Under the pieces are notes generated by a model, which was given only the letters and a program-made list of their open reading frames with translations, had not been told where the DNA came from and did no database searches. The translations under genes were made by a program, and so were the position numbers. A stretch of DNA of 64,000 nucleotides from Ensifer adhaerens (GTDB lineage Bacteria > Pseudomonadota > Alphaproteobacteria > Rhizobiales > Rhizobiaceae): NCBI RefSeq assembly GCF_002007205.1, contig NZ_LAZS01000005.1:434001-498000 (forward strand), in the 5' to 3' direction. This document shows positions 1 to 64,000 of this stretch, one piece after another; positions within the stretch are counted from its first letter, which is position 1; each line of letters begins with the position of its first letter.

Positions 1-154
1 GGTGAAACTCGACGACCAGGCTTTCGCCGCGCGGCTGCCGGCCGGCGCCACGGGGGACGCGGCAATCTTCACCGACCGGGTGAAGGCGGCGCATGTGATC
101 CGGCGGGTGCTTTTGCGCCAGATCGCGATTACCAACTACGTCAATCCGTTCTGA
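1..154 (+). CDS. C-terminal fragment, probable HlyD/EmrA-type membrane fusion protein
   Basis: The window opens inside a gene; the frame starting at base 2 runs to a TGA at 152-154. The 50 visible residues contain GATGDAAIFTDRVKAAHVIRRV, which resembles the C-terminal end of HlyD/YibH-like periplasmic adaptor proteins: a last beta-barrel strand, then a short helix before the stop. If correct, it would pair with an inner-membrane exporter upstream of the window. The call rests on similarity recalled for a short tail, so the family is tentative; the reading frame itself is clear. Confidence 0.4.
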   Translation, partial: VKLDDQAFAARLPAGATGDAAIFTDRVKAAHVIRRVLLRQIAITNYVNPF

Positions 155-303
155 TCCCTGGCATCCGCGGGCGGGCTGATCGACGTCGAGCCAGAGGGCG
201 AGGTTCGCGCAGGCTTTCTTATCGGCCTCGCCGGCGCCGCGGTGCGGCGGGCTTCCCCGCCCGCCGGGTAACGGGCAGGGAAAGCGGACGGTTTCGAAGT
301 TTC

Positions 304-347
304 GCAATTCCGGACGGAAAACCGCTGCGCACTTTTCCGGGAATTGC
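304..347. repeat. RIME-like palindromic hairpin repeat
   Basis: Imperfect palindrome in the intergenic region just beyond the aldo/keto reductase stop. Outer arms are GCAATTCC and GGAATTGC, inner arms GGAAAA and TTTTCC, and the loop is CCGCTGCGCAC. The same loop and A4/T4 inner stem recur near 4.65, 7.8 and 54.8 kb with different outer arms. Confidence 0.8.
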
Positions 348-348
348 T

Positions 349-1362
349 TCAGCCGGCGATCGGCAGCGGCGCTTCGGGGTTGACGAGGCCGGCTAACCTC
401 AAGTCCCGCCAGAAGTCGTCAGGCACGGCCTCGTTCAGGGCGCCGCGATCTTCGGCGATGCGGCTCGGCTGGCTGGCGCCGGGGATGACGGCGGCGACCG
501 CGGGATTGGCAAGCGCAAATTGCAGACCAGCGGCCTTCATCGAGATGCCGTAGCAGTCGGCGATCGCCTTGATGCGCGCGACCTTGTCGAGGATTGCCGG
601 CGTCGCCGGCGCATATTCGAAGTTCGGTCCGCCGACGAGCGCGCCGGAACTGTAGGGGCCGCCGACGACGATGCCGAGGCCACGCTCGGCAACCGCCGGC
701 ATGACACGCTGGAGCGCCCGGTCATGATCGAGCAGGGTGTAGCGGCCGGCCAGCAGGAAGCCATCGGGGCGCGGACCTTCGAGCGCCAGCAGCAGTTCGA
801 TCGGCTCCACCCGGTTGACGCCGAGACCCCAGGCCTTGATCACGCCCTCGTCGCGCAAGCGGTCGAGCGCCCTGAAGGCACCCTTGCGGGCGGTCTCGAA
901 AACGTCGAGCCATTCGTCGCCGTAGAAATCCTGGGCAACGTCGTGGACGAAGGCGATCTCGATCCGGTCGGTCTTCAGGCGCTTGAGACTGTCCTCGATC
1001 GACCGCAGCGTTGCGTCATGGGTGTAGTCGTTGACGATCTTGTTGGGGCGGCCATAGCGGAAGACGTCGCCTTTTTCGCCGAGGTCGCGGGCGCTGACAT
1101 CCTCGATCTCGTCGAGGATCACTCGGCCGACCTTGGTGCTGATGACGTATTCGTCGCGCGGGCGTCCGGAGAGCGCTTCGCCCATGCGGATTTCGGCAAG
1201 GCCGGCGCCGTAGAAGGGGGCGTTGTCGAAATAACGGATACCGTCGTTCCAGGCGGCTTCGACGGTGCCAAGCGCCTCTTTCTCGGGGATATCACGGAAC
1301 ATGTTGCCGAGCGGCGCGGCGCCGAAGCCAAGCTTTCCGGGCAGAATATCCTTGAGTGTCAT
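349..1362 (-). CDS. aldo/keto reductase
   Basis: A 337-residue NAD(P)H-dependent aldo/keto reductase. The start is the ATG at 1362, preceded on the minus strand by a GGA-rich ribosome binding site; the longer open frame upstream has no protein-like character. The catalytic tetrad is visible: Asp46 and Tyr51 in YFDNAPFYGAG, Lys77 in ISTKVGR and His140 in AFVHD. The length and the insert after Lys77 (residues about 80-112) fit the subgroup that includes D-threo-aldose (L-fucose) 1-dehydrogenases and pyridoxal 4-dehydrogenases. I infer a soluble cytoplasmic sugar or aldehyde dehydrogenase; the substrate cannot be told from sequence. It faces away from the arylsulfatase gene and appears monocistronic. 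Confidence 0.85.
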   Translation of the reverse strand: MTLKDILPGKLGFGAAPLGNMFRDIPEKEALGTVEAAWNDGIRYFDNAPFYGAGLAEIRMGEALSGRPRDEYVISTKVGRVILDEIEDVSARDLGEKGDVFRYGRPNKIVNDYTHDATLRSIEDSLKRLKTDRIEIAFVHDVAQDFYGDEWLDVFETARKGAFRALDRLRDEGVIKAWGLGVNRVEPIELLLALEGPRPDGFLLAGRYTLLDHDRALQRVMPAVAERGLGIVVGGPYSSGALVGGPNFEYAPATPAILDKVARIKAIADCYGISMKAAGLQFALANPAVAAVIPGASQPSRIAEDRGALNEAVPDDFWRDLRLAGLVNPEAPLPIAG

Positions 1363-1699
1363 TGTCCTGTCCTTTCCTGCGCCATGGCAGGTCGTGAGGG
1401 GTGGTGTGCGGTATTGCGATCGGCACGGGGGCATCGCTGTCGGACAAAGAAATAGGTCGAGCGGCGGATCGGCGGTAGGCACGCTGACTTCGCAGGATTT
1501 GAGAAACGAATTCACAGATGCACGTTTCGGAGCCGGATGCCTGGTGAAGTGGTCCGGGGAAGCCATCGGGGCGGACCGTCTGCGACGGATCGGATGGAGA
1601 GCACCGGTCGTAAATTTCTCGCGTGTCGGGTTCGGTTTGCGTATATTACGCTACTCTAATTCGGAGGGGATTCAACGATCTGCAATAGAGGTGTTCGCC

Positions 1700-4135
1700 A
1701 TGACCATTGGCCAGAGCATGCTTGCGGGTGCAGCGTTCTTCGCGCTTGGTTTTTCGTCCGCATGGGCACAGCAGGTTTCAGGGACGCTCGGCGCCCCGGG
1801 AGCGACCACGACAATCACGGGTAAGCAGCTTCCGTCACCAAGTCCGGCTTTTGGCGGCGTGATCAAGGAAAAGGCCTCGGAATCGACGCCCTGGTGGGCT
1901 CCGCGGGTCGTGCCGCCGAAAGGCGCGCCCAATGTGCTGCTCATCATGACGGACGATCAAGGCTTCGGCGCGCCCAGCACCTTTGGCGGGGTCATTCCGA
2001 CACCGGCCATGGACCGCATCGCCAAGGAGGGGTTGCGCTTCACGAACTTCCACTCGACATCGCTCTGCTCTCCGTCTCGCGCGGCGCTGATCACCGGGCG
2101 CAACCACCATTCGGTTGGCTACGGGGTCGTCGGGGAGATCGCGACCGGATACCCGGGCTACGATTCGATCATCCCGATCGAGAAAGGAACGATCGGCACG
2201 ATCCTCAAGGAAAATGGCTACGCCACCGCGTGGTTCGGCAAGAACCACAACACGCCGTCCTATCAATCGAGCCAGGCGGGCCCCTTCAACCAGTGGCCGA
2301 CGGGCATGGGCTTCGATTATTTCTATGGCTTCGTCGGCGGCGATGCGAGCCAGTGGCAGCCGAACCTGTTCCGCAACACCACGGCCATCTATCCGTTTGA
2401 AGGCAATCCCAAGTGGAACCTGGAAACGGCCATGGCCGACGAGGCGATCCAGCACATCAGGCAGTTGAGCGAGATCGCGCCCGGAAAACCCTGGCTCGTC
2501 TATTACGTGCCCGGTGCCACCCACGCGCCGCACCACCCGACGCCCGAATGGATCAAGAAGATCAGCGACATGCACCTCTTCGACGAGGGCTGGAACAAGG
2601 TTCGCGAGACGATCTTCGCCAATCAGAAGCGGCTCGGCATCATGCCTGAAAACGCAAAGCTCACGCCATGGCCGGATGGGTTGCCGCAATGGGATTCCCT
2701 CAGTCTCGAAGAGAAGAAGCTTTTCATCAGGCAGGCCGATGTCTACGGCGCCTACCTTGCCTATGCCGACAACGAGATCGGGCGCGTCATCCAGGCGGTG
2801 GAAGACCTCGGACAGATCGACAACACCTTGATCATCTATATCGGCGGCGACAACGGGGCGAGCGCCGAGGGCATGCTCAACGGCACGCCGAACGAGTTCA
2901 CCACCTTCAACGGCGTCGATGTTCCGGTCAAGGATCAGTTCCTCTGGTATCCGTTCTGGGGGTCGGAGCGGACATTCCCGCACTTCGCGGCCGGTTGGGC
3001 CTGGGCGATGGGGACACCGTTCAAGTGGGTCAAGCAGGTGCCATCGCACTTTGGCGGGACGGCGCAGGGCATGGTCATGTCCTGGCCCGGCCATATCGAC
3101 GACGCGGGCGGTATCCGCGCGCAGTTCCACCACTTCATCGATATCGTGCCGACGATCCTGGAGGCGACAGGCATTCCGCAACCGGAGACGATCAACGGCA
3201 TCCAGCAGGAGCCGATCGAAGGCGTCAGCATGGCCTATACATGGGACAAGGCGAATGCCGCTGCCCCGACGCAACACAAGACCCAATACTTCGAGATGCT
3301 GGGAAACCGCGCCATCTACCACGACGGCTGGGTCGCCGCGACGACGCCCGCGACACTGCCGTGGGAACTCAGCACCAAGACGCCGCCCGACGTGATCACC
3401 GGCTACAATTGGGAGCTTTACAACGTCGACGAAGACCCGACGCAGTTCACCGATCTTGCCGCCCAAATGCCTGACAAACTCAAGGAATTGCAGGATCTCT
3501 TCTATGCCGAGGCGAAGAGGTACAACGTTCTGCCCCTCGACAATTCGACGCTCGCACGCTGGAACGCCGCGCGGCCGAACCTGACGGCCGGCCGCACGGA
3601 ATTCACCTATCGCGGCGAACTGAGCGGTGTGCCGGCCAGCGCTGCGCCGAGCACCTTGAACAAGTCCTATACGATTACGGCCGACGTCGAGATACCCGAC
3701 GGCGGTGCGCAGGGCATGATCGTCACGGAGGGAGGCCGCTTTGGCGGCTACGGCCTATTTCTCAGCAAGGGAGACTTCGGTGTCGGCAGCGGGAAGGTCG
3801 TGTTCCTCTACAATCTGCTCGACCTCAAGCGCACCCTGTGGGAGGGGCCGGAACTCGAACCCGGCAGACACAGGATCGTCTTCGACTTCAAGTCGGATGG
3901 AAAGGGAATTGGCGCGGGCGGCATCGGCGTTCTGTCGGTGGACGGCAAGGAGGTCGCCAGGAACAGCATAGATCATGGCATCCCGGTCACTTTCCCCGAG
4001 GATGAGACCTTCGACGTCGGTCTCGACACGCGCACCGGCGTCGCCCTTTTGGAACACCGCTACGACACGCCCTTCCGCTTCACGGGCAAGATCGACAAGC
4101 TGACTTTTGAATTGAAGCCAAACGCAACGCCCTAG
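1700..4135 (+). CDS. exported arylsulfatase (formylglycine sulfatase family)
   Basis: An 811-residue sulfatase that would hydrolyse sulfate esters. ATG 1700 is chosen because it begins a clean signal peptide (MTIGQSMLAGAAFFALG, Ala-rich, ending ...SAWAQQ); the open frame reaches further upstream but is not protein-like. The metal-binding motif LIMTDDQGFG lies at about residues 81-90, and Cys123 in CSPSRAALITGR is the site normally oxidised to formylglycine. The C-terminal 170 residues look like the beta-sandwich of long periplasmic arylsulfatases. A formylglycine-generating enzyme is not in the window, so maturation must come from elsewhere in the genome. A hairpin repeat begins at the stop codon, followed by a small membrane protein gene on the same strand. 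Confidence 0.9.
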   Translation: MTIGQSMLAGAAFFALGFSSAWAQQVSGTLGAPGATTTITGKQLPSPSPAFGGVIKEKASESTPWWAPRVVPPKGAPNVLLIMTDDQGFGAPSTFGGVIPTPAMDRIAKEGLRFTNFHSTSLCSPSRAALITGRNHHSVGYGVVGEIATGYPGYDSIIPIEKGTIGTILKENGYATAWFGKNHNTPSYQSSQAGPFNQWPTGMGFDYFYGFVGGDASQWQPNLFRNTTAIYPFEGNPKWNLETAMADEAIQHIRQLSEIAPGKPWLVYYVPGATHAPHHPTPEWIKKISDMHLFDEGWNKVRETIFANQKRLGIMPENAKLTPWPDGLPQWDSLSLEEKKLFIRQADVYGAYLAYADNEIGRVIQAVEDLGQIDNTLIIYIGGDNGASAEGMLNGTPNEFTTFNGVDVPVKDQFLWYPFWGSERTFPHFAAGWAWAMGTPFKWVKQVPSHFGGTAQGMVMSWPGHIDDAGGIRAQFHHFIDIVPTILEATGIPQPETINGIQQEPIEGVSMAYTWDKANAAAPTQHKTQYFEMLGNRAIYHDGWVAATTPATLPWELSTKTPPDVITGYNWELYNVDEDPTQFTDLAAQMPDKLKELQDLFYAEAKRYNVLPLDNSTLARWNAARPNLTAGRTEFTYRGELSGVPASAAPSTLNKSYTITADVEIPDGGAQGMIVTEGGRFGGYGLFLSKGDFGVGSGKVVFLYNLLDLKRTLWEGPELEPGRHRIVFDFKSDGKGIGAGGIGVLSVDGKEVARNSIDHGIPVTFPEDETFDVGLDTRTGVALLEHRYDTPFRFTGKIDKLTFELKPNATP

Positions 4136-4174
4136 AGCGCCGTGCGTTCGACTGAACGCACAAAGGATGCTCTG
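4133..4174. repeat. dispersed hairpin repeat overlapping the sulfatase stop
   Basis: Outer arms TAGAGC and GCTCTG enclose an inner 8-bp stem GTGCGTTC/GAACGCAC with a GACT loop. The left arm includes the arylsulfatase stop codon. This architecture is one I recognise as a common intergenic palindrome in rhizobia; it could also attenuate transcription between the sulfatase and the downstream membrane protein gene. It has no T-run. Confidence 0.6.
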
Positions 4175-4226
4175 GCGACCTTGCATCGCAAGGCCCGGGC
4201 ACAAACGACTGGCAGAGGTGGTTCCG

Positions 4227-4574
4227 ATGGTACGCGTGCTTGATCTCGCCGCCTTCGCGGAGGTGGCAACAGGGCTCGCGCTGGTGGCGGTGCCTTCGTT
4301 CGTGGGGCGGCTATTGCTGGGCGAGCTACTCACCGGGCCTGCGATCCCGACGGCCCGGGTGGCGGGAATTGCCCTGATCGCACTCGGCGTTGCCTGCTGG
4401 ACGAACTCAAGCCTCTTCGGCATGCTGATCTACAGTGCGGCCGTCACGCTCTATCTGGCCTGGCTGGGACTGACGGATGGCTCCACCGGCGTCCTTCTGT
4501 GGCCTGCGGTCGCGGTTCATGCGGTGCTGACGGCCTTGCTCTGGCGCGGTCGTAACAAGCCCGACGCCACCTAA
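4227..4574 (+). CDS. small integral membrane protein
   Basis: A 115-residue protein with about four hydrophobic helices (around residues 4-20, 38-56, 60-80 and 88-106) and almost no polar segments, so very likely an inner-membrane protein. ATG 4227 is used because the in-frame extension upstream reads through the hairpin repeat. It follows the arylsulfatase by 91 bp on the same strand. I do not recognise a family beyond a DoxX-like size and helix pattern, which is not enough to assign it. Confidence 0.65.
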   Translation: MVRVLDLAAFAEVATGLALVAVPSFVGRLLLGELLTGPAIPTARVAGIALIALGVACWTNSSLFGMLIYSAAVTLYLAWLGLTDGSTGVLLWPAVAVHAVLTALLWRGRNKPDAT

Positions 4575-4678
4575 AGCGGGTCGCGCTCTTTCAGATTCGC
4601 TCCGTGCGCTTTAAGTTATTGATTTGGCGCATGTCGTTGTCGCAAAACCGCTGCGCACTTTTGCGCGACATGCTTTAG
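4572..4678. repeat. RIME-type two-palindrome mosaic element
   Basis: An intergenic element of about 107 bp with two palindromes. The first runs from TAAAGCG to CGCTTTAA; the second (4629-4673) pairs GCATGTCG with CGACATGC and CGCAAAA with TTTTGCG around the loop CCGCTGCGCAC. Size and two-palindrome layout match what is known of the Rhizobium-specific intergenic mosaic element. Its second palindrome has the same loop as the 0.3, 7.8 and 54.8 kb repeats. Confidence 0.8.
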
Positions 4679-4765
4679 ATCGGCGGTCGATTTTTGTCTT
4701 GGTACCTGTCGGCAAACGCAGCCTTCGTGCGTCTTTAAGGATGTGCACAAGAAGGACCAAGCCGC

Positions 4766-5404
4766 ATGAAGCTCTATTTCAGCCGCAATCCCAATCCGCG
4801 CCTGGCGATCGCCACGGCCCGATTTCTGAAAGCCGAGGTTGCGTTCGAATATGCCGAGCCATTCGCCCCCGGCCAGGCGGACCGGTACCGGCCGCTCAAC
4901 CCCAATCTGCTCCTGCCGATCCTCGAACGTCCCGGCCGGGCGCTGTGGGAGGCGGATGCAATCGCCTGTTTTCTTTCCCGTCAGGCCGGTTCCGATTTCT
5001 GGCGAAGGGATGACGACGAGCCGGAGATGGTCCGCTGGATCAGCTGGGGCAAGGAGAACTTCGTGAAGGCCTGCGACATGGTGCATTGGGAGCGCGGCAC
5101 CAAGCTGCGCTACGGCATCGGCACTTGTGACGAGGCCATGGTGGAGGAGGGGATGAAGGCGTTCCACAAGGCGGCCCGGCTGCTCGATGCCGAACTCTCC
5201 GGTCACGCCTGGCTGGTCGGCGAGGCGGTCTCCTACGCCGATTTCCGCATGGCGACATTCCTGCCCTACAATGATGTGGCAAGGCTGCCGCTCGCGGACT
5301 ATCCGGCGCTTGCGCGCTGGGCGGGGCGGCTTGAGGAGATCGAGGCCTGGCGCGATCCCTTCCGTGGGCTTGATGCGCCCGAGTTGCCCCCGATATCAAC
5401 TTGA
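4766..5404 (+). CDS. glutathione S-transferase family protein
   Basis: A 212-residue cytosolic GST. The N-terminal thioredoxin-fold half (MKLYFSRNPNPRLAIATARFL) has the Ser/Asn-Pro region after strand 1, the cis-Pro segment NPNLLLPILE at about 48-57, and ALWEADAIACFLSR, where Glu-Ala/Asp takes the usual Glu-Ser glutathione gamma-Glu site. The C-terminal half has the conserved VSYADFRMATFLPYND helix. An AAGGA ribosome binding site lies 9 bases before ATG 4766. It is flanked upstream by the RIME element and downstream by a GC-rich palindrome at 5418-5445, so it is probably transcribed alone. Confidence 0.85.
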   Translation: MKLYFSRNPNPRLAIATARFLKAEVAFEYAEPFAPGQADRYRPLNPNLLLPILERPGRALWEADAIACFLSRQAGSDFWRRDDDEPEMVRWISWGKENFVKACDMVHWERGTKLRYGIGTCDEAMVEEGMKAFHKAARLLDAELSGHAWLVGEAVSYADFRMATFLPYNDVARLPLADYPALARWAGRLEEIEAWRDPFRGLDAPELPPIST

Positions 5405-5417
5405 AGGGCCGCCTTTG

Positions 5418-5445
5418 CCTGCCGTCGGGCGGAGGCGACGGCAGG
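5418..5445 (+). terminator. possible terminator hairpin after GST gene
   Basis: A perfect 9-bp stem CCTGCCGTC/GACGGCAGG with a 10-base loop begins 14 bases past the GST stop. There is no clear T-run after it, so intrinsic termination is only plausible. Confidence 0.4.
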
Positions 5446-5563
5446 CGGCCGCTGCTGTGAATTCGTCGGTTGCGTGATCGTTCTCGCCATCTATTTTCTC
5501 TTCTGCTAAAACAGTCGCGCTAGCATGCGAACAGGCTCTTCCTGGTCAGAAGGAATTCGTCCT

Positions 5564-5902
5564 ATGCGCCTCAGCATCGCGATCACCGCAGCAGCCTTGA
5601 TTTCCCTTCCGACGGCGGCCCTCGCCAAATCGCCCGCCGATATCGCCGATCTCGTCGGGGCACGCGCGCCCGGTGCCGAGAGCGAGATGCAGTCCAGGGG
5701 CTATGTCGACGTCGGCGGCAAAAATACCTGGTGGAATGCCGGGACGAAGACCTGCGTCCGGGTACATGTATCCCAGGGGCGCTATTCGGCGATCTCGCAG
5801 ATCAAGCCTTCAGCCTGCGGCCAGGGCGGCGGCAAGAGCACGCCATGCCCGCCGGATCTGTCGCAGGCCGATCTCTACAAGCATCCGGGCTGCAGTCTCT
5901 AG
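5564..5902 (+). CDS. small secreted hypothetical protein
   Basis: A 112-residue protein with a signal peptide (MRLSIAITAAALISLPTAALA, cleavage about residue 21). ATG 5564 is preceded by AAGGA at a good distance; the frame extends 13 codons upstream without a ribosome binding site. The mature part is Gly/Ser-rich with YVDVGGKNTWWNAGTKTCVRV and four Cys residues that could form disulfides in the periplasm. Similar small proteins with a GYxxxxxxxxxxxWWNxxxxxCxxV core are common in alphaproteobacteria, with no known function. It looks monocistronic. Confidence 0.7.
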   Translation: MRLSIAITAAALISLPTAALAKSPADIADLVGARAPGAESEMQSRGYVDVGGKNTWWNAGTKTCVRVHVSQGRYSAISQIKPSACGQGGGKSTPCPPDLSQADLYKHPGCSL

Positions 5903-6147
5903 AGGGCAGTCGCGTCCTTGTGGGTGCTGGCCAACGCGGCGACCATTGCGCAATGCGATGATCTCTGCTCTCCTTCGAACGGCCAGCCCGTGGGGAGATT
6001 GCCCCTGGCGATCGGATTTTTCGGCCGAAAGCGCCGGAAGCCGCTTAAAAAAGGCCGATTACGGCAGATATTCCCGCCCCAACCATTCCCGCCCAAAACC
6101 CGAAAGGTGTTTCGCCTTTTTTAGGAAAGCGAGATCTGCCCGCCTTC

Positions 6148-6203
6148 AGTACCCTTTTGGTTGTCCCGCTGGAGACGGGACATATCGCGAAGGTATGGAG
6201 GAG
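6148..6203 (+). promoter_or_regulatory. candidate NMT1-type (xanthine-I) riboswitch
   Basis: A compact two-stem structure directly before the permease. P2 is GTCCCG/CGGGAC (6163-6168 and 6176-6181) with a 7-base loop. Outer P1 pairs TACCCTT (6150-6156, one bulged C) with AAGGTA (6190-6195). The internal loop is TTGGTT on one side and ATATCGCG on the other. The Shine-Dalgarno GGAGGAG (6197-6203) begins one base after P1, as expected for translational control. NMT1-motif RNAs are known xanthine sensors upstream of purine transport and xanthine dehydrogenase genes in proteobacteria; the match is from memory of the architecture and context. Confidence 0.5.
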
Positions 6204-6209
6204 ATACCC

Positions 6210-7706
6210 TTGGCAAGCATTTCAGAGGACACTACGCATACCCAGAATCCGGCCCAGAATCCGGCGCAAAATCCGGAGGACGAACGGCTGAGCATCGGCG
6301 CGAACCTCGCCTATGGCCTGCAGCACGTCTTGACCATGTATGGCGGCATCGTTGCCGTTCCGCTGATCCTCGGCCAGGCGGCGGGCTTGAATTCCAGCGA
6401 TGTCGGCCTGCTCGTCACCGCCTCGCTTTTCGCCGGTGGCCTCGCCACCATCCTGCAGACGATCGGCGTGCCTTTCTTCGGCAGCCGCCTGCCGTTGGTG
6501 CAGGGCGTCTCGTTCTCGGGTGTCGCCACGATGATCGCCATTTCCGGCAATGGCGGCATTCCGGCGATCCTTGGCGCCGTCATCGCGGCCTCATTGATCG
6601 GCCTTCTGATCACGCCGATCTTTTCGCGCATCACGCGCTTCTTCCCGCCACTCGTCACCGGCATCGTCATTACCACCATCGGCCTGACGCTGATGCCGGT
6701 TGCGGCATTCTGGGCGATGGGCGGCAACAAGGCGGCGCCGGACTTCGGCAGCACCGCCAACATCCAGCTTGCGGCGGTCACGCTCATCATCGTGCTGCTC
6801 TTGAGCAAACTCGGCAACGCGTCGATCTCCAGGCTTTCGATCCTGCTGTCGATCGTTATCGGTACCGGCATCGCCTATGTCGCCGGCATGACCGATTTCT
6901 CGCAAGTTGCGAACGGTCCCGTCTTCGCATTGCCGCGGATCTTCCATTTCGGCTATCCGACCTTCGAGCTTGCCGCCATCATCTCGATGCTGATCGTCAT
7001 CATGGTGACCTTGGTGGAAACGTCTGCCGACATTCTCGCCGTCGGTGAGATCGTCGAGACCAAGGTGGATTCGCGCCGGCTTGGCGACGGCCTTCGTGCC
7101 GACATGCTGTCGAGCATCCTGGCACCGGTCGTCGGCTCGTTTACCCAGAGCGCCTTTGCCCAGAATGTCGGGCTCGTCGCGGTCACGGGCGTGAAGAGCC
7201 GCTATGTGGTGGCAACGGGCGGCCTGTTCCTGGTGACGCTCGGCCTGCTGCCGATCATGGGTCGCGTCGTCGCCTCGGTGCCGACCTCGGTGCTTGGTGG
7301 CGCCGGCATCGTGCTCTTCGGCACGGTTGCGGCAAGCGGCATCCGCACGCTGTCCAAGGTCGAGTACAACAACAACATGAACCTGGTGATCGTCGCGACC
7401 TCGATCGGCTTCGGCATGATCCCGATCGCAGCACCCGGCTTCTACGAGCATTTCCCGGCCTGGGTCGCGACGATCTTCCATTCGGGCATCTCGTCGGCAG
7501 CCGTCATGGCGATCCTGCTCAACCTCTTGTTCAACCACTTCACCGCGGGCAATTCCGACCAGCAGTCGGTGTTTGTGGCTGCAACCGAACGTACGATCCG
7601 CTACCAGGACATCGCCAGGCTGCACGACGGCGACTACTTCCTCAACGGCAAGCTCTACGATGCCAAGGGCACCGAAGTGCCGCTGATTGCGGCGGAGGCG
7701 CACTGA
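6210..7706 (+). CDS. NCS2-family xanthine/uracil-type permease
   Basis: A nucleobase:cation symporter-2 permease of about 498 residues with some 12-14 membrane helices. Family signatures include GLQHVLTMYGGIVAVPLIL near the N-terminus, ETSADILAVGEIV, and the NCS2 consensus region FTQSAFAQNVGLVAVTGVKSRYV. Two starts are possible: ATG 6195 and TTG 6210. I prefer TTG, because GGAGGAG lies 6 bases before it and ATG 6195 would sit within the P1 stem of the putative riboswitch. The protein should import xanthine, urate or a related purine, which fits the CDA-fold deaminase gene that follows after a hairpin array. The N-terminal NPAQNPAQNPED repeat is unusual and presumably cytoplasmic. Confidence 0.85.
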   Translation: MASISEDTTHTQNPAQNPAQNPEDERLSIGANLAYGLQHVLTMYGGIVAVPLILGQAAGLNSSDVGLLVTASLFAGGLATILQTIGVPFFGSRLPLVQGVSFSGVATMIAISGNGGIPAILGAVIAASLIGLLITPIFSRITRFFPPLVTGIVITTIGLTLMPVAAFWAMGGNKAAPDFGSTANIQLAAVTLIIVLLLSKLGNASISRLSILLSIVIGTGIAYVAGMTDFSQVANGPVFALPRIFHFGYPTFELAAIISMLIVIMVTLVETSADILAVGEIVETKVDSRRLGDGLRADMLSSILAPVVGSFTQSAFAQNVGLVAVTGVKSRYVVATGGLFLVTLGLLPIMGRVVASVPTSVLGGAGIVLFGTVAASGIRTLSKVEYNNNMNLVIVATSIGFGMIPIAAPGFYEHFPAWVATIFHSGISSAAVMAILLNLLFNHFTAGNSDQQSVFVAATERTIRYQDIARLHDGDYFLNGKLYDAKGTEVPLIAAEAH

Positions 7707-7730
7707 ACCGGCAAGCTCTTTGAAATGATG

Positions 7731-7977
7731 CAATCCCAGACGGATTTCCCTGGGGTTGCTTTGAACGACGCAACTCCGGACGGAAAACCGCTTCGCACTT
7801 TTCCTGGAGTTGCTTTGATGCACGCAACTCCGGACGAAAAACCGCTTCGCACTTTTTCTGGAGTTGCTTTGATACACGCAATCCCGGACGGAAAACCGCT
7901 TCGCACTTTTCCTGGAATTGCTTGTGAAACCCGCCATTCCGGGCAGGAAGCCGCTTCCTGTTTTTCCTGGCGTTGAT
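7731..7977. repeat. tandem array of RIME-like hairpin repeats
   Basis: Five copies of a 40-55 bp hairpin unit start near 7731, 7771, 7825, 7879 and 7934, with a period of 54-55 bp for the last four. Each has the form CAAyTCC-GGACGGAAAACCGCTTCGCACTTTTCC-nGGArTTG; the first and last are degenerate. The array fills the gap between the permease and deaminase genes. The whole period is repeated, so there are no spacers. Confidence 0.85.
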
Positions 7978-8004
7978 TGAAAACCCAACAAAAGGACATT
8001 GGGA

Positions 8005-8613
8005 ATGACGACACAGCAAACCGACAACTACGCACTGCTCGATGCACTGCTTGCCACGATGGAGAAGGGCATCATTCCGGCGACGGAAGCGGGCGTTGCC
8101 GCCGGCAACAAGATCTTCGGCGCGGCGCTGATGCGCAAATCCGATCTTTCCACCGTGCTTGTCGAAACCAACAACGAGACGGAAAACCCGCTCTGGCACG
8201 GCGAAGTGCACACGCTGAAGCGGTTCTACGAGATCGAGGGCGAGAAGCGGCCGGACAGCCGCGACCTCATCTTCCTCTCGACGCACGAGCCGTGCTCGAT
8301 GTGCCTTTCGGCGATCACCTGGGCGGGTTTCGACAACTTCTTCTACTTCTTCAGCCACGAGGATTCGCGCGACAGTTTCTCCATCCCGCATGACCTGAAG
8401 ATCCTGAAGGAGGTCTTCACGCTGGAACCCGGCGGCTACAACCGGACGAACGCCTTCTGGAAGGGCCAGTCGATCCACGCGCTGATCGACGCTCTGCCCG
8501 AGCCGCAGCGCAAGGGACTGAAGGCGCGCGCCGACGCCATCCGGGCAAAATATGACGAACTCTCCTCCGTCTACCAGGACAGCAAGGTCGGCAACGCCAT
8601 TCCGCTGAACTGA
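8005..8613 (+). CDS. CDA-fold nucleoside/nucleobase deaminase
   Basis: A 202-residue zinc-dependent cytidine/dCMP/guanine deaminase-family protein. The zinc and proton-shuttle motif is HGE at residues 70-72 in LWHGEVHTLK; the second zinc motif is PCSMC at about residues 95-99. The start at 8005 follows an AAAGGA site. The protein is longer than typical 150-residue guanine deaminases, with a helical C-terminal extension (residues about 140-202). Its position behind a purine-type permease suggests deamination of an imported nucleobase or nucleoside. I cannot specify guanine over other substrates. Confidence 0.8.
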   Translation: MTTQQTDNYALLDALLATMEKGIIPATEAGVAAGNKIFGAALMRKSDLSTVLVETNNETENPLWHGEVHTLKRFYEIEGEKRPDSRDLIFLSTHEPCSMCLSAITWAGFDNFFYFFSHEDSRDSFSIPHDLKILKEVFTLEPGGYNRTNAFWKGQSIHALIDALPEPQRKGLKARADAIRAKYDELSSVYQDSKVGNAIPLN

Positions 8614-8639
8614 CACTTCGTCCCCAGACCTGCCAAGAG

Positions 8640-8685
8640 CGGCCATTTCATTCTCTGACCGGAGCGTGAAATGGCCGATTTCTTT
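8640..8685 (+). terminator. intrinsic terminator after deaminase gene
   Basis: An 11-bp stem CGGCCATTTCA (8640-8650) and TGAAATGGCCG (8667-8677) followed by ATTTCTTT. It lies 27 bases past the deaminase stop and before the cyclase gene. Confidence 0.65.
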
Positions 8686-8760
8686 GAAGGAATATGCATT
8701 CCTCCTCATGAAGGCAGGTGCTAGGGTCGCCCGCATACAGTCACGGTTCGGGGGAATTGC

Positions 8761-10659
8761 GTGAACTGGTCCAGGCCTCTCAGAGTGCATCTCAGCGTGC
8801 TGGTCGTCGCCCTGCTGCTGCTGACGGCAACACCGATCATCTGGATGGCGTTCAGCCAGGGGCGACAGGCGGCGATCCTTGCCGGCGAGAAGCACATGCG
8901 CGAGATGAGCCTCAGGCTGATCGAGGGCTACAGGAATGCGCTGGAGGGCGGCCACGAGGCGGTCGCGCTCGCCTCCACCGTGCCGCAGCTTGCCGTCGCG
9001 CCGCCCGGAGACCTGCAGCCGAAGGTGCAGTTCTTCCTCGAAGTGCTCAGAAGCGTTTCCAACGCGACGAGCGTCTATGCCGGTTATCCCGATGGTTCCT
9101 ACCTGCTCAACACGGGGCGGGACTATGTTCGCCAAAGTCTGGCGGCACCGGCAGGCACCGCCTTTGCCGTCCGCTTGCTCGCCCAAGGCAAGGACGGGGG
9201 CATCGTCTCGACCCTTCGGTTCCTCGACGGGCAAGCCAGGCAGATCGGGGAGCGTCCGTTCGAGCGGACGAATTTCGACCCGCGGCAGAGCCCCTGGTAT
9301 CAGACGGCGTTGCGAACCGGCGGTCCGGTTTCCGTCGGCCCCTATGTCACGGGAACGCTGAAGGTTCCGACGCTGGCGCTTGCCGCTCCGCTGAAGGGCC
9401 AGGAGGGGATCGTGGTCGGCACCAACATCCACCTTCAGACCATCAGCCGCCTGCTCGATGCGCGACAGATCTCGCCGCGCGCTCGGTCCTATGTCGTCGG
9501 CAGCGATGGCGAGCTCGTCGCCCATTCCGACCCGGCGCTGATGAGCACGATCCTCGGCGCCTGGTCGGGCGGCGGCGGGGCCGGCATGCGCAGCCTCGAT
9601 CCGAGCCTCGACGTCGTCGCCGGACTGCGCAAAGATCCCGCCTATCAGACCGGCGGTCTTGCCGAAGCCGATTTTGCCGGCGAGCGATATCTGGTCCAGA
9701 TGGCGCCGGTCAGCGTTTCCGGCCTGTTCAAGGGCAGCTCGGTTGCGATCGTCGTGCCGTTGCAGGACCTGGTGGCGCAGGCAAACCGGCTGCTGGTGCG
9801 CAACCTCATGATTGCCGCGGGCGTGCTGGTGGCCGGCGTGGTCGGCTCGCTCATGCTGTCACGCGTGATCAGTCGCAAGCTCTATCACCTCGCCGACGAG
9901 GCGCGGCGGATCGGCGACCTGAACTTTGCCGGCACGGACGCCCCGCATTCCTGGATCACCGAGATCAACACGCTTGGCGGCGCGCTTTCCGCCAGCCGTC
10001 GTGCCATCGTCCAGTTTGCCCTCTATGTGCCGCGCGAGGTGGTGCGGCGGATCATCGATCCCGAGGGCGGGGCGGCTGTCCGAGGCAGGCGACAGGAGGT
10101 GACGGCACTTTTTACCGACGTGCGCGACTTCACCACCATTTCCGAACAGCATTCGCCGGAGGAGGTCGTCGACATCCTCTCGGCCTATTTCGAGATGCTG
10201 AACACGGTGGCCGAAGAATACCACGGAACGGTGATCCAGTATCTCGGCGACAGCATCTTCGTCATCTGGAACGCGCCCGTTGCCGATCCGCAGCACATCG
10301 AGAACGGCTGTCATTGCGCGCTGGCGATGAAGGCGGCGGTCGATCGCCTGAACGAGACCAACCGCAGAAGCGGCCGGCCGGAACTGTTCACGCGCTTTGG
10401 CGTGCATACGGGGCCGGCGGTCGTCGGCAGCTTCGGCGCGATCGCGCGCCAGCAATACACGGCCATGGGCGACACCATCAACGTCGCCTCCCGGCTCGAA
10501 GGGCTGAACAAGGAGTTCAACACCTCGATCCTGGTGAGCGGGGCGGTGCATTCTGCGGTTGCCGACCTCTTCGACTTCCGCGCCATGGGGATGGTGCACG
10601 TGAAGGGGCGCTCGGGCGGCATCGACCTCTGGGAGCTGGTGGGCTCGAACGCCCGTTAG
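8761..10659 (+). CDS. membrane adenylate/guanylate cyclase with Cache sensor and HAMP
   Basis: A 632-residue class III nucleotidyl cyclase starting at GTG 8761. A transmembrane helix spans residues about 9-29, followed by an extracytoplasmic dCache-like sensor (about 35-335) with the QSPWYQTALRTGGPVSVGPYV segment typical of Cache domains. A second membrane helix (about 347-368) leads into a HAMP-like linker and the cyclase domain from about residue 440. The two metal-binding Asp residues are in ALFTDVRDFT, and the domain continues with YLGDSIFVIWNAP and YTAMGDTINVASRLEGLNK. It likely makes cAMP in response to a small periplasmic ligand. It is monocistronic. Confidence 0.9.
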   Translation: MNWSRPLRVHLSVLVVALLLLTATPIIWMAFSQGRQAAILAGEKHMREMSLRLIEGYRNALEGGHEAVALASTVPQLAVAPPGDLQPKVQFFLEVLRSVSNATSVYAGYPDGSYLLNTGRDYVRQSLAAPAGTAFAVRLLAQGKDGGIVSTLRFLDGQARQIGERPFERTNFDPRQSPWYQTALRTGGPVSVGPYVTGTLKVPTLALAAPLKGQEGIVVGTNIHLQTISRLLDARQISPRARSYVVGSDGELVAHSDPALMSTILGAWSGGGGAGMRSLDPSLDVVAGLRKDPAYQTGGLAEADFAGERYLVQMAPVSVSGLFKGSSVAIVVPLQDLVAQANRLLVRNLMIAAGVLVAGVVGSLMLSRVISRKLYHLADEARRIGDLNFAGTDAPHSWITEINTLGGALSASRRAIVQFALYVPREVVRRIIDPEGGAAVRGRRQEVTALFTDVRDFTTISEQHSPEEVVDILSAYFEMLNTVAEEYHGTVIQYLGDSIFVIWNAPVADPQHIENGCHCALAMKAAVDRLNETNRRSGRPELFTRFGVHTGPAVVGSFGAIARQQYTAMGDTINVASRLEGLNKEFNTSILVSGAVHSAVADLFDFRAMGMVHVKGRSGGIDLWELVGSNAR

Positions 10660-10700
10660 TCTGCACCGCCGCGACGATCGCCAACGGCATGCGTGGCGGA

Positions 10701-11291
10701 TCAGCGATCCGCCAGCAGCCCTGAGGCCAGGGTTTGGAAGGCGTCGATCGCCTTCGGCAGTACGGCCTTGGGATCGTCGCTGGCGGCGACCCAGAGGGCG
10801 GCGTTGAGGGCGGCACCGCTCAAGAGCCTGGCTGCCGCTTCGGGATCGACGGGTTTCAGGATGCCTTTGGCCAGCAATTGTTCCACCGAGCGTTTTGTTG
10901 CCACCAGGCAGCTGTTCTGGCTCGGCCATTTCGAGGGGTCGCCGAGCACCGAGGGACCATCGAGCAGCACGATGCGCTGCACTTCCGGGTCGAGCGCCAT
11001 CTCGATATAGGCGGCCCCTTCGGCAAGCATGCACTGCCAGGGATCGCCTGCGTTGGAAGCGAGCGCCTTGGCGCGTTCGGCCATCTCGCCATCGACCTCG
11101 GTGACGACGGCGGCAAGCAGCCCGCGCTTGTCGCCGAAATTATGGTAAAGCGCGCCGCGCGTCAGCCCGACATCGGCGGTCAGCTCGTCCATGGAAGCCG
11201 CCGCATAGCCCTTTTCCGCGAAAGCCTTGCGGCCGGCCGCGACCAGCTTCACCCGGTTTTCTTCCATCGTTTCCTGGCGGCTTCTGGCCAT
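10701..11291 (-). CDS. TetR/AcrR-family transcriptional regulator
   Basis: A 196-residue TetR repressor. The N-terminal HTH (residues about 11-57) has AGRKAFAEKGYAAASMDELTADVGLTRGALYHNFGDKRGLL, a textbook TetR DNA-binding domain; the rest is the helical ligand domain. It is transcribed divergently from the RidA-family gene at 11462. Two copies of a TATACG-NNG-CGTATA palindrome lie between the two starts, so it very probably represses both itself and the RidA gene. The effector is unknown. Confidence 0.9.
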   Translation of the reverse strand: MARSRQETMEENRVKLVAAGRKAFAEKGYAAASMDELTADVGLTRGALYHNFGDKRGLLAAVVTEVDGEMAERAKALASNAGDPWQCMLAEGAAYIEMALDPEVQRIVLLDGPSVLGDPSKWPSQNSCLVATKRSVEQLLAKGILKPVDPEAAARLLSGAALNAALWVAASDDPKAVLPKAIDAFQTLASGLLADR

Positions 11292-11307
11292 CGGATCCTC
11301 ATTTTCG

Positions 11308-11322
11308 TATACGCCGCGTATA
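11308..11322. promoter_or_regulatory. TetR operator, copy 1
   Basis: Perfect palindrome TATACG-CCG-CGTATA located 17 bases upstream of the tetR start. It matches the second copy at 11358 in both arms and spacing. Confidence 0.75.
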
Positions 11323-11328
11323 TGAAAA

Positions 11329-11374
11329 TTGACATTCGCGGCATATCGAGTTAGTTCATATACGTGGCGTATAT
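11329..11374 (+). promoter_or_regulatory. ridA promoter with TetR operator, copy 2
   Basis: A TTGACA -35 hexamer at 11329-11334 is followed 17 bases later by a weak -10 (TAGTTC). The palindrome ATATACG-TGG-CGTATAT at 11358-11374 then covers the expected transcription start. A repressor there would block the RidA gene, and copy 1 sits 35 bases upstream, so both promoters of the divergon can be controlled together. Confidence 0.65.
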
Positions 11375-11461
11375 CAAGCGAGATGGGTTTTGTGAAGTTC
11401 TGCCTGATCGGGCAGCGCTCGCCCGTTTCTGCGCCCTGGATTTAGGAAAAGGACCATACGG

Positions 11462-11869
11462 ATGACGGTACGCAACGCAATTTTCCCCGCAAACCGCCAC
11501 GCGCTCTACGAGGCGCATGGCTACTCCGCCGCGATCCTCTCGAAGGATCTGCTGTTCGTTTCCGGCCAGGTCGGCAGCCGCGAGGACGGCACGCCGGAGC
11601 CGGATTTCACCCGCCAGGTTGAGCGCGCCTTCGCCAATCTCGAAGCGACGCTGAAAGCCGCCGGCTGCACCTTCGACGACATTGTCGATGTCACCAGCTT
11701 CCACACCGATCCGCAGAACCAGTTCGAAACGATCCTGGCGGTCAAGGACCGCGTCTTCTCCGAAAAACCCTATCCGAACTGGACCGCCATCGGCGTCAAC
11801 TGGCTCGCCGGTTTCGACTTCGAGATCAAGGTGATCGCGCGGATTCCGGCCGGCCAACAGGCAGCGTAG
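11462..11869 (+). CDS. RidA/YjgF-family protein
   Basis: A 135-residue RidA-superfamily protein, a soluble trimer that in characterised members hydrolyses reactive enamine/imine intermediates. Visible family features are the N-terminal YSAAILSKDLLFVSGQVGSREDG segment, the ANLEATLKAAGCTFDDIVDVTSFHTD stretch and the C-terminal strand FEIKVIARIPA. The catalytic Arg of archetypal RidA is expected in a terminal IEAVA(R) strand; here it is IKVIAR, consistent with an active or a YjgH-like variant. It is divergent from, and likely repressed by, the TetR regulator. Confidence 0.85.
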   Translation: MTVRNAIFPANRHALYEAHGYSAAILSKDLLFVSGQVGSREDGTPEPDFTRQVERAFANLEATLKAAGCTFDDIVDVTSFHTDPQNQFETILAVKDRVFSEKPYPNWTAIGVNWLAGFDFEIKVIARIPAGQQAA

Positions 11870-11896
11870 GACGCCGGGAAAGTGGCAACCCGGGGT

Positions 11897-12754
11897 CTAG
11901 TGCAAATGCACCAGCTTGTCCGGGTTGCGCACGACGTAGATCGCCACGACCTTGCCGTTCTCGATCTCTAGCGCGGTCGTCTGCAACTCGCCATCGGCTT
12001 CGCGGGTGACGAAGCCCGGCAGGCCGTTGATGAAGCCGGCGCGCACGAGCGTGGAGCCGTGTTTGGCGAAGAGGGCGGCCAATTGTTCGTGCACCTTCAT
12101 GACCGCGTCATAACCGAGGATCGGCTGCAGGGCGGCCGGGCGTTTGCCGCCGCCGTCGGAATGCACGCTGACATCGGCGGCGAGCATGGCGCCGAGCGTC
12201 TTCATGTCGCCGTGGCGGGAGGCGGCGAAGAAGGCGTTGGCGAGTTCCAGGCCGCGCTGCTGCTCGATCTGGAAGCGGGGGCGTTCCTCGCGCACGTGGG
12301 TGCGGGCGCGGGCGGCCAGCTGGCGGCAGGCGGCGGCGTCGCGCTCGATCGTCACTGCTACCTCGTCGAAGCTCTGGCCGAAGACATCGTGCAGCAGGAA
12401 GGCGGCGCGCTCCAGCGGCGACAGCCGTTCGAGCGCCAGCATCAGCGGCAGGGTGACGTCGTCCTCCGGCTCCTCCTCGACGACGGGGTCGGGAAGCCAG
12501 GGGCCGACATAGGTCTCGCGCTTCAATCGCGCGGATTTCAGCTGGTCGAGGCAGAGCCGCGTCACCGTGCGGCGCAGGAACGCTTCGGGCTCGCGCACGG
12601 ACGTGCGGTCGGCCCCCATCCAGCGGATGAAGGCCTCCTGCACCATGTCTTCCGCATCGGCGACGGAGCCGAGCATGCGGTAGGCGACGCGGACGAGCTT
12701 CGGACGCAGCGGGTCGAAGACCGCCGCTGCGTCCTCATGGGCGCTGCCCGCCAT
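11897..12754 (-). CDS. ECF41-family RNA polymerase sigma factor (SigJ-like)
   Basis: A 285-residue extracytoplasmic-function sigma factor. Region 2 is at about residues 14-80 (LVRVAYRMLGSVADAEDMVQEAFIRW) and region 4 at about 105-160 (ALERLSPLERAAFLLHDVFGQSFDEVA). A SnoaL-like C-terminal domain follows from about residue 170. Two hallmark motifs of ECF41 proteins are present: DGGGK (residue about 205) and NPDKL near the C-terminus. In this group the fused domain acts as a built-in regulator in place of a separate anti-sigma factor. The start codon overlaps the stop of the upstream carboxymuconolactone decarboxylase-like gene by one base, so the genes are translationally coupled. Confidence 0.93.
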   Translation of the reverse strand: MAGSAHEDAAAVFDPLRPKLVRVAYRMLGSVADAEDMVQEAFIRWMGADRTSVREPEAFLRRTVTRLCLDQLKSARLKRETYVGPWLPDPVVEEEPEDDVTLPLMLALERLSPLERAAFLLHDVFGQSFDEVAVTIERDAAACRQLAARARTHVREERPRFQIEQQRGLELANAFFAASRHGDMKTLGAMLAADVSVHSDGGGKRPAALQPILGYDAVMKVHEQLAALFAKHGSTLVRAGFINGLPGFVTREADGELQTTALEIENGKVVAIYVVRNPDKLVHLH

Positions 12755-13224
12755 CAGGCGGCAGCCTGCGCGGCGGCCTTGGCGGCTGCCGGATCGATCC
12801 AGAGGCCGAAGCCGACGGCAAGCCTGTTCCAGCCGTTGATGACGTTGATCATCAGCGTGAGCTTCACCTGTTCCTCCTCGGTGAAATGGTCCTTCAGCGC
12901 CTGATAGGCCGCTTCGTGGCCGTGGCCTTCCGAAAGCCGCGTCAGCGCTTCGGTCCAGCCTAGCGCGGCGCGCTCGCGATCGGAATAGCAGGGCGCCTCG
13001 CGCCAGGCGGAAAGCAGGTAGATGCGCTGTTCCGTCTCGCCCTTTTCGCGGGCTTCCTGGGTGTGCATGTTGATGCAGTTGGCGCAGCCGTTGATCTGCG
13101 AGGCGCGGATCTTCACGAGCTCGATAATGGTGGCGTCAAGGCTTGTGGCAACGGCGATGGAGGTGCCCATCCAGTTCTTCATCAGCGCGGGGGCAGCGGC
13201 GAAAAGGTCGATCTTGGCAGTCAT
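12754..13224 (-). CDS. carboxymuconolactone decarboxylase/AhpD-family protein
   Basis: A 156-residue CMD-domain protein. The AhpD-type redox motif is visible in INGCANCINMHTQEAREKG (Cys-x-x-Cys with a His four residues later). Such proteins are alkylhydroperoxidase-like or thiol-disulfide oxidoreductases. ATG 13224 follows GAAAGGAAACGG; an alternative start at 13257 would place translation on top of the -10 element of the ECF41 promoter and is rejected. This gene followed by the sigma factor is the classical ECF41 arrangement, and the upstream promoter shows it is the target of that sigma factor. Confidence 0.92.
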   Translation of the reverse strand: MTAKIDLFAAAPALMKNWMGTSIAVATSLDATIIELVKIRASQINGCANCINMHTQEAREKGETEQRIYLLSAWREAPCYSDRERAALGWTEALTRLSEGHGHEAAYQALKDHFTEEEQVKLTLMINVINGWNRLAVGFGLWIDPAAAKAAAQAAA

Positions 13225-13257
13225 GGTTCCGTTTCCTTTCGTTGGTTCCGATACCAT

Positions 13258-13284
13258 GACGAGACAGGATTGCCCGCTGTGACA
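13258..13284 (-). promoter_or_regulatory. ECF41-dependent promoter
   Basis: On the minus strand TGTCACA (13284-13278) is followed by exactly 16 bases and then CGTC (13261-13258). This is the promoter pattern reported for ECF41 sigma factors. It lies 33 bases before the start of the CMD gene and would drive the CMD-sigma operon, giving positive autoregulation. Confidence 0.85.
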
Positions 13285-13455
13285 TCGGGCCGAACTTTTT
13301 TTGAGATTGCCGTCGGCGGTCGGTATGGCACATATCGGCTGCTAAGTGTGCCAAAGTATTGCCTGGCCGTTCGTGTTCAAATCATCAATTGATCCGATTT
13401 GGGACGGCACTAATCCGTTTAGATGACTATATATTAGAAATACAATATGTGACTA

Positions 13456-14436
13456 TTGGAATTGTATTTCCACTCCGTTACGTCACGTACAGCCTTCTTC
13501 AGGGAGGAAGCATTGCCGGAAGAGCTAAATGCTGCGTTGGACATGCCGTACGTGTTTGACATAACGATAAATGATGCTTCCTCTCTTTGGCGGAAGCTTG
13601 AAGATCGTAGTTTTGTTCTGACTGCGCAGTCTCCGAGCTGGTATGGCAAGCTGCAGGGGGAGGTCGACGTATCGTTCGGCAAGCTCGACGGCTATCTCGG
13701 CCCGGTGGTGCCCAGGCACGGCATGGAGAAAACCGCTGTCGAGGCCATCCTGGCCACGATCCTCATGCGGCGCATCGGAATCGCCATCAGGGAACTGGCA
13801 GTGGAGGCGCTTGACGTTGTTGCCGTCACCGACGGGAGCGGCGAGGAGAGGGGGCGTCTGCGCTACGGTGAAAACAACCTGATAACCGGCGTGGACGAGG
13901 ATTACCTCAGAAAGGTTCTCGATCCGTCCCAGGATTATGTGGGGGATGGTTGTCTCTTCGAGGTGCTGGAATACTCGCTCAGCAGCCCATTTCACATGAA
14001 GTCGAGGATAGCCTCGATGATGCTGTCCCTCAATCTGGCTCTCTTGCCCGTTGGCGGCAGGCCCATCGACTACAATCTCATCCTGAACGCGTTGAACACC
14101 TTCATCGCTGCAGCGAACTTGGGGTATCAACTGAGCATCGTGAACAAGAAGAGCGATCACGGTCTTTCGCTTTACGTCGAGCAGGAGTTCGACAGGTTGA
14201 TGCTCGAATCTGCGGGTGGAGACGTCGACCTGCTGCAGAAGTATCTCGCCTATCTGGGCTTCTATCACGGCGAACTGGATAACAAGTTCGGGCCGAAGTC
14301 TGAGAGGGCCGCGCGAAATTTCGCCAGGGTCTTCAGAATATATGACTACAATGGTCACCGGGACCGCGAGTTTCTGCATGCCGTGGCCAAGGCCTATGTC
14401 CACTACCGCAACGTTACGTCCTCATCTTCCCAGTGA
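13456..14436 (+). CDS. unrecognised protein with PG-binding-like C-terminal domain
   Basis: A 326-residue protein at most; I do not recognise the main part. The frame opens at 13453 and has only TTG starts before ATG 13543: TTG 13456, TTG 13462, and TTG 13513, the last preceded by a good AGGGAGG. The true N-terminus may therefore lie at 13513 (307 residues). No signal peptide or membrane helix is evident. The centre (residues about 85-235) is mixed alpha/beta. Residues about 258-292 (YLAYLGFYHGELDNKFGPKSERAARNF) resemble a peptidoglycan_binding_1 repeat (YLGYYxGxxDGxxGPxTxxAxxxF). Base composition is lower in GC than the neighbours and the 5' flank is AT-rich, suggesting acquisition. It stands alone. 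Confidence 0.6.
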   Translation: MELYFHSVTSRTAFFREEALPEELNAALDMPYVFDITINDASSLWRKLEDRSFVLTAQSPSWYGKLQGEVDVSFGKLDGYLGPVVPRHGMEKTAVEAILATILMRRIGIAIRELAVEALDVVAVTDGSGEERGRLRYGENNLITGVDEDYLRKVLDPSQDYVGDGCLFEVLEYSLSSPFHMKSRIASMMLSLNLALLPVGGRPIDYNLILNALNTFIAAANLGYQLSIVNKKSDHGLSLYVEQEFDRLMLESAGGDVDLLQKYLAYLGFYHGELDNKFGPKSERAARNFARVFRIYDYNGHRDREFLHAVAKAYVHYRNVTSSSSQ

Positions 14437-14558
14437 GCCGCTTGCCTGATTTTGGGGGGCTGGTCTGTTTTGCCAGCGAGTGATCCGCGCAATTGTCATA
14501 CCCCTGTAAAGGGGTGGCCCTATCCCTCGGCGCCAGTTTCAACACGAGGGTATTACTC

Positions 14559-15539
14559 ATGAAATCGTTCGTTTCCGTCCTTGCCGGCGCGCTCGTCGCA
14601 GGCCTGCTTTCGACCGCGGCCTATGCCGAAAGCCTGGTGCTCTATACCAGCCAGCCGAACGAGGATGCGCAGGCGACCGTCGATGCGTTCCAGGCGGCCA
14701 ATCCCGGCATCGAGGTGGAATGGGTGCGCGAGGGCACGACGAAGATCATGGCCAAGCTGATGGCCGAGATCGAGGCCGGCAATCCGGTCGCCGACGTGCT
14801 CTTGATCGCCGATACCGTGACGATGCAGCGGCTGAAGGAAGCGGGTCACCTCGAGGGCTACAAGTCACCGGAGGCGGCGAACTACGACGCCGCGCTCTAT
14901 GATGCCGACGGCGCCTATTACTCCACCAAGATGATCACGACCGGCATCGTCTATAACACCTCGGCCGCCATGAAGCCTCAGGGCTGGCAGGATCTCGCCA
15001 AGCCGGAAGCCAAGGGCCTCGTGACCATGCCGAGCCCGCTGACCTCGGGTGCAGCACTGATCCACGCGCAGACGCTGACCGGCATCGACGGCCTCGGCTG
15101 GGACTACTACAAGGCGCTTGCCGGAAATGGCGCGACGGCTGCCGGCGGCAATGGCGGCGTCTTGAAGGCCGTTGCAACCGGCGAGAAGGCCTATGGCATG
15201 CTCGTCGACTTCATGGCGATCCGCGAAAAGGCCAAGGGCGCGCCGGTGGAATTCGTCTTCCCGGCCGAGGGCGTGTCTGCCGTGACCGAGCCGGTCGGAA
15301 TCCTGAAGACCGCAAAGAACGTCGAGGCCGCCAGGAAGTTCGTCGACTTCCTGCTGTCCGAGGAAGGCCAGAAGACGGCGGTGAAGATGGGCTATATCCC
15401 GGCCCGCAACGGCGTTGATCTGCCTGAGGGCTATCCGGCCCGCGAGACGATCAAGGTGCTGCCGGTGAACGCTGCTGAAGCGGTGAAGAATTCCGACGCG
15501 GACCTGAAAACCTTCTCCGGCATCTTCGGCACGAACTGA
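14559..15539 (+). CDS. ABC transporter periplasmic substrate-binding protein (iron/phosphonate type)
   Basis: A 326-residue solute-binding protein with signal peptide MKSFVSVLAGALVAGLLSTAAYA. Start at 14559 follows GAGGG; the upstream extension is not protein-like. It has the features of the ferric iron/2-aminoethylphosphonate/polyamine group: LVLYTSQPNEDAQATVDAFQ at the mature N-terminus, GIVYNTSAAMKPQGWQDL in the middle, and DFLLSEEGQ near the end. It is the first gene of a three-gene importer operon; the permease starts 8 bases after its stop. The ligand is not fixed: iron(III) versus an organophosphonate or phosphate ester cannot be separated here. Confidence 0.85.
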   Translation: MKSFVSVLAGALVAGLLSTAAYAESLVLYTSQPNEDAQATVDAFQAANPGIEVEWVREGTTKIMAKLMAEIEAGNPVADVLLIADTVTMQRLKEAGHLEGYKSPEAANYDAALYDADGAYYSTKMITTGIVYNTSAAMKPQGWQDLAKPEAKGLVTMPSPLTSGAALIHAQTLTGIDGLGWDYYKALAGNGATAAGGNGGVLKAVATGEKAYGMLVDFMAIREKAKGAPVEFVFPAEGVSAVTEPVGILKTAKNVEAARKFVDFLLSEEGQKTAVKMGYIPARNGVDLPEGYPARETIKVLPVNAAEAVKNSDADLKTFSGIFGTN

Positions 15540-15547
15540 TCCCGGGA

Positions 15548-17332
15548 ATGCTTGAACGCAACGATCAGCGCAGCCGGCACCGCTGGCTGCGCTTTCCCAT
15601 TCGAGGCCTGATGGGGGGCGTGCCGAAGGTGCGGGCAAAGGGGCAGGCAGGGGCAAGCCCCGCTGCCGAGCCGCGCTGGCTGGTGCCCTTCGTTCTCGCC
15701 TGCCTGTTTCTCCTCTGCCTCCTGCCGCTCTTCAGCCTGGCGAAGGCCGGCTTTGCCGGGCTCGTTTCGGGCCGGTCGATCGGCGTGCTCACGGAGCCCG
15801 CAACCTTTGCGGCGATCCGCAACACGCTGATCACGGCAACCGGCGGCATGGTCGTGTCGGTGGTCATCGGCGCGCTCTTTGCGTTTTCGGTGGCGCTGAC
15901 GGATGTGCGCGGCAAGCTCATCTTGAGCTTCGCCTTCATGCTGCCGATGATGATCCCGCCGCAGGTGACCGCGCTTGCCTGGGTGGAAATGACCGGGCCG
16001 GCAAGCCCGTTGTTGAAGACGCTGGGGATCGCGCCGCCGCTCGGCAGCCCGCAGCCGCTCTATTCGCTGGCGGGCATTTCGCTGCTCCTCGGCGTGCAGC
16101 ACGCGCCGCTCGTTTTTCTGGCGCTGAAAGCCGGGCTTTCGGCGTCACCGCGCGACGGAGTGGAGGCGGCGCGGCTTGCGGGGGCGACACCCTTCCGCGT
16201 TTTTCGCGATATTGTCGCGCCGCTGTCCTCGCCGGGGCTGATCGCCGGTGCCGCGATCGCCTTTGTTTCCGGTGTCGGCAATTTCGGCATCCCGGCGATC
16301 CTCGGCATTCCCGCCGGGATCGAGGTGCTGCCGACGCTGATCTATACGCGGCTCGCGAGCTTCGGCGCCGGCACCTTCGGCGAGATCGCGCTGCTCTCCA
16401 GCCTGATTGCCGTGATCGCCGCCGCCGGACTGATGCTGCAGCAGAAGGCGCTCGACGGGAAAGACTACCGGATCATCGGCCTCTCAGGCGCGAATGCCGC
16501 CTTTTCGCTCGGGCCCTTCCGTCCGGTCGTCGAGCTGACGCTGGTGGCGATCCTCTTTCTCGTGCTGGTGGCACCGCTTGCCGCCCTTGTCGCGAGCTCG
16601 CTGGTGCCGGCCTATGGCGTGCCACTCAACCTTCAGACCGTGTCGCTGCGTGCTTACGAAGAAATCCTCTTTCGCCAGTCGATGACGCTGAAGGCGCTTG
16701 GCAATTCGATGTTCCTTGCGACCAGCGCCGCGCTTGGCCTGCTCGCGGTCTCGGTGCCCGCGGCCTATCTCATGACCCGCCGCAAGGGCTGGCTTGCCAG
16801 TACGCTCGGCATCCTCATCGAGATCCCCTATGCGCTGCCGGGCATCGTGCTCGCCGTCGCCTTCATCCTCACCTTCGCAGCACCTTTGCCTTACCTCAAC
16901 GTCTCGCTCTACGGCACGATCTGGATCATCCTGATCGCCTATTTCTCCTCGTTCCTCGCCGTCAGCCTGAAGCCCGTGATGAGCGCGTTCCTGCAGATGG
17001 ACCCGTCGCTCGAAGAGGCGGCCCGTCTCGCCGGTGCCGGCTTCTTCCGCCGCATGCGCGACGTGATCCTGCCGCTGGTGGCGCCGGCGGCCGGTGCCGC
17101 GATCATCCTGGTCTTCCTGATTGCCGCCAATGAGCTGACGGTTTCGGCGCTGCTCTGGTCGGCCGGCACCCAGACGCTCGGCGTTGCCATCTTCAATCTC
17201 GACGACAGCGGCTCGTCCGACCTTGCCGCAGCCCTTTCGGTGCTGGTGGTGGTGATGGTCGTCGTGCTGATGGCCGCGCTCGAGGCTGTCGCAAAGTATC
17301 TTCCCGAGGGCGTGCTGCCATGGCGCAACTGA
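15548..17332 (+). CDS. ABC transporter fused (double) permease
   Basis: A 594-residue inner-membrane protein containing two permease modules in tandem, as in SfuB/FbpB-type iron importers. Each half has about six helices and an EAA loop: EAARLAGATPFRVFRDIVAPLSSP near residue 205, and EEAARLAGAGFFRRMRDVILPL near residue 495. The N-terminal 45 residues are basic and cytoplasmic. The last 13 bases overlap the ATPase gene, indicating translational coupling. It supplies both transmembrane halves for the importer with the preceding binding protein and following ATPase. Confidence 0.9.
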   Translation: MLERNDQRSRHRWLRFPIRGLMGGVPKVRAKGQAGASPAAEPRWLVPFVLACLFLLCLLPLFSLAKAGFAGLVSGRSIGVLTEPATFAAIRNTLITATGGMVVSVVIGALFAFSVALTDVRGKLILSFAFMLPMMIPPQVTALAWVEMTGPASPLLKTLGIAPPLGSPQPLYSLAGISLLLGVQHAPLVFLALKAGLSASPRDGVEAARLAGATPFRVFRDIVAPLSSPGLIAGAAIAFVSGVGNFGIPAILGIPAGIEVLPTLIYTRLASFGAGTFGEIALLSSLIAVIAAAGLMLQQKALDGKDYRIIGLSGANAAFSLGPFRPVVELTLVAILFLVLVAPLAALVASSLVPAYGVPLNLQTVSLRAYEEILFRQSMTLKALGNSMFLATSAALGLLAVSVPAAYLMTRRKGWLASTLGILIEIPYALPGIVLAVAFILTFAAPLPYLNVSLYGTIWIILIAYFSSFLAVSLKPVMSAFLQMDPSLEEAARLAGAGFFRRMRDVILPLVAPAAGAAIILVFLIAANELTVSALLWSAGTQTLGVAIFNLDDSGSSDLAAALSVLVVVMVVVLMAALEAVAKYLPEGVLPWRN

Positions 17333-18390
17333 TCCTGAACCATCTCACCAAGCATTTCGGCGGCGGCCGGCCGGCGGTCTCGGACCTGTCGCTGACGGTG
17401 CGGGAAGGCGGTTTCCTGGCGCTGCTCGGGCCGTCGGGCTGCGGCAAGACGACGGTGCTCAGGATGATCGCCGGCTTCGAGCGCCCAAGCGACGGTTCGA
17501 TCGATTTCGGCGAAAGGCGGCTTTCCGATGCCTCTCTGGCGCTGCCGCCGGAGAGGCGCAACATGGCGATGGTATTCCAGTCCTATGCGCTCTGGCCGCA
17601 TATGACGGTCGCCGAAAATGTCGGTTATCCCCTGAAGGTGCGCGGCATTTCGGGGTCGGCGTGGCAGAGAAGCGTCGGCGACGCGCTGGTGCTGGTGAAG
17701 CTCACCGACTATGCCGATCGCCGGCCGGCGGCGCTTTCCGGCGGCCAGCGCCAGCGCGTGGCGCTCGCCCGCTGCCTGGTGACCTGGCCTGATGTGGTGC
17801 TGCTCGACGAGCCGCTTGCCAATCTCGACCAGCACCTGCGCAAGTCGATGGAAGAGACATTCCGCATCTTCCACGAACGCTCGGGCGCGACGATGATCTA
17901 TGTGACCCACGACCAGGCGGAGGCGATGGCGCTTGCGACCGATGTCGCCGTCATGCACGAAGGGCGGCTGATGCAGATGGCGCCACCCGCCGAGATCTAC
18001 GCAAGGCCCGAAGGCGCCGTCGTCGGTGGTCTCATCGGCCGCGGCTCGGTGCTCAGGCTGGCACTGCCGGAGGGCGCGCCACGGGCGCTGGAATGGTCGA
18101 CGCTGCGCGCCACGCTCGGCGGCATCGGTATGGATGGCGCGGGCAGTGGGACGATCCGCGATGTGCCAACGGGCGACGTGCGAATTCGTGACGTGCTCGT
18201 GCGGCCGGAACATGTGCGCCGCGACGGCGAGGGCATGGCGCTTCGCGTCCTCTCCTGCGTCTTCGAGGGCGAGCGTTTTGCCCTGACATTGGCGCTGCCC
18301 GACGGGCAGGCGCTGAAGGCCTATGGCGACAGCGCGATAAGGCCGGGAGAAACGGCACGCTTCGTGGTCAGCCAGGGGTGGCAGCTTTAG
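17320..18390 (+). CDS. ABC transporter ATP-binding protein
   Basis: A 356-residue importer ATPase. Walker A is GPSGCGKTT (about residues 38-46), the Q-loop is VFQSYALWPHMTVAENV, the signature is LSGGQRQR, Walker B is VVLLDEPLANLD and the switch His is in VTHDQAEAM. The C-terminal 120 residues form a TOBE/regulatory domain. It overlaps the permease gene by 13 bases and completes the SBP-permease-ATPase operon. The FbpC/PotA-like sequence is consistent with either metal or small organic anion import. Confidence 0.93.
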   Translation: MAQLILNHLTKHFGGGRPAVSDLSLTVREGGFLALLGPSGCGKTTVLRMIAGFERPSDGSIDFGERRLSDASLALPPERRNMAMVFQSYALWPHMTVAENVGYPLKVRGISGSAWQRSVGDALVLVKLTDYADRRPAALSGGQRQRVALARCLVTWPDVVLLDEPLANLDQHLRKSMEETFRIFHERSGATMIYVTHDQAEAMALATDVAVMHEGRLMQMAPPAEIYARPEGAVVGGLIGRGSVLRLALPEGAPRALEWSTLRATLGGIGMDGAGSGTIRDVPTGDVRIRDVLVRPEHVRRDGEGMALRVLSCVFEGERFALTLALPDGQALKAYGDSAIRPGETARFVVSQGWQL

Positions 18391-18409
18391 GGAAGAAGGT
18401 TGCGCCTTC

Positions 18410-18438
18410 TTGGAAACGCCACTTCCAAATGCTATATC
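18410..18438 (+). promoter_or_regulatory. toxin-antitoxin promoter with overlapping palindromic operator
   Basis: A -35 TTGGAA (18410-18415), 17-base spacer and -10 TATATC (18433-18438). The -35 is also the left arm of the perfect inverted repeat TTGGAA-ACGCCAC-TTCCAA (18410-18428), a likely autoregulatory operator. The predicted transcription start is at or next to the antitoxin ATG (18445), implying a leaderless message. Confidence 0.6.
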
Positions 18439-18444
18439 GTAGGC

Positions 18445-18753
18445 ATGGCTAAGAGTGTCGGAAAAACCACCGGAAAAGTTGCCGTCGGCAGAGATGCCGC
18501 GACGGGGCGTCTTCTCGTCGGAGAGAAAGTCAAGCATTCGCACGTGGTGGTCGAACGTCAAGGTAGAACTGCTTCCGGCGAAACAGAGAAGCCACCGAAG
18601 AGCACTCCTTACCTGCGACCGCAAACGGTTGTCGTCAAACAGGACCAACCGGCTGTGGCCGCCAGCGCTGATGAAACCTACGAAGTCTCGATGAAGGCGG
18701 CGGAGGATGTATTCGCGCGCTTTGATTGGACGCTCTCCGAACTTGCCAAATGA
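18445..18753 (+). CDS. putative antitoxin partner of Doc toxin (non-Phd)
   Basis: A 102-residue basic, low-complexity N-terminal protein (MAKSVGKTTGKVAVGRDAATG) with a more acidic C-terminal helix-like region (residues about 76-102, DETYEVSMKAAEDVFARFDWTLSELAK). Its stop overlaps the Doc start (ATGA), the usual TA coupling. It does not show a Phd/YefM domain, so its antitoxin role is inferred from position. In Phd-Doc the antitoxin C-terminal segment folds into the toxin; the C-terminal stretch here could do the same, while the N-terminal part may bind the palindrome in the promoter. Confidence 0.7.
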   Translation: MAKSVGKTTGKVAVGRDAATGRLLVGEKVKHSHVVVERQGRTASGETEKPPKSTPYLRPQTVVVKQDQPAVAASADETYEVSMKAAEDVFARFDWTLSELAK

Positions 18754-19136
18754 AGCCAATATCCTTCGATGCTTTGGTGCAGGCACACGACCTGACCATC
18801 AAGCGGCATGGAGGATTGCCCGGCATCCGGGATGAAGGCGCAATTCGCGGCGCGATTGACCGCCCTGTCAACATTGCCCTCTATGAAGATAACGTCACGG
18901 CCGGCAGGCTGGCGGCCGCGGTATGCGTTGGTGTCGCGAAAGCGCACGGCTTTACCGACGGCAACAAGCGCGCTGCGCTCTTCGCGCTTGCGATGCAGTT
19001 GCGAATCCTGGGCTATACGCTCGATGCCAGCCAGAAGGATACACGTGACGCCATCTGGTCCGTCGCCGATGGCCAGATGGGGGAGGTGGAGCTTGCCGAT
19101 TGGGTGAATGCGCATCTCCTGCCAGCCGGCGACTGA
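18750..19136 (+). CDS. doc: Doc-family (Fic fold) toxin
   Basis: A 128-residue death-on-curing family protein. The Fic/Doc active-site loop HGFTDGNKR is at residues 66-74; the Gly-Asn-Lys-Arg form is typical of Doc kinases that phosphorylate EF-Tu rather than AMPylating Fic proteins, which carry GNGR. Other Doc hallmarks are the N-terminal ISFDALVQAHDLTIKRHGGLPGIRDEGAI and the helix VCVGVAKA before the loop. ATG 18750 overlaps the antitoxin stop by four bases. Expected activity is growth arrest by blocking translation, neutralised by the upstream protein. Confidence 0.92.
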   Translation: MKPISFDALVQAHDLTIKRHGGLPGIRDEGAIRGAIDRPVNIALYEDNVTAGRLAAAVCVGVAKAHGFTDGNKRAALFALAMQLRILGYTLDASQKDTRDAIWSVADGQMGEVELADWVNAHLLPAGD

Positions 19137-19154
19137 CCATTGAGCTAATGCGCT

Positions 19155-19451
19155 TCAATCGCAGTCTGGCTTGTCGAGTTCGACCTCGAACTGGCGCGGG
19201 CCGACCATGCCGGGTTTCGACGGCAGGCCGACGATCCTTGCGATGACGGTGCACGTGCCGGCCACGACCGCATAGCGGTCGCGGCCCTGGCTGATGACCT
19301 TGTCGATCGGGTGCTTGGGAACGGCGACGGCGACCGCATTGATGACGGCGTTCAGTTCGCGGGCGCGCTGATAGTTCGGCGCAAGGGCTGCTGCGGCCTG
19401 ATCGGCGGCAAGCAAGAGGGCGAGGCACAAGGCGGCAGATCGGGCGAACAT
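19155..19451 (-). CDS. small exported hypothetical protein
   Basis: A 98-residue protein starting MFARSAALCLALLLAADQAAAAL, a signal peptide with probable cleavage near residue 22. The frame extends ten codons upstream, but the Met at 19451 gives the better signal sequence. The mature part is mixed, with one Cys pair (GTCTV and the terminal PDCD) that could be disulfide-linked. No family recognised. It converges on the doc gene with only 18 bases between the stops. Confidence 0.65.
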   Translation of the reverse strand: MFARSAALCLALLLAADQAAAALAPNYQRARELNAVINAVAVAVPKHPIDKVISQGRDRYAVVAGTCTVIARIVGLPSKPGMVGPRQFEVELDKPDCD

Positions 19452-19601
19452 GGCGAACTCCTGTTTGGAAGAGGCAAGCATGATCGCCCGGCAGATTCAA
19501 GGACAGCGATCGGCGGGCCCCCGATGGGAACGGTTCGTTGACAGTGGACGATCCGAAGGCGATCCTCGGCCAGCTTCGCCTCCAGCCCCTCGAACGGTCC
19601 G

Positions 19602-20399
19602 ATGACATCCGAAACGTCGATACAGGAAACGCCGCTTGCGGGCGGGAACGTCAATGCCGGCGTCGTGCGCGTCGGCGATACGGTGCGCCGCGCCACGCGC
19701 CCTGAGAGCGCGAGCGTTCACCGGCTGCTCCTTAATCTCGAGGCAAAGGGCTTTGCGGGATCGCCGCGGTTCCTGGGCCTCGACGGCCAGGGACGAGAGA
19801 TGCTGAGCTTTATTGAAGGCGATGCCGGTGTGTCTCCCGGCATCTGGCTTTGCGAAGATGCGCTGATTGCCGCTGTGCGGCTGCTTCGCGCCTATCATGA
19901 CGCGACGGCCGAATTCGACTTCGGCGCGGCGGATCGCTGGGCCTTCCGATATCCGGATCGGCGTCGATGGGAGGTCATCTGCCACAATGATTTTGCGCCG
20001 TACAATCTGATATTCCGCCACGGCGCGCCGGTGGGGATCATCGACTTCGATCTCGCCGGGCCCGGGCCGCGGTTGCGCGACCTTGCCTATCTCGCCTATT
20101 GGACCGTGCCGCTTTCCTTCCATTCCGATGAATTGAAGGCAGCGGCGCTGGCGGATCTCGATGATGGCAGCCGGCGGCTGAAACGGCTGTGCGCGACCTA
20201 CGGTCTTGCCTGCGACGACGCCTTGCTTGCGATGGTCGCCGATGTGCTCGGGCATATGGGCGACGAGGCGGCGATGCTGGCAATGATCGGCGCGGCCGCG
20301 ACCGAGCGCCTGAAACGGGACGGGCATCTCGACCATTGGCAGCGGGAACTGCGCGCCTTCGAGCGCCATAGGACGCTATTGTCCCGAAACCTTGCCTGA
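19602..20399 (+). CDS. aminoglycoside phosphotransferase-fold kinase
   Basis: A 265-residue APH/ChoK-like protein. The catalytic loop is HNDFAPYNLIF (Brenner motif HxDxxxxN) at about residues 128-138, followed by the DFD metal site in IIDFDLAGPGPRLRDLAYL. The N-terminal lobe is short, starting with GGNVNAGVVRVGDTVRR, so the Gly-rich loop is compact. Such kinases phosphorylate small hydroxyl metabolites or antibiotics; no resistance role can be deduced from sequence. It faces away from the small exported protein gene. Confidence 0.8.
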   Translation: MTSETSIQETPLAGGNVNAGVVRVGDTVRRATRPESASVHRLLLNLEAKGFAGSPRFLGLDGQGREMLSFIEGDAGVSPGIWLCEDALIAAVRLLRAYHDATAEFDFGAADRWAFRYPDRRRWEVICHNDFAPYNLIFRHGAPVGIIDFDLAGPGPRLRDLAYLAYWTVPLSFHSDELKAAALADLDDGSRRLKRLCATYGLACDDALLAMVADVLGHMGDEAAMLAMIGAAATERLKRDGHLDHWQRELRAFERHRTLLSRNLA

Positions 20400-20567
20400 C
20401 GATCGGCGAAGCGGCGGGGCAAGCCGATAGCGCTCGAGAAAAAGAATTGTCGCCAGCTTAAATAAACCATTGAGTTAAATGAAACTGGTTGCTATAAACA
20501 ACCGGTGTTCCGCTTTTATGCGGTTGAGGAGGAACGAGGCGAAGCGCCTCAGCGACAGGAGGATCAG

Positions 20568-21176
20568 ATGAAGCTCTATCAGGGCATGGGCCCGAATTCG
20601 TATCGCGTGCGCATCTTCATGGCGGAGAAAGGCATTTCGCTGCCGATGGTGGATGTCGATTTCGCCAAGGGCGAACACAGGGCGCCGGCGTTCCTGGCGG
20701 TCAACTCGCTCGGCCAGATCCCGGTTCTGGAGCTCGACGACGGTACGATCATTACCGAGAGCGTCGCGATCTGCCGCTACCTCGAAGAGACGAAGCGCGA
20801 GCCGCAGCTCTTTGGCCACGATGCCGTCAGCCGCGCCAAGGTGGAGATGTGGAACCGGCGCGCCGAACTGGTGATCCTCGGCACCGTCGGCAATGTGGCG
20901 CTGCATTCGGACGCCTTCTTCGCCGAGCGGCTGACGCAGTTTCCGGCCTTTGCCGAGACCGAGCGGGTGGCGGTGCCGAAGAAATGGGGCTGGCTCGACG
21001 ATGAGCTTTCCGATGGCCGGCCGTATCTTGCCGGCGACGAATTCTCGATCGCCGACATTACTGCCGGCGTCACCGCCTGGCTCTGCGACGTCTTCGGCAT
21101 GGAGATCCCGACTTCGGCGAAGAATGTCCAGCGCTGGCTGGAGCGGGTGCGCGCGCGGCCGAGTTTTGAGGCATAG
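20568..21176 (+). CDS. glutathione S-transferase family protein
   Basis: A 202-residue GST starting at 20568 after a strong AGGAGG. It begins MKLYQGMGPNSYRVRIFMAEKGI, with the Ser-Tyr-Arg segment at the glutathione thiol site. It carries the cis-Pro motif NSLGQIPVLELDDG and the Glu-Ser motif in ITESVAICRYLEE that binds the gamma-glutamyl group. The C-terminal N-capping box FSIADITAGV is present. The intact G-site suggests a catalytic theta/zeta-like cytosolic GST; the substrate is unknown. A MITE-like repeat follows it. Confidence 0.9.
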   Translation: MKLYQGMGPNSYRVRIFMAEKGISLPMVDVDFAKGEHRAPAFLAVNSLGQIPVLELDDGTIITESVAICRYLEETKREPQLFGHDAVSRAKVEMWNRRAELVILGTVGNVALHSDAFFAERLTQFPAFAETERVAVPKKWGWLDDELSDGRPYLAGDEFSIADITAGVTAWLCDVFGMEIPTSAKNVQRWLERVRARPSFEA

Positions 21177-21227
21177 GGAGCAGCAAGGGCAGGGGCGGTT
21201 TCGCGCTGTCTTTGGATGGCGAGATCG

Positions 21228-21412
21228 GCCCCTCATCCGGCCTGCCGGCCACCTTCTCCCCGTGCCACGGGGAGAAGGAGAGTCGTGGCGGCCGCTCGCT
21301 CCACCTTAGCCGTCCCGGTCGCGGTCTCTTCGCAAAAAGGCGGCAAGTCGTGACGTGGCCATGGCGCTCGTCCCCTCTCCCCGCGTGCGGGGAGAGGGTT
21401 AGGGTGAGGGGC
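21228..21412. repeat. MITE-like element with GCCCCTCA termini
   Basis: A 185-bp stretch bounded by GCCCCTCA at the left and TGAGGGGC at the right. Inside are two hairpins, CTCCCCG-TGCC-CGGGGAG and CTCCCCGC-GT-GCGGGGAG. It shares termini and internal hairpins with the two elements at 27.1-27.7 kb. No open frame is present, so it would be non-autonomous. Confidence 0.65.
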
Positions 21413-21648
21413 GGCGCTGGTACTCAACATCAGCGCAAATCGTTGATATAACAACAAATTCTTTCGGTCCGACCGAGGCAGGTCGAGCCCGAAGACACCA
21501 CCGAAAGGCCCCGCTAAAATTCATATGTGGATAGCGCCTGCGTCCTTTTTGCTTGCCTTCTCCATGGCTTTTTTCAATTCCTAAAATACAAGCTGCCCGA
21601 TTCGCCCGCCGCTTACGCCTGCTGGCGTTGGCTCTAGGAGACAAAGCC

Positions 21649-22689
21649 ATGACCGATTTCAAGAAGCCCACGATCACCGAAATGCGCCCGAAGATCACCG
21701 TGATCGGTGTCGGCGGCGGCGGCGGCAACGCCATCAACAACATGATCAACGAAGGGCTTCAGGGCGTCGATTTCGTGGTGGCCAACACCGATGCGCAGGC
21801 GCTTGCGATGTCGAAGTCGTCGCGCATCATCCAGCTCGGCGCGGCGGTGACCGAAGGCCTCGGCGCCGGTTCGCTGCCGGATGTCGGCAGGGCGGCGGCG
21901 GAAGAATCGATCGACGAGATCATGGATCACCTCGGCGGCACGCATATGTGCTTCGTCACCGCCGGCATGGGCGGCGGCACGGGCACGGGTGCGGCACCGG
22001 TGATCGCGGAAGCGGCACGCAAGGCCGGTATCCTCACGGTCGGCGTCGTCACCAAGCCCTTCAGCTTCGAAGGCAAGCGCCGCATGGAAACCGCCGAGCA
22101 GGGCATCGAGCGGCTGCGCGAGGCGGCCGACACCGTCATCGTCATCCCCAACCAGAACCTCTTCCGCATCGCCGATGCCAAGACCACCTTTGCCGATGCC
22201 TTCGTGATTGCCGACCGGGTGCTCTATTCGGGCGTCGGCTGCATCACCGACCTGATCGTCAAGGAAGGCCTGATCAACCTCGACTTCGCCGACGTGAAAT
22301 CGGTGATGAAGGGCATGGGCCGGGCGATGATGGGCACCGGCGAGGCGACCGGCGAGGGCCGGGCGCTCAAGGCCGCGGAAGCGGCGATCGCCAACCCGCT
22401 GCTCGACGAAGTGTCGATGCGCGGCGCCCGCGGCGTGCTGATCTCGATTTCCGGCGGCATGGACATGACGCTGTTCGAAGTGGACGAAGCCGCGACCCGC
22501 ATCCGCGAAGAGGTCTATGACGAGGCCGACATCGTCGTCGGCTCGATCTTCGACCGCTCGCTCGACGGTACGTTCCGCGTCTCCGTCGTCGCGACCGGCC
22601 TCGACGGCGCGCGCTCAGCCGCCAACCCGGCCGGTGCCGCCGCCGGCCAGGCCGCGCCTGCACCTGCACCGATCCGTACGCTGCAATAA
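21649..22689 (+). CDS. ftsZ: short cell-division protein FtsZ paralogue (FtsZ2 type)
   Basis: A 346-residue tubulin-like GTPase. It has the nucleotide-binding start [20 protein letters not shown], the tubulin signature [10 protein letters not shown] at about residues 106-115, and the catalytic T7 loop [11 protein letters not shown]. Start at 21649 follows AGGAGA. The protein ends about 15 residues after the GTPase core (Ala/Pro-rich [15 protein letters not shown]) and lacks the long linker and conserved C-terminal tail by which FtsZ binds FtsA and ZipA-like partners. This matches the second, truncated FtsZ known in Sinorhizobium and relatives, whose main FtsZ is encoded in the dcw cluster; no ftsA or ftsQ is nearby here. 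A strong terminator follows. Confidence 0.93.
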
Positions 22690-22730
22690 CACTGCGATCC
22701 ACCTGCGGGTGGAGACACTGCACGCATCAG

Positions 22731-22764
22731 ACGCCGTGCGTTCATCCGGACGCACGGCGTTTTG
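22731..22764 (+). terminator. intrinsic terminator of ftsZ2
   Basis: An 11-bp perfect stem ACGCCGTGCGT/ACGCACGGCGT (22731-22741 and 22750-22760) with an 8-base loop, running into TTTG. It lies 42 bases after the ftsZ stop. The arm sequence also occurs near 23585, suggesting a repeated cassette. Confidence 0.75.
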
Positions 22765-22824
22765 TTGCTGCAGTTTTGGGCCTTCGGTCCGTTGCTGAAG
22801 GTCCGAAGAGCGGCGCCGAAGGTG

Positions 22825-23217
22825 TCACTCGCCGCGCGGCAGGCGTGGTTTCCGGCGTTCGGCTTCTTCGATCACCGAGAGTGGAAGGGCACCGGACATC
22901 GAGCGGTTGAACTCGGCGAAGGTCAGCCTGCCGTCGATGATCACGTCGAAATAGCGCCGGCAGAGGTGTTCCGCCATTTCGTCTCGACGAGCATAGGGCG
23001 TTCCCTCAAGTGGGGTGTCCTTGAGTTCGGCCGCCGATTCCGGCACGCATGCCTCCATATATTCTCGCCGGGCGCCCGGGCGCTTGCGCAGTGCGGAAAT
23101 ACCCCACTCGTACTTGGAATAGCTCATGGATTGCTCGGTTCGCGGCGCGAACAGGACGATGGCGATTGCGCACAAGAGGGCGGCAAGCATGCCGCCGGCG
23201 ACGAGACGGAGGTTCAT
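22825..23217 (-). CDS. hypothetical membrane-anchored protein
   Basis: A 130-residue protein with an N-terminal hydrophobic helix (MNLRLVAGGMLAALLCAIAIVLFAP, residues 5-25) that may be an anchor or uncleaved signal. The rest is polar, with Cys in EACVPE and EHLCRRYF. A stretch FDVIIDGRLTFAEFNRSMSG near residues 90-110 looks like a helix-loop-helix. No known family. It converges on the ftsZ terminator. Confidence 0.55.
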   Translation of the reverse strand: MNLRLVAGGMLAALLCAIAIVLFAPRTEQSMSYSKYEWGISALRKRPGARREYMEACVPESAAELKDTPLEGTPYARRDEMAEHLCRRYFDVIIDGRLTFAEFNRSMSGALPLSVIEEAERRKPRLPRGE

Positions 23218-24063
23218 TTATCCAATCGTATAAATTGTTGTCCCGGCCTATGCGATACAACTTTAGGGATTGGCAAGATGCGCGTCCTCGCTTCGGCCGG
23301 TTTCACGAAATGTTCCTCCCCCATTTGGGGGAGGAGGTTAGAGAAAAACCGCTTTCGTGCTCGGAGCGTTCTCCGATCGTTCGTCGTCTATTAGAGGTTG
23401 CGAAATTGGTCGCTACCAATTTTGCCTCCGATCGGGCGGGTAGGTTCGGACCGGGAAGCGGAAGGTGCCGGTTCCGTTCTTGACGAGCGGTGTCCGGTTG
23501 CGGGCACCCGGCTTGATGCGGGAACGCTCGACGCGGAAAGATGCCGTATAAACAAGCTTTTAGAGGGCTCCTCGTGCCTCCATCCGGACGCACGGCGTAC
23601 CAGAGGCTTGCGGCCTGAAACAGGCTGGGTGGAGATCACGATGAATGCGGTGATCAACGGCAGGAAACGGAGTATGCCGCTGTCGACCGCTGTGGTCTCC
23701 TTCGGGTCGACAGGATAGTATCAGAAGTTGTCGTTGTTCGTGCTGTCATGCTCCGTTTGCGTGTCTCGTTCCGGGCGGGGGGCGAAGGAGGGGCAAACGG
23801 CAGACGTCGACTGCGCGTCGGTCGGCAAAATGACGATCCATCGCACCCGATTTGGGCGGCGATCTCGGCCCATCCAGCCGTCCCGACGAAAGAGCGAAAC
23901 GGGGCGGCGCGAGCGAACAGGGCAGCGGAGGGCAAGGCGCCCCTATCGGCTCGGTCTGGAAGCCGTGGTGCACTTCGCCGGTGAACCGTCGAGGACATGA
24001 CGTAGATTGATGCAGGTGGTGGAAATCCTGTCTTAGAATGCAGGACCGACGGTGGTGGTGGTC
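23218..24063. other. gene-poor intergenic region with hairpins and one decayed small gene
   Basis: About 850 bp with no convincing intact gene. It holds a CCTCCCC/GGGGAGG palindrome at 23312-23331 and a decayed copy of a small membrane peptide gene on the minus strand (23640-23745, listed separately). The remaining open frames in both strands are Arg/Pro-rich, characteristic of non-coding GC-rich sequence. Confidence 0.5.
23640..23745 (-). pseudogene. decayed paralogue of the 43-residue membrane peptide
   Basis: Reading the minus strand from about 23741 gives TNNDNF-stop-YYPVDPKETT followed by AVDSGILRFLPLITAFIVIS. The intact gene at 24476-24607 reads NDDHLWYCLVGTKDTNTG and then MLRFLVAVAAFIVLF. 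The Trp codon has become TGA (complement of 23721-23723) and the start Met position is ACG. The spacing and hydrophobic tail are preserved, so this is a broken relative 0.9 kb from the intact one. Confidence 0.6.
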
Positions 24064-24186
24064 TTAGAGCGCGGCCAGCTGTTCGGCGGTCGCGACGATT
24101 TGCGTATTGCCGAGCGAATGGTCAGCGTATTTGAACACCAGGATGCTCATGACCGAGGCGACGAGGGCGACCAGGATGATGCGCAT
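24064..24186 (-). CDS. 40-residue membrane peptide
   Basis: A short gene coding for MRIILVALVASVMSILVFKYADHS plus a polar tail. One transmembrane helix spans residues 3-18. AAGG lies four to seven bases before the start on the minus strand. The size and structure suggest a small membrane protein; function unknown. The upstream in-frame extension is low quality. Confidence 0.45.
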   Translation of the reverse strand: MRIILVALVASVMSILVFKYADHSLGNTQIVATAEQLAAL

Positions 24187-24475
24187 GGGCCTTGCTCCGA
24201 CTTCCTTCTTGCCTGGCTTCATCCTTCGTTGCGCCAGGCGTTGATCGATCCGGAAATCCGATGCTTCCCGGTGAAAGGCCTCTGGCCTTTCGTTAGCCCG
24301 TTCTAGCAAATGCGAAGGGGCGGCTCTTGTTCCCGCGGGGACAGCGGGCAGCCGCCGGTGGCCCGCCACCGGCGGCCGGCCGGCGAGGGCTAAGTCCAGG
24401 GATGGTTATGGTCGCGGTGAGACCGGCGCCCCCCGTGAATGGCCGCGTTGACGGCCCCAGGCCGATCGCCCGGAT

Positions 24476-24607
24476 CTAAGGGCTCAGGAGCGAGAAGAGG
24501 CTGCCAAACAGCACGATGAAGGCCGCGACGGCGACGAGAAACCGAAGCATGCCGGTGTTGGTGTCCTTGGTGCCGACGAGACAGTACCAGAGATGGTCGT
24601 CGTTCAT
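24476..24607 (-). CDS. 43-residue membrane peptide
   Basis: A short gene coding for MNDDHLWYCLVGTKDTNTGM followed by a single hydrophobic helix (residues 21-40). A decayed copy at 23640-23745 preserves the NDx-W-Y-V-K-x-T pattern and the helix, which supports this being a genuine family of small proteins. Function unknown; probably inner membrane. Confidence 0.55.
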   Translation of the reverse strand: MNDDHLWYCLVGTKDTNTGMLRFLVAVAAFIVLFGSLFSLLSP

Positions 24608-24744
24608 TTTCGATACTCCGTTCGCGGTGCCAAGTTCGCAGCAGCAGAGGAAAAAGTCAGCCCTTACGTGGTTGCTCAGCGGTAAGGCGGCGAGCCGTCG
24701 GCACTCGCGCGCCACCAGGGGATCACTACGCGGTGCAGCGTGGT

Positions 24745-27036
24745 CTACCCGTCGGCGTCCGCCGCCTCCGGCGCCACCGGCTTCTTCGCCAGCGCCAGGT
24801 TTGCCGCGGCCGCCTCCGCCTCGGCGCCGCCGCCAGGGCCGGAGCGCACGGTGACGGCGTTGGAGGCGAGGTCGAGGCCGGCTTCGCGCAGCGCCGGTAG
24901 CAGGCGCTTCATCGCCTCGCGCTGGAGGATGCTGGGGTTGCCGGGGCGGGCGGTGAATTTCAGCCGCACGACGAGCGAGTTTTCGGTGACGTCCTGGATA
25001 CCCTGCAACTTCAGCGGCACGAGGAATTCGCCGCCGATCTCCGGGTCTTCGAGCATGGCGAGGCCGACCTTCTTGATGGTCTTGCGGATCTTTTCGGGGT
25101 CCGCGTCGCGCTCGAATTTTAGCTCGAACTTCACCGTGCTCCAGTCGCGGCTGTAATTGGTCACCGCCTGAAGCTGGCCATAGGGGACCGTGTGGATCTG
25201 GCCGTTCTGGTGGCGCAGCCTGAGCGAGCGCAGCGAGATGCGCTCCACCGTGCCCTTGAGCTTGCCGGTATCGACATATTCGCCGACGCGGAAGGCATCG
25301 TCGGCGATGAAGAAGATGCCGGAGACGACGTCCTTCACCAGCGTCTGCGAGCCGAAGGAGAGGGCGAGACCCAATACGCCGAAACCCGCCAGCAGCGGCG
25401 CGATGTTGATGCCGAGGGCCGACAGGACGACGAGGCTGGTGACGGCGAAGATGCCGCCGAAGATGAGGTTGCGGACGAGCGGCAGGATGGTCGAGAGCCG
25501 GCTCTGCTGGCGGATCATCGTGTCGTCCTCGCTTTCGCCTGGAAGCGCCACGCGGGCGGTTGGCGCAAACGCCTCGAAACTGCGCCAGAGGAAGCTGCAG
25601 ATCACCCAGGCGGCGACGACCGCAAGGCTGATGCGCTCGAGGATGACGATCCAGCCGACGGCGGCGGCGGTATCGTTCTGGACCATGACGGGGCGCCAGA
25701 GCGCGATGATGATGTGCAGGCCGATCAGCCAGGTGGCACCGGCAAGCGCCGTCTGGATGCTGCCGGAGATCGCCGCATGCAGCCTGGAGGAGGCGGGCGT
25801 GCGACGGCGCTCGGCGGCGGCGCCGGCCAGCGAATGGATGCCGAAGGCGAGGATCGGAAGAGCGAGCAGGATGATCTGCGTCGTGCCGCCGGCAAAGCTC
25901 CAGGCCGCGCTGTTGGGGCTGCCGGCGACAATCACGCTCATCAGCCAGAGCACGATGGCGCTCAGCGCATAAAATTCCGGCACGCCGAAAGCGATGGCGC
26001 GGCGCACGGGGCCTGGGTTCTCGCCGGTAAAGAGCGCGCGGATATCGGCCGCACCCCAGATGAACCAGTGAAGCTTCACCAGCGTGAGGATGCTGACGCC
26101 GATCAGCAGCCAGCCATCGGTGGCGGCAAGCTCCAGCCCGCGCTGGTGGGCGAAACGCACACTGGCGCCGACGACGGCGCTCATCGCGCCATAGGTGGCA
26201 AGCATGTTGGCGTGGAAGCGCGGATGGGGGATGTCGAGCAGGCGGATCTCGGGCCTCGTCGGCGCAAAGAGGAAGCGGGCGCCGACGGCATAGGCGACGG
26301 AAACGACGGCGATCGTGATCAGCGCATGGACAAACTCGGCCGAGCCCGTGCCGCGCGTGAGCAGCAGGTGCGCAACGCCGTGGGCGACGGCCGCGAAGAT
26401 CACGAGATAGGCGATATCGAAGCCGAGGCGGATGATCGAGGCGCGCATGCGATGCAAGAGGTCGACCACCTCGAAGGAGGCGCCGAAGAGCCGATGGATC
26501 AGGGAGCGGCTGGCGAAGGCGGCGGCCAGCCCTGCGGCAATCGCCAGTACCGCGAGGGACACCACCGAGGCGACCGACCAGCCTTCGGCGCGGATGCCTG
26601 CCGCAACGTCAGCCATCACCCCGGCAATGCCGGACATGCCTGTAAGGCCCATCTGCAAGCCATTGAGAAAACGGGCGGAAAGCGTGTCGAAGGAATCTTC
26701 CGGGTCTGCAGCCGGAGCGCCTTGCGGGGGCGCTGCCGCGCCGCTCTCGGTCGCCGCCGGTGAAACGGCTTCGGCCGCCGGCGCGCCGGTTCCGCTGCCG
26801 GGTTTCGTCGCGTCGCCTGCTATCGCCGGATTTGCCGCGTCACGCCATTCGACCGTGACCGGCCCGCCGGCCTTGGCCGCAGCGCGCAAGGTCTCCTCGA
26901 TTTCGGCGGCACTCTGGCCGGGCGTGAGAATGACGGTGATCGGCGGTGGCGCCGTCTGGGCAAAGGCGGGCAGGGCGACTGCCAGGATGAGCGCCAGGCC
27001 GAGGAGCGACTGACAGAAAGAGCGGACATGCGCCAT
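24745..27036 (-). CDS. MscS-family mechanosensitive channel
   Basis: A 763-residue protein from ATG 27036 (a GTG at 27045 is also possible). It has a signal peptide (QSLLGLALILAVALPAFAQ), a periplasmic Ala/Pro-rich segment to about residue 130, roughly ten membrane helices to about residue 560, and then the MscS core. The pore-lining helix and beta domain are in LAGFGVLGLALSFGSQTLVKDVVSG, DDAFRVGEYVDTG, and VPYGQLQAVTNYSRDW. The C-terminal alpha/beta domain ends near residue 720. It is of the large YbdG/YnaI/MscM-like type, releasing solutes on osmotic downshock. Monocistronic. Confidence 0.9.
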   Translation of the reverse strand: MAHVRSFCQSLLGLALILAVALPAFAQTAPPPITVILTPGQSAAEIEETLRAAAKAGGPVTVEWRDAANPAIAGDATKPGSGTGAPAAEAVSPAATESGAAAPPQGAPAADPEDSFDTLSARFLNGLQMGLTGMSGIAGVMADVAAGIRAEGWSVASVVSLAVLAIAAGLAAAFASRSLIHRLFGASFEVVDLLHRMRASIIRLGFDIAYLVIFAAVAHGVAHLLLTRGTGSAEFVHALITIAVVSVAYAVGARFLFAPTRPEIRLLDIPHPRFHANMLATYGAMSAVVGASVRFAHQRGLELAATDGWLLIGVSILTLVKLHWFIWGAADIRALFTGENPGPVRRAIAFGVPEFYALSAIVLWLMSVIVAGSPNSAAWSFAGGTTQIILLALPILAFGIHSLAGAAAERRRTPASSRLHAAISGSIQTALAGATWLIGLHIIIALWRPVMVQNDTAAAVGWIVILERISLAVVAAWVICSFLWRSFEAFAPTARVALPGESEDDTMIRQQSRLSTILPLVRNLIFGGIFAVTSLVVLSALGINIAPLLAGFGVLGLALSFGSQTLVKDVVSGIFFIADDAFRVGEYVDTGKLKGTVERISLRSLRLRHQNGQIHTVPYGQLQAVTNYSRDWSTVKFELKFERDADPEKIRKTIKKVGLAMLEDPEIGGEFLVPLKLQGIQDVTENSLVVRLKFTARPGNPSILQREAMKRLLPALREAGLDLASNAVTVRSGPGGGAEAEAAAANLALAKKPVAPEAADADG

Positions 27037-27142
27037 GAAATTCACCCATCGAGACCCGTTGCGCGCGACGCGCTCTTGCGCATCACATTACATAACGCTC
27101 TAAAATTCCAATCGTATTTTGTGTGGCAGGGTCTTGGTGGGG

Positions 27143-27323
27143 TTGCCCCTCACTGTCCTGCCGGACATCTCTCCCCGCTTGCGGGGAGAGAGACGCTGGG
27201 CGCACGCTCGAATGCAAGACCTCGCCGTTGCGTTGCTCCACCTTGGGCTTGGCGAACCCAGTGCCGCTTGCTGCCTTCTCCCCGCTTGCGGGGAGAAGGT
27301 GCCGGCAGGCGGATGAGGGGCAA
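27143..27323. repeat. MITE-like element, copy A
   Basis: A 181-bp element bounded by perfect 10-bp inverted termini TTGCCCCTCA and TGAGGGGCAA. It contains two CTCCCCGC-TTGC-GGGGAG-type hairpins and a non-coding middle. It is closely repeated at 27440-27692. Confidence 0.75.
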
Positions 27324-27439
27324 CCCTACCCGTGGCGATGAGGTGGCAGCCCTTACCGCGGGGACGAAAGGCGGTTTTCTTGCCGCGCGTACGGGCCTTC
27401 ACACCGCGTTTAGGGCTCGACCGCTTGTGGCGGCCGACG

Positions 27440-27692
27440 TTGCCCCTCACTGTCCTGCCGGACATCTCTCCCCGCAGGCGGGGAGAGAAATGCTGGGCGC
27501 ACCCTCTGGTGCCAGACCTCACTGTCCTGCTGGACATCTCTCCCCGCAGGCGAGGAGAGAAACGCTGGGCGCACGCTCGAATGCAAGACCTCGCCGTTGC
27601 GTTGCTCCACCTTGGGCTTGGCGAACCCGGTGCCACTTGCTGCCTTCTCCCCGCTTGCGGGGAGAAGGTGCCGGTAGGCGGATGAGGGGCAA
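27440..27692. repeat. MITE-like element, copy B with internal duplication
   Basis: A 253-bp element with the same TTGCCCCTCA/TGAGGGGCAA ends as copy A. It is nearly identical to copy A except for an extra internal unit (from about 27518) that repeats the CTCACTGTCCTG-CTGGACATCTC and hairpin segment. The 116 bp between copies A and B, and the flanks, contain no gene. Confidence 0.75.
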
Positions 27693-27739
27693 ACATCACC
27701 GCGCGGATGAGGGGCCCGAGGCGCGACGCCGGGAGTGAC

Positions 27740-28513
27740 CTACTTCGTCGTGTAGCCGCCGTTCACCAGGATCGTCTGACCGGTCATCCACCACCCGTCA
27801 GAGACCAGGAAGCGGATATAGGGGACGATGTCCTCGATGTCGGTGAGGCCGGTCCGGGAGAAGGTCGAGAGCGCCGAGGCGCTTCTGTGGTAGGCGACGG
27901 CGTCGGCCCCTTCGGCCGGGTAGAAGAAGGGCGTGTCCATCGGGCCGGGGCCGATGGCGGTCACCGAGATGCCGCGTTCGCCGAACTCCTTGGCGGCCGC
28001 GCGGGTGAAGTGCTCGACCGGCGCCTTGGTGCCGGCATAGGCCGCATAAAAGGGCGTGAAGGCGCCGAGCAGCGAGGTGACGAGGGTGCAGACCTTGCCG
28101 TTGTCGCTGACATGCCTGCCCGCTTCGCGCAGGAAGAAGAAGGCGGACTTGGAATTGACGGCGCTCATCTCGTCATATTCGGCTTCGGTGATCTCGACGA
28201 AGGGCTTCTTCAGGACCTTGCCGACGGTGTTGACGGCAATGTCGATGCTGCCGAGTGCCGCCTTGGCATCGGCAAAGAGCTTCTCGACATTAGCGGCGCT
28301 GGTGAGATCGCCGGAGAAAGCGTGGGCCGCGGCACCGGTCGCCTTGATCGCGGCGACCGTCTCTTCCGCCGCCGCCCTTGTGGCGGCGCTGTTGTAATGG
28401 ATCGCCACACCGCGGGCGCCGTGTTCGGCCAGATCGCGCGCGAGCAGTCCGCCGAGGTTCTTCGCGCCGCCGGCGATGAGAACCGTTTTGCCGTTGATGC
28501 TGTGGTCTGCCAT
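27740..28513 (-). CDS. short-chain dehydrogenase/reductase
   Basis: A 257-residue SDR with the NAD(P) motif region KTVLIAGGAKNLGGLLARDL (the GxxxGxG pattern is GGAKNLGG), NTVG at the NNAG position, active-site Ser in LVTSLLGAF, and Tyr/Lys in YAAYAGTKAPVE. The start at 28513 follows AGGAGAAA. The C-terminal IRFLVSDGWWMTGQTILVNGGY is classic. It is divergent from a LysR gene 300 bp away; the LysR regulator probably controls it. The substrate is unknown. Confidence 0.9.
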   Translation of the reverse strand: MADHSINGKTVLIAGGAKNLGGLLARDLAEHGARGVAIHYNSAATRAAAEETVAAIKATGAAAHAFSGDLTSAANVEKLFADAKAALGSIDIAVNTVGKVLKKPFVEITEAEYDEMSAVNSKSAFFFLREAGRHVSDNGKVCTLVTSLLGAFTPFYAAYAGTKAPVEHFTRAAAKEFGERGISVTAIGPGPMDTPFFYPAEGADAVAYHRSASALSTFSRTGLTDIEDIVPYIRFLVSDGWWMTGQTILVNGGYTTK

Positions 28514-28756
28514 GGGTTTCTCCTGTTGTGGCCGCCTGCAGGCGGCCGGTTTGGCACGGCGGTAAGGAGCGCGGTTCCGCGAAGCTTTCACCCCGCTCCG
28601 GTCCCCGCCGCCCGTGCGACTGCTGACCGTCCCGCACGCCTGTGCCTTGCTCCAAATAGCGCTGGCCGTGTCGCCGCCAATGCGCCGGGGCGGGTTGCGA
28701 CAGGCATCGCAAGGGAGAGAATATCGTCGGCGTCGCTGGCATAAAGCGCCCGATCA

Positions 28757-28771
28757 TGACATGACTTGTCA
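28757..28771. promoter_or_regulatory. palindromic site, candidate LysR operator
   Basis: Perfect palindrome TGACA-TGACT-TGTCA in the SDR-LysR intergenic region, 40 bases before the LysR start. Dyads of this size in a divergent SDR-LysR arrangement are the usual binding sites of the LysR protein. Confidence 0.5.
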
Positions 28772-28810
28772 GAAATCACGAACAATGATGAGGGAAGCTT
28801 CGAGGGCGCC

Positions 28811-29713
28811 ATGGACAGGATCGAGCTTTTCCGCATCTTCACCCGCGTCGTTGAAAGCGCGAGTTTTACCCGCGCTGCCGACACGCTTGGCCTGCCGCGC
28901 TCCTCGGTCTCGGCGGCGGTGCAGACGCTCGAAACCCGGCTCGGCACGCGGCTCCTGCACCGCACGACGCGAAAGGTGGCCCCGACGCAGGACGGGGCTG
29001 CCTTCTACGAGCGCTGCCTGCGGCTGATTTCCGATGTGGACGAGGCGGAAAACCTGTTTCGCCGCAGCGCTTCCGGTCCGACCGGCCGGCTGCGCGTCGA
29101 CCTGCCGAGCCGCATCGGCCGGCTGATCGTGGCGCCGGCGCTGCCGGAGTTTCTCGCACGCTTTCCCGGCATCGACATCGATCTCGGCATGACCGACCGG
29201 GCGGTGCACCTGATCGAGGAAAGCGTCGATTGTGCGCTGCGCGTCGGGCCGCTTGCCGATTCCGGCCTGATCGCCCGGCCGTTCTGCACGCTCAGGCTGA
29301 TCAACGTCGCAAGCCCAGATTATCTCGAACGCCACGGCACGCCGAAGACACCCGCCGATCTCGCCAGCCATGTCGCCGTCAACTATGCCTCGCCCTCGAG
29401 CGGCCGGGTGGAGGACTGGGAGTGGATCGAAGGCGGTGAGGCGCGCACGGTTGCCGTTGCCGGCCGGGTCAGCGTCAACAGCGCCGAAGGCAGCATCGCC
29501 TGCTGCCTCGCCGGCCTCGGCCTCATCCAGATCCCGGCCTATGACGTGATCGATCACTTGAAGGAGGGGCGGCTCGTCGCGGTGATGCCGGACCACAATG
29601 CAGCGCCGATGCCGATGGCGCTGCTCTACCCGCACCGCCAGCATCTTTCCCGCCGGCTCAAGGTGTTTGCGGACTGGCTAGAGGGGCTGATGCGGGGAGT
29701 GATGGCGGCGTGA
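28811..29713 (+). CDS. LysR-family transcriptional regulator
   Basis: A 300-residue LTTR. The N-terminal winged HTH (residues 1-60) reads MDRIELFRIFTRVVESASFTRAADTLGLPRSSVSAAVQTLETRLGTRLLHRTTR. The effector domain continues with GRLRVDLPSRIGRLIVAPALPEFLARFPGIDIDLGMTDR. Start at 28811 is the standard MDR start; upstream residues are not family-like. It belongs to the CrgA-like branch whose members often control adjacent SDR or quinone reductase genes. It is divergent from the SDR gene at 27740. Confidence 0.9.
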   Translation: MDRIELFRIFTRVVESASFTRAADTLGLPRSSVSAAVQTLETRLGTRLLHRTTRKVAPTQDGAAFYERCLRLISDVDEAENLFRRSASGPTGRLRVDLPSRIGRLIVAPALPEFLARFPGIDIDLGMTDRAVHLIEESVDCALRVGPLADSGLIARPFCTLRLINVASPDYLERHGTPKTPADLASHVAVNYASPSSGRVEDWEWIEGGEARTVAVAGRVSVNSAEGSIACCLAGLGLIQIPAYDVIDHLKEGRLVAVMPDHNAAPMPMALLYPHRQHLSRRLKVFADWLEGLMRGVMAA

Positions 29714-29731
29714 GGGAGACGGCGCGCGGCG

Positions 29732-30931
29732 CTAGTTTCGCTTGATGGGGATTATCTGCGCGCCAAGAATGTGTTCATCCGAACGACGCCGAGCGGGAGC
29801 CGCCGCCTTGAGCTCTACGATGCGCGCTGTATCGAGCGAAAGCCATCCAGCAGGTAGACCCGACAGGCTTTCAACATCATGCGGAAGCAGAGGCAAATCG
29901 TGACGGAGTTCTTCTTTGCTTATCTGTCCGGCGTCAATCAAGGTTTTAAAGACGTCTGACAGGAGAGACGGTCGCTGAAGCGGCCAGACGTCATCATAAG
30001 GCTCACCCTTGGAGGCAAATCCTTTGGCACTGTAAATCTTAAACAGCCTAGTAGTGGCATCGCGATCTACTATATTCAGTCTTTGAAGCCGCATGATTTG
30101 AGCTTTGATAGAGACACGCCAGCGCGCTTTCAGTCGCTCCAGTTCCCAAATTGCAGCGCTGTCGACCTCGATTGAAAATTGACTTGCTGGCAGCAGGAAC
30201 GCCGACGCGAAATTGTGGGCCTGTTCTTCGATGAGTTTGAAGTTCTCTTCGAAGTCCTGTTCCGAGACGTCGCGGTGAAGGAGAATGTGGGCGAGTTCAT
30301 GGGCCGCATCGAACTGTCGTCTTGCGAAAGACTGTTTGTCGTTCGCCAAGAGCACGTATGGCCTCTCATCACTTCCCCAGCGGCTCAAGCCATCCAGACG
30401 GTCAGTTTCCATCTCTTCGCTTGCGACGATGATGCCGATGCTCTCTAGGAAGCTCACCATGTCGACGACGGGCCGCAACCCCAATCCCCAATGGGCACGT
30501 GCCTTTTCCGCGATATCTTCAATATCTTCGTGGCGCAGAGTCTTAAAGCTCTGACCGTTGACGAGATTCGGGATATTGACCTCTGGGAGATATGCATAGT
30601 GCTCGGCGACTGCGGTGACATCTTGCAGCCACATCAACCGAACCTTCTGGATAAGACGATCGCCTTTTAGCGCGCCGGCGAACGACCTAAAAAATGAGGG
30701 ACCTGCGTTTCCAATGCGCTCAGTAAGAAAGTAATCAGCTGGCACCGAGAGGATAGTTGCCAATTCGGTAAGTGCTTGTGGTTCGGGGAAGGAGTCGCCT
30801 TCTTCCCACCTTTGAACCGTACTGGGCGCGCGCCTCATCATGTCGGCCAGAGCCTTGCGTGAGGTTATTCCTCGCGCCTGCCTTGCCTCCGCTAGCTTCG
30901 CCCCAACAAAAGTTTGCACACCACTACGCAC
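29732..30931 (-). CDS. XRE HTH - ImmA/IrrE metallopeptidase fusion protein
   Basis: A 399-residue protein with an N-terminal Cro/C1-type HTH (residues about 7-69: AKLAEARQARGITSRKALADMM and VQRWEEGDSFPE) and a central ImmA/IrrE zinc-peptidase domain with the HELAH motif at residues 211-215 (AAHELAHILLH). The C-terminal 120 residues form a helical extension. Proteins of this type cleave repressors in mobile-element control (ImmA) or stress response (IrrE), and occur as parts of two-gene TA-like or anti-phage modules. It starts 12 bases after the upstream 240-residue gene, so the two form an operon. GC content is well below the surrounding genes. Confidence 0.88.
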   Translation of the reverse strand: MRSGVQTFVGAKLAEARQARGITSRKALADMMRRAPSTVQRWEEGDSFPEPQALTELATILSVPADYFLTERIGNAGPSFFRSFAGALKGDRLIQKVRLMWLQDVTAVAEHYAYLPEVNIPNLVNGQSFKTLRHEDIEDIAEKARAHWGLGLRPVVDMVSFLESIGIIVASEEMETDRLDGLSRWGSDERPYVLLANDKQSFARRQFDAAHELAHILLHRDVSEQDFEENFKLIEEQAHNFASAFLLPASQFSIEVDSAAIWELERLKARWRVSIKAQIMRLQRLNIVDRDATTRLFKIYSAKGFASKGEPYDDVWPLQRPSLLSDVFKTLIDAGQISKEELRHDLPLLPHDVESLSGLPAGWLSLDTARIVELKAAAPARRRSDEHILGAQIIPIKRN

Positions 30932-30943
30932 TTCTCATCCTAA

Positions 30944-31666
30944 TTACTTCTCGCTTTTATCGGTCAGGGCGGATTCGCCCTGGGTGTCTTTGAACCCGCG
31001 TTTGACGACCTTCAACTCAATAGGACGCTTACCAACTCCGCTTGGTTCCGCTCCGTAGCCGGACAAAAACTCATCAAGCTCCGACTGATAAATGAACGTT
31101 TCCAAACGGCTGTCCACAACGCACAGGCTAATTGAGGCAAGTTTTCCCAAAGCGATTGGGTCGCGGCGGACCATAATAAGAACTAATCGTTGCCGATCGT
31201 TGAACATTTCCGGCGGGTGAAAGAAGTCGGGTGAAAGGCCGCGATTTTGGTGGCAAAGCGCGCGCCTTGAGGCGTTTCTCACCGGCACATCTTGTAGCTC
31301 TTTGTGGGAGGCGAAGCCGACCATCGTGTGACCGAAAACGCCGGTTGTCACATGCACAGGCGCCTGACGAATGTCATCGGGGCCGTACTCGACCGGAACA
31401 GATTTCACAAACTCGCCGCCATTCCGCACGAGAATTTGCTCAAATGCCTCATCAATAATGTTGTGTCTGAAAAGTCCCGTTGTTTTGCTTTGCCGTTGTC
31501 TCGAAAGTTTGACGCCATTTGCGACAGCGTTATGCGACATGCTGATAGCCGCATCCGCCTGTTGGGCCGCGAGCGGAAAAAACTCTTTGACCTCCACTAA
31601 GACATTGCGGGGAAGATCTCGACGGATTGCCGTCTCAATTTCAAATGCGCGCTCATCGCTGATCAT
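30944..31666 (-). CDS. unrecognised partner of the XRE-metallopeptidase
   Basis: A 240-residue protein, first gene of a two-gene operon. A good AAGGAA site precedes ATG 31666. No signal peptide or membrane helix is seen. The N-terminal half is helical and Gln/Ala-rich (EFFPLAAQQADAAISMSHNAVANGV). The middle has HVTTGVFGHTMVGFASHKELQDVPVRN, a possible small beta domain, and a late strand-rich part RQRLVLIMVRRDP. I do not recognise a family. The pairing with an HTH-Zn peptidase resembles TA or defence pairs in which one protein is the toxin and the peptidase-HTH controls it. Low GC supports acquisition. Confidence 0.7.
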   Translation of the reverse strand: MISDERAFEIETAIRRDLPRNVLVEVKEFFPLAAQQADAAISMSHNAVANGVKLSRQRQSKTTGLFRHNIIDEAFEQILVRNGGEFVKSVPVEYGPDDIRQAPVHVTTGVFGHTMVGFASHKELQDVPVRNASRRALCHQNRGLSPDFFHPPEMFNDRQRLVLIMVRRDPIALGKLASISLCVVDSRLETFIYQSELDEFLSGYGAEPSGVGKRPIELKVVKRGFKDTQGESALTDKSEK

Positions 31667-31965
31667 ATGGCTTCCTTAAACAAACCAATCAGTTTTGCAT
31701 TAAGAAGAAATTGACCACAATTTTTTGCATTTTGCAAGCTCAGGCTGTCACGTTTGCCACCTTCTCGGACTGGAGCGAAGGATTGTCCCCAGATAATCAA
31801 CCGATCGATTGCGCATGACGGAGCTCAGTTGCATTGGTGCTTACCTTAGCGCCAAAGGTAGCAGACGATTTGGGCGTGGTGACCGCACTTGGCGCCGCCG
31901 ACGGCGCCAGCGCAGGGACATCCCTAGCGCGCCCCCCCCTTGTCGTCGAGGCGCGTTGCTGACGC
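31667..31965. other. AT-rich promoter region of the metallopeptidase operon
   Basis: About 300 bp between the low-GC islet and a 47-residue membrane protein gene. The first 130 bp are AT-rich and contain two copies of TTTTGCATT (31693-31701 and 31723-31731), which could be operator half-sites for the XRE protein. The remainder (31800-31960) is GC-rich with no gene I can support. Confidence 0.45.
31693..31731. promoter_or_regulatory. direct TTTTGCATT repeats upstream of the metallopeptidase operon
   Basis: Two identical TTTTGCATT repeats at 31693-31701 and 31723-31731, 30 bp apart, lie 27-65 bases upstream of the operon start. They are candidate operator half-sites for the XRE-ImmA/IrrE protein. 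Confidence 0.35.
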
Positions 31966-32109
31966 CTAGTTTTCCTGAACCGAAACGCCGTCCTGGCCGA
32001 TCTTGATCTCGACGCCCGGCTTCGTCTCTTCCTGGTAGACGTAGAGGCCGAGGCCGACGACGGCGACGGCGAGCAAGGCGATGACGAGATAGAGGCCGTT
32101 TCGGTTCAT
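31966..32109 (-). CDS. 47-residue single-pass membrane protein
   Basis: A short gene too small for routine ORF listing: MNRNGLYLVIALLAVAVVG, then LGLYVYQEETKPGVEIKIGQ and a DGVSVQEN end. A strong AGGAG lies 7 bases before the start on the minus strand. One transmembrane helix spans residues 6-24, followed by a short polar domain of beta character. I recognise such proteins as common in rhizobia without a known function. Confidence 0.7.
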   Translation of the reverse strand: MNRNGLYLVIALLAVAVVGLGLYVYQEETKPGVEIKIGQDGVSVQEN

Positions 32110-32323
32110 GCGGAGCTCCTGGGTTCGATTTCGACGGGAAATAGGAGCTTCTGCAAGAAAGACAACAGGATAGCGAGATTTTCATACGGCGGCGTCGAAG
32201 CGAGGACATAGAACGACCGTCGTTGCGACCGGCTGGACGCAGGGACATCAATTGCTGGTGGGGCGACGGTGCGAGGTGGAGCGGGATGTGTTTCCGCATC
32301 CCGCCCCTTGATCGCTTTGCCAA

Positions 32324-32830
32324 TCAGCTGGCGTCAAAGCCCGCGTGGTAGCTGACGCGCCCCGCCGGCACCGGGCCTTCGAACGCCTGCGCCATGAAGT
32401 ACTCGGCCGGTACACCTTCGAAGCGCAGGGCGGCGTGGTTTTCGAAGCCGAAGCGCTTGTAGTAGCCGGGCTCGCCGAGGACGACGCAGCCTTTGGCGCC
32501 GGTCTTGGCAAGGCGCGCGAGGCCTTCGCGGATCAGCCTGCCGCCGGTGCCGCTCTTCTGGCGGTCGGGCCTGACGGAGACCGGGCCGAGGCCGAACCAG
32601 CTCATGTCCTTGCCGTCGATCGTGACCGGGGAGAAGGCGACGTGGCCGATGATCTCGCCCTGGTCGAGGGCGACCAGCGAGATCGTCAGGGCGCCGGCGT
32701 CGCGCAGGGCGTCGACGATTTCGGCTTCGGTCTGGCTGCTGTAGGCCATGGGGACGAAGGCAGCCTTGGTGACTTGCCGGATGGTGGCGATGTCAGTCGC
32801 CCGTTCGGAGCGTATGTCGATGATGGTCAT
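32324..32830 (-). CDS. GNAT-family N-acetyltransferase
   Basis: A 168-residue acetyltransferase of the YhbS type. The acetyl-CoA loop region is LGPVSVRPDRQKSGTGGRLIREGLARL (Q/RxxGxG/A pattern), followed by VVLGEPGYYKRFGFE and the VPAEYFMAQAF tail typical of this subgroup. Start at 32830 (MTIIDIRSE) is preferred over the longer frame. Substrate unknown; acts in the cytoplasm on an amine or protein. Confidence 0.88.
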   Translation of the reverse strand: MTIIDIRSERATDIATIRQVTKAAFVPMAYSSQTEAEIVDALRDAGALTISLVALDQGEIIGHVAFSPVTIDGKDMSWFGLGPVSVRPDRQKSGTGGRLIREGLARLAKTGAKGCVVLGEPGYYKRFGFENHAALRFEGVPAEYFMAQAFEGPVPAGRVSYHAGFDAS

Positions 32831-33278
32831 TGTAAAAACCTGTTCTTGAAACCCATGGTCGCGCGCCATCGACTGCGAACGACCGATATCGTTCGCCGGT
32901 GGCGGCGCGGTTCTGCGTCCTGGTCAAGACGCTCAGTGGGTGAGAACAAGCTCCAGCATCGACAATTCCTCTGCGCAATTCAGGCGCGCGAGCCCGGTAT
33001 AGGTTCAGTTCCGCACCGTGGTCAACCGGCCGGCCGGGCAGCACCTGCAGGAGCGCGCATGGGGCGGCGCTCGGTGTCAGGATGGCCTCCGGTCGATGCT
33101 TCGCTGATCGGCGAACATCGCTTGAATGGCGACAACCGTCCTGTCCATTCCGGCGTCCACGGCCGCAACCCTGTCGATGACCACCCGCTCACGCCCGTGA
33201 GGCCTTCCGTTGGAGACGCACCAATGGCCGGCGCGCGCCCGGTGGGGCGCGCGGCGGGGGTGACAGATGCGGCTTCGC

Positions 33279-33983
33279 TCAGACGTGGCGCGTCAGGCCG
33301 CCGTCCACCTTCAGGTTCTGGCCGGTGATGTAGGCGGCACCCTCGGAGGCGAGGAAGGCGACGGTTGCGGCGATCTCGGCGCTGGTGCCGTAGCGCTTCA
33401 TCGGCACGGCGTCGCGGCGTTCTTCGGTTGCCGGCAGGCTGTCGATCCAGCCGGGCAGAACGTTGTTCATGCGCACGTTGTCGGCCGCATAGGTGTCGGC
33501 GAAGATCTTGGTGTAGGAGGCAAGACCGGCGCGGAAGACGGCCGAGGTCGGGAACATCGGCGAGGGCTCGAAGGCCCAGGCCGTGGAGATGTTGATGATC
33601 GCGCCCGATTTCTGCTTCTGCATGATCGGGGTGACGAGGCGGACCGGGCGGATGACGTTCATCAGGTAGACGTCGAGGCCGGTGTGCCATTGCTCGTCCG
33701 ATATCTCGAGGATTTGGGCGCGCGGGCCGTGGCCCGCACTGTTGACCAAAACGTCGATGCGGCCCCATTTTTCCATGGCCACGTCGACCAGGCGCTTCAG
33801 GTCGTCGTTCGACTGGTTGGAGCCGGTGATGCCGATGCCGCCGAGCTCGGCGGCCAGCGCCTCGCCCTTGCCGGATGAGGAGAGGATTGCGACCTTGTAG
33901 CCGTCGGCGGCCAGCCGCCTTGCGCTTTCGGCGCCCATGCCTGAGCCGCCGGCGGTGACGATTGCAACTTTTTCTACTGCCAT
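33279..33983 (-). CDS. SDR-family oxidoreductase lacking the usual Tyr-Lys pair
   Basis: A 234-residue SDR fold protein. The cofactor motif VAIVTAGGSGMGAESARRLA and NSAGHG are intact, as are the C-terminal VAFLASEGAAYITGQNLKVDGGLTR features. However, where SDRs carry YxxxK the sequence reads FPTSAVFRAGLASYTK, so Tyr is replaced by Ser/Thr and Lys by Arg at the aligned position. The active Ser (NISTAWAF) is present. The enzyme may use different chemistry or be catalytically altered. It is divergent from a GcvA-type LysR gene 121 bp away. Confidence 0.85.
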   Translation of the reverse strand: MAVEKVAIVTAGGSGMGAESARRLAADGYKVAILSSSGKGEALAAELGGIGITGSNQSNDDLKRLVDVAMEKWGRIDVLVNSAGHGPRAQILEISDEQWHTGLDVYLMNVIRPVRLVTPIMQKQKSGAIINISTAWAFEPSPMFPTSAVFRAGLASYTKIFADTYAADNVRMNNVLPGWIDSLPATEERRDAVPMKRYGTSAEIAATVAFLASEGAAYITGQNLKVDGGLTRHV

Positions 33984-34104
33984 GGTTCGGTCCTCTCTGT
34001 TGTCGGGCTTGCGTCGATTGTGCTGCCGTTGCGATTGAAATACCATCTCATGGACGGGACGGCGAAGCAGTTTCGCTTTCAAATGGCAGTAGAAAAACTA
34101 TTCG

Positions 34105-35013
34105 ATGAGTGATGCGCCGGGGCGACTGCCATCGTTGAATGGCCTGAAAGTGTTCGAGGTGGCGGCGCGCCACCTCAATTTCCGGCTGGCATCCGAAGAG
34201 CTCGGCGTGACGCAAGGGGCGGTCGCCCAGCAGATCCGCGGGCTGGAGGCGGAACTCGGGGTCAAGCTCTTCGAGCGGCTGCCGCGCATGCTGGCGCTGA
34301 CCGGCGAGGGGCGGGCCTATATCGCCGATGTCAGGCGGGCGCTTGAGATCATTGCGCGGGCGACCGACGGGCTGAAGCCGCAGCCGGTCCGGCTGACAAT
34401 CAGCACCACGCCGTCGTTTGCCTCGAAATGGCTGATCCCGCGGCTGCCGGATTTCACCAGCCGTCATCGCGATCTCGACCTGCATATCCTTGCGACCGAT
34501 CGCATGTCGAACTTTCAGGCCGATGGCGTCGACCTTGCCGTGCGCTACGGGCGGCCGCCCTTCGGCGCGGGACTGGCGGTCGAGCTGCTGTTCGAGCAGG
34601 AGACCATCGCGGTCTGCAGCCCGCGGCTGATGGCCGGCGGAGAAGCGCCGGAGACGGCGGAGGCGCTCGCCGATTACACGCTGCTGCATGATGCGCATAA
34701 CTTCTGGCCCGAATTCATCGAGCGGCATTTCGGCGAAAGCCCCCAGGCCGCGTTCAAGGGCATCAGTTTCAACCAGACCTCGCACGCGATCGAGGCGGCG
34801 ATTGCCGGCCAGGGCATCGTGCTCGCCAACAGCAACTTCGTGGCGCAGGATATCGCCGAAGGGCGGCTGATCCGCATCTTCGAGGCGGTGATGCCGGGGC
34901 CTTCGGATTTCTATCTCGTCTGGCCACGCTACCGCAAATCGCTCGGCCTTCAGACCGTGATCGCCTGGCTCAGCGACGAGGCGAAGAAGGAGCGCGAACG
35001 CGCCCCGTCGTGA
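34105..35013 (+). CDS. LysR-family regulator (GcvA-like)
   Basis: A 302-residue LTTR of the GcvA/AmpR-like branch: LPSLNGLKVFEVAARHLNFRLASEELGVTQGAVAQQIRGLEAELGVKLFERLPR is the HTH, and the ISTTPSFASKWLIPRLPDF start of the effector domain is diagnostic of this group. It likely controls the divergent SDR gene. The 3' end overlaps the convergent Imm5-like gene by 64 bases. Confidence 0.9.
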   Translation: MSDAPGRLPSLNGLKVFEVAARHLNFRLASEELGVTQGAVAQQIRGLEAELGVKLFERLPRMLALTGEGRAYIADVRRALEIIARATDGLKPQPVRLTISTTPSFASKWLIPRLPDFTSRHRDLDLHILATDRMSNFQADGVDLAVRYGRPPFGAGLAVELLFEQETIAVCSPRLMAGGEAPETAEALADYTLLHDAHNFWPEFIERHFGESPQAAFKGISFNQTSHAIEAAIAGQGIVLANSNFVAQDIAEGRLIRIFEAVMPGPSDFYLVWPRYRKSLGLQTVIAWLSDEAKKERERAPS

Positions 35014-35498
35014 TGTCGGCTCGGCTTTCGCCCCGGCATCCTTTCGACAATGCGCCTGAGTTCCGGCGAGGCCGCGGCAAGCGCCTGCTCCACTTCTCTT
35101 TCGATGGCTTCGGCTTCGTCCGGCGCGCCAAGCGAAAGCGCCTGGATGGCATAGGCGGTGGGCGCAAGGACGTGATTGATCTGGTGCGGCGTTTCGATCG
35201 GGTGGGTATAGGCGGCACCCGCAGCGGCCGAGGCCGCCTGGGCGGCCGCCTTGGCGGCGGGATCGCCGATCTCGCGGGCGGCGGCATGGGCGCCCCAGGC
35301 GACCTTGCGCAACGTGGTGCTGCGCGGCGCTCCCTCGGCAAAGGCGCGGGCAGCCGCGATCGCATGCCGCGGCCGAGGATCGGCTGGTGCCGCGGCCTCG
35401 AAGACCGGCAAGGCCCGCTCGGCGCTAAGGACGGCCCAACGGGTGATATGGCGCAGATCGTCTTCGGTGAGCGGAAGCGGGCGGGGTTGGTGGGGCAT
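34950..35498 (-). CDS. Imm5-like putative immunity protein
   Basis: A 182-residue all-helical Ala-rich protein. The stretch LRHITRWAVLSAERALPVFEAAAPADPRPRHAIAAARAFAEG, then AWGAHAAAREIGDPAAKAAAQAA and AAYTHPIETPHQINHVLAP matches my memory of the Imm5-like family annotated as putative immunity proteins. The start at 35498 (MPHQPRPLPLTEDD) is chosen because the upstream extension is Pro/Arg-rich noise. No toxin gene is adjacent, so it is an orphan. Its last 64 bases overlap the LysR gene on the opposite strand. Confidence 0.7.
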   Translation of the reverse strand: MPHQPRPLPLTEDDLRHITRWAVLSAERALPVFEAAAPADPRPRHAIAAARAFAEGAPRSTTLRKVAWGAHAAAREIGDPAAKAAAQAASAAAGAAYTHPIETPHQINHVLAPTAYAIQALSLGAPDEAEAIEREVEQALAAASPELRRIVERMPGRKPSRHHDGARSRSFFASSLSQAITV

Positions 35499-35656
35499 GG
35501 CCAAGTTCCTTGCATGGAAAGCCGGCACGGCGCAATCGGCACCAGGCGGAGGCCGGAGTTCTCGGGGTGGCCGCCGGCAATAGGGGAGCTTGCAGCGATC
35601 GGGCACAGAGCTATGTTGCGCTTGCCCCGCCCGAAGATGAGATGAAGTGAACGGTG

Positions 35657-36190
35657 ATGCCGCCCGCAATCGAGGTCCCCAAATATGCGCAGATCGAGCG
35701 CGAGCGGCGTTTTCTCGTCGATCGCTGTCCGGATCTGTCGCAGCACGACTATCGGACGATTGAGGACCTCTACGTCGCCGGCAGCCGGCTTCGGGCGCGC
35801 GCGATCACCTACAGCGACGGGCGTCCGCCCGCGTTCAAGTTCTGCAAGAAATACCCGTCGGACGACATGACATCTCAGCCGATCGTCAACATCTATCTGA
35901 CCGCCGGCGAATACGAACTCCTGTCGCATCTGCCCGGAAACAGGGTTCGCAAGCGCCGCTATCGCCTCGACATCGAGGAAACGCCCTGCAGCATCGATGT
36001 CTTCGAGGGCGCACTTTCCGGGTTGATCCTGTCCGAGGTCGAAGCCGGTTCGGCTGAAGCGCTCACCGCCCTGGCGCCGCCGCCCTGGAGCCGGCTGGAG
36101 GTCACCGGGGATGCCTTCTTCCGTGGGTCAAATCTTGCGGCCGTCAGCGCGGCCGAGCTTCAGGCAAAGCTATCCTTGCTCGCGCGCTGA
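35657..36190 (+). CDS. CYTH-domain protein
   Basis: A 177-residue protein with the CYTH signature near the N-terminus (IERERRFLVDRCP; the ExExK motif appears as Glu14-x-Glu16-x-Arg18). Other triphosphate-tunnel positions are visible: RLRAR at about residues 44-48, FKFCKKY, RKRRYRLDIEE and DVFEGALSGLILSEVE. CYTH enzymes hydrolyse inorganic or thiamine triphosphate or act as class IV cyclases. The protein is about the usual minimal size. GTG 35654 immediately upstream is an alternative start. Confidence 0.82.
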   Translation: MPPAIEVPKYAQIERERRFLVDRCPDLSQHDYRTIEDLYVAGSRLRARAITYSDGRPPAFKFCKKYPSDDMTSQPIVNIYLTAGEYELLSHLPGNRVRKRRYRLDIEETPCSIDVFEGALSGLILSEVEAGSAEALTALAPPPWSRLEVTGDAFFRGSNLAAVSAAELQAKLSLLAR

Positions 36191-36345
36191 TGGGCCAGAC
36201 CTCGACCGATGCCTTTTAAGTCCTGGTTGCCGCGTCGAACGTGTCGCCGGCGCGGACAAGCGCGCGGGCGTTGCACCCCCTTCCAATTTCTCTATCCTTC
36301 GGTGCAAGGTTCTTGGCAGCGGGAGCTTAGAAAGAGGCGCTTCCC

Positions 36346-37503
36346 ATGGGTGAGATGGATAGAGGGTATGACGACGTGGTCTCGTGGCGGCGAGACATTC
36401 ATGCCCATCCGGAGCTGCAATTCGACGTCCACAGGACGGCCGCCTTCGTGCATTCCAAGCTCGCCGAGTTCGGATGCGACGAGATCGTGACCGGTGTCGG
36501 GCGGACCGGTGTCGTCGGCGTTATCCATGGCCGCAAGCGGTCGAGTGGCAGGGTGATCGGCCTCAGGGCAGACATGGATGCCTTGCCGATCGAGGAGGCG
36601 ACCGGAGCGGCATGGGCATCGAAGGTAGCGGGCGTCATGCACGCCTGCGGCCATGACGGCCACACGGCGATGCTGCTGGGGGCTGCACGGGAACTTGCCG
36701 GGACGCGCGCGTTCGACGGCACGGCGGTGGTCGTCTTCCAGCCGGCCGAAGAGGGCGGCGGCGGTGGCAAGGCCATGGTCGATGATGGCCTGATGGAACG
36801 GTTCGGGATCACCGAAATCTATGCCATGCACACGGAGCCCGGCTTGCCGATCGGCGGGTTTGCCACGGCGAGCGGACCGCTGGCGGCTTCTGCCGACGGT
36901 TTCCGGATCAGGATCGACGGCAAGGGCGCGCATGGCGCTTCGCCGCATGCCAGTGTCGATCCGCTGGTCGTCGGCGCCAATATCCTGCTCGCCCTTCAGA
37001 CGATCGTTTCCCGCAACGTCCATCCGCGCCAATGCGCCGTCGTGACGGTCGGCTGGATGGCGGGCGGCAAGGCCGGCAATGTCATTCCGCAATCGGCCGA
37101 AATGGGCGGGACGGTCAGGACCTTCGATCCCGCCGTTCGGGACCTGATCGAAGCGCGCGTGACCTCGATCGCCGAGAAGGTTGCCGAGGCCTATGGGGCG
37201 AGCGCCACCGTGACGTACAAGCGCCTGTTTCCGCCAACCATCAACCATGTGCGGGAGACGGCCTTTGCCGTCGGGGTTGCGCGGTCGCTTGTCGGGGACG
37301 CCAACGTCAGTGATGCGATGGAACCGCTGATGGGCTCGGAGGACTTCGCCTTCATGCTCGAGGCCCGCCCCGGCAACATCATGCTGATCGGTAATGGCGA
37401 CAGCGCGTCGGTCCACGATGCGCGGTTCGACTTCAACGACGATGCCATCCCTTTCGGCGTGGCCTATTTCAGGGCCATCGTGGAGCGTGCGATGCCGCTT
37501 TGA
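36346..37503 (+). CDS. M20-family amidohydrolase (hippurate hydrolase-like)
   Basis: A 385-residue metallopeptidase-fold hydrolase. Zinc-site motifs are RRDIHAHPEL near the N-terminus, GLRADMDALPIEE, HACGHDGHTAMLL at about residues 102-114, FQPAEEGGGGG with the catalytic Glu, and MGSEDFAFMLE near the C-terminus. These define the M20D group that hydrolyses N-acyl or hippurate-like amino acid conjugates. It is a cytoplasmic enzyme with no neighbour on the same strand. Confidence 0.93.
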   Translation: MGEMDRGYDDVVSWRRDIHAHPELQFDVHRTAAFVHSKLAEFGCDEIVTGVGRTGVVGVIHGRKRSSGRVIGLRADMDALPIEEATGAAWASKVAGVMHACGHDGHTAMLLGAARELAGTRAFDGTAVVVFQPAEEGGGGGKAMVDDGLMERFGITEIYAMHTEPGLPIGGFATASGPLAASADGFRIRIDGKGAHGASPHASVDPLVVGANILLALQTIVSRNVHPRQCAVVTVGWMAGGKAGNVIPQSAEMGGTVRTFDPAVRDLIEARVTSIAEKVAEAYGASATVTYKRLFPPTINHVRETAFAVGVARSLVGDANVSDAMEPLMGSEDFAFMLEARPGNIMLIGNGDSASVHDARFDFNDDAIPFGVAYFRAIVERAMPL

Positions 37504-37538
37504 ACCGGGAGAGGGCGGATGCCTGGAGCGGGATCCAG

Positions 37539-38474
37539 CTATTTCGACCCGGCACGCAGCACCTGCGAGAACGCTGTCGTCGCTCCTTCGAACGCTTGCG
37601 CCCATGTCTCATCCGACAGGGTGCAATAGCGGGCGAGGAACAGAAGCGAGCGAACCTCGTCCAGTGCGATGAAGATGGGCAGCGCGTCCCTCTCGGCCAC
37701 GGAGAGCGGGCGCACCTTGTCGTAGCCGCGGACCAATGCGTCCATCATCGCCTTGTTTTCCGGGTTTCGATGCTGTGCGAAATGCCAGGCGGCCGTGCTG
37801 AGATCGAGCACGAGAGGGCCATGCCCGAATTCGTCGAAATCGAAGAACACGGTCCTGCCGTTCGCGACGCGGGCATTTCCCGTCCAGGGATCGCCGTGGC
37901 AGAGGCCGAGAGGCAGGGCGCCGAGATCGAGGCGAAGCAGGGCGGGAAGATAGGCATGCTCGATCAGGCTCATGACCTCCTGCCCCTTCACCTCCCGGCT
38001 TGCGGGCGCACCGCCAAGCGCTTCCATGGCGTTGCGGACAATGGCGACCGGATCCAAGGAGCGGACGGCTCCCTCGAGGCGGACGGGCATTGCCAGATGC
38101 AGATGGGCAATCGCGGCTCCGAAGCGTTCCATGTGGGCGGGATCGAATGTGATCTCGTCGCCATCGGCACTCTCGAAGAGGCAGGCATGGCGGCTTTCGC
38201 CGCCCGAGGGCATGTCGATGACATAGGCTTCATCCGCCGTTGCAAGCGGGCGGCTGACACCCACATGGGCGCTTTGCGGAAACCCGGCCAGCAACGCGAC
38301 CTCGGCCTCTATCTGCGCAAGGGGACGTCCAAATGGGCGATAGAGGCGAAGGTAGAAGACGGCATTGCCTTCCCGAACCCGGTAGGTTCGGTTGACGCCG
38401 CCCGTCACCAGATCGACCCCAGTGAATGAACGGGCATAGCGTGAAGAGAGCCAATCTTTGTCGATGTCGGTCAA
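37539..38474 (-). CDS. aminoglycoside/homoserine kinase-like phosphotransferase
   Basis: A 311-residue APH-superfamily kinase. The catalytic loop is LCHGDPWTGNARV (HGDxxxxN) and the metal site DFDEFGHGPLVLDL, typical of the ThrB2/YihE-like branch. The N-lobe shows VTGGVNRTYRVREGNAVFYLRLYRP with a conserved nucleotide Lys/Arg. The substrate is a small hydroxyl compound, not identified. It converges on the M20 hydrolase gene and is followed, 33 bases upstream in its own direction, by the GST gene. Confidence 0.85.
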   Translation of the reverse strand: MTDIDKDWLSSRYARSFTGVDLVTGGVNRTYRVREGNAVFYLRLYRPFGRPLAQIEAEVALLAGFPQSAHVGVSRPLATADEAYVIDMPSGGESRHACLFESADGDEITFDPAHMERFGAAIAHLHLAMPVRLEGAVRSLDPVAIVRNAMEALGGAPASREVKGQEVMSLIEHAYLPALLRLDLGALPLGLCHGDPWTGNARVANGRTVFFDFDEFGHGPLVLDLSTAAWHFAQHRNPENKAMMDALVRGYDKVRPLSVAERDALPIFIALDEVRSLLFLARYCTLSDETWAQAFEGATTAFSQVLRAGSK

Positions 38475-38507
38475 GTCTGGTCTCTCATCGGTGACAAAGG
38501 CGCGAGA

Positions 38508-39161
38508 TCAGCGCTCCCAGCCCGGCGCAAACGGGAAGCGTTCCGCCCAGAGGGCCGTCAGCCGGGGGTCGGCGTCGGTGCGGCCGATGGCATCGGCAAG
38601 CCCGGGAGCAACCTCGTAGAAGCGGCGCCGGCCGGGCGACCAGCGGGAGGCGGTCGCCACATAGAGGTCGAGAACCGAAAGCTCGTCCCCGAGGAGGTAC
38701 TTGCCCGGGCGCAGTTGTTCCCCCATCCGCGCCCAGCAATGGGCGATGCGGTCGAAGATGCGTGTCTTGACGGCGGCATGGTCTTCCGCCTTGTCGGTGA
38801 CGCGCGACGGGTCGTCGGCGATCCAGTAAAGCGCGTAGATGGCCGAGGAGACGAAGGTCATCCAGCGCAGGAATTCCGGTCGTTTCACATCCGCCAAGAC
38901 CGGCGCAAGCCGCCCGTGCGGATAGGCATCTGCCAGCCAGATGAGGATTGCCGCACTTTCGGTCATCACCTCGCCGGTCGGCAGCGCCAGGGCCGGAACC
39001 TGCCCCAGCGGATTGATGCGGGCGAGCCTGCTGACCTCCTGCTGCCCCTCCCAGGGCGCATAATCCTCGACGCGATAGGGCACGCCGAGGAGGCTGAGGG
39101 TTGCCTCGATCGGGACGGATCCCGAGGTCGACGCTCCATAGACGACAAACGGTTCGCTCAA
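38508..39161 (-). CDS. glutathione S-transferase family protein
   Basis: A 217-residue GST starting at TTG 39161, which follows AGGAGG at about nine bases; no ATG is available at the family N-terminus (LSEPFVVYGASTSGSVPIEATL). The cis-Pro segment NPLGQVPALALPTGEVMTESAAILIWLAD carries the Glu-Ser glutathione site, and the C-terminal domain has LSVLDLYVATASRW. Together with the kinase gene it may form a short operon. A very long open frame on the opposite strand is only its shadow. Confidence 0.87.
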   Translation of the reverse strand: MSEPFVVYGASTSGSVPIEATLSLLGVPYRVEDYAPWEGQQEVSRLARINPLGQVPALALPTGEVMTESAAILIWLADAYPHGRLAPVLADVKRPEFLRWMTFVSSAIYALYWIADDPSRVTDKAEDHAAVKTRIFDRIAHCWARMGEQLRPGKYLLGDELSVLDLYVATASRWSPGRRRFYEVAPGLADAIGRTDADPRLTALWAERFPFAPGWER

Positions 39162-39476
39162 CGATGTTCTCCTCCTGATCGTGCCGCGACGGATCCGGGC
39201 CGAAGCCCCGTCGCCCTGCGTCGAGACGGGGGTGAGGCTGCTGTTCCGCGTTGCTGTCGCATAGATCCCGGCTTTCGCGATACAATCAAGGCCTTGAGGT
39301 GCAATTGGACGTTTCGCCGCAAATCCCGGTTGCAAGGGGGCGGGCGGCCGTTTCCGCTTGTCCGCGGCGAGGGGTGCCCCTGTTCCATCCGCCGGAGCGA
39401 CGGTTCGTCCGCCTGTCGACGTTTTGACCGTGCCCGGTTGCGGTTGGCGCGGTTCCAGGACACGAGGACCAATCCG
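39162..39476. other. divergent intergenic region, no feature seen
   Basis: 315 bp between the GST and ligase starts. I find no convincing gene, repeat or operator here beyond the AGGAGG of the GST. Confidence 0.4.
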
Positions 39477-40853
39477 ATGTCGCCAGTCACCGCCGCTTCT
39501 CCGACGCTCGACCGCGACCTTCTGCTGAAGGCGGCACAGGAGCGTCTGTCGCGCTCGCAATGGTCGCGGGAGCGGTTGCGGCGGTTTCAAGACGGCGCGC
39601 TGCAATCCGCCCTAAAGCATGCGGTCAATGCGTCACCCTACTATCGCGAAACCATTGGCGACCGCGTGGCGCAGGAGGCCGCACTCAAGGATCTTCCCGT
39701 GCTGACGAAGCGGGCGCTGATGGAGAATTTCGACCAGATCGTCACCGACCCGAGGCTGAGCCGGCCACTGGTCGAGGGGCATCTCGGCGGACAGTCTTCC
39801 GGCTCGCTTCTGCTTGGTGAATACAAAGCCGTTGCCACGGGCGGAACGACCGGCGAGCGCGGGGTCGCGGTCTTCGATCCCGCAGCCTGGCTATCGGCCA
39901 TCGCCAACATGGTGCGCTTCCAGGCGATCGTCGGCATCGACGAGACGACGCGCAGTGTTGCCATATTCGCTTCGTCGCCGGTCCATATTTCCTACCATAT
40001 CGGCGTGGAGCTTCGGGCGCTGAGGCCGCCGGCACCCCGGTTCAACGTGCTGATGCCGATCGAGGAGATCGTGGAGGGCCTCAACCTGAACCAGCCCGAG
40101 GTGATCTCGACCTATCCGTCCTTCGTGCGTGTCCTGGCGGGCGAGCAGCAGGCGGGACGGCTGAGGATCAGGCCGCGGCTCTTCCGCACCAGCGCCGAGA
40201 CCCTGACGGAGGAGGTGCGGGAACTCGCGGCCGAGACCTGGCAGGCGGCTGTGGCCAACAGCTATGTGTGCACCGAGGCAGGGCCGATGGGCCACGAATG
40301 CCTGCTTGGCGACGGGCTGCACCTCGCTGAAGACAGCTTCGTCTTCGAGGTGGTGAACGAAAACGATCGCCCGGTGCCCGACGGTACCGAGGGCGCGAAA
40401 CTGCTGGTCACCACGCTCACCAACCGCGCGCTGCCGCTGGTGCGCTACGAGATCTCCGACATCGTGGCGATGGCGACCGAGCCGTGCCGCTGCGGTCTGC
40501 CGTTCTGGCGCATAGGGTCGATTGCCGGGCGCAGGGAAGAGACGCTGCGGCTGCCAAGGCGGGGTGGCGGGATGGTCAATGTGCACGCCCACCGGCTGCG
40601 CTCGCCGCTGACGGGTGCGGCCGGGGTGCGGCAATTCCAGTTCGTGCAATTGCCTGATGGCCTGGAGATTACGATTGCCGTGTTCGAGGGCGCCGATGCG
40701 GTCGCCGCCGGCGCTGCGGTCGAACAGGGCGTGCGTGCGGCACTCGACGCGGTCGAGGCCGAGCCGGTGGAGTTCCGTGTGCGGGTGGTGGATGCGATCG
40801 CGCGTGCGGGCGGCGGCGCGAAGCAAAAGCTGGTGGTCTCCGGCGGCGACTAG
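39477..40853 (+). CDS. adenylate-forming ligase, phenylacetate-CoA ligase-like
   Basis: A 458-residue ANL-superfamily protein resembling PaaK/CapK. The P-loop-like motif is VATGGTTGERGVAVF (about residues 118-132), the aromatic/acid motif NSYVCTEAGPMGHEC, and the adenylate-binding Tyr-Glu-Asp segment VRYEISDIVAMA. The Cys-rich PCRCGLPFWRIGSIAGRREE is also characteristic. It would activate a carboxylic acid as acyl-AMP, often for CoA transfer. ATG 39477 is chosen since the long frame upstream is antisense to the GST gene. No pathway partners are adjacent. Confidence 0.82.
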   Translation: MSPVTAASPTLDRDLLLKAAQERLSRSQWSRERLRRFQDGALQSALKHAVNASPYYRETIGDRVAQEAALKDLPVLTKRALMENFDQIVTDPRLSRPLVEGHLGGQSSGSLLLGEYKAVATGGTTGERGVAVFDPAAWLSAIANMVRFQAIVGIDETTRSVAIFASSPVHISYHIGVELRALRPPAPRFNVLMPIEEIVEGLNLNQPEVISTYPSFVRVLAGEQQAGRLRIRPRLFRTSAETLTEEVRELAAETWQAAVANSYVCTEAGPMGHECLLGDGLHLAEDSFVFEVVNENDRPVPDGTEGAKLLVTTLTNRALPLVRYEISDIVAMATEPCRCGLPFWRIGSIAGRREETLRLPRRGGGMVNVHAHRLRSPLTGAAGVRQFQFVQLPDGLEITIAVFEGADAVAAGAAVEQGVRAALDAVEAEPVEFRVRVVDAIARAGGGAKQKLVVSGGD

Positions 40854-41035
40854 GAGAGGGCAGGCGTGATGCAATCGCGGCCAGGCTTCGACCTCGCGGC
40901 AAGGATGGACATTCCGGTGGCCGACGGGTGGGCAAGCCGCTTATAGTGTTGATTGGCCGGTCTGAGGCCGATAAGGACCCGGCCTCTTGCCGGCGACTTG
41001 CCCGGCCTCTTGCCCGCCATAGGGAGTGATCGAAA

Positions 41036-41518
41036 GTGAGCGTTGCCTTCACCAAGGAAGAAAGTGCCGAAACCGCGGCGGAGACGTTGTTGCCGGACCG
41101 ACCGGTTTCGCCGCATCCGAACCTGGTGACGGAAGCCGGGCTGAAGGCGCTGGAGGTGCTGCTTCAGGAGGCGCGCACGGCCTATGAGGCGGCGGCCGCG
41201 GTCGACGACGTGAACGAAAAGCGGCGCCAGCAGGCGGGGCCTCTGCGCGACCTGCGTTACCTCAACGAACGGCTGCGCACCGCGCAGCTGATGCCCGAGC
41301 CCACGTCCACCGAGGTCGTCGCCTTCGGCAGCACGGTGACCTTCAGCCGTGACGACGGGCGGGTGCAAAAATACCGGATCGTCGGCGAGGACGAGGCGGA
41401 CCCCAAGGCGGGGTCGATCTCCTATGTCTCGCCGGTGGCGAGGATCCTGATGGGCAAGGCGGTGGGCGACCTGGTCCAGGTCGGCGACCAGGAGCTCGAG
41501 GTCGTGGCGATTTCCTGA
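41036..41518 (+). CDS. GreA/GreB-family transcription elongation factor
   Basis: A 160-residue Gre factor from GTG 41036. The N-terminal coiled coil spans residues about 30-85 (LVTEAGLKALEVLLQEARTAYE to LRYLNERLRTAQLM), followed by the FKBP-like C-terminal domain (VVAFGSTVTFSRDDGRVQKYRIVGEDEADPKAGSISYVSPVARILMGKAVGD). The acidic tip between the coils has DDVNEKRR. It binds the RNA polymerase secondary channel and stimulates transcript cleavage. It is probably a second, accessory Gre protein given its solitary setting. Confidence 0.88.
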   Translation: MSVAFTKEESAETAAETLLPDRPVSPHPNLVTEAGLKALEVLLQEARTAYEAAAAVDDVNEKRRQQAGPLRDLRYLNERLRTAQLMPEPTSTEVVAFGSTVTFSRDDGRVQKYRIVGEDEADPKAGSISYVSPVARILMGKAVGDLVQVGDQELEVVAIS

Positions 41519-41562
41519 CCGGTCGCGTGTCGGCGTGATCGCGTCGGTAGATAACGATTATA

Positions 41563-41630
41563 ATCGCATCCGATTTAATAGCGTCATCTTGACATTCTCC
41601 TGTTCTCGGTATTTATGTCGCATCCGATCT
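41563..41630 (+). promoter_or_regulatory. promoter of DUF3095 gene flanked by two OhrR-type boxes
   Basis: Box ATCGCATCCGATT at 41563-41575, then -35 TTGACA at 41589-41594, -10 TTTATG at 41612-41617 (17-base spacer), then box TCGCATCCGATCT at 41618-41630. The same box, order and spacing occur at the ohr promoter (43408-43492). This suggests peroxide-responsive repression of the DUF3095 gene by OhrR. Confidence 0.65.
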
Positions 41631-41711
41631 AAATTGGCGGCACCGGATTCATGGACGCACCCGCCGGTGGCTGCGAGATGGCCCGTCGGGTCGTCGGCAC
41701 GGAGGTGAGAA

Positions 41712-42743
41712 ATGCACAGCAATGGTGATGCCGCGCCGGTTCGCGCCTATCGCGAGTTTTCTCGCGTGCTCGATCCCGATGTCTACGAGCCGCTGCCGGA
41801 CGACTGGCTGATCGGCATCACGGACGTGGTCAATTCCACCGGCGCGATCCGGGCCGGGCGCTACGAGGACGTCAACTATGTCGGCGCCTCGGCGATTGCC
41901 GCGATCGGCAACGCGCGCGGCGATTTCGATTTTCCCTTCGTGTTTCGCGGCGACGGCGCGGCCTTTGCGCTGGCGCCGGGCGGGAAGGCGATGGCAGGTT
42001 CGGCGCTGCGGCAGCTCGCCGCCTTTGCAAAGGACCGGTTTGGTCTTGAGCTGCGCGTCGGCCTGCTGACGGTCCGGGACATCCGGGATCATGGCCAGGA
42101 TGTGCGGATCGCCCGCTACGCCGCATCGGAAAACGCGACCTATGCGATGTTTGCCGGCGGCGGGCTCAAATGGGCGGAGGGCCAACTGAAAGAGGGGCGC
42201 TACCTGCTTGCGCCGGAAAGCCCAGGTGCGGAACCGGATCTCACCGGCCTTGCCTGCGAATGGCGGCCGTTTCCAAGCCGCCAGGGGCAGATCCTGTCGC
42301 TCTTGGCCGAACCCGCCGACGACGTGGCGCCCGAGCGCTTTGCCGCCGTGGCGCGCGCGGTGATCGCCGTCTTCGACCAGGGACCGCGGCAGTCGCATCC
42401 GCTGCCCGAAGAGGTGGGCGTGCCGAAGGACGAGCGGCTGCGGGTTGCGCCCGAGCGCTGGGCCGGCGTCGCCGCCAGCTCCGATTTTCGCAAATACGAC
42501 GATGGCCTGCGATTGACGGTGGATTGCACCGTCGAACAGATCGACCGCATCCAGGCGATCCTCGCGGCTGCCAAGCTGCGCGGCGAGGTCAATTTCGGGC
42601 TGCACCGGCAAAGCCACGCGCTGATGACCTGCCTCGTGCCGTCGGCGCGACCCGATGCGCACTTACATTTTCTCGACGGCATGGATGGAGGCTATGCCAA
42701 GGCGGCGGAAATGATGGCGCCGCGCAACCGGATCAGCGCCTGA
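41712..42743 (+). CDS. DUF3095-family protein (cyclase-fold-like)
   Basis: A 343-residue soluble protein of the DUF3095 family, with GITDVVNSTGAIRAGRYEDVNYVGASAIAA near the N-terminus and FRGDGAAFALAPG. The Asp in ITDVVNST and the Gly-Asp in RGDGA sit where class III cyclases bind metal, so a nucleotide-related function is conceivable but unproven. The segment before SSDFRKYDDGLRLTVDC (residues about 235-258) appears shorter than in family members I recall. The promoter carries two boxes identical to those at ohr, which points to organic peroxide control. Confidence 0.8.
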   Translation: MHSNGDAAPVRAYREFSRVLDPDVYEPLPDDWLIGITDVVNSTGAIRAGRYEDVNYVGASAIAAIGNARGDFDFPFVFRGDGAAFALAPGGKAMAGSALRQLAAFAKDRFGLELRVGLLTVRDIRDHGQDVRIARYAASENATYAMFAGGGLKWAEGQLKEGRYLLAPESPGAEPDLTGLACEWRPFPSRQGQILSLLAEPADDVAPERFAAVARAVIAVFDQGPRQSHPLPEEVGVPKDERLRVAPERWAGVAASSDFRKYDDGLRLTVDCTVEQIDRIQAILAAAKLRGEVNFGLHRQSHALMTCLVPSARPDAHLHFLDGMDGGYAKAAEMMAPRNRISA

Positions 42744-42878
42744 TCCGGCGAAACGGCAAGGGCGGCGGCGAGCCGCCCCCGGGCGCGATGCCGATGGCCC
42801 GAACGCCGCGTCGGGCCCTTGCGCGATCGATATCGAGCAAGGAGTGCCGCAGGTGCTAGGGCGCTTCCCCGAGTTCCG

Positions 42879-43367
42879 TTATTCCTTCCTTGTTCCAGGT
42901 TGGCCGGCGCCGAGCAGGTTGTCGCGCAGCTTTGCCACCGACTGCTGCACCGTGCCGAACTCGTTGCCGAGGCCGATGGTGTCGGTCAGCGCGGCACCCG
43001 GATCCGCATCCACCACGGCCTGGCCGGCCGGCGTCAGCGTCAGCCGTACCTGCCGTTCGTCTGCCGGATCGCGTCGGCGCTGAAGGTAACCGTCGGCCTC
43101 GAGCTTCTTCAGGATCGGCGTCAGCGTGTTCGATTCCAGGAAGAGCTTTTCGCCAAGCATGCCCACCGTCTGGTCGTCCTCTTCCGACAGCGCCACCAGG
43201 GTGACGTACTGGGTATAGGTCAGGCCCAGCTTGTCGAGCAGGGGCTTGTAGGCGCGGCCGAAGGCGAGATTGGCCGAATAGATCGCAAAGCACAGGAAGC
43301 TGGAGAGCTTCTTGCCGCCCTTGGTCTTAGCTGCGCCCGGCTCCTTGGCTGACTTGGATGTGGACAT
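42879..43367 (-). CDS. ohrR: OhrR, organic-peroxide-sensing MarR-family repressor
   Basis: A 162-residue MarR protein of the OhrR type. The peroxide-sensing Cys26 is in LSSFLCFAIYSANLAFGRAYKPLLDKLGLTYTQY. The winged helix reads VGMLGEKLFLESNTLTPILKKLEADGYLQRRRDPADERQVRLTLT. Oxidation of this Cys by organic hydroperoxide releases the repressor from DNA. It is divergent from ohr. A conserved box at 43408-43420 lies 40 bases before its start, suggesting autorepression. Confidence 0.94.
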   Translation of the reverse strand: MSTSKSAKEPGAAKTKGGKKLSSFLCFAIYSANLAFGRAYKPLLDKLGLTYTQYVTLVALSEEDDQTVGMLGEKLFLESNTLTPILKKLEADGYLQRRRDPADERQVRLTLTPAGQAVVDADPGAALTDTIGLGNEFGTVQQSVAKLRDNLLGAGQPGTRKE

Positions 43368-43407
43368 GGGAATCTTTTTTCCTTTTCGCTATCGGCACTT
43401 AATATAA

Positions 43408-43492
43408 ATCGTATCCGATTAAATCGCAATGGTGTTGACGCTCTCTCAAGCTTTGCGTATATACATCGCATCCGATTGAAGCGGATGCGATT
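43408..43492 (+). promoter_or_regulatory. ohr promoter with OhrR boxes
   Basis: Box ATCGTATCCGATT (43408-43420), -35 TTGACG (43435-43440), 17-base spacer, -10 TATATA (43458-43463). A double box follows at 43465-43492 (ATCGCATCCGATT, AAG, CGGATGCGATT), which forms an inverted repeat with 10-bp arms. A repressor bound there would cover the transcription start of ohr. Confidence 0.8.
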
Positions 43493-43520
43493 AAAAAATC
43501 AAACAGAGAGGAAAATGCAC

Positions 43521-43916
43521 ATGACCGAGAAGCTCGTTTTCACCGGCAAGACCCACAACACCAGCGGCCGCAATGGCGGCACCGTCAGCAGCGACGGCAC
43601 GCTGAACCTGAAGCTGCCGCAGCCGCATCCGGCCGCCGAAAACCTGTTCGGCGCCGCCTGGTCGGCCTGTTACATGGGCGCGATCGAGCTTGCCGCCCAG
43701 CAGCGCAAGGTGAAGCTTCCGGCCGGCCCCGAGGTCGACACCGAGATCGACCTCAACGTCAAGGACGGTTCCTACTTCCTGCGCGCCCGCATGAACGTTA
43801 CCCTTGATGGTCTCGACCGCGACATCGCCCATGAGATCATCCACGCCGCCCACGAGATCTGCCCCTACTCCAAGGCAGTGCACGGCAACATCGACGTCGA
43901 GACCAACCTCGTCTAA
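43521..43916 (+). CDS. ohr: organic hydroperoxide resistance protein Ohr
   Basis: A 131-residue OsmC/Ohr-family thiol peroxidase. Both catalytic Cys are present: SACYMGAIELAA and HEICPYSKAVHGN. The N-terminus EKLVFTGKTHNTSGRNGGTVSSDG is typical of Ohr, with the Arg that orients the peroxidatic Cys expected in this segment. ATG 43521 has AGAGAGG at 9 bases; ATG 43515 is only 3 bases from it. The enzyme reduces lipid and other organic hydroperoxides using lipoylated proteins. It is repressed by the divergent OhrR. Confidence 0.94.
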   Translation: MTEKLVFTGKTHNTSGRNGGTVSSDGTLNLKLPQPHPAAENLFGAAWSACYMGAIELAAQQRKVKLPAGPEVDTEIDLNVKDGSYFLRARMNVTLDGLDRDIAHEIIHAAHEICPYSKAVHGNIDVETNLV

Positions 43917-44166
43917 GGCCGCCAACCGGACGTCAGCGCCAAAACCAGCGGGCCATCAGACGTCACGTTCAGAGTTTTTCGGGGATGCGCCGGCCCATGC
44001 CGCGCATCCCCGGTCGTTTTTTGGGGGCGCCGCGACGGCGGCCGTCCTTCGGTGCTGCGCGTGCGTGTTGTTCGACGACGTCTCACCAAGCCATCGCGCC
44101 TTGACAGCCAGAACGTGTGGGCGGACACTCCCTTCGCCTGGTCCCCTTCTGAAAAGGAATGCGGCG

Positions 44167-45597
44167 ATGTTCGGCGGATCTATGGAACGGCATGGGCACG
44201 TCTGGTCCGCTTGCGGCCAGTCTTCGTTTTGGACGCTGCTGCGATCGTTTAAGGTCATGCCCGGCCAGGCCAAGTTGCTGCCCGCCGCCGGAACATGGCT
44301 GGCTGCGGCCTTTCTGCTCGCCTCCGGTGAAATCGCCGCGGCCGATGACGTCCTGTTCGAGGGTGTCCGGATCTTCGACGGGAAGGGGGCCGAGCTTTCC
44401 GCTCCGTCGAACGTGCTCGTCAAGGACAATCTGATCACGCGGATATCGACAGACCCGATCGACGCTGAAGGTGCGCTGAGGATCGCCGGGAACGGCCGAA
44501 CGCTGATGCCGGGGCTGATCGATGCCCATTGGCACGCCATGCTCATACGCGTTACGCCCGCCGGGGCGTTTGGCGACATCGGCTACACCACGCTTCTGGC
44601 AGGGGCCGAGGCTACGGACACCCTGATGCGTGGCTTCACCACGGTGCGCGACGTCGGAGGCCCTGCCTTCAGCCTGAAACGGGCCATCGATGAAGGCATC
44701 ATTGCCGGTCCACGCATCTATCCTTCCGGCGCCATGATCACCGTGACCAGCGGGCATGGTGATTTCCGGTCGTTCACCGACCTGCCGCGCAGGATCGGCG
44801 GCCCGCCCACCCGCATGGAAGTGGTCGGCGGCAGCCTCGTCGTCGACGGGCCTGACGAAGTGCGCACGCGCGTTCGCGAGCAGTTCATGCAAGGCGCGAC
44901 GCAGGTCAAGCTCACGGGCGGGGGCGGCGTCTCCTCGCCGCACAGCCCGCTCGATGTGACGACCTTTACCGAGGCCGAGCTTCGCGCCGCCGTCGAAATC
45001 GCCAACAACTGGCACAGCTATGTGGTCGTGCACGCCTTCACCTCGGAAGCCATCAAGCTGGCGGTCCTCTCCGGCGTGAAATGTATCGAGCACGGTTTCC
45101 TCATGGATGAGGATACCGCACGGCTCCTGGCCGAGCGCGACGTGTGGCTGAGCCTGCAGCCGCTTCCGGAAATGATGCGGCTGGGCCTGCCCGAGGGCTC
45201 CGTGCAGCGCGAAAAGGCCGAGGAGGTCTGGCCCGGCATCGAACGGAGCTACCAGCTTGCGAAGAAATACAAGATCAAGACTGCCTGGGGCACCGACGTG
45301 CTGTTTTCCGCTGATCTCGCCAAGCAGCAGGGCGCCATTCTCGCGTCGCTGACCCGCTGGTACACGCCCGCCGAGGCGCTGATCATGGCCACCGGAACCA
45401 ATGCCGAGCTCTTGGCGCTCTCCGGTCCGCGCAATCCCTATCCCGGCAAACTCGGCGTCGTCGAGGAGGGGGCCTTTGCGGACCTCCTGCTCGTCGAGGG
45501 CAACCCGCTCGAGAACATCCAGCTCGTTGCCGATCCTAAGACCAACTTCAAGATCATCATGAAGGACGGAGTGATCCACAAGAACACCCTTCCGTGA
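44167..45597 (+). CDS. exported amidohydrolase (imidazolonepropionase-like)
   Basis: A 476-residue metal-dependent hydrolase from ATG 44167 (AAAGGA site upstream); ATG 44257 gives a shorter protein beginning directly with the signal-like MPGQAKLLPAAGTWLAAAFLL, ending near ASGEIAAADD. Metal ligands of the amidohydrolase superfamily are visible: HWH in LIDAHWHAML, carboxylated Lys in QVKLTGGGG, His in VVVHAFTSEA and CIEHGFLMDE, and Asp in AWGTDVLF. Such secreted or periplasmic enzymes often act as dipeptidases or on N-acyl or carbamoyl compounds. The fragment of a DapA-like gene follows. Confidence 0.85.
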   Translation: MFGGSMERHGHVWSACGQSSFWTLLRSFKVMPGQAKLLPAAGTWLAAAFLLASGEIAAADDVLFEGVRIFDGKGAELSAPSNVLVKDNLITRISTDPIDAEGALRIAGNGRTLMPGLIDAHWHAMLIRVTPAGAFGDIGYTTLLAGAEATDTLMRGFTTVRDVGGPAFSLKRAIDEGIIAGPRIYPSGAMITVTSGHGDFRSFTDLPRRIGGPPTRMEVVGGSLVVDGPDEVRTRVREQFMQGATQVKLTGGGGVSSPHSPLDVTTFTEAELRAAVEIANNWHSYVVVHAFTSEAIKLAVLSGVKCIEHGFLMDEDTARLLAERDVWLSLQPLPEMMRLGLPEGSVQREKAEEVWPGIERSYQLAKKYKIKTAWGTDVLFSADLAKQQGAILASLTRWYTPAEALIMATGTNAELLALSGPRNPYPGKLGVVEEGAFADLLLVEGNPLENIQLVADPKTNFKIIMKDGVIHKNTLP

Positions 45598-45631
45598 GGC
45601 CGAGAGCCGACACGTGGATCGCGCAACATGC

Positions 45632-45840
45632 TCGCCGGGCGCGCTCGGCCGCTGGCAGCGTCTGGCCGAGCTGGCGCGGCTGGTCTTTGCCGAGCCGAGC
45701 CCGGGGCCGGTCAAGCACTGGCTCTGGCGCCAAGGATTGATCGACAGCCCGGAGATGCGGCTGCCGATGGTGCAGGTCAGCGACCAGCTGGCGGCGCGGA
45801 TCGACCGGGCGGTGGGCCGGGAATCACGCAAAAGCGAGAC
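45632..45840 (+). pseudogene. C-terminal remnant of a DapA-family gene
   Basis: Translated in the frame of 45614, this stretch gives PGALGRWQRLAELARLVFAE, then PSPGPVKHWLWRQGLIDSPE and MRLPMVQVSDQLAARIDRAV. It aligns without gaps to the last 65 residues of the intact DapA-family protein at 50280-51185, at roughly 75 percent identity. The N-terminal 230 codons are missing, so it is a dead fragment of a diverged paralogue. It sits between the amidohydrolase and the molybdenum hydroxylase operon. Confidence 0.85.
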
Positions 45841-45933
45841 CTCACGGGAATGTAATTTGGCCGATTGCCGCGCCTGTTGGTATTTTCGCGCCTTCGCATG
45901 GAGAGGGGAGCGGCCCTTGGGGCCGATGGTCGC

Positions 45934-46389
45934 ATGCCTTACAACCTCACGGTCAATGGAAAGAGCTATGCCGTCGATGTGGACGGCGATATCCCGCTGC
46001 TATGGGTCCTGCGCGACACCATCGGGCTGACGGGCACCAAGTTTGGCTGCGGCATCGCCATGTGCGGCGCCTGCACGGTGCATGTCGACGGACTGCCCGT
46101 GCGGTCCTGCATCCTGTCGGTGTCGGAGGCGGCGGAAAAGCCGGTCACCACGATCGAGGCGATTGGCGACACACCCGAGGGCAGGAAGATACAGCAGGCC
46201 TGGCTCGACATCGACGTCGTGCAATGCGGCTACTGTCAGTCCGGGCAGATCATGTCGGCAACCGCGCTCCTTGCGGCCAATGCGAAGCCGAGCGACGACG
46301 ACATCGACGCGGTCATGGCCGGAAACATCTGTCGATGCGGCACCTATCCGCGCATCCGCGCCGCCATCAAGCTTGCAGCGCAGGGGTGA
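45934..46389 (+). CDS. 2Fe-2S subunit of molybdenum hydroxylase
   Basis: A 151-residue iron-sulfur subunit of the xanthine oxidase family (IorA/CoxS type). The plant-type 2Fe-2S cluster ligands are in [18 protein letters not shown] and the preceding/following Cys of SCILSV. The second cluster ligands are in [11 protein letters not shown] and [12 protein letters not shown]. It transfers electrons from the molybdenum subunit encoded four bases downstream. ATG 45934 starts the family N-terminus [15 protein letters not shown]. Confidence 0.93.
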
Positions 46390-46393
46390 TGCC

Positions 46394-48547
46394 ATGTCCA
46401 TTTTCGACAGAGCCAATCTTGCCGTATCGCGCCGCCAGCTTCTGATTGGCGCATCGCTGACGGGTGCGGGGCTGGTGATCGGCTTCAAGCCCCATGCGGT
46501 CGCCGCAGCGAGCGAACCCTTCGCACCGAACGCCTTCATCCGCATTCCCCAGGAAGGCAAGATCACCTTCGTCATGCCCTCGGTGGAAATGGGGCAGGGC
46601 ATCTATACGGCGGTCGCGATGATGCTCGCCGAGGAGCTGGAGGTCGGCCTCGACCAGGTGACGCTCGAACACGCGCCGGCCGATCCCAAGCAATATGCCA
46701 ATCCGCTGCTCGGCGACCAGATCACGGGCGGCTCGCTCGCCATCCGCGGCATCTACGAGCAGATGCGCAAGGCGGGAGCCACGGCCCGCATCATGCTCAT
46801 CGCTGCTGCGGCGCGCGAATGGGGTGTTTCGCCGGACGCCTGCAAGGCCGAGGCCGGACATGTGGTCGAGACCGGCGGCAGCCGCCGTGCGGCCTATGGC
46901 AGCCTGATTACGGCGGCGGCTTCTGAAGTCGTGCCGCAGGATGTGCCGCTGAAGCCCGCCTCCAGCTACCGGGTGATCGGAAAGCCCGCCCATCGCCTCG
47001 ACAGTCCGGAGAAGGTGAACGGCACGGCGAAATTCGGCATCGATGCCCGCCCGGATGGCGTCTCCTATGCGGCGATCGCGATCTGTCCGCACTTCAACGG
47101 CAAGCTTCGCGCGGTCGACGAGGCGCCGGCGATGGCGGTCAAGGGCGTGACCCAGGTGGTGCGCATCGAGGAGGCCGTGGCGGTCGTCGCCGACAATACC
47201 GGTGCAGCGCGAAAGGGGTTGGCGGCGCTTTCGATCGACTGGGATCCGGGCCCGAGCGCCTCGGTCTCTCAAAGCGAGCTCGAGCGCCAGATGGACGCGG
47301 CGATCGACGGCAAGGCCCTACCGCACGTCAACGAGGGCGACGTCGCCAGGGCCGAAGCGGAACACGGGCCGGTGCACGAATTCGTCTACCGCATGCCGAT
47401 CCTGACCCATTCGGCCATGGAGCCGATGAACTGCACGGTGCATGTGCGCCCCGACGGTTGCGAGGTCTGGGTGGGAACGCAGATCATGAGCCGGGCGCGA
47501 CAGGCGGCGGCCGACGTGACCGGCCTGCCGCTCGAAAAGGTGGTGGTGCACAACCATCTGCTCGGCGGTGGCTTCGGCCGCAGGCTCGATGTCGATGGCA
47601 TTATCCTTTCGACCAAGATCGCCAAGCAGGTCAGCGGCCCGGTCAAGGTCACCTGGAGCCGGGAGGAAGACATCCGCCACGACTGCTATCGCTACCTGAA
47701 CTACAGCAAGGTGACGGCGACGCTTGGGCCCGATGGCCTGCCGGTCTCCTGGCGGCACCGGGTGATCGGTCCTTCGGTCATGGCGCGCTGGCTGCCGGCC
47801 TTCACCAAGGACGGGGTCGACCTCGACCAGATGGGCGGGGCGGAATCGCCCTATGCCATCCCCAACAGGCAGACCGACTTCGCCCGCCACGAGGCGCCCG
47901 ACGGCATGCTGACCGGCAACTGGCGGGGCGTCGGCGCCACGCGCAACGTGCCCCCGGTCGAATGCGGCATCGACGAGCTGGCCGAACTGGCGGGCATCGA
48001 TCCGCTCGACTACCGGCGACGGCTGCTGCAGCACAAGCCGCGGCTGCTCGGCGCGCTCGAACTCGCCGCCGAGAAGGCGGGCTGGTCGAGCCCGCTCGAA
48101 AAAGGCAAGGGGCGGGGCATCGCGGTTGCCGAGGATTTCGGCAGCTTCGCCGCGATGATCGCCGAAGTGAGCATCGGCGCGGATGGCAGGTTCAAGACCG
48201 ACCGGATCGTCTGTGCGGTCGACTGCGGCCAGGTGATCAACCCGGACACGGTGGAGGCGCAGATCCAGAGCGGCGTCGTCTATGGCCTGAGTGCTGCGCT
48301 CTACGGGCGCATCACCGTCGAAAACGGCGCGGTGGTCGAGGGCAACTTCGACGATGCCCCGGTCCTGCGCATCAACGAAACGCCGCCGATCGAGGTGCAT
48401 ATCGTGCCGAGCGCCGAGGCGCCCGGCGGTATCGGCGAGGTGGGCACGCCCGGCGTTGCGCCGGCGCTCCTGAACGCCATCTTCATGGCGACCGGCAAGC
48501 GGCTCAGAACCCTGCCGATCGACCAGACGGACCTCAGGAGGGTGTGA
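46394..48547 (+). CDS. molybdopterin-binding subunit, isoquinoline 1-oxidoreductase beta type
   Basis: A 717-residue large subunit of a molybdenum hydroxylase. The N-terminus carries a twin-arginine-like signal (NLAVSRRQLLIGASLTGAGLVIGF), consistent with periplasmic export. Mo-cofactor segments include MGQGIYTAVAMMLAEEL, GGGFGRRLDVDG, NWRGVGATRNV and the terminal APGGIGEVGTPGVAPALLNA with the catalytic Glu. Aldehyde and N-heterocycle oxidoreductases of this IorB type pair with a small 2Fe-2S subunit and a c-type cytochrome, exactly as here. The FAD subunit of xanthine dehydrogenases is absent. Substrate unknown. Confidence 0.9.
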   Translation: MSIFDRANLAVSRRQLLIGASLTGAGLVIGFKPHAVAAASEPFAPNAFIRIPQEGKITFVMPSVEMGQGIYTAVAMMLAEELEVGLDQVTLEHAPADPKQYANPLLGDQITGGSLAIRGIYEQMRKAGATARIMLIAAAAREWGVSPDACKAEAGHVVETGGSRRAAYGSLITAAASEVVPQDVPLKPASSYRVIGKPAHRLDSPEKVNGTAKFGIDARPDGVSYAAIAICPHFNGKLRAVDEAPAMAVKGVTQVVRIEEAVAVVADNTGAARKGLAALSIDWDPGPSASVSQSELERQMDAAIDGKALPHVNEGDVARAEAEHGPVHEFVYRMPILTHSAMEPMNCTVHVRPDGCEVWVGTQIMSRARQAAADVTGLPLEKVVVHNHLLGGGFGRRLDVDGIILSTKIAKQVSGPVKVTWSREEDIRHDCYRYLNYSKVTATLGPDGLPVSWRHRVIGPSVMARWLPAFTKDGVDLDQMGGAESPYAIPNRQTDFARHEAPDGMLTGNWRGVGATRNVPPVECGIDELAELAGIDPLDYRRRLLQHKPRLLGALELAAEKAGWSSPLEKGKGRGIAVAEDFGSFAAMIAEVSIGADGRFKTDRIVCAVDCGQVINPDTVEAQIQSGVVYGLSAALYGRITVENGAVVEGNFDDAPVLRINETPPIEVHIVPSAEAPGGIGEVGTPGVAPALLNAIFMATGKRLRTLPIDQTDLRRV

Positions 48548-48549
48548 CC

Positions 48550-49191
48550 GTGGCCAAGCGCACACTCGCTCTTACCCTTGGCATCGCGCTCGCCGTCGCC
48601 GGTCTCGTCGCCGCTTTCGAGCCGATCCGCGGCCATGCCGAAACCTCCGGCGGCGGTGCGTTGAAAGGCGCCGCCGACTTCGCCTCGATCGCCGATGCCA
48701 AGGCGCGCTCGAAGGCGATCTTTGCCGAGGCAAGCCGGGTGCTCACCCATCCGCGCTGCATCAACTGTCACCCGGCGACGCGCAGCCCGACGCAAGGCGA
48801 GGACATGCACCCGCATGTGCCGCTGATGATTGCGGCCGACAGCTCGATGGGACCGGCCGGCCTTGCCTGCAGCACCTGCCATGGCGCGGAAAACCGGGCG
48901 ATCGTCGGCAGCCGGCTGAAATCCATACCCGGCAATGCCCATTGGCAGCTTGCGCCCGAAAGCATGGCCTGGCAGGGGCTCAGCGTTGGTGAGATCTGTC
49001 AGCAGGTGAAGGACACGGAGCGCAACGGCAACCGTTCCCATGCCGATCTGATCAAGCACATGGGCGAGGATCATCTGGTCGGCTGGGCCTGGCATCCGGG
49101 CGAGGGGCGCAGCGCGCCGCCCGGCTCGCAAGCCGAGTTCGCCGCGCTGATTGCCGCCTGGGTGGAGACCGGCGCCGAATGTCCGGACTGA
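48550..49191 (+). CDS. diheme c-type cytochrome, Mo hydroxylase partner
   Basis: A 213-residue protein from GTG 48550, two bases after the molybdenum subunit stop. Signal peptide MAKRTLALTLGIALAVAGLVAA. Two heme-binding CxxCH motifs are visible: CINCH at about residue 70 and CSTCH at about residue 107. It probably accepts electrons from the periplasmic molybdenum hydroxylase and passes them to the respiratory chain. A 14-base stretch at the 3' end (GTCCGGACTGAGCG) is repeated 23 bp downstream. Confidence 0.88.
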   Translation: MAKRTLALTLGIALAVAGLVAAFEPIRGHAETSGGGALKGAADFASIADAKARSKAIFAEASRVLTHPRCINCHPATRSPTQGEDMHPHVPLMIAADSSMGPAGLACSTCHGAENRAIVGSRLKSIPGNAHWQLAPESMAWQGLSVGEICQQVKDTERNGNRSHADLIKHMGEDHLVGWAWHPGEGRSAPPGSQAEFAALIAAWVETGAECPD

Positions 49192-49296
49192 GCGAAAGCG
49201 CATGTCCGGACTGAGCGGAACTCAAGTTTGGGCCAAGCGGGTTGGATTGCCGGCGAGCTCTGTATCAGGCTGTTGAAGCGCGCGCCGCGCACGGCG

Positions 49297-49938
49297 TCAT
49301 GCAATCTTCAGCAGCCTTCGCCAGGCCTGCCCATTGTCGCCGGCGGGATCGATGCCCTGCGCTCCGAGGAAGGGCAGCCACTGCCAGTCTTCGCTGCCGG
49401 TGCAGGCGAGCGGGACCCAGCGCTCGATCAGGTCACGAAACGACGGCGCCATAACCGTGCCATGGCCTTCGCCGTCGTCGTGGCTCAAGTAGACCACCTG
49501 GCCCAGATGTCGTGGCCTGAGATCGATTGCCAGCAGATCGCCGTTGCCAACATCCTGAAACGCCAGCTTGTCGTGCCACACGCTGTCATAGGCGTCTTCG
49601 GGATCGGCGAAGCAGGCCTTGATCCAGCCTCTTCGCTTCTCTTCGCATTGAAGCACGAGGCCCGAACACCAGCACAGATCGCCGCCGAAATTCCCCGCGA
49701 AAGGCGGCGGGAATTCCAATCCCCCCGGTGCGGACCAACCGAATTCGACGTGCCGCGAGACCGTGGTCAGCACATCACGCAACGCGGATGGAAGAGGCAG
49801 CCCGAGTTCTGCCTCCACTCTGCGGATGTCGGTCTCGGACGCCGGCGGGTCGAACACGAGTTCGCGCGCCTCGTATCCTTGCGCTGCGAGCCTGCCGAGG
49901 ATTTGGCCGAGGTCATGTTCGAGAGTTTGGAACGTCAT
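49297..49938 (-). CDS. SMI1/KNR4 (SUKH)-family protein
   Basis: A 213-residue protein of the SUKH superfamily: ASETDIRRVEAELGLPLPSALRDVLTTVSRHVEFGW is the signature helix-strand region, followed by FPPPFAGNFGGDLCW, and VYLSHDDGEGHGTVMAPSFRDLIERWVPL. SUKH domains are widespread immunity proteins against polymorphic toxins, but solitary members have other roles. No toxin is adjacent. The start at 49938 gives the family N-terminus; the upstream extension crosses the leader region. Confidence 0.82.
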   Translation of the reverse strand: MTFQTLEHDLGQILGRLAAQGYEARELVFDPPASETDIRRVEAELGLPLPSALRDVLTTVSRHVEFGWSAPGGLEFPPPFAGNFGGDLCWCSGLVLQCEEKRRGWIKACFADPEDAYDSVWHDKLAFQDVGNGDLLAIDLRPRHLGQVVYLSHDDGEGHGTVMAPSFRDLIERWVPLACTGSEDWQWLPFLGAQGIDPAGDNGQAWRRLLKIA

Positions 49939-50138
49939 CTGCAGGATCTGATCGCCACCAGGTGAAATTGATCCGGCCAAGTAACTGTAAACAACTGAAA
50001 ATTGCAAGATCGAGTGTGCGCCGCGGGGGCCGGGATGGGCACACGCCGCCGCGCCGGCGCCGGCCCCTCCTTGACAATGCAGCCGGACTGTTCGACCTTC
50101 GCGCCCATGACCTGCCGCCTCGCCAAACTGACGACCGT

Positions 50139-50165
50139 GAAAAAAGCCCCGTGCCCGGGGCTTTC
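50139..50165 (-). terminator. terminator hairpin in the SUKH-DapA intergenic region
   Basis: On the minus strand GCCCCGGGCACGGGGC is followed by six Ts, a strong intrinsic terminator. No annotated gene ends here on that strand, which implies a short RNA or leader transcribed on the minus strand from within or near the start of the DapA-family gene. Confidence 0.65.
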
Positions 50166-50210
50166 GGTCGTTGCGCGCAGAGCATCATAGCAAGCACAAG
50201 GATCAGATCG

Positions 50211-50236
50211 ACCCCGCCGGTTCGGACGGGGTTTTC
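50211..50236 (+). terminator. terminator-like hairpin in the DapA-family leader
   Basis: CCCCG (50212-50216), a 10-base loop and CGGGG (50227-50231) followed by TTTTCG on the plus strand. It lies 44 bases before the ATG of the DapA-family gene, so it could attenuate that gene or end a short upstream RNA. Confidence 0.5.
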
Positions 50237-50279
50237 GCTTGCGCTCCGTCTCCGGTTTTTTTGAAGGAGATGGAATTTC

Positions 50280-51185
50280 ATGGAAAGCACACAATCAACG
50301 CCGAGCGGTCTCTGGCTGCCGCTGATCACGCCCTTTCGCGACGGCGAACTTGACGAGCGCTCGCTGCGCCGGCTCGTGGCGCACTATGCCGCCGAGCCGA
50401 TCGACGGCTTCATTCTCGGCGCCACCACCGGCGAGGGCATGGCGCTCGACGAGGCGGAATGCGAGCGGCTGGTCGCAATCACCCGGGAGGCGCTGGCAGC
50501 GGCGGGCAGGTCGATCCCTGTCTATTTCGGGCTTTCCGGCAGCGATACGCGCAAGACCGTGAAGGCGCTTGAGCGGACGGCAGCCTGGAATGTTGCCGGC
50601 TACCTGATTGCCTGCCCCTATTACACGCGGCCGTCGCAGCGGGGGCTCCTCGCGCATTTCTCGGCTCTTGCCGACGCGACCGCGCGGCCGATCCTGATCT
50701 ACAACATTCCCTACCGGACGGGCGTCAACCTCGGCAACGAGACGATGCTGCAACTGGCGGAGCGGCAAAATATCGTCGGGGTCAAGGATTGTTGTGCGGA
50801 TGCGACGCAATCCTTCGACCTCCTGCGCCACAAGCCCCGGGATTTCGCCGTACTGACCGGCGAGGACCCGCTGTTCTACACGGCGCTGACCCAAGGCGCG
50901 GAGGGTGGGATCACGGCGTCCGCCCATGTGCGGACGGCCTCCTTTGCCGCAATCCGCAACCGGCTCCTTGCCGGTGATCAGCCGGGCGCGCTTGCCGAAT
51001 GGCAGCGCCTTGCCGATCTGCCGCGGCTGCTCTTTGCCGAGCCAAGCCCAGGACCGATCAAGCATTGGCTCTGGCGCGCGGGGCTGATCGACAGCCCGGA
51101 GATGCGCCTGCCGATGGTTCCGGTCAGCGACGAGCTGGCGTTGAGGATCGAACGGGCGATGGCGGCGCAGGGCGGCCGGAACTGA
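50280..51185 (+). CDS. DapA-family aldolase (4-hydroxy-tetrahydrodipicolinate synthase-like)
   Basis: A 301-residue class I aldolase. The Schiff-base Lys169 is in VGVKDCC, the catalytic Tyr141 in LIYNIPYRTG and the GATTGEG Thr-Thr pair at residues 48-54. The IP-Y-RTG segment has Tyr where DapA usually has Ser. Family members include lysine-pathway DapA and other pyruvate-dependent lyases, and the ungapped resemblance to DapA supports the synthase. Start at 50280 follows AAGGAGA. It is preceded by a hairpin-rich leader. A diverged C-terminal fragment of the same family lies 4.6 kb upstream. It is unlikely to be the main housekeeping copy, but this cannot be shown here. Confidence 0.82.
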   Translation: MESTQSTPSGLWLPLITPFRDGELDERSLRRLVAHYAAEPIDGFILGATTGEGMALDEAECERLVAITREALAAAGRSIPVYFGLSGSDTRKTVKALERTAAWNVAGYLIACPYYTRPSQRGLLAHFSALADATARPILIYNIPYRTGVNLGNETMLQLAERQNIVGVKDCCADATQSFDLLRHKPRDFAVLTGEDPLFYTALTQGAEGGITASAHVRTASFAAIRNRLLAGDQPGALAEWQRLADLPRLLFAEPSPGPIKHWLWRAGLIDSPEMRLPMVPVSDELALRIERAMAAQGGRN

Positions 51186-51552
51186 CCTTGCGACGCCTTT
51201 GAGGTAGGGCGGTCGGGAAGATCGCCCTGCTTTGCCTGCCATTTGCGGCGAATTTTAACAGTTACGTACTTTCGCCGAGCGGCCTGTTTCGGCAGGATGG
51301 CGGTTCCTGCGCGCGGCGCCTCAGAGCACGCGCGCAACACTGCCGGGCCTTGAAATGCCGCAGTCTTGAAATGCCGCAGGCGAGGAAACACAGAGCCACC
51401 CTTCGAAGCGTTCCGTGCCTGAGCCGTCACGGTCCAGGACGAAATGCCGATTTCCCGGTGAAGGACGACGTCGGGCGAGGTGGGACGGCATGCCGGCAAG
51501 GGGACCATCCGCGGGCCCTTGCCAAGACCGATTATCGGGACGCCAGGAGACG
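51186..51552. other. intergenic region, one short tandem repeat
   Basis: 367 bp with no gene I can support. TTGAAATGCCGCAG occurs twice in tandem (51350-51363 and 51366-51379). The last 20 bases before 51553 carry a GGAGACG ribosome binding site. Confidence 0.5.
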
Positions 51553-53106
51553 ATGATGAAGACGACATCCGGCAAGACACTGGAGATCACCCGGAGGGAC
51601 ATGATGAAAGGCGGGATCGGCGCCGCGACGCTTACGGCGGTCGGTGCCGGGGCGGCGGTGCCGGCGGCGGTCACGGCCGCCTCGCTTGCGGCCTCCGCCG
51701 GTCCGGCGCTGGCGCAGCAGGCGCTGGGGCCAGGTGCTCCGACCTTGCCCGTGACCGGTGTTGCCATGCATCCGGGTTATGCCCGCACGATCGCGCAGAT
51801 GGCCTATGTCTGGGGTTGGCCGATCGTCAACATGCTGAACCGCAAGGCCAGGATCACCCAGGCGCCGAGCCCCGGCCTGCTTGGCGGCATTCTGCCGGTT
51901 GCCCCGCGCGGCCAGGTGGGCATGCTGCACGACTATATCGAGCCCTCGGAAACCTTCGTCACATGCCCCAACCAGGATGTGGTCTACGGCCTCGGCTTCT
52001 TCGAGCTCGACGATGAGCCCGTCGTCGCGCAGGTGCCCGATTTCGGCGATCGCTTCTGGGTCTATGCGCTTTACGATGCGCGCACCGACCAGTTCGGCCA
52101 GCTTGGAAAGCCCTATGGCACCAAGCCCGGTTTCTACCTGCTTGTCGGTCCCGGCTGGGACGGGCTGAAGCCCGCGGGCATCACCGATATCATCCGGTCG
52201 CCGACCTCGCTTGCCAACGCCATTCCGCGCATCTTCCAGGACGACACGGGCGAGGACAACAAGGATATTCAACCGGTTATCAACCAGGTCGTGTTCTATC
52301 CGCTCAAGGATTTTACCGGCGAGATGAAGACGATCGAATGGGCGAAGCTCGCCGATATTCCCGCCCCATCGGCCGATGACGCGGCGAGCGAGGGCGAGAC
52401 GAAGTGGGTGGTGCCGGAAAAATTCTTCGAACAGTTTCCCGATGCGGTCGCCGCAGCCGATCCGCTGCCGGGGGAGGAAGCGCTCTATGCGCAGTTCCGT
52501 CTGCTGATCGACGCCACCGAAAGGGACGAGGAGCTGAAGCAGATGCTCGTCGATACGGCGATCGAGACCGAGGAAAAGGTGATTGCCCCCTTCTTCGACT
52601 GGCAGCGCAACGGGCTTCCGGCCGGCAACGGCTGGAACCGCTCGGTCAACAACGCGCAATGGGGCATCGACTACTTCAACCGGACGGGAACGGCCAAGTC
52701 GAACATGTTCGACAACAGGCCTTCGGAAACGCAATACTTCTATACCGATTTCGACGGTGCGGGCGATCAGCTGACCGGCGTAAAGCTCTACGAGATCACG
52801 TTCGCGCGGGGTGAGGATCCGCCGGTCAACGGTTTCTGGTCGCTGACCCTCTACAACGACAAGCACCTGTTCCACCCCAACGAGCACGAGCGCTATTCGC
52901 TCGGCACCAAGTCCCGGCAGATGAAGCGCAACGAGGACGGCTCCCTGACGATCTATGTGAGCGCCGAACGGCCCGGCGGGGACAAGGACAGCAACTGGCT
53001 GCCGGCACCGCACGGGATCTTCTCGCTCTACATCCGCGCCTACTGGGGCAAGGAGGGCATCCTCGACGGCACCTGGCAGCCGCCGAAGATCACGGTTGCG
53101 GCGTGA
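51553..53106 (+). CDS. exported DUF1254/DUF1214-domain protein
   Basis: A 517-residue protein with a twin-arginine-like signal ([23 protein letters not shown], followed by an Ala-rich region to about residue 60). The DUF1254 domain follows ([26 protein letters not shown] to [15 protein letters not shown]), and the C-terminal DUF1214 domain is at residues about 395-510 ([20 protein letters not shown] to [19 protein letters not shown]). These two-domain proteins are predicted beta-sandwich proteins of the cell envelope with no proven reaction. It stands alone after the DapA-family gene. Confidence 0.88.
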
Positions 53107-53172
53107 CGAGGCCGTGGGAGATCAACGGCAGCGCTCCATCCGCGCGGCTCCAGTGAAGCGCTCCGGCGCCGA

Positions 53173-54630
53173 TCAACGCCAGAAGCGCTTGACGTCGATC
53201 ACGTCGTCGAGCGCGCCCTGCGCCCGGTCGATCAGCTTGTCCTTGTCGGCGTGCACGACCAGTGTTTCGGCGTCCGGGTGATCCTGAAGGCCGATTTCGC
53301 AAAGCACATGCGGCGCCGAGACGAGATCGTTGAGCGTGCCGAGCTCGTCCTGTAGCGCGGACATCGCCCCGATGAAGCGCTTGTGCCGCCTGGCGCCGCG
53401 CTTGTCGTCGAACAGCGCTGCGAAGAATTCGGCGGCATAGCGCAGCTTCTTGGCGTCCTTGCGGGCCTCGTGCCGCTCCTCGTCGTCGACCTTGGCAAGC
53501 GCGCGGCCATGTTTCTTCAGTTTCTTGCGCTCTCGATCGAGTACCGCCTCGGCGAAATCGGCGGCCGTCCGATCGCGAAACTCGGCGGGCGGCGCCGAAA
53601 GATACAGGCCGCAATGCAGCCATTCGTAGAGGTCGAGCATGAGGGCGCGGCCGCGGCTGCCATCAAGCGCCTCGAAGAGGTCCGCATAGCGGGCGGCGCG
53701 GGCCGTCTTCAGGCGCTCGCCAAGTTCCGGCTGCGCCGCGCGCGCAAGCAGAACGTCGACGTCGCGGGCCTTGCCGAAGACACCGGCCAGCCATTTGAGC
53801 TCGCCCTTCAGGCGCTCGCTCTCGTCGTCCTGAAGCAGATCCCTGTAAAGCGAGAAGGCCGAGCGCAGGCGCCGAAGGGCAACCCGGGCCTGGTGCAGGG
53901 CCTCCGGGTTTTGGCGCGCACGCAACACATCCTCGTTCAGGCGATGGTGGCGAAGACAGGCAAGGGCGACCGTGCGGAAGCTCTTCGTCACCCGCATCTC
54001 ACGGTCGAGCTCGACCGGCTCGGCCTTGAAGACCATCTGTTCCGCATCGATGAGGCGGAAGCCGCGCTCGGCCTTGGACATGACGCCGAAGCGGATGGGA
54101 ACGATCGCCTCGATGCGGCGGGCAAGGGTGAAGAGCGCCTTCGGGTCGCCGTTCTTGAGCTCGAGTTCGATCTCGCCGATCGCCGTCTGCCGGGTGCCCG
54201 CGGTGATCAGGCCGCGGTCGAGCACGACCTCGATCTCGGCGCCATCCTGCTCGACGTTCCAGGTGCTGCGTTCGACATCGACGGTAAAGTGCGCGGCAAG
54301 ATCGCCCGCCTCGAGGTCGAACTGGGCGGCGAGCGGGGTGGTGTGATCGACCACCGGCTCATCGCCGGCAAGCGGCTGCTCCCATTCCGGCCGGGCGAAA
54401 ACCGACGCGCTCGCGCCGGTCGCCTTGATCGTCTGGGTTCGGGCGGCGCCGACCGTGCGGATGCGCAGCGTGAAGCCCGACTGGAACAGGTCGCGGGCGC
54501 GCGTATCGAAATAGACGGACCGCTGGTTTTCGACGCTCACCGGCTCGCCGAGCAGCCCGGATGCGGCGAAGCGGTCGAGATCATCAGGCGCAAGCTCGAG
54601 CTTGAGTTCGATTTCCGTGTTCAACCCCAT
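53173..54630 (-). CDS. CYTH-CHAD domain protein (inorganic triphosphatase-like)
   Basis: A 485-residue fusion. The CYTH domain occupies residues about 1-200, with EIELKLEL (ExExK) at the N-terminus and later IKATGASASVFARPEWEQPL and IGEIELELKNGD. The CHAD domain covers about 215-480 with many conserved His and basic residues (QARVALRRLRSAFSLYRDLL and EARKDAKKLRYAAEFFAALF). YgiF-type proteins hydrolyse inorganic triphosphate; CHAD binds polyphosphate. The start at 54630 (MGLNTEIELK) is firm; the longer frame runs through the RIME-like repeats. Confidence 0.9.
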   Translation of the reverse strand: MGLNTEIELKLELAPDDLDRFAASGLLGEPVSVENQRSVYFDTRARDLFQSGFTLRIRTVGAARTQTIKATGASASVFARPEWEQPLAGDEPVVDHTTPLAAQFDLEAGDLAAHFTVDVERSTWNVEQDGAEIEVVLDRGLITAGTRQTAIGEIELELKNGDPKALFTLARRIEAIVPIRFGVMSKAERGFRLIDAEQMVFKAEPVELDREMRVTKSFRTVALACLRHHRLNEDVLRARQNPEALHQARVALRRLRSAFSLYRDLLQDDESERLKGELKWLAGVFGKARDVDVLLARAAQPELGERLKTARAARYADLFEALDGSRGRALMLDLYEWLHCGLYLSAPPAEFRDRTAADFAEAVLDRERKKLKKHGRALAKVDDEERHEARKDAKKLRYAAEFFAALFDDKRGARRHKRFIGAMSALQDELGTLNDLVSAPHVLCEIGLQDHPDAETLVVHADKDKLIDRAQGALDDVIDVKRFWR

Positions 54631-54787
54631 CCTCCATGAGCGCAAGCAACAATACCATAACGCCATATGAGCACATTGGTTCGCGTTCTGAATGACATGG
54701 ATCATGTTGGAACCGGTTCTGCGCCAAATGGTCTCAGAGCCGGCCGAGACGGGGATGGGGGCGCGCCGTGATACACGGCCGCGGTCC

Positions 54788-54910
54788 GGGAATTGCTTTC
54801 TGAGATGCCGCAATTCAGGACAGAAAACCGCTTCGCACTTTTCCTGGAATTGATGTTTGTATTGCCGCAATTGCGGACGGAAAACCGCTTCGCACTTTTC
54901 CTGCAATTGC
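54788..54910. repeat. two RIME-like hairpin repeats
   Basis: Copies at 54811-54852 (arms CAATTC and GGAATTG) and 54867-54910 (arms GCAATTGC and GCAATTGC), each enclosing GGAMRGAAAACCGCTTCGCACTTTTCC; a partial third copy lies at 54788-54796. The outer arms differ but remain complementary. The repeats occupy the divergent promoter region of the CYTH-CHAD and EEP genes. Confidence 0.85.
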
Positions 54911-54947
54911 TTTAAGCTCCCGGCATTTCATGCCACGGAATTGATAA

Positions 54948-56054
54948 ATGTCGCTTCGCCTTGCCACCTTCAATATCGAGAACCTCTTGAGCCGGTTCGA
55001 TTTTTCCGGCTTTCGCAACCAGCTGAAACAGGATCGGGTGCTGAGGCTCTTCGATGTGAAGACGGAAGCCGAGTACCAGCGGCTGGAGGAGGCGCGCACC
55101 ATCGCGCATACGGACGACACGCGACAGATGTCGGCCTTGGCGATTGCCGATTGCGATGCCGATATCCTCTGCCTGCAGGAAGCCGACAACATGGCCTCGC
55201 TGCAGGCCTTCGAATACAACTACCTCTTCCGCATGGTCGGCAATGGCTATCGCCAGAAGTACCTGATCGAGGGCAATGATTCGCGTGGCATCGACGTTGC
55301 CGTGCTGATGCGCGAGGAGACGCGCGACGGCCAGCCGATCGAATGCCTGGAGGTGAAGAGCCATGCGGGGCTCACCTATGAGGACCTCGACCTCTTCAAC
55401 GACCAGATTGCGCTCACCAACCGGCCGGCCGACCGGATCTTCAAGCGCGACTGTCTGGAACTCGATCTTCGGATCGGCGGCCGGCCGCTGACCCTTTACG
55501 TCGTGCACTTCAAGTCGATGGGGCCGGCGCGCGAGGGTCTGGACGGCCGGCAGGCGACGATGCCGCTGCGCGTGGCCGAAGCCTCGGCCGTGCGCCACAT
55601 CATCGAGAGCCGCTTCGGCCGCGGGAAGACAGCCGACAAGATGTTCGCGATCTGCGGCGACATGAACGACTACCAGGAGAAGGTGAACATCCTCGGCGAC
55701 CGGCGCACCGGCTATCAGTTCGTGCCGCACGAGGAGGAGAAGAGTTCGCTCGACGTCTTCAGCCATGACGGCTTTGTCGAGAACCCGATGCTGCGCCGGC
55801 CGGTGATGGACCGCTGGACGCTGTTTCACAGCCGCGGGCCGCAGGAGCGGCATCTCTGCCAGCTCGACTATATCTGGCTGTCGCCGGCGCTTTCCAAGCG
55901 CAACGCGCACCAGGTGCCCGAGGTCATCCGCGGCGGCCAGCCGTTCCGGACGATCTTTCCGCCCGAGCTGGAGGTGGAGCGCTATCCGCGCACCGGCTGG
56001 GACCGGCCGAAGGCGTCCGACCATTGCCCCGTCGCCATCACCCTGGACGTGTGA
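54948..56054 (+). CDS. endonuclease/exonuclease/phosphatase-family protein
   Basis: A 368-residue EEP-fold hydrolase. Catalytic motifs: LATFNIENLL (Asn), LCLQEADN (metal Glu), ICGDMNDYQEK (Asp/Asn), and the terminal KASDHCPVAITLDV (Asp-His). These enzymes cleave phosphodiester bonds in nucleic acids or phospholipid head groups. The downstream Nudix gene starts 3 bases past its stop, forming a bicistronic operon of two phosphate-ester hydrolases. Confidence 0.88.
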   Translation: MSLRLATFNIENLLSRFDFSGFRNQLKQDRVLRLFDVKTEAEYQRLEEARTIAHTDDTRQMSALAIADCDADILCLQEADNMASLQAFEYNYLFRMVGNGYRQKYLIEGNDSRGIDVAVLMREETRDGQPIECLEVKSHAGLTYEDLDLFNDQIALTNRPADRIFKRDCLELDLRIGGRPLTLYVVHFKSMGPAREGLDGRQATMPLRVAEASAVRHIIESRFGRGKTADKMFAICGDMNDYQEKVNILGDRRTGYQFVPHEEEKSSLDVFSHDGFVENPMLRRPVMDRWTLFHSRGPQERHLCQLDYIWLSPALSKRNAHQVPEVIRGGQPFRTIFPPELEVERYPRTGWDRPKASDHCPVAITLDV

Positions 56055-56056
56055 GC

Positions 56057-56782
56057 ATGAGCGCGCTTGAAAGCAACACGGCTCACTGGCCGGACGAAGG
56101 TGTGATCATCCCGATCGATGACGTCGACATTCGCGTCAATGGCGCAGCGCATCCGTTTCATCTGGCCGAGGTGTCCCGGGCTGAGGAAAACTGGCAAGGG
56201 GAGATCGCCGCCAACCCGCATCTCTTCGACGGGCGCATGGTCCTGCTCAGGGCGCTTCGCATCGAAGACGGGCGGGTAACAGGCGAGGGGCATGTGGTGC
56301 CCTATTCGACCTTTCTCTGGTGGCGGAAGACGCGGGCGAAGAGCGCCTTTCATCTCTTTGCCATGCCGGCGATCCTGTCTTCCGACGGCGCCTTGATCCT
56401 GGTGCGCATGGGCGGGCACACGGCCAATCCGGGGCGGGTCTATAGTCCCTCCGGTTCGCTGGAGCCCGAGGATATCGTCGACGGCGGCTGCGACATCGAT
56501 GGCAACATCCGCCGCGAGGCGATGGAGGAGACCGGCATCGACCTTACGCTCGCCGCGGTGGAGCCGGGCTATCATCTCCTGCATATGGGCCGCGCCGTGA
56601 CGCTCATCCGCGTCTATCGCTATCCGGAGACGGCGGCAGCGCTGGTTGCGCGCGTGGCGGAGCACATCGCCACGGATCCCGAACCGGAGATCGACGAGGC
56701 GATCGCGGTTTTCGGTCCGGATCCCCACGCGCACAACTATCCGCCCTTCATTCCGCCCATTCTGGAGTGGCTGTTTCGGTAA
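56057..56782 (+). CDS. Nudix hydrolase family protein
   Basis: A 241-residue protein with the Nudix box in PSGSLEPEDIVDGGCDIDGNIRREAMEETGIDL; the REAMEETG core with metal Glu residues is intact, though the spacing from the first Gly to RE is longer by a few residues (DGGCDIDGN) than the canonical box. Such enzymes hydrolyse nucleoside diphosphates linked to another group. Start at 56057 (MSALES) is used. It is coupled to the EEP gene. Confidence 0.85.
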   Translation: MSALESNTAHWPDEGVIIPIDDVDIRVNGAAHPFHLAEVSRAEENWQGEIAANPHLFDGRMVLLRALRIEDGRVTGEGHVVPYSTFLWWRKTRAKSAFHLFAMPAILSSDGALILVRMGGHTANPGRVYSPSGSLEPEDIVDGGCDIDGNIRREAMEETGIDLTLAAVEPGYHLLHMGRAVTLIRVYRYPETAAALVARVAEHIATDPEPEIDEAIAVFGPDPHAHNYPPFIPPILEWLFR

Positions 56783-57008
56783 CATCCGCTCGCCACGACC
56801 ATGAATCAATAAATCGCGCTATCTTTTTGTATTTGTAGTGCTTATGCCGCGCGCGTCTGCTTGCGCATTGGGCCCCGTTGATGCGCAGGACGAACTGCCA
56901 CGCCTTCACACATGCCCGCGCCCCTCGGTCGTTGCATCCCAACAATCAGGAAGGACCGCGCAGGGTGGAAAACGGACTTCCACCCGACCAGCCACCGACA
57001 CTGCAGTC

Positions 57009-58736
57009 TCACCACGTGAAAGCAATATCGTCGGCAGATAAGTCCGCAAGCGAAACGCCTTCGATGAGGATGCCTTCGGTTTCACCATGAAAGGCTACAT
57101 AGAGACCCTCCTCTGTGTCATGCGAGGCAGCCACAAAGGAATCGAAATTATAGATGTTGGTGTCGCCAGGATAGAAGCCTCCCAACTCGATCACGTCGCC
57201 ACTTTGGGTGTCAAAATCGACGATATGATCGATGCTGCTATGGCGAACCTCAAATCCACTCCAGTGGAATGTGTCAGCGCCCTCACCGCCGATCAGACGA
57301 TCTGCTCCCTGCTGGCCGAAGATGTGGTCATTGCCGCCGCGCCCCTCGAGAAGGTCATCGCCGCTTCCTCCCTGGATAATATCGTTACCGGCGGCGCCGC
57401 GTAGGGTGTCATCATGGTCACCGAAAACGCGTATCTCGAAATCTTCGACATTGACAAAAGTCAAACCCGTTGAGCTTGTTCCACTCGCGGCGTCAACATT
57501 GATCGCAGCCGATAGATCGGGGACGGTGATCTCAAGCGTATCGTGGCCATCGCCGCCATCAATGTCGGTTAGTCGAGCGGCAAAGATCGTGTCTTGACCG
57601 GCGCCGGCCCTGACGGTGGTTATCTCGGTCGTATTGGAATTAACGACCGCGAAATGGTCATCACCATTGCCGCCGTCGAGCATATCGGCGCCACCGTAGC
57701 GGTTATCGAGCCAATCATTGCCTTCACCGCCGAATAACGTGTCATTGCCTTCATCACCATCGAGGAAGTCAATACCGTCGCCTCCAGAGAGGTAGTCATC
57801 GCCTTCACCCCCACTAAGTGAGTCGACTCCGGCACCGCCTTCAAGGCGGTCATCACCGCCTTCGCCATAGAGATAGTCATTGTTTTCGCCGCCAAACAGG
57901 CGGTCGGCCCCATTGCCGCCGAAGAGGTTGTCGCGGCTGAGGCCACCGAGCAAAGTATCATTGCCGCTGCCGGTATGTGCGTAAACCCGCTCAAAATTGT
58001 GAAAGGCGGTACCGGTCGATGTAACGCCATTGACCACATCGACCGTGACATCATCGGTCCGATCCGCATCCTCGAACCGTAACGTGTCGTCACCGTCGCC
58101 GCCGTCGAGTTCGGCAGATGAAAGTGTCGTTGTGATGCTGTCGTCGCCACTGCCGCCAGAAAGATAATTGGCCCCGAACCGATCGATTATCGTGTCGTTG
58201 CCCGCACCGGCGTCGATAACATCAGCACCCAGGGAACTCATTTGATTATGGGTGTTCGGCAATGACTGGCCGCCGATGATGTCCGCGCCGTCTCCGGTCG
58301 AGATCACGTCGTCACCCGTGCCACCCTCAACAATGTCCTTGCCGCTACCGGTCGTCAGTTCCAGCCGCTCAATGCCGCGGTAGAAGATGTGATTGTCGGT
58401 CTCAGCCGGGTCGCCGAAGGTTACGTGGCGGTTCATGCCGTTAAACGTGACTCGGTTGCCCGTCCCCGAAAGATCGATGACCAGCGTATCGATGCCGGCA
58501 CCTCCCCGTGCCACGCCGCCCGTTCCGTTGAGTTCCAGCCGGTCATCGCCATCGCCGCCATCGAGCTCGTCATAGCCGCTGAAACTCATCAGGCGGTCGT
58601 TACCGGTCCCACCATAGAGAAAATCGTTCCCAAGCCCGCCGTCCAGCGTGTCATTGGCGCCGAGACCCCAGATATTGTCGTTTTCGTCTGTCCCGAACAG
58701 GGTGTCGTTCGCATCAGTGCCGACTATCTTTGCCAT
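57009..58736 (-). CDS. RTX (hemolysin-type) calcium-binding repeat protein
   Basis: A 575-residue protein made almost entirely of RTX nonapeptide repeats (GGxGxDxUx), for example GGTGNDRLMSF, GGDGDDRLEL, GGNGADRLFGGENNDYLYGE and GGSGDDLLEGRGGNDHIFG. Each repeat binds calcium in a parallel beta-roll. The last 55 residues lack repeats and may form the type I secretion signal. No hydrolase domain and no type I exporter is adjacent. The gene is less GC-rich than its neighbours and is followed by AT-rich DNA, suggesting horizontal origin or an adhesin/surface-layer role. Confidence 0.9.
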   Translation of the reverse strand: MAKIVGTDANDTLFGTDENDNIWGLGANDTLDGGLGNDFLYGGTGNDRLMSFSGYDELDGGDGDDRLELNGTGGVARGGAGIDTLVIDLSGTGNRVTFNGMNRHVTFGDPAETDNHIFYRGIERLELTTGSGKDIVEGGTGDDVISTGDGADIIGGQSLPNTHNQMSSLGADVIDAGAGNDTIIDRFGANYLSGGSGDDSITTTLSSAELDGGDGDDTLRFEDADRTDDVTVDVVNGVTSTGTAFHNFERVYAHTGSGNDTLLGGLSRDNLFGGNGADRLFGGENNDYLYGEGGDDRLEGGAGVDSLSGGEGDDYLSGGDGIDFLDGDEGNDTLFGGEGNDWLDNRYGGADMLDGGNGDDHFAVVNSNTTEITTVRAGAGQDTIFAARLTDIDGGDGHDTLEITVPDLSAAINVDAASGTSSTGLTFVNVEDFEIRVFGDHDDTLRGAAGNDIIQGGSGDDLLEGRGGNDHIFGQQGADRLIGGEGADTFHWSGFEVRHSSIDHIVDFDTQSGDVIELGGFYPGDTNIYNFDSFVAASHDTEEGLYVAFHGETEGILIEGVSLADLSADDIAFTW

Positions 58737-59223
58737 TGTTTTCGTCCTCCTGAAAAGAATTTATAATCAAACAACAATTTCAAACAAGTATTATGTTTAC
58801 TAAGTACAGTAATTTTATTGTACTTCAATTATAATTCAAAACTTAAATCAATATCCATCACTGTCATGTAAATAACTGAAAACCGGCGAGATACTGGAGC
58901 AACTGGCATTGAGGCCAATGACGCTAGCCCGAAGCGCCAGAGCCAGTCGCGTGACGGCTGGCAAGACTTGGATTTAGATTGTTAGTATTTTCTGATGTTT
59001 CCTTCGGCTTTTGCTACTGTTGTCGAGATGACGGAGCGCGGTAACTGCGTGCCGCGGGCTGTTGAGCAAGATGGGAGGTGCTCATGCGACGGGGACAGAT
59101 GTCAGAGGCGGCGCCGAGGTTAAAGAAATCGTGATCCGCGCCGAGCTGTGCACGGGTGCTTTTAAGCCTTGCCGCCCGCGTCCCGACGCTGCAAAGTTCG
59201 CGCATATTCGCAAGGGGACATGA
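58737..59223. other. AT-rich intergenic region upstream of RTX gene
   Basis: About 490 bp, strongly AT-rich from 58750 to 58900 (TTATAATCAAAC, ATTTTATTGTAC, and similar runs), then returning to normal composition. It probably holds the RTX promoter on the minus strand. I see no gene. It contrasts with all other intergenic regions in the window. Confidence 0.5.
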
Positions 59224-60141
59224 ATGGCGCTCAGCTACGCGATCTACGACGTCTTCACCGACAGGCGACTGGAAGGCAATCCGCTGGCCGTGGTCTTCGG
59301 TGCCGACTGGCTCGACGATGAAGCGATGCAGGCGATCGCGCAGGAGTTCAACCTGTCGGAGACGGTGTTCATCCGCAGGCCCGGCGGTGCTGCGCATACG
59401 GCAAAGCTCCGGATCTTCACCCCCTTCCAGGAGTTGCCCTTCGCAGGCCACCCGACGGTCGGCGCGGCGATCGCGATCGCCGAGGCCCAGCACGGCGCGA
59501 TCGAGGAGGGCATCGATATCGTTCAGGTGCTGGAGGAAAAGGTGGGGCCGGTGCGCTGTGCGGTGCGGCTGAAGGCCGGGCAGGCGAGCTTTGCCGAGTT
59601 CGACCTGCCACGAAAATCCGTGCGGCTCGACGCCCGCTTCGACCGGCAGGCAATCGCCGATGCGCTGAGCCTGAAGCTCTCGCAGATCGGTTTCGAGAAT
59701 CACGTGCCTTCGTTCTGGAGCGCGGGCGCACCCTTCGTCATGGTGCCGGTGCACGACGTGGCGGCGGCCGCCGCGATCGAGTTCGATTCGCTGCGCTGGG
59801 AGCAGTTGACGCCGATGGCGGAAGGGCGGCTTGCCGCGGCCTATGTCTATTGCCGCGGCGGGGTGAACCACACGGCCCGTTTCCACGCCCGCAAGTTCGG
59901 GCCCGGTGCCGGCAATCTCGAGGATCCGGCCACCGGCTCGGCCGTGGCAGCCCTTTCCGGCGCGATCCACTATTTCGACCAGTTCGTCGACGGCCACCAC
60001 CCGGTGCTCGTCGAGCAGGGCGTGGAAATGCGACGCCCGTCCTTCATCCACCTGCATCTCGACATCTCGGGCGGCGAGATCAGCAACGCCCGTATCGGCG
60101 GCCATGCGGTGAAGATCGCATCCGGCGAACTCTACGTCTGA
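59224..60141 (+). CDS. PhzF-family isomerase/epimerase-like protein
   Basis: A 305-residue PhzF protein with the catalytic Glu46 in FNLSETVFI, the two-lobed diaminopimelate epimerase-like fold, TPFQELPFAGHPTVGAA in the N-lobe and EDPATGSAVAALSG in the C-lobe, all highly conserved. Family members include PhzF (phenazine synthesis) and many uncharacterised isomerases. No phenazine genes are present, so the function is open. Confidence 0.9.
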   Translation: MALSYAIYDVFTDRRLEGNPLAVVFGADWLDDEAMQAIAQEFNLSETVFIRRPGGAAHTAKLRIFTPFQELPFAGHPTVGAAIAIAEAQHGAIEEGIDIVQVLEEKVGPVRCAVRLKAGQASFAEFDLPRKSVRLDARFDRQAIADALSLKLSQIGFENHVPSFWSAGAPFVMVPVHDVAAAAAIEFDSLRWEQLTPMAEGRLAAAYVYCRGGVNHTARFHARKFGPGAGNLEDPATGSAVAALSGAIHYFDQFVDGHHPVLVEQGVEMRRPSFIHLHLDISGGEISNARIGGHAVKIASGELYV

Positions 60142-60195
60142 GGCACAGATGTGTGTTTTGGAAAATTCAACTTAATCAGCGCTTTAGGAGAAAAT

Positions 60196-60271
<76 letters not shown>

Positions 60272-60634
60272 ATCCGTGGCGTGGCTTTAGCGCACGAGGC
60301 TGTCGCACTCAAGAGGAAATCTCATCGCCTTATCGATAAATCACAACCGAGGTATCAATCTCGGCGCAGTGTGAAAATCAACTCCTGTTCGTTGCGCGCG
60401 CGTAATGGCTGAAAGCGGGTTTCGTCCCTCGTTGTCTCCCCTCTGTGTCAGTGACGGCCGTGCCGGCCCTCAAGGAAGGCGCCCGCCTTTGCTAGGCAAC
60501 CTGTTCTTCACAGGGCTTCGCTTTGTCATGCACGGTTTTTCAAAAAAATTTCACAAAGCCGCTGGACAACCCAATCGAACGCCTTTATACGCCCCCTCAC
60601 GACAGCAGCGGGACACGCCGCAGCGGTCGCGGAT
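60272..60634. other. spacer between divergent tRNA-Lys genes
   Basis: 363 bp between two oppositely oriented tRNA-Lys genes. A promoter for the right tRNA is plausible at GGACAA (about 60563) and TTATAC (about 60585). A TTTTTCAAAAAAATTT stretch at 60536-60551 marks a symmetric AT-rich centre. No gene is seen. Confidence 0.5.
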
Positions 60635-60710
<76 letters not shown>

Positions 60711-60850
60711 AATATCTCTTTAATATCAATATGATATCGAAAATGGCCAGTTCCAGCGGACTGGCCTTTATCGTTTTACGGCGCGTTTTACGGCGCGCCG
60801 CCGATGCATTGGCCTTTCCGATTCCGCCAGCGCGTTTTATCCTTGGCCCC

Positions 60851-61060
60851 ATGCCTCGCGAACCTTCCCCGCAACAGCGCGCCGCGCTCATGATAGAAGC
60901 CCTTGAGGCGGGCGGGGTATCACGTTCAGAGATCGCCAGAGCCGCGCATGTCAGCCGCAACACTGTTTGGAGGCTGGCCAGCGGCGAGGCGCGGCAACCC
61001 GCCTGCGAAACCGTCGAGCGGATCGAAAAGCTGTTCAATGCGCGGAGGCCGGGTCGATGA
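60851..61060 (+). CDS. small HTH protein, phage-type
   Basis: A 69-residue protein with one HTH: ALMIEALEAGGVSRSEIARAAHVSRNTVWRLASGEARQP, a Cro/XRE-like DNA-binding domain. Start at 60851 (MPREPSPQQRA). Its stop overlaps the next gene start (ATGA), so the two small HTH genes are coupled. It is likely a regulator of the integrated element. Confidence 0.72.
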   Translation: MPREPSPQQRAALMIEALEAGGVSRSEIARAAHVSRNTVWRLASGEARQPACETVERIEKLFNARRPGR

Positions 61061-61272
61061 GCCCTCGAACGATCATCGAGGCTTTGCTTGCCAAAGGCTG
61101 GAAACCCGCTGGCTTGGCCCGCGCGCTCGATATCACCGACGAGGTTTTCTATTGCTTGAGGTTTGGGCGGGCGGAGCCCTCCCGCGAACTGGCGGCCCGC
61201 CTGCGTTTGCTGGCCGGGAAAGCGCCGCCAATCCGGCATCATCCGAACTGCCAACCCCGGTTTGGGCGGTAG
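61057..61272 (+). CDS. second small HTH protein of phage-type pair
   Basis: A 71-residue protein: MSPRTIIEALLAKGWKPAGLARALDITDEVFYCLRFGRAEPSRELAARL carries an HTH similar to the preceding gene but divergent. ATG 61057 overlaps the upstream stop by four bases. The C-terminus is Pro/His-rich. Two tandem small HTH proteins suggest a Cro-like switch or a DNA-binding heterodimer. Confidence 0.65.
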   Translation: MSPRTIIEALLAKGWKPAGLARALDITDEVFYCLRFGRAEPSRELAARLRLLAGKAPPIRHHPNCQPRFGR

Positions 61273-61578
61273 GCGGGCAAGCAAAACCCCCAACACTCTT
61301 GGGGGATTCACGTTTCCCTTCGAAACATGAGCGAAGAGTCTTCGCTTATCGCTGGCGCGGCAAACTATTGAGAATTTCAAGCGTTCGAAATTGCCAAGAC
61401 TCTTGGGAATTTGTTTCCCGAAAACCTTTCACAAACTAAAGGGTTTTCCACCGCAAGCCAGAAAGCCATGCTGTTGGCGCTGGAATACCCGGAAAGCCAA
61501 CAAGGAAAACGTAATGACTTGGTAACTTCGGCAGACTCTGCCGAAGTTCTATCAGGCTTTTCTCCCCCCCCGCCGGGT
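61273..61578. other. element intergenic region with terminator-like hairpin
   Basis: About 305 bp with no gene I can support. A CCCCCAA-CACTC-TTGGGGG hairpin (61287-61305) lies just after the second HTH gene and could end its transcript. The 3' side runs into the stop of the convergent capsid gene. Confidence 0.45.
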
Positions 61579-62742
61579 TTACCACGTGATCCCTGTGATC
61601 GTTTGAACGCGGTTGGCGCGCCTCATGGCCCATGTAATTTCGCACAACATGCGCAGGCCCAAAACGTCGGTTTGATAAAGCTCCCGAACCGGGGCGGCGG
61701 TAATAGCGCCAGCCCCCGCCGTTCCGGTAGCGAGCGGCAAAGGCGCGGTGTCTTCCTCATGGATCGCCGCTTCGGAACTGATATCGAACTCCGGCGCGTT
61801 TTCTACCGAGGCGAAATCAGAGCTGTCGACCGCAACGATCCGTTTGGCCGGTAGCGCCGGGGCAATCACGAACGAACCGGCCAGCGCGGGCGCAAGGATC
61901 AGCGCCCGCTGGTATTCGGCCAACGGCAGCAGATAGACGAGATCGGTGCTGTAAGGGATTGCCTCGGCCAATTTCGAGAGGTCGCCGCTCAAGGCAACAA
62001 TTCCGCCGCCAGCGGTCGGCGCAATCGGCGTTACCCCTACCAGTATCCCGCCGGGGCTCGCCGCCGTCGCCGCCGTATCCGAAAGCAGAACCGCGTCCAA
62101 GGCGACTTGCGTATCGAAAGCAATGGCGTCCCGCAAAAGGGCTTCGATATTGGGCAAGCTGCGCTTGGCAATTTCGCTGGTAAACGTCGAAATGACGCCA
62201 AGCTTATGCGGAACGACCGTTCCGCTGGTCAGCGTCAGTTTCTTGACCGGAATGGCATCGCCCTCCCCAACGAAACCGCCGGCTAGTTCGGTGCCTGGGT
62301 TGGTTCGGGAAGGAAGCCTAAAGGCGGCAGCGCCGGGGCCGAATTCGAGGTTTAGCCCGCGCGCATGCAACGTCGCATATGTCGAGTTTGGCGAGAGAAG
62401 CGGAAGCGCGGCAACGGTCTCGCCGCCCGCCAAAGCGCCCGCCCATTCGAGATTGTCCGTCCTCGCCGGCGCCGTTGCTTTGAAAATCGTATCGGGTTCC
62501 GCAACCGCCTTGGCAATCCGCTCGCCATAGAGCGTCTTCGCCATTTCCGCCGCGTCCCGTTTCAGCGGGTAGGCGATAACGCGCGCGGCAAGGGCCTTGA
62601 TCAGGATATCGCGCGGCGAGGGCTTGCGGCGTTCGCTGCCGCCCATTGCCGAAAGAATGCGATGCGCCCCTACCGTGCTGCTCTTGATTTGAGCGAGATG
62701 GCGGTGAATTCGTTCCTCTGCGGCTGCGTGGTCATGCACCAT
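61579..62742 (-). CDS. HK97-type phage major capsid protein
   Basis: A 387-residue capsid protein from ATG 62742. The stretch ELAGGFVGEGDAIPVKKLTLTSGTVVPHKLGVISTFTSEIAKRSLPNIEALLRDAIAFDTQVALDAVLL is characteristic of HK97-fold coats, as is the preceding Ala/Gly-rich linker, while the first 100 residues are a helical delta-like domain. The final part IVAVDSSDFASVENAPEFDIS and VRELYQTDVLGLRMLCEITWAMR is likewise typical. No protease, portal or terminase is in the window. It is transcribed towards the tRNA and overlaps the upstream small gene by 11 bases. Confidence 0.78.
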   Translation of the reverse strand: MVHDHAAAEERIHRHLAQIKSSTVGAHRILSAMGGSERRKPSPRDILIKALAARVIAYPLKRDAAEMAKTLYGERIAKAVAEPDTIFKATAPARTDNLEWAGALAGGETVAALPLLSPNSTYATLHARGLNLEFGPGAAAFRLPSRTNPGTELAGGFVGEGDAIPVKKLTLTSGTVVPHKLGVISTFTSEIAKRSLPNIEALLRDAIAFDTQVALDAVLLSDTAATAASPGGILVGVTPIAPTAGGGIVALSGDLSKLAEAIPYSTDLVYLLPLAEYQRALILAPALAGSFVIAPALPAKRIVAVDSSDFASVENAPEFDISSEAAIHEEDTAPLPLATGTAGAGAITAAPVRELYQTDVLGLRMLCEITWAMRRANRVQTITGITW

Positions 62743-63052
62743 GGAAGGTCTCCCCGTAGACGAGTTTGCGCAATTCGGCGTTTTCGGCTTCAAGCTTTTC
62801 GATCCGCGCAAGAACCTCCTCCCTGATCTGGTGAAGGACTTGCGCTGTGGCGTCGGTGAGTATTGTTGCGGCGTCGTTGGCCCAAGCGCGGCCCGCCAGT
62901 TCGGCAACGTCATGGACGTAACCCGCATTGACCGGCGCGGCGCGGTTCGGCGGCGGCTTAACCATTTTGCGGTTGGCTGCCTGCCGTTCGAGTTCGGCGA
63001 ATTGCTCCGGCGTATATTTCGCGCGCAACTCTTCGATTGTCGGCTTGAGCAT
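62732..63052 (-). CDS. hypothetical protein of the phage-like element
   Basis: A 106-residue acidic helical protein. The C-terminal part, QIREEVLARIEKLEAENAELRKLVYG, is a coiled coil; the middle shows APVNAGYVHDVAELAGRAWANDAATILTDA. It overlaps the capsid gene start by 11 bases, suggesting translational coupling. Position and coiled coil would fit a scaffolding or capsid-assembly helper, but I recognise no family. Confidence 0.6.
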   Translation of the reverse strand: MLKPTIEELRAKYTPEQFAELERQAANRKMVKPPPNRAAPVNAGYVHDVAELAGRAWANDAATILTDATAQVLHQIREEVLARIEKLEAENAELRKLVYGETFHGA

Positions 63053-63363
63053 TAAAAAACCCTCCGAAACGCGCGCGGAAGGGCTGAATGTTTCGAAGCT
63101 GGTCCGGTCAGCAATCCACGCGACTGTCTCGATTGTACCAGATTGTTACGGTTCCGAAATAACCGAAATGAAATGCCGGTCAGGCCGGGTCAAGAGGGGT
63201 TATTGAGGGTATTTTTCCCCGTTTTGGCAAAAGGCCCCAAAATATTTTTTCACGGAATCGACACCACGAGTCCAGCCGCGATGTTGGCGGCCTCCCCCTT
63301 ACTCTCGGCCTATCCCCCCCCCCCGGCCCCATGAAGTGCCAAGGGGCCGGGGGGGGGCTGCTG
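63053..63363. other. element intergenic region with GC-only hairpin
   Basis: About 310 bp upstream of the capsid operon. It contains a TTTTGG/CCAAAA imperfect hairpin running into ATATTTTTT near 63250, and a perfect 15-bp GC-only stem (63316-63330 with 63343-63357) with an 11-C run. No gene supported. Confidence 0.5.
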
Positions 63364-63727
63364 CTATTTCGGTTGAGCCAGACGCCATGTTCGGTTGCGC
63401 TGAACGATGAACCGATAAACCAAATCGGGCAAACGCTGCGCGATAAACAGGTCGCGATCGCCGTCCTTTTCCCAAGTGTATCGCGAGAACCAATGCATAT
63501 CGAACTTGCCGATGCTTGGTTCGTGTCCAGCTTGTCGCTGATCCCGATCCTTCTGTATGTTCCACTCGGTGCGGGAGCGAAAACGAGTGGCCCCGAGACC
63601 GGCCATTTCAATTTCGAGTTAGCGCTGGAACAGATCGGTGCGGAAAGAACCCTCACGGTTGCAGAGGATAGCAGAATCGTAGTCTACGTTGAGCGCGAGA
63701 GCTGCGCAGCTCATTCGGGGGCCTCCA
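63364..63727. other. ambiguous coding region, competing frames on both strands
   Basis: Two protein-like frames overlap here: minus strand 63364-63606 (80 residues, MAGLGATRFRSRTEW..., rich in FSRYTWEKDGDRDLF) and plus strand ending at 63750 (...VAEDSRIVVYVERES...), which overlaps the ATPase start by 23 bases. Neither has a clear ribosome binding site or recognisable domain. I cannot choose between them. Confidence 0.3.
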
Positions 63728-64000
63728 TTGACTGTAGAGATATTTGCTAAGAACTACCGAGGATTTCGGGAGCTGTATTTTCCCCTCGATGGAACTAGTT
63801 TCTTAATAGGGGACAATAGTTCTGGTAAGAGTTCAGTTCTGAACTTGGCAAACTACGTTGTTTCAACAGAACTTCAGACAACTCGCGTAATGAAGGACTC
63901 GGAGCCGTTTGGACGTTACGATTTCTTCTCGCCGTATTTTTCTTTTGCGGACGTGACGATTGGCTTCAAGTCGTCGATGAAGAAGCGAACGGTTTCTAAG
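63728..64000 (+). CDS. N-terminal part of an OLD/AAA15-type ATPase, truncated by window
   Basis: From TTG 63728 the frame reads LTVEIFAKNYRGFRELYFPLDGTSFLIGDNSSGKSSVLNLANYVV and stays open to the window end. The nucleotide-binding loop GDNSSGKSS preceded by a short strand-turn-strand (KNYRGFRE) is the start of OLD/RecF-like ABC ATPases of the AAA15 type. These occur in DNA repair and frequently in anti-phage systems with TOPRIM or nuclease domains. The gene is much lower in GC than the host region and belongs to the element next to tRNA-Lys. The C-terminal part and any partner lie beyond the window. Confidence 0.75.
   Translation, partial: MTVEIFAKNYRGFRELYFPLDGTSFLIGDNSSGKSSVLNLANYVVSTELQTTRVMKDSEPFGRYDFFSPYFSFADVTIGFKSSMKKRTVSK

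Follow-up and report, generated by a model that had tools for sequence, protein, structure and literature searches.

DUF3095 of rhizobia is very probably under the same peroxide-sensing OhrR switch as the adjoining ohr gene

In rhizobia and their relatives, DUF3095 is very probably controlled by the same peroxide-sensing switch as the ohr gene that adjoins it. Our analysis concerns a stretch of 64,000 nucleotides from Ensifer adhaerens (the window), in which it is very likely, judging from the operators at both promoters, that the neighbouring OhrR controls DUF3095. DUF3095 is an uncharacterised family, and the literature searched gave no mention of DUF3095, PF11294 or pfam11294. With the predicted peroxide-sensing switch the family gains a first likely physiological role, and since the switch is defined and probably inducible, the function of DUF3095 becomes directly testable. 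The genes follow one another in the order greA-type gene, DUF3095 (plus strand), ohrR (minus strand) and ohr (plus strand), and the parts of the locus are as follows (half-sites are scored against the ideal).

41036..41518, plus strand: greA-type gene (NF004973, PRK06342; 291.7 bits against a cut-off of 159), the upstream neighbour, outside the module
41563..41584, plus strand: left predicted operator of DUF3095, ATCGCATCCGATTTAATAGCGT; half-sites 8/8 and 5/8
41589..41594, plus strand: -35 of DUF3095, TTGACA, placed by eye with relatives aligned
41610..41617, plus strand: -10 region of DUF3095, TATTTATG, placed by eye; TTTATG (17-nt spacer) or TATTTA (15)
41617..41638, plus strand: right predicted operator of DUF3095, GTCGCATCCGATCTAAATTGGC; half-sites 7/8 and 3/8, the distal half decayed
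41712..42743, plus strand: DUF3095 (PF11294), 343 aa, of the short, ohr-linked subfamily; its model resembles fused cyclase/palm domains
42879..43367, minus strand: ohrR, a regulator of the MarR/OhrR type with a single Cys (Cys26)
43408..43429, plus strand: left predicted operator of ohr, ATCGTATCCGATTAAATCGCAA; half-sites 8/8 and 6/8, within a weakly predicted minus-strand ohrR promoter
43435..43463, plus strand: ohr promoter, TTGACG (-35, 43435-43440), 17 nt, TATATA, placed by eye
43465..43491, plus strand: right predicted operator of ohr, the long inverted repeat ATCGCATCCGATTGAAGCGGATGCGAT; half-sites 8/8 and 7/8
43515..43916, plus strand: ohr, organic hydroperoxide reductase (TIGR03561; 114.3 bits against a cut-off of 88.85)

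A promoter scan did not call the promoter of ohr or that of DUF3095. It did give, on the minus strand, a weak promoter-like site for ohrR (43429-43401; 1 such site vs 0.4 in shuffles), which overlaps the left ohr operator.

From the operators, their geometry, their conservation and the gene linkage, all of which are observed, we infer binding by OhrR and peroxide as the inducer. Reduced OhrR (42879-43367) would bind pairs of palindromic operators of the ATCCGATT-N-AATCGGAT type. In each pair the RNA polymerase site would lie between the two, the first operator standing before the -35 and the second immediately behind the -10, and such a pair is found at the ohr promoter and at its sister promoter before DUF3095. 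OhrR would repress ohr, DUF3095 and its own gene. On oxidation of Cys26 by an organic hydroperoxide it would release the DNA, and Ohr and DUF3095 would be made together. In our opinion there is a high probability that the locus is one OhrR regulon of this kind, with repression of ohr, DUF3095 and ohrR lifted by organic hydroperoxide.

The starting point was the original prediction that one box occurs at both the ohr and the DUF3095 promoters, and this is confirmed. The exact box TCGCATCCGAT occurs three times in the whole window (at 41564, 41618 and 43466) where 0.08 copies are expected, a count that none of 100 shuffles reached, and all three copies fall at the ohr/DUF3095 locus. The upstream copy at ohr, at 43409, reads TCGTATCCGAT and is one base off. 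The pattern TCGYATCCGAT has four matches in the window against 0.13 expected, and again 0 of 100 shuffles reach that number. When two mismatches are allowed, the window contains 36 matches vs 37.06 expected, which is chance level. The signal thus resides in exact and near-exact matches together with their position, and for the same reason the exact, one-mismatch and strict palindrome forms were used instead of the two-mismatch search. Counts of the reversed pattern were not used as a control, because such a control is unfair to a palindrome.

Certain details of the layout needed correction. The box indeed lies upstream of the -35 at both promoters, but the distance from box to -35 is 15 nt for ohr and 14 nt for DUF3095, not 14 and 13 as first given. 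A box indeed follows the ohr -10, but the "double copy" described there is a single inverted repeat, ATCCGATT-G-AAGCGGAT, whose half-sites are self-complementary at 7/8 positions. The geometry of the two promoters, claimed to be nearly the same, is close rather than identical, with box-to-box distances of 54 nt at DUF3095 and 57 nt at ohr. Because the distal halves of the DUF3095 operators are imperfect (right 3/8, left 5/8), the predicted binding of OhrR at DUF3095 may be weaker than at ohr.

The full operator is best seen in relatives. When inverted repeats of 4+4 bases were counted in 59 upstream regions, CGAT-3-ATCG was present in 49, GATT-1-AATC in 48 and ATCG-4-CGAT, which is the box itself, in 44. 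The aligned promoters mostly read ATCGYATCCGATTAAATCG.., a few nucleotides, TTGACA, about 17 nt, TATTTA or something similar, and finally CGCATCCGATTNAATCGGATRCG, intact or decayed. It follows from these alignments that the box noted earlier is half of a larger palindrome centred on GATT-N-AATC. As read from the aligned promoters, the true unit is a longer palindrome of the OhrR type, ATCCGATT-N-AATCGGAT, which stands once before the -35 and a second time immediately behind the -10. Its layout recalls the OhrR site TACAATT-AATTGTA given for Agrobacterium tumefaciens in the available text of PMC5201249, although the letters differ.

How specific this operator is can be judged from whole genomes. 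The original prediction would have been in difficulty if the box were a common genomic repeat, and it is not: the strict operator ATCCGATTNAAKCG occurs twice in the 6.87-Mb genome, both times at ohr, and of the 40 site rows listed for 16 genomes of the genus 38, all but L145 and L150, fall at the ohr/ohrR/DUF3095 locus. Some of the 40 rows are the two strands of one palindrome, and rows were assigned to the locus by tblastn of the loci or by nearness to DUF3095 coordinates. Three genomes of the genus (G005, G011, G012) have no short DUF3095, yet carry the operator at ohr/ohrR (L159, L156, L152). The operator is therefore a feature of ohr/ohrR, to which DUF3095 is an optional addition. By the strict pattern the regulon in the genus is very small, consisting of ohr, ohrR and, where present, DUF3095. 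In 45 other genomes there are nine strict-operator rows, and the seven for which loci were taken show no ohr, ohrR or DUF3095 nearby (the other two rows are in G027). The pattern ATCGNATNCGAT is matched perfectly at 15 places in the 6.87 Mb, three of them at the locus (41563, 43408, 43465). Eleven of the other 12 fall inside mechanically called ORFs longer than 150 aa on either strand and one, L126, lies in none; this last site (L126:3005, G000:C19:535604) is flanked by divergent ORFs and is not at the ohr locus. Several of the genomes look identical to the assemblies of named loci (e.g. G010/L035, G003/L044), thus the counts for relatives and for genomes are not independent samples.

Conservation of the boxes was followed in the best 80 of 286 relatives plus the window, which comprise 59 loci of the short subfamily and 22 of the long one. 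The expectation that boxes would precede DUF3095 orthologues next to ohr is borne out in this sample: with up to one mismatch allowed, the 300 nt before the DUF3095 unit contain a box in 53/59 short loci and in 0/22 long ones. A perfect box is found in 44 and two or more boxes in 37 of the 59 short loci, and neither in any of the 22 long ones. As background, 761 of 11,400 random 300-nt windows of linked loci, promoters included, contain a box. Linkage divides the same 81 loci in a similar manner. An ohr homologue (identity down to 49%) is within 4.5 kb in 57/59 short and 0/22 long loci, DUF3095 directly follows ohr in tandem (gap below 400 nt) in 45/59 and 0/22, and an ohrR homologue is present in 50/59 and 0/22. 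The only tandem ohr-DUF3095 locus in this sample without a box is L082. Fourteen short loci have no ohr directly upstream; nine of these have boxes, and none is found in L083, L084, L085, L087 and L086, the last being cut by a contig end. The sample includes Ensifer adhaerens ST2 (L035), whose DUF3095 is 92% identical to that of the window. In the family sample, identity to the window protein is below 50% for most of the other DUF3095 matches.

Plasmid loci of another collection were also compared (6 of 249 matching records). In S. fredii (L200) and Phyllobacterium (L201) both ohr and ohrR are present, with boxes ahead of ohr. The stretches taken from S. meliloti plasmids (L202, L203), R. grahamii (L204) and Rhizobium sp. 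BG4 (L205) contain no ohr or ohrR; L202 to L204 have no box upstream of DUF3095, and L205 has a single one-mismatch match with other letters, 264 nt upstream.

It could be argued that the DUF3095 promoter of the window is a relic of a lost upstream copy of ohr, left from an ancestral order ohr-DUF3095-ohrR-ohr, and that its operators are now functionless. Five loci of the best 80 relatives plus the window do have this order (L044, L045, L063, L076, L081), the closest kin of the window group with them in the tree, and the decay of the distal half of the right operator points the same way. However, the -35, the -10 region and the proximal half of the right operator are kept in the window, L035 and L036 although the flanks have diverged much, and a second Rhizobium lineage, too, retains boxes before a DUF3095 with its own promoter. 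The tree requires two changes for this own-promoter arrangement, both forced by well-supported branches. It comprises 61 of the 81 sequences, with L042, L060, L072 and L086 omitted and the long subfamily thinned to 6 of 22. The own-promoter label was set with box positions known, hence the box content of this group is not independent evidence, while its two origins are. We therefore regard functionless operators as improbable, and the origin from a relic may be right even if that part is wrong. In the same sample, L042, L060 and L072 each show one in-frame stop in DUF3095 as read, which may reflect gene loss, sequence error or the chosen frame ends.

Control by the neighbouring OhrR is the reading that we prefer. 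The ohrR product matches the MarR domain PF01047 with 56.7 bits against a cut-off of 24.6, and scores below the cut-off of the NCBIfam OhrR equivalog NF052638 (107.5 vs 200 bits), the name of which suggests a Vibrio-centred family. Its Cys aligns with the Cys of Xanthomonas campestris OhrR in structure 2pfb (the position is Ser in 2pex), and so does the Tyr pair, named as Tyr36/Tyr47 in the available text of PMC5201249. The MarR fold is shared with the OhrR proteins of X. campestris and Bacillus subtilis. The X. campestris protein is a 2-Cys OhrR, unlike the window protein, which is of the 1-Cys type that the available text of PMC7141136 gives for B. subtilis OhrR. Among the best 80 of 286 relatives plus the window, 49 of 51 ohrR readings, the window's included, have a single Cys; the two exceptions, L050 and L068, contain one Cys more. 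In this sample ohrR has its own box in 21/21 genes divergent from ohr and in 29/30 that are not, which ties the box to OhrR autoregulation.

That the box is read by a different regulator, for example another MarR/OhrR paralogue, of which the genome has three more (56, 49 and 46% identity), we consider very improbable, given the box before non-divergent ohrR genes, the lack of any box with up to one mismatch at the loci of these three paralogues (L133, L134, L135), and the motif GCAAATTAATTTTG in place of the box at a second ohr/ohrR pair of the genome.

This second pair, at C19, is 36 and 49% identical to the window pair and has an exact GCAAATTAATTTTG between its genes. According to the available text of PMC3107159, S. 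meliloti OhrR binds GCAAATTAATTTTG and GCAAATTGCTTTGC. By inference the C19 pair would be the S. meliloti-type one, and if it is taken as such, the OhrR of the window is a paralogue with its own operator; judged by its operator, the window locus is a separate 1-Cys OhrR module. At this locus (L129, L132) motifs of the GCAAATT.. or TACAATT-AATTGTA type are absent, and ATCCGATT-N-AATCGGAT is found instead. The S. meliloti system (SMc00098/SMc00040) nevertheless resembles that predicted for the window in the divergent ohr-ohrR arrangement with two intergenic operators and a repressor freed on oxidation (PMC3107159); it differs in its motifs.

EstR and SydR, as far as the available texts describe them, are precedents for OhrR-type paralogues that differ in their operators. 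As predicted for the OhrR of the window, A. tumefaciens EstR is an OhrR paralogue with two operators of its own, released by organic hydroperoxide. One, OI, covers the estC -10 and the other, OII, lies at -46 to -82; but EstR is a 2-Cys protein, its operator is GTTATCGCGATAAC and its target is an esterase (PMC5201249). S. meliloti SydR, a MarR repressor that senses redox state and has two operators between divergent promoters, is similar to the predicted system of the window, but it has two Cys and the operator TATCGCGATA; it answered NaOCl, and its binding stayed intact with H2O2 and tBOOH (PMC11633110). The predicted operator of the window is thus an OhrR-type site unlike those described in these texts for S. 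meliloti OhrR, A. tumefaciens OhrR, EstR and SydR, in a genome that also has the S. meliloti type.

What DUF3095 does is a separate question. The protein matches PF11294 with 355.5 bits (cut-off 22.2) in two stretches, with profile positions of about 235-295 skipped; the ohr-linked short form lacks some 45-60 residues which the long form has between its two halves. Its dN/dS of 0.16, both vs L035 and vs L036, indicates purifying selection. The protein alignment was hand-thinned to 49 of the 81 sequences (31 short, 18 long), and the AlphaFold2 model based on 49 sequences has a mean pLDDT of 90.1. In Foldseek the first match is human soluble adenylyl cyclase (E 7.6e-6, probability 1.00, but a TM of only 0.45 and an rmsd of 10.7 A). 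Ranks 1-5 are tandem adenylyl cyclases, with rmsd 8.0-17.6 A and best TM of 0.45-0.46, below 0.5, and rank 6 is Csm1 (Cas10). Eight matches are under E 0.001, and GTP cyclohydrolase III comes next at 1.4e-3. Like the tandem C1/C2 cyclases and Csm1, the model appears to consist of two fused cyclase/palm-like domains.

The term "cyclase-fold-like", used for the family at the outset, thus has the support of Foldseek, with the reservation about TM, and none from sequence or profile comparison. PF00211 is not among the Pfam matches of 49 DUF3095 members, and hhalign of DUF3095 with 19 cyclase domains taken from this genome gives a probability of 2.04% at most (reversed control 0.2-0.4%). Searches of PDB sequences with phmmer and a profile, and of NCBIfam, offered no route to a function. 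Invariant in the 19 cyclase domains are two Asp residues at a distance of 44 and the Asn-x3-Arg. In DUF3095 (77 of the 81 sequences from the best 80 of 286 relatives plus the window, L042, L060, L072 and L086 being omitted) D38 and D81, 43 apart, are invariant in 77/77, their cyclase-like role being assigned by position, not by superposition. Equally invariant are G80, G82, R115, G149-151, D258, D263, D264, D271, Q300, C307, H319 and D322. There is no conserved Asn-x3-Arg: N67 and R115 are the only invariant Asn and Arg, and with the spacing of cyclases the motif would fall at positions 153 and 157, which are variable. Given the likeness of fold and the Asp pair, without Asn-x3-Arg or sequence kinship, we suggest that DUF3095 would work like a nucleotide-handling palm enzyme and do not class it as a class III cyclase. 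On the model and on conservation, it is probably a metal-dependent enzyme with two fused cyclase/palm-like domains and D38 and D81 as metal ligands. The window also contains a PF00211 cyclase-domain match at 10087-10614 (G000:C18:444087-444614), one of 32 such matches in the genome.

The missing Asn-x3-Arg, the variable positions 153 and 157 and the lack of a sequence match to cyclases would also suit a protein that makes no nucleotide product and is a nucleotide-binding or catalytically retired partner. We consider this possible but rather unlikely, since D38, D81 and the further invariant residues resemble a live site.

If DUF3095 is indeed an active enzyme, one may speculate, with considerable doubt, that when induced by peroxide it produces or alters a nucleotide signal; a pulse of organic hydroperoxide would in this way give rise to a second messenger beside Ohr, with the NUDIX hydrolase commonly found after ohrR clearing the signal or sanitising oxidised nucleotides. 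Should such an activity be true, a peroxide-induced cyclase-like enzyme would be new. In the literature searched we found no link between OhrR and a cyclase, and the word "cyclase" is absent from the available text of PMC3557214.

Among the best 80 of 286 relatives plus the window, a NUDIX hydrolase lies near ohrR in 23/59 short loci (e.g. L046:6080-6496, minus strand), and in 20/59 it starts no more than 150 nt past the end of ohrR on the same strand. An epoxide hydrolase homologue occurs in 17/59 (e.g. L041:6605-8029, L057:6205-7506), and one adjoins DUF3095 on both ohr-less stretches of S. meliloti plasmids (e.g. L202:4974-6242). Such neighbours would fit a module that detoxifies oxidised lipids and nucleotides. 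Beside DUF3095 of the long subfamily (10 proteins scanned at five loci) nothing recurs but alpha/beta hydrolases, of which there are two (L093, L108). The genome itself has a second DUF3095, which belongs to the long subfamily and lies away from the window (G000:C2:55528-56643).
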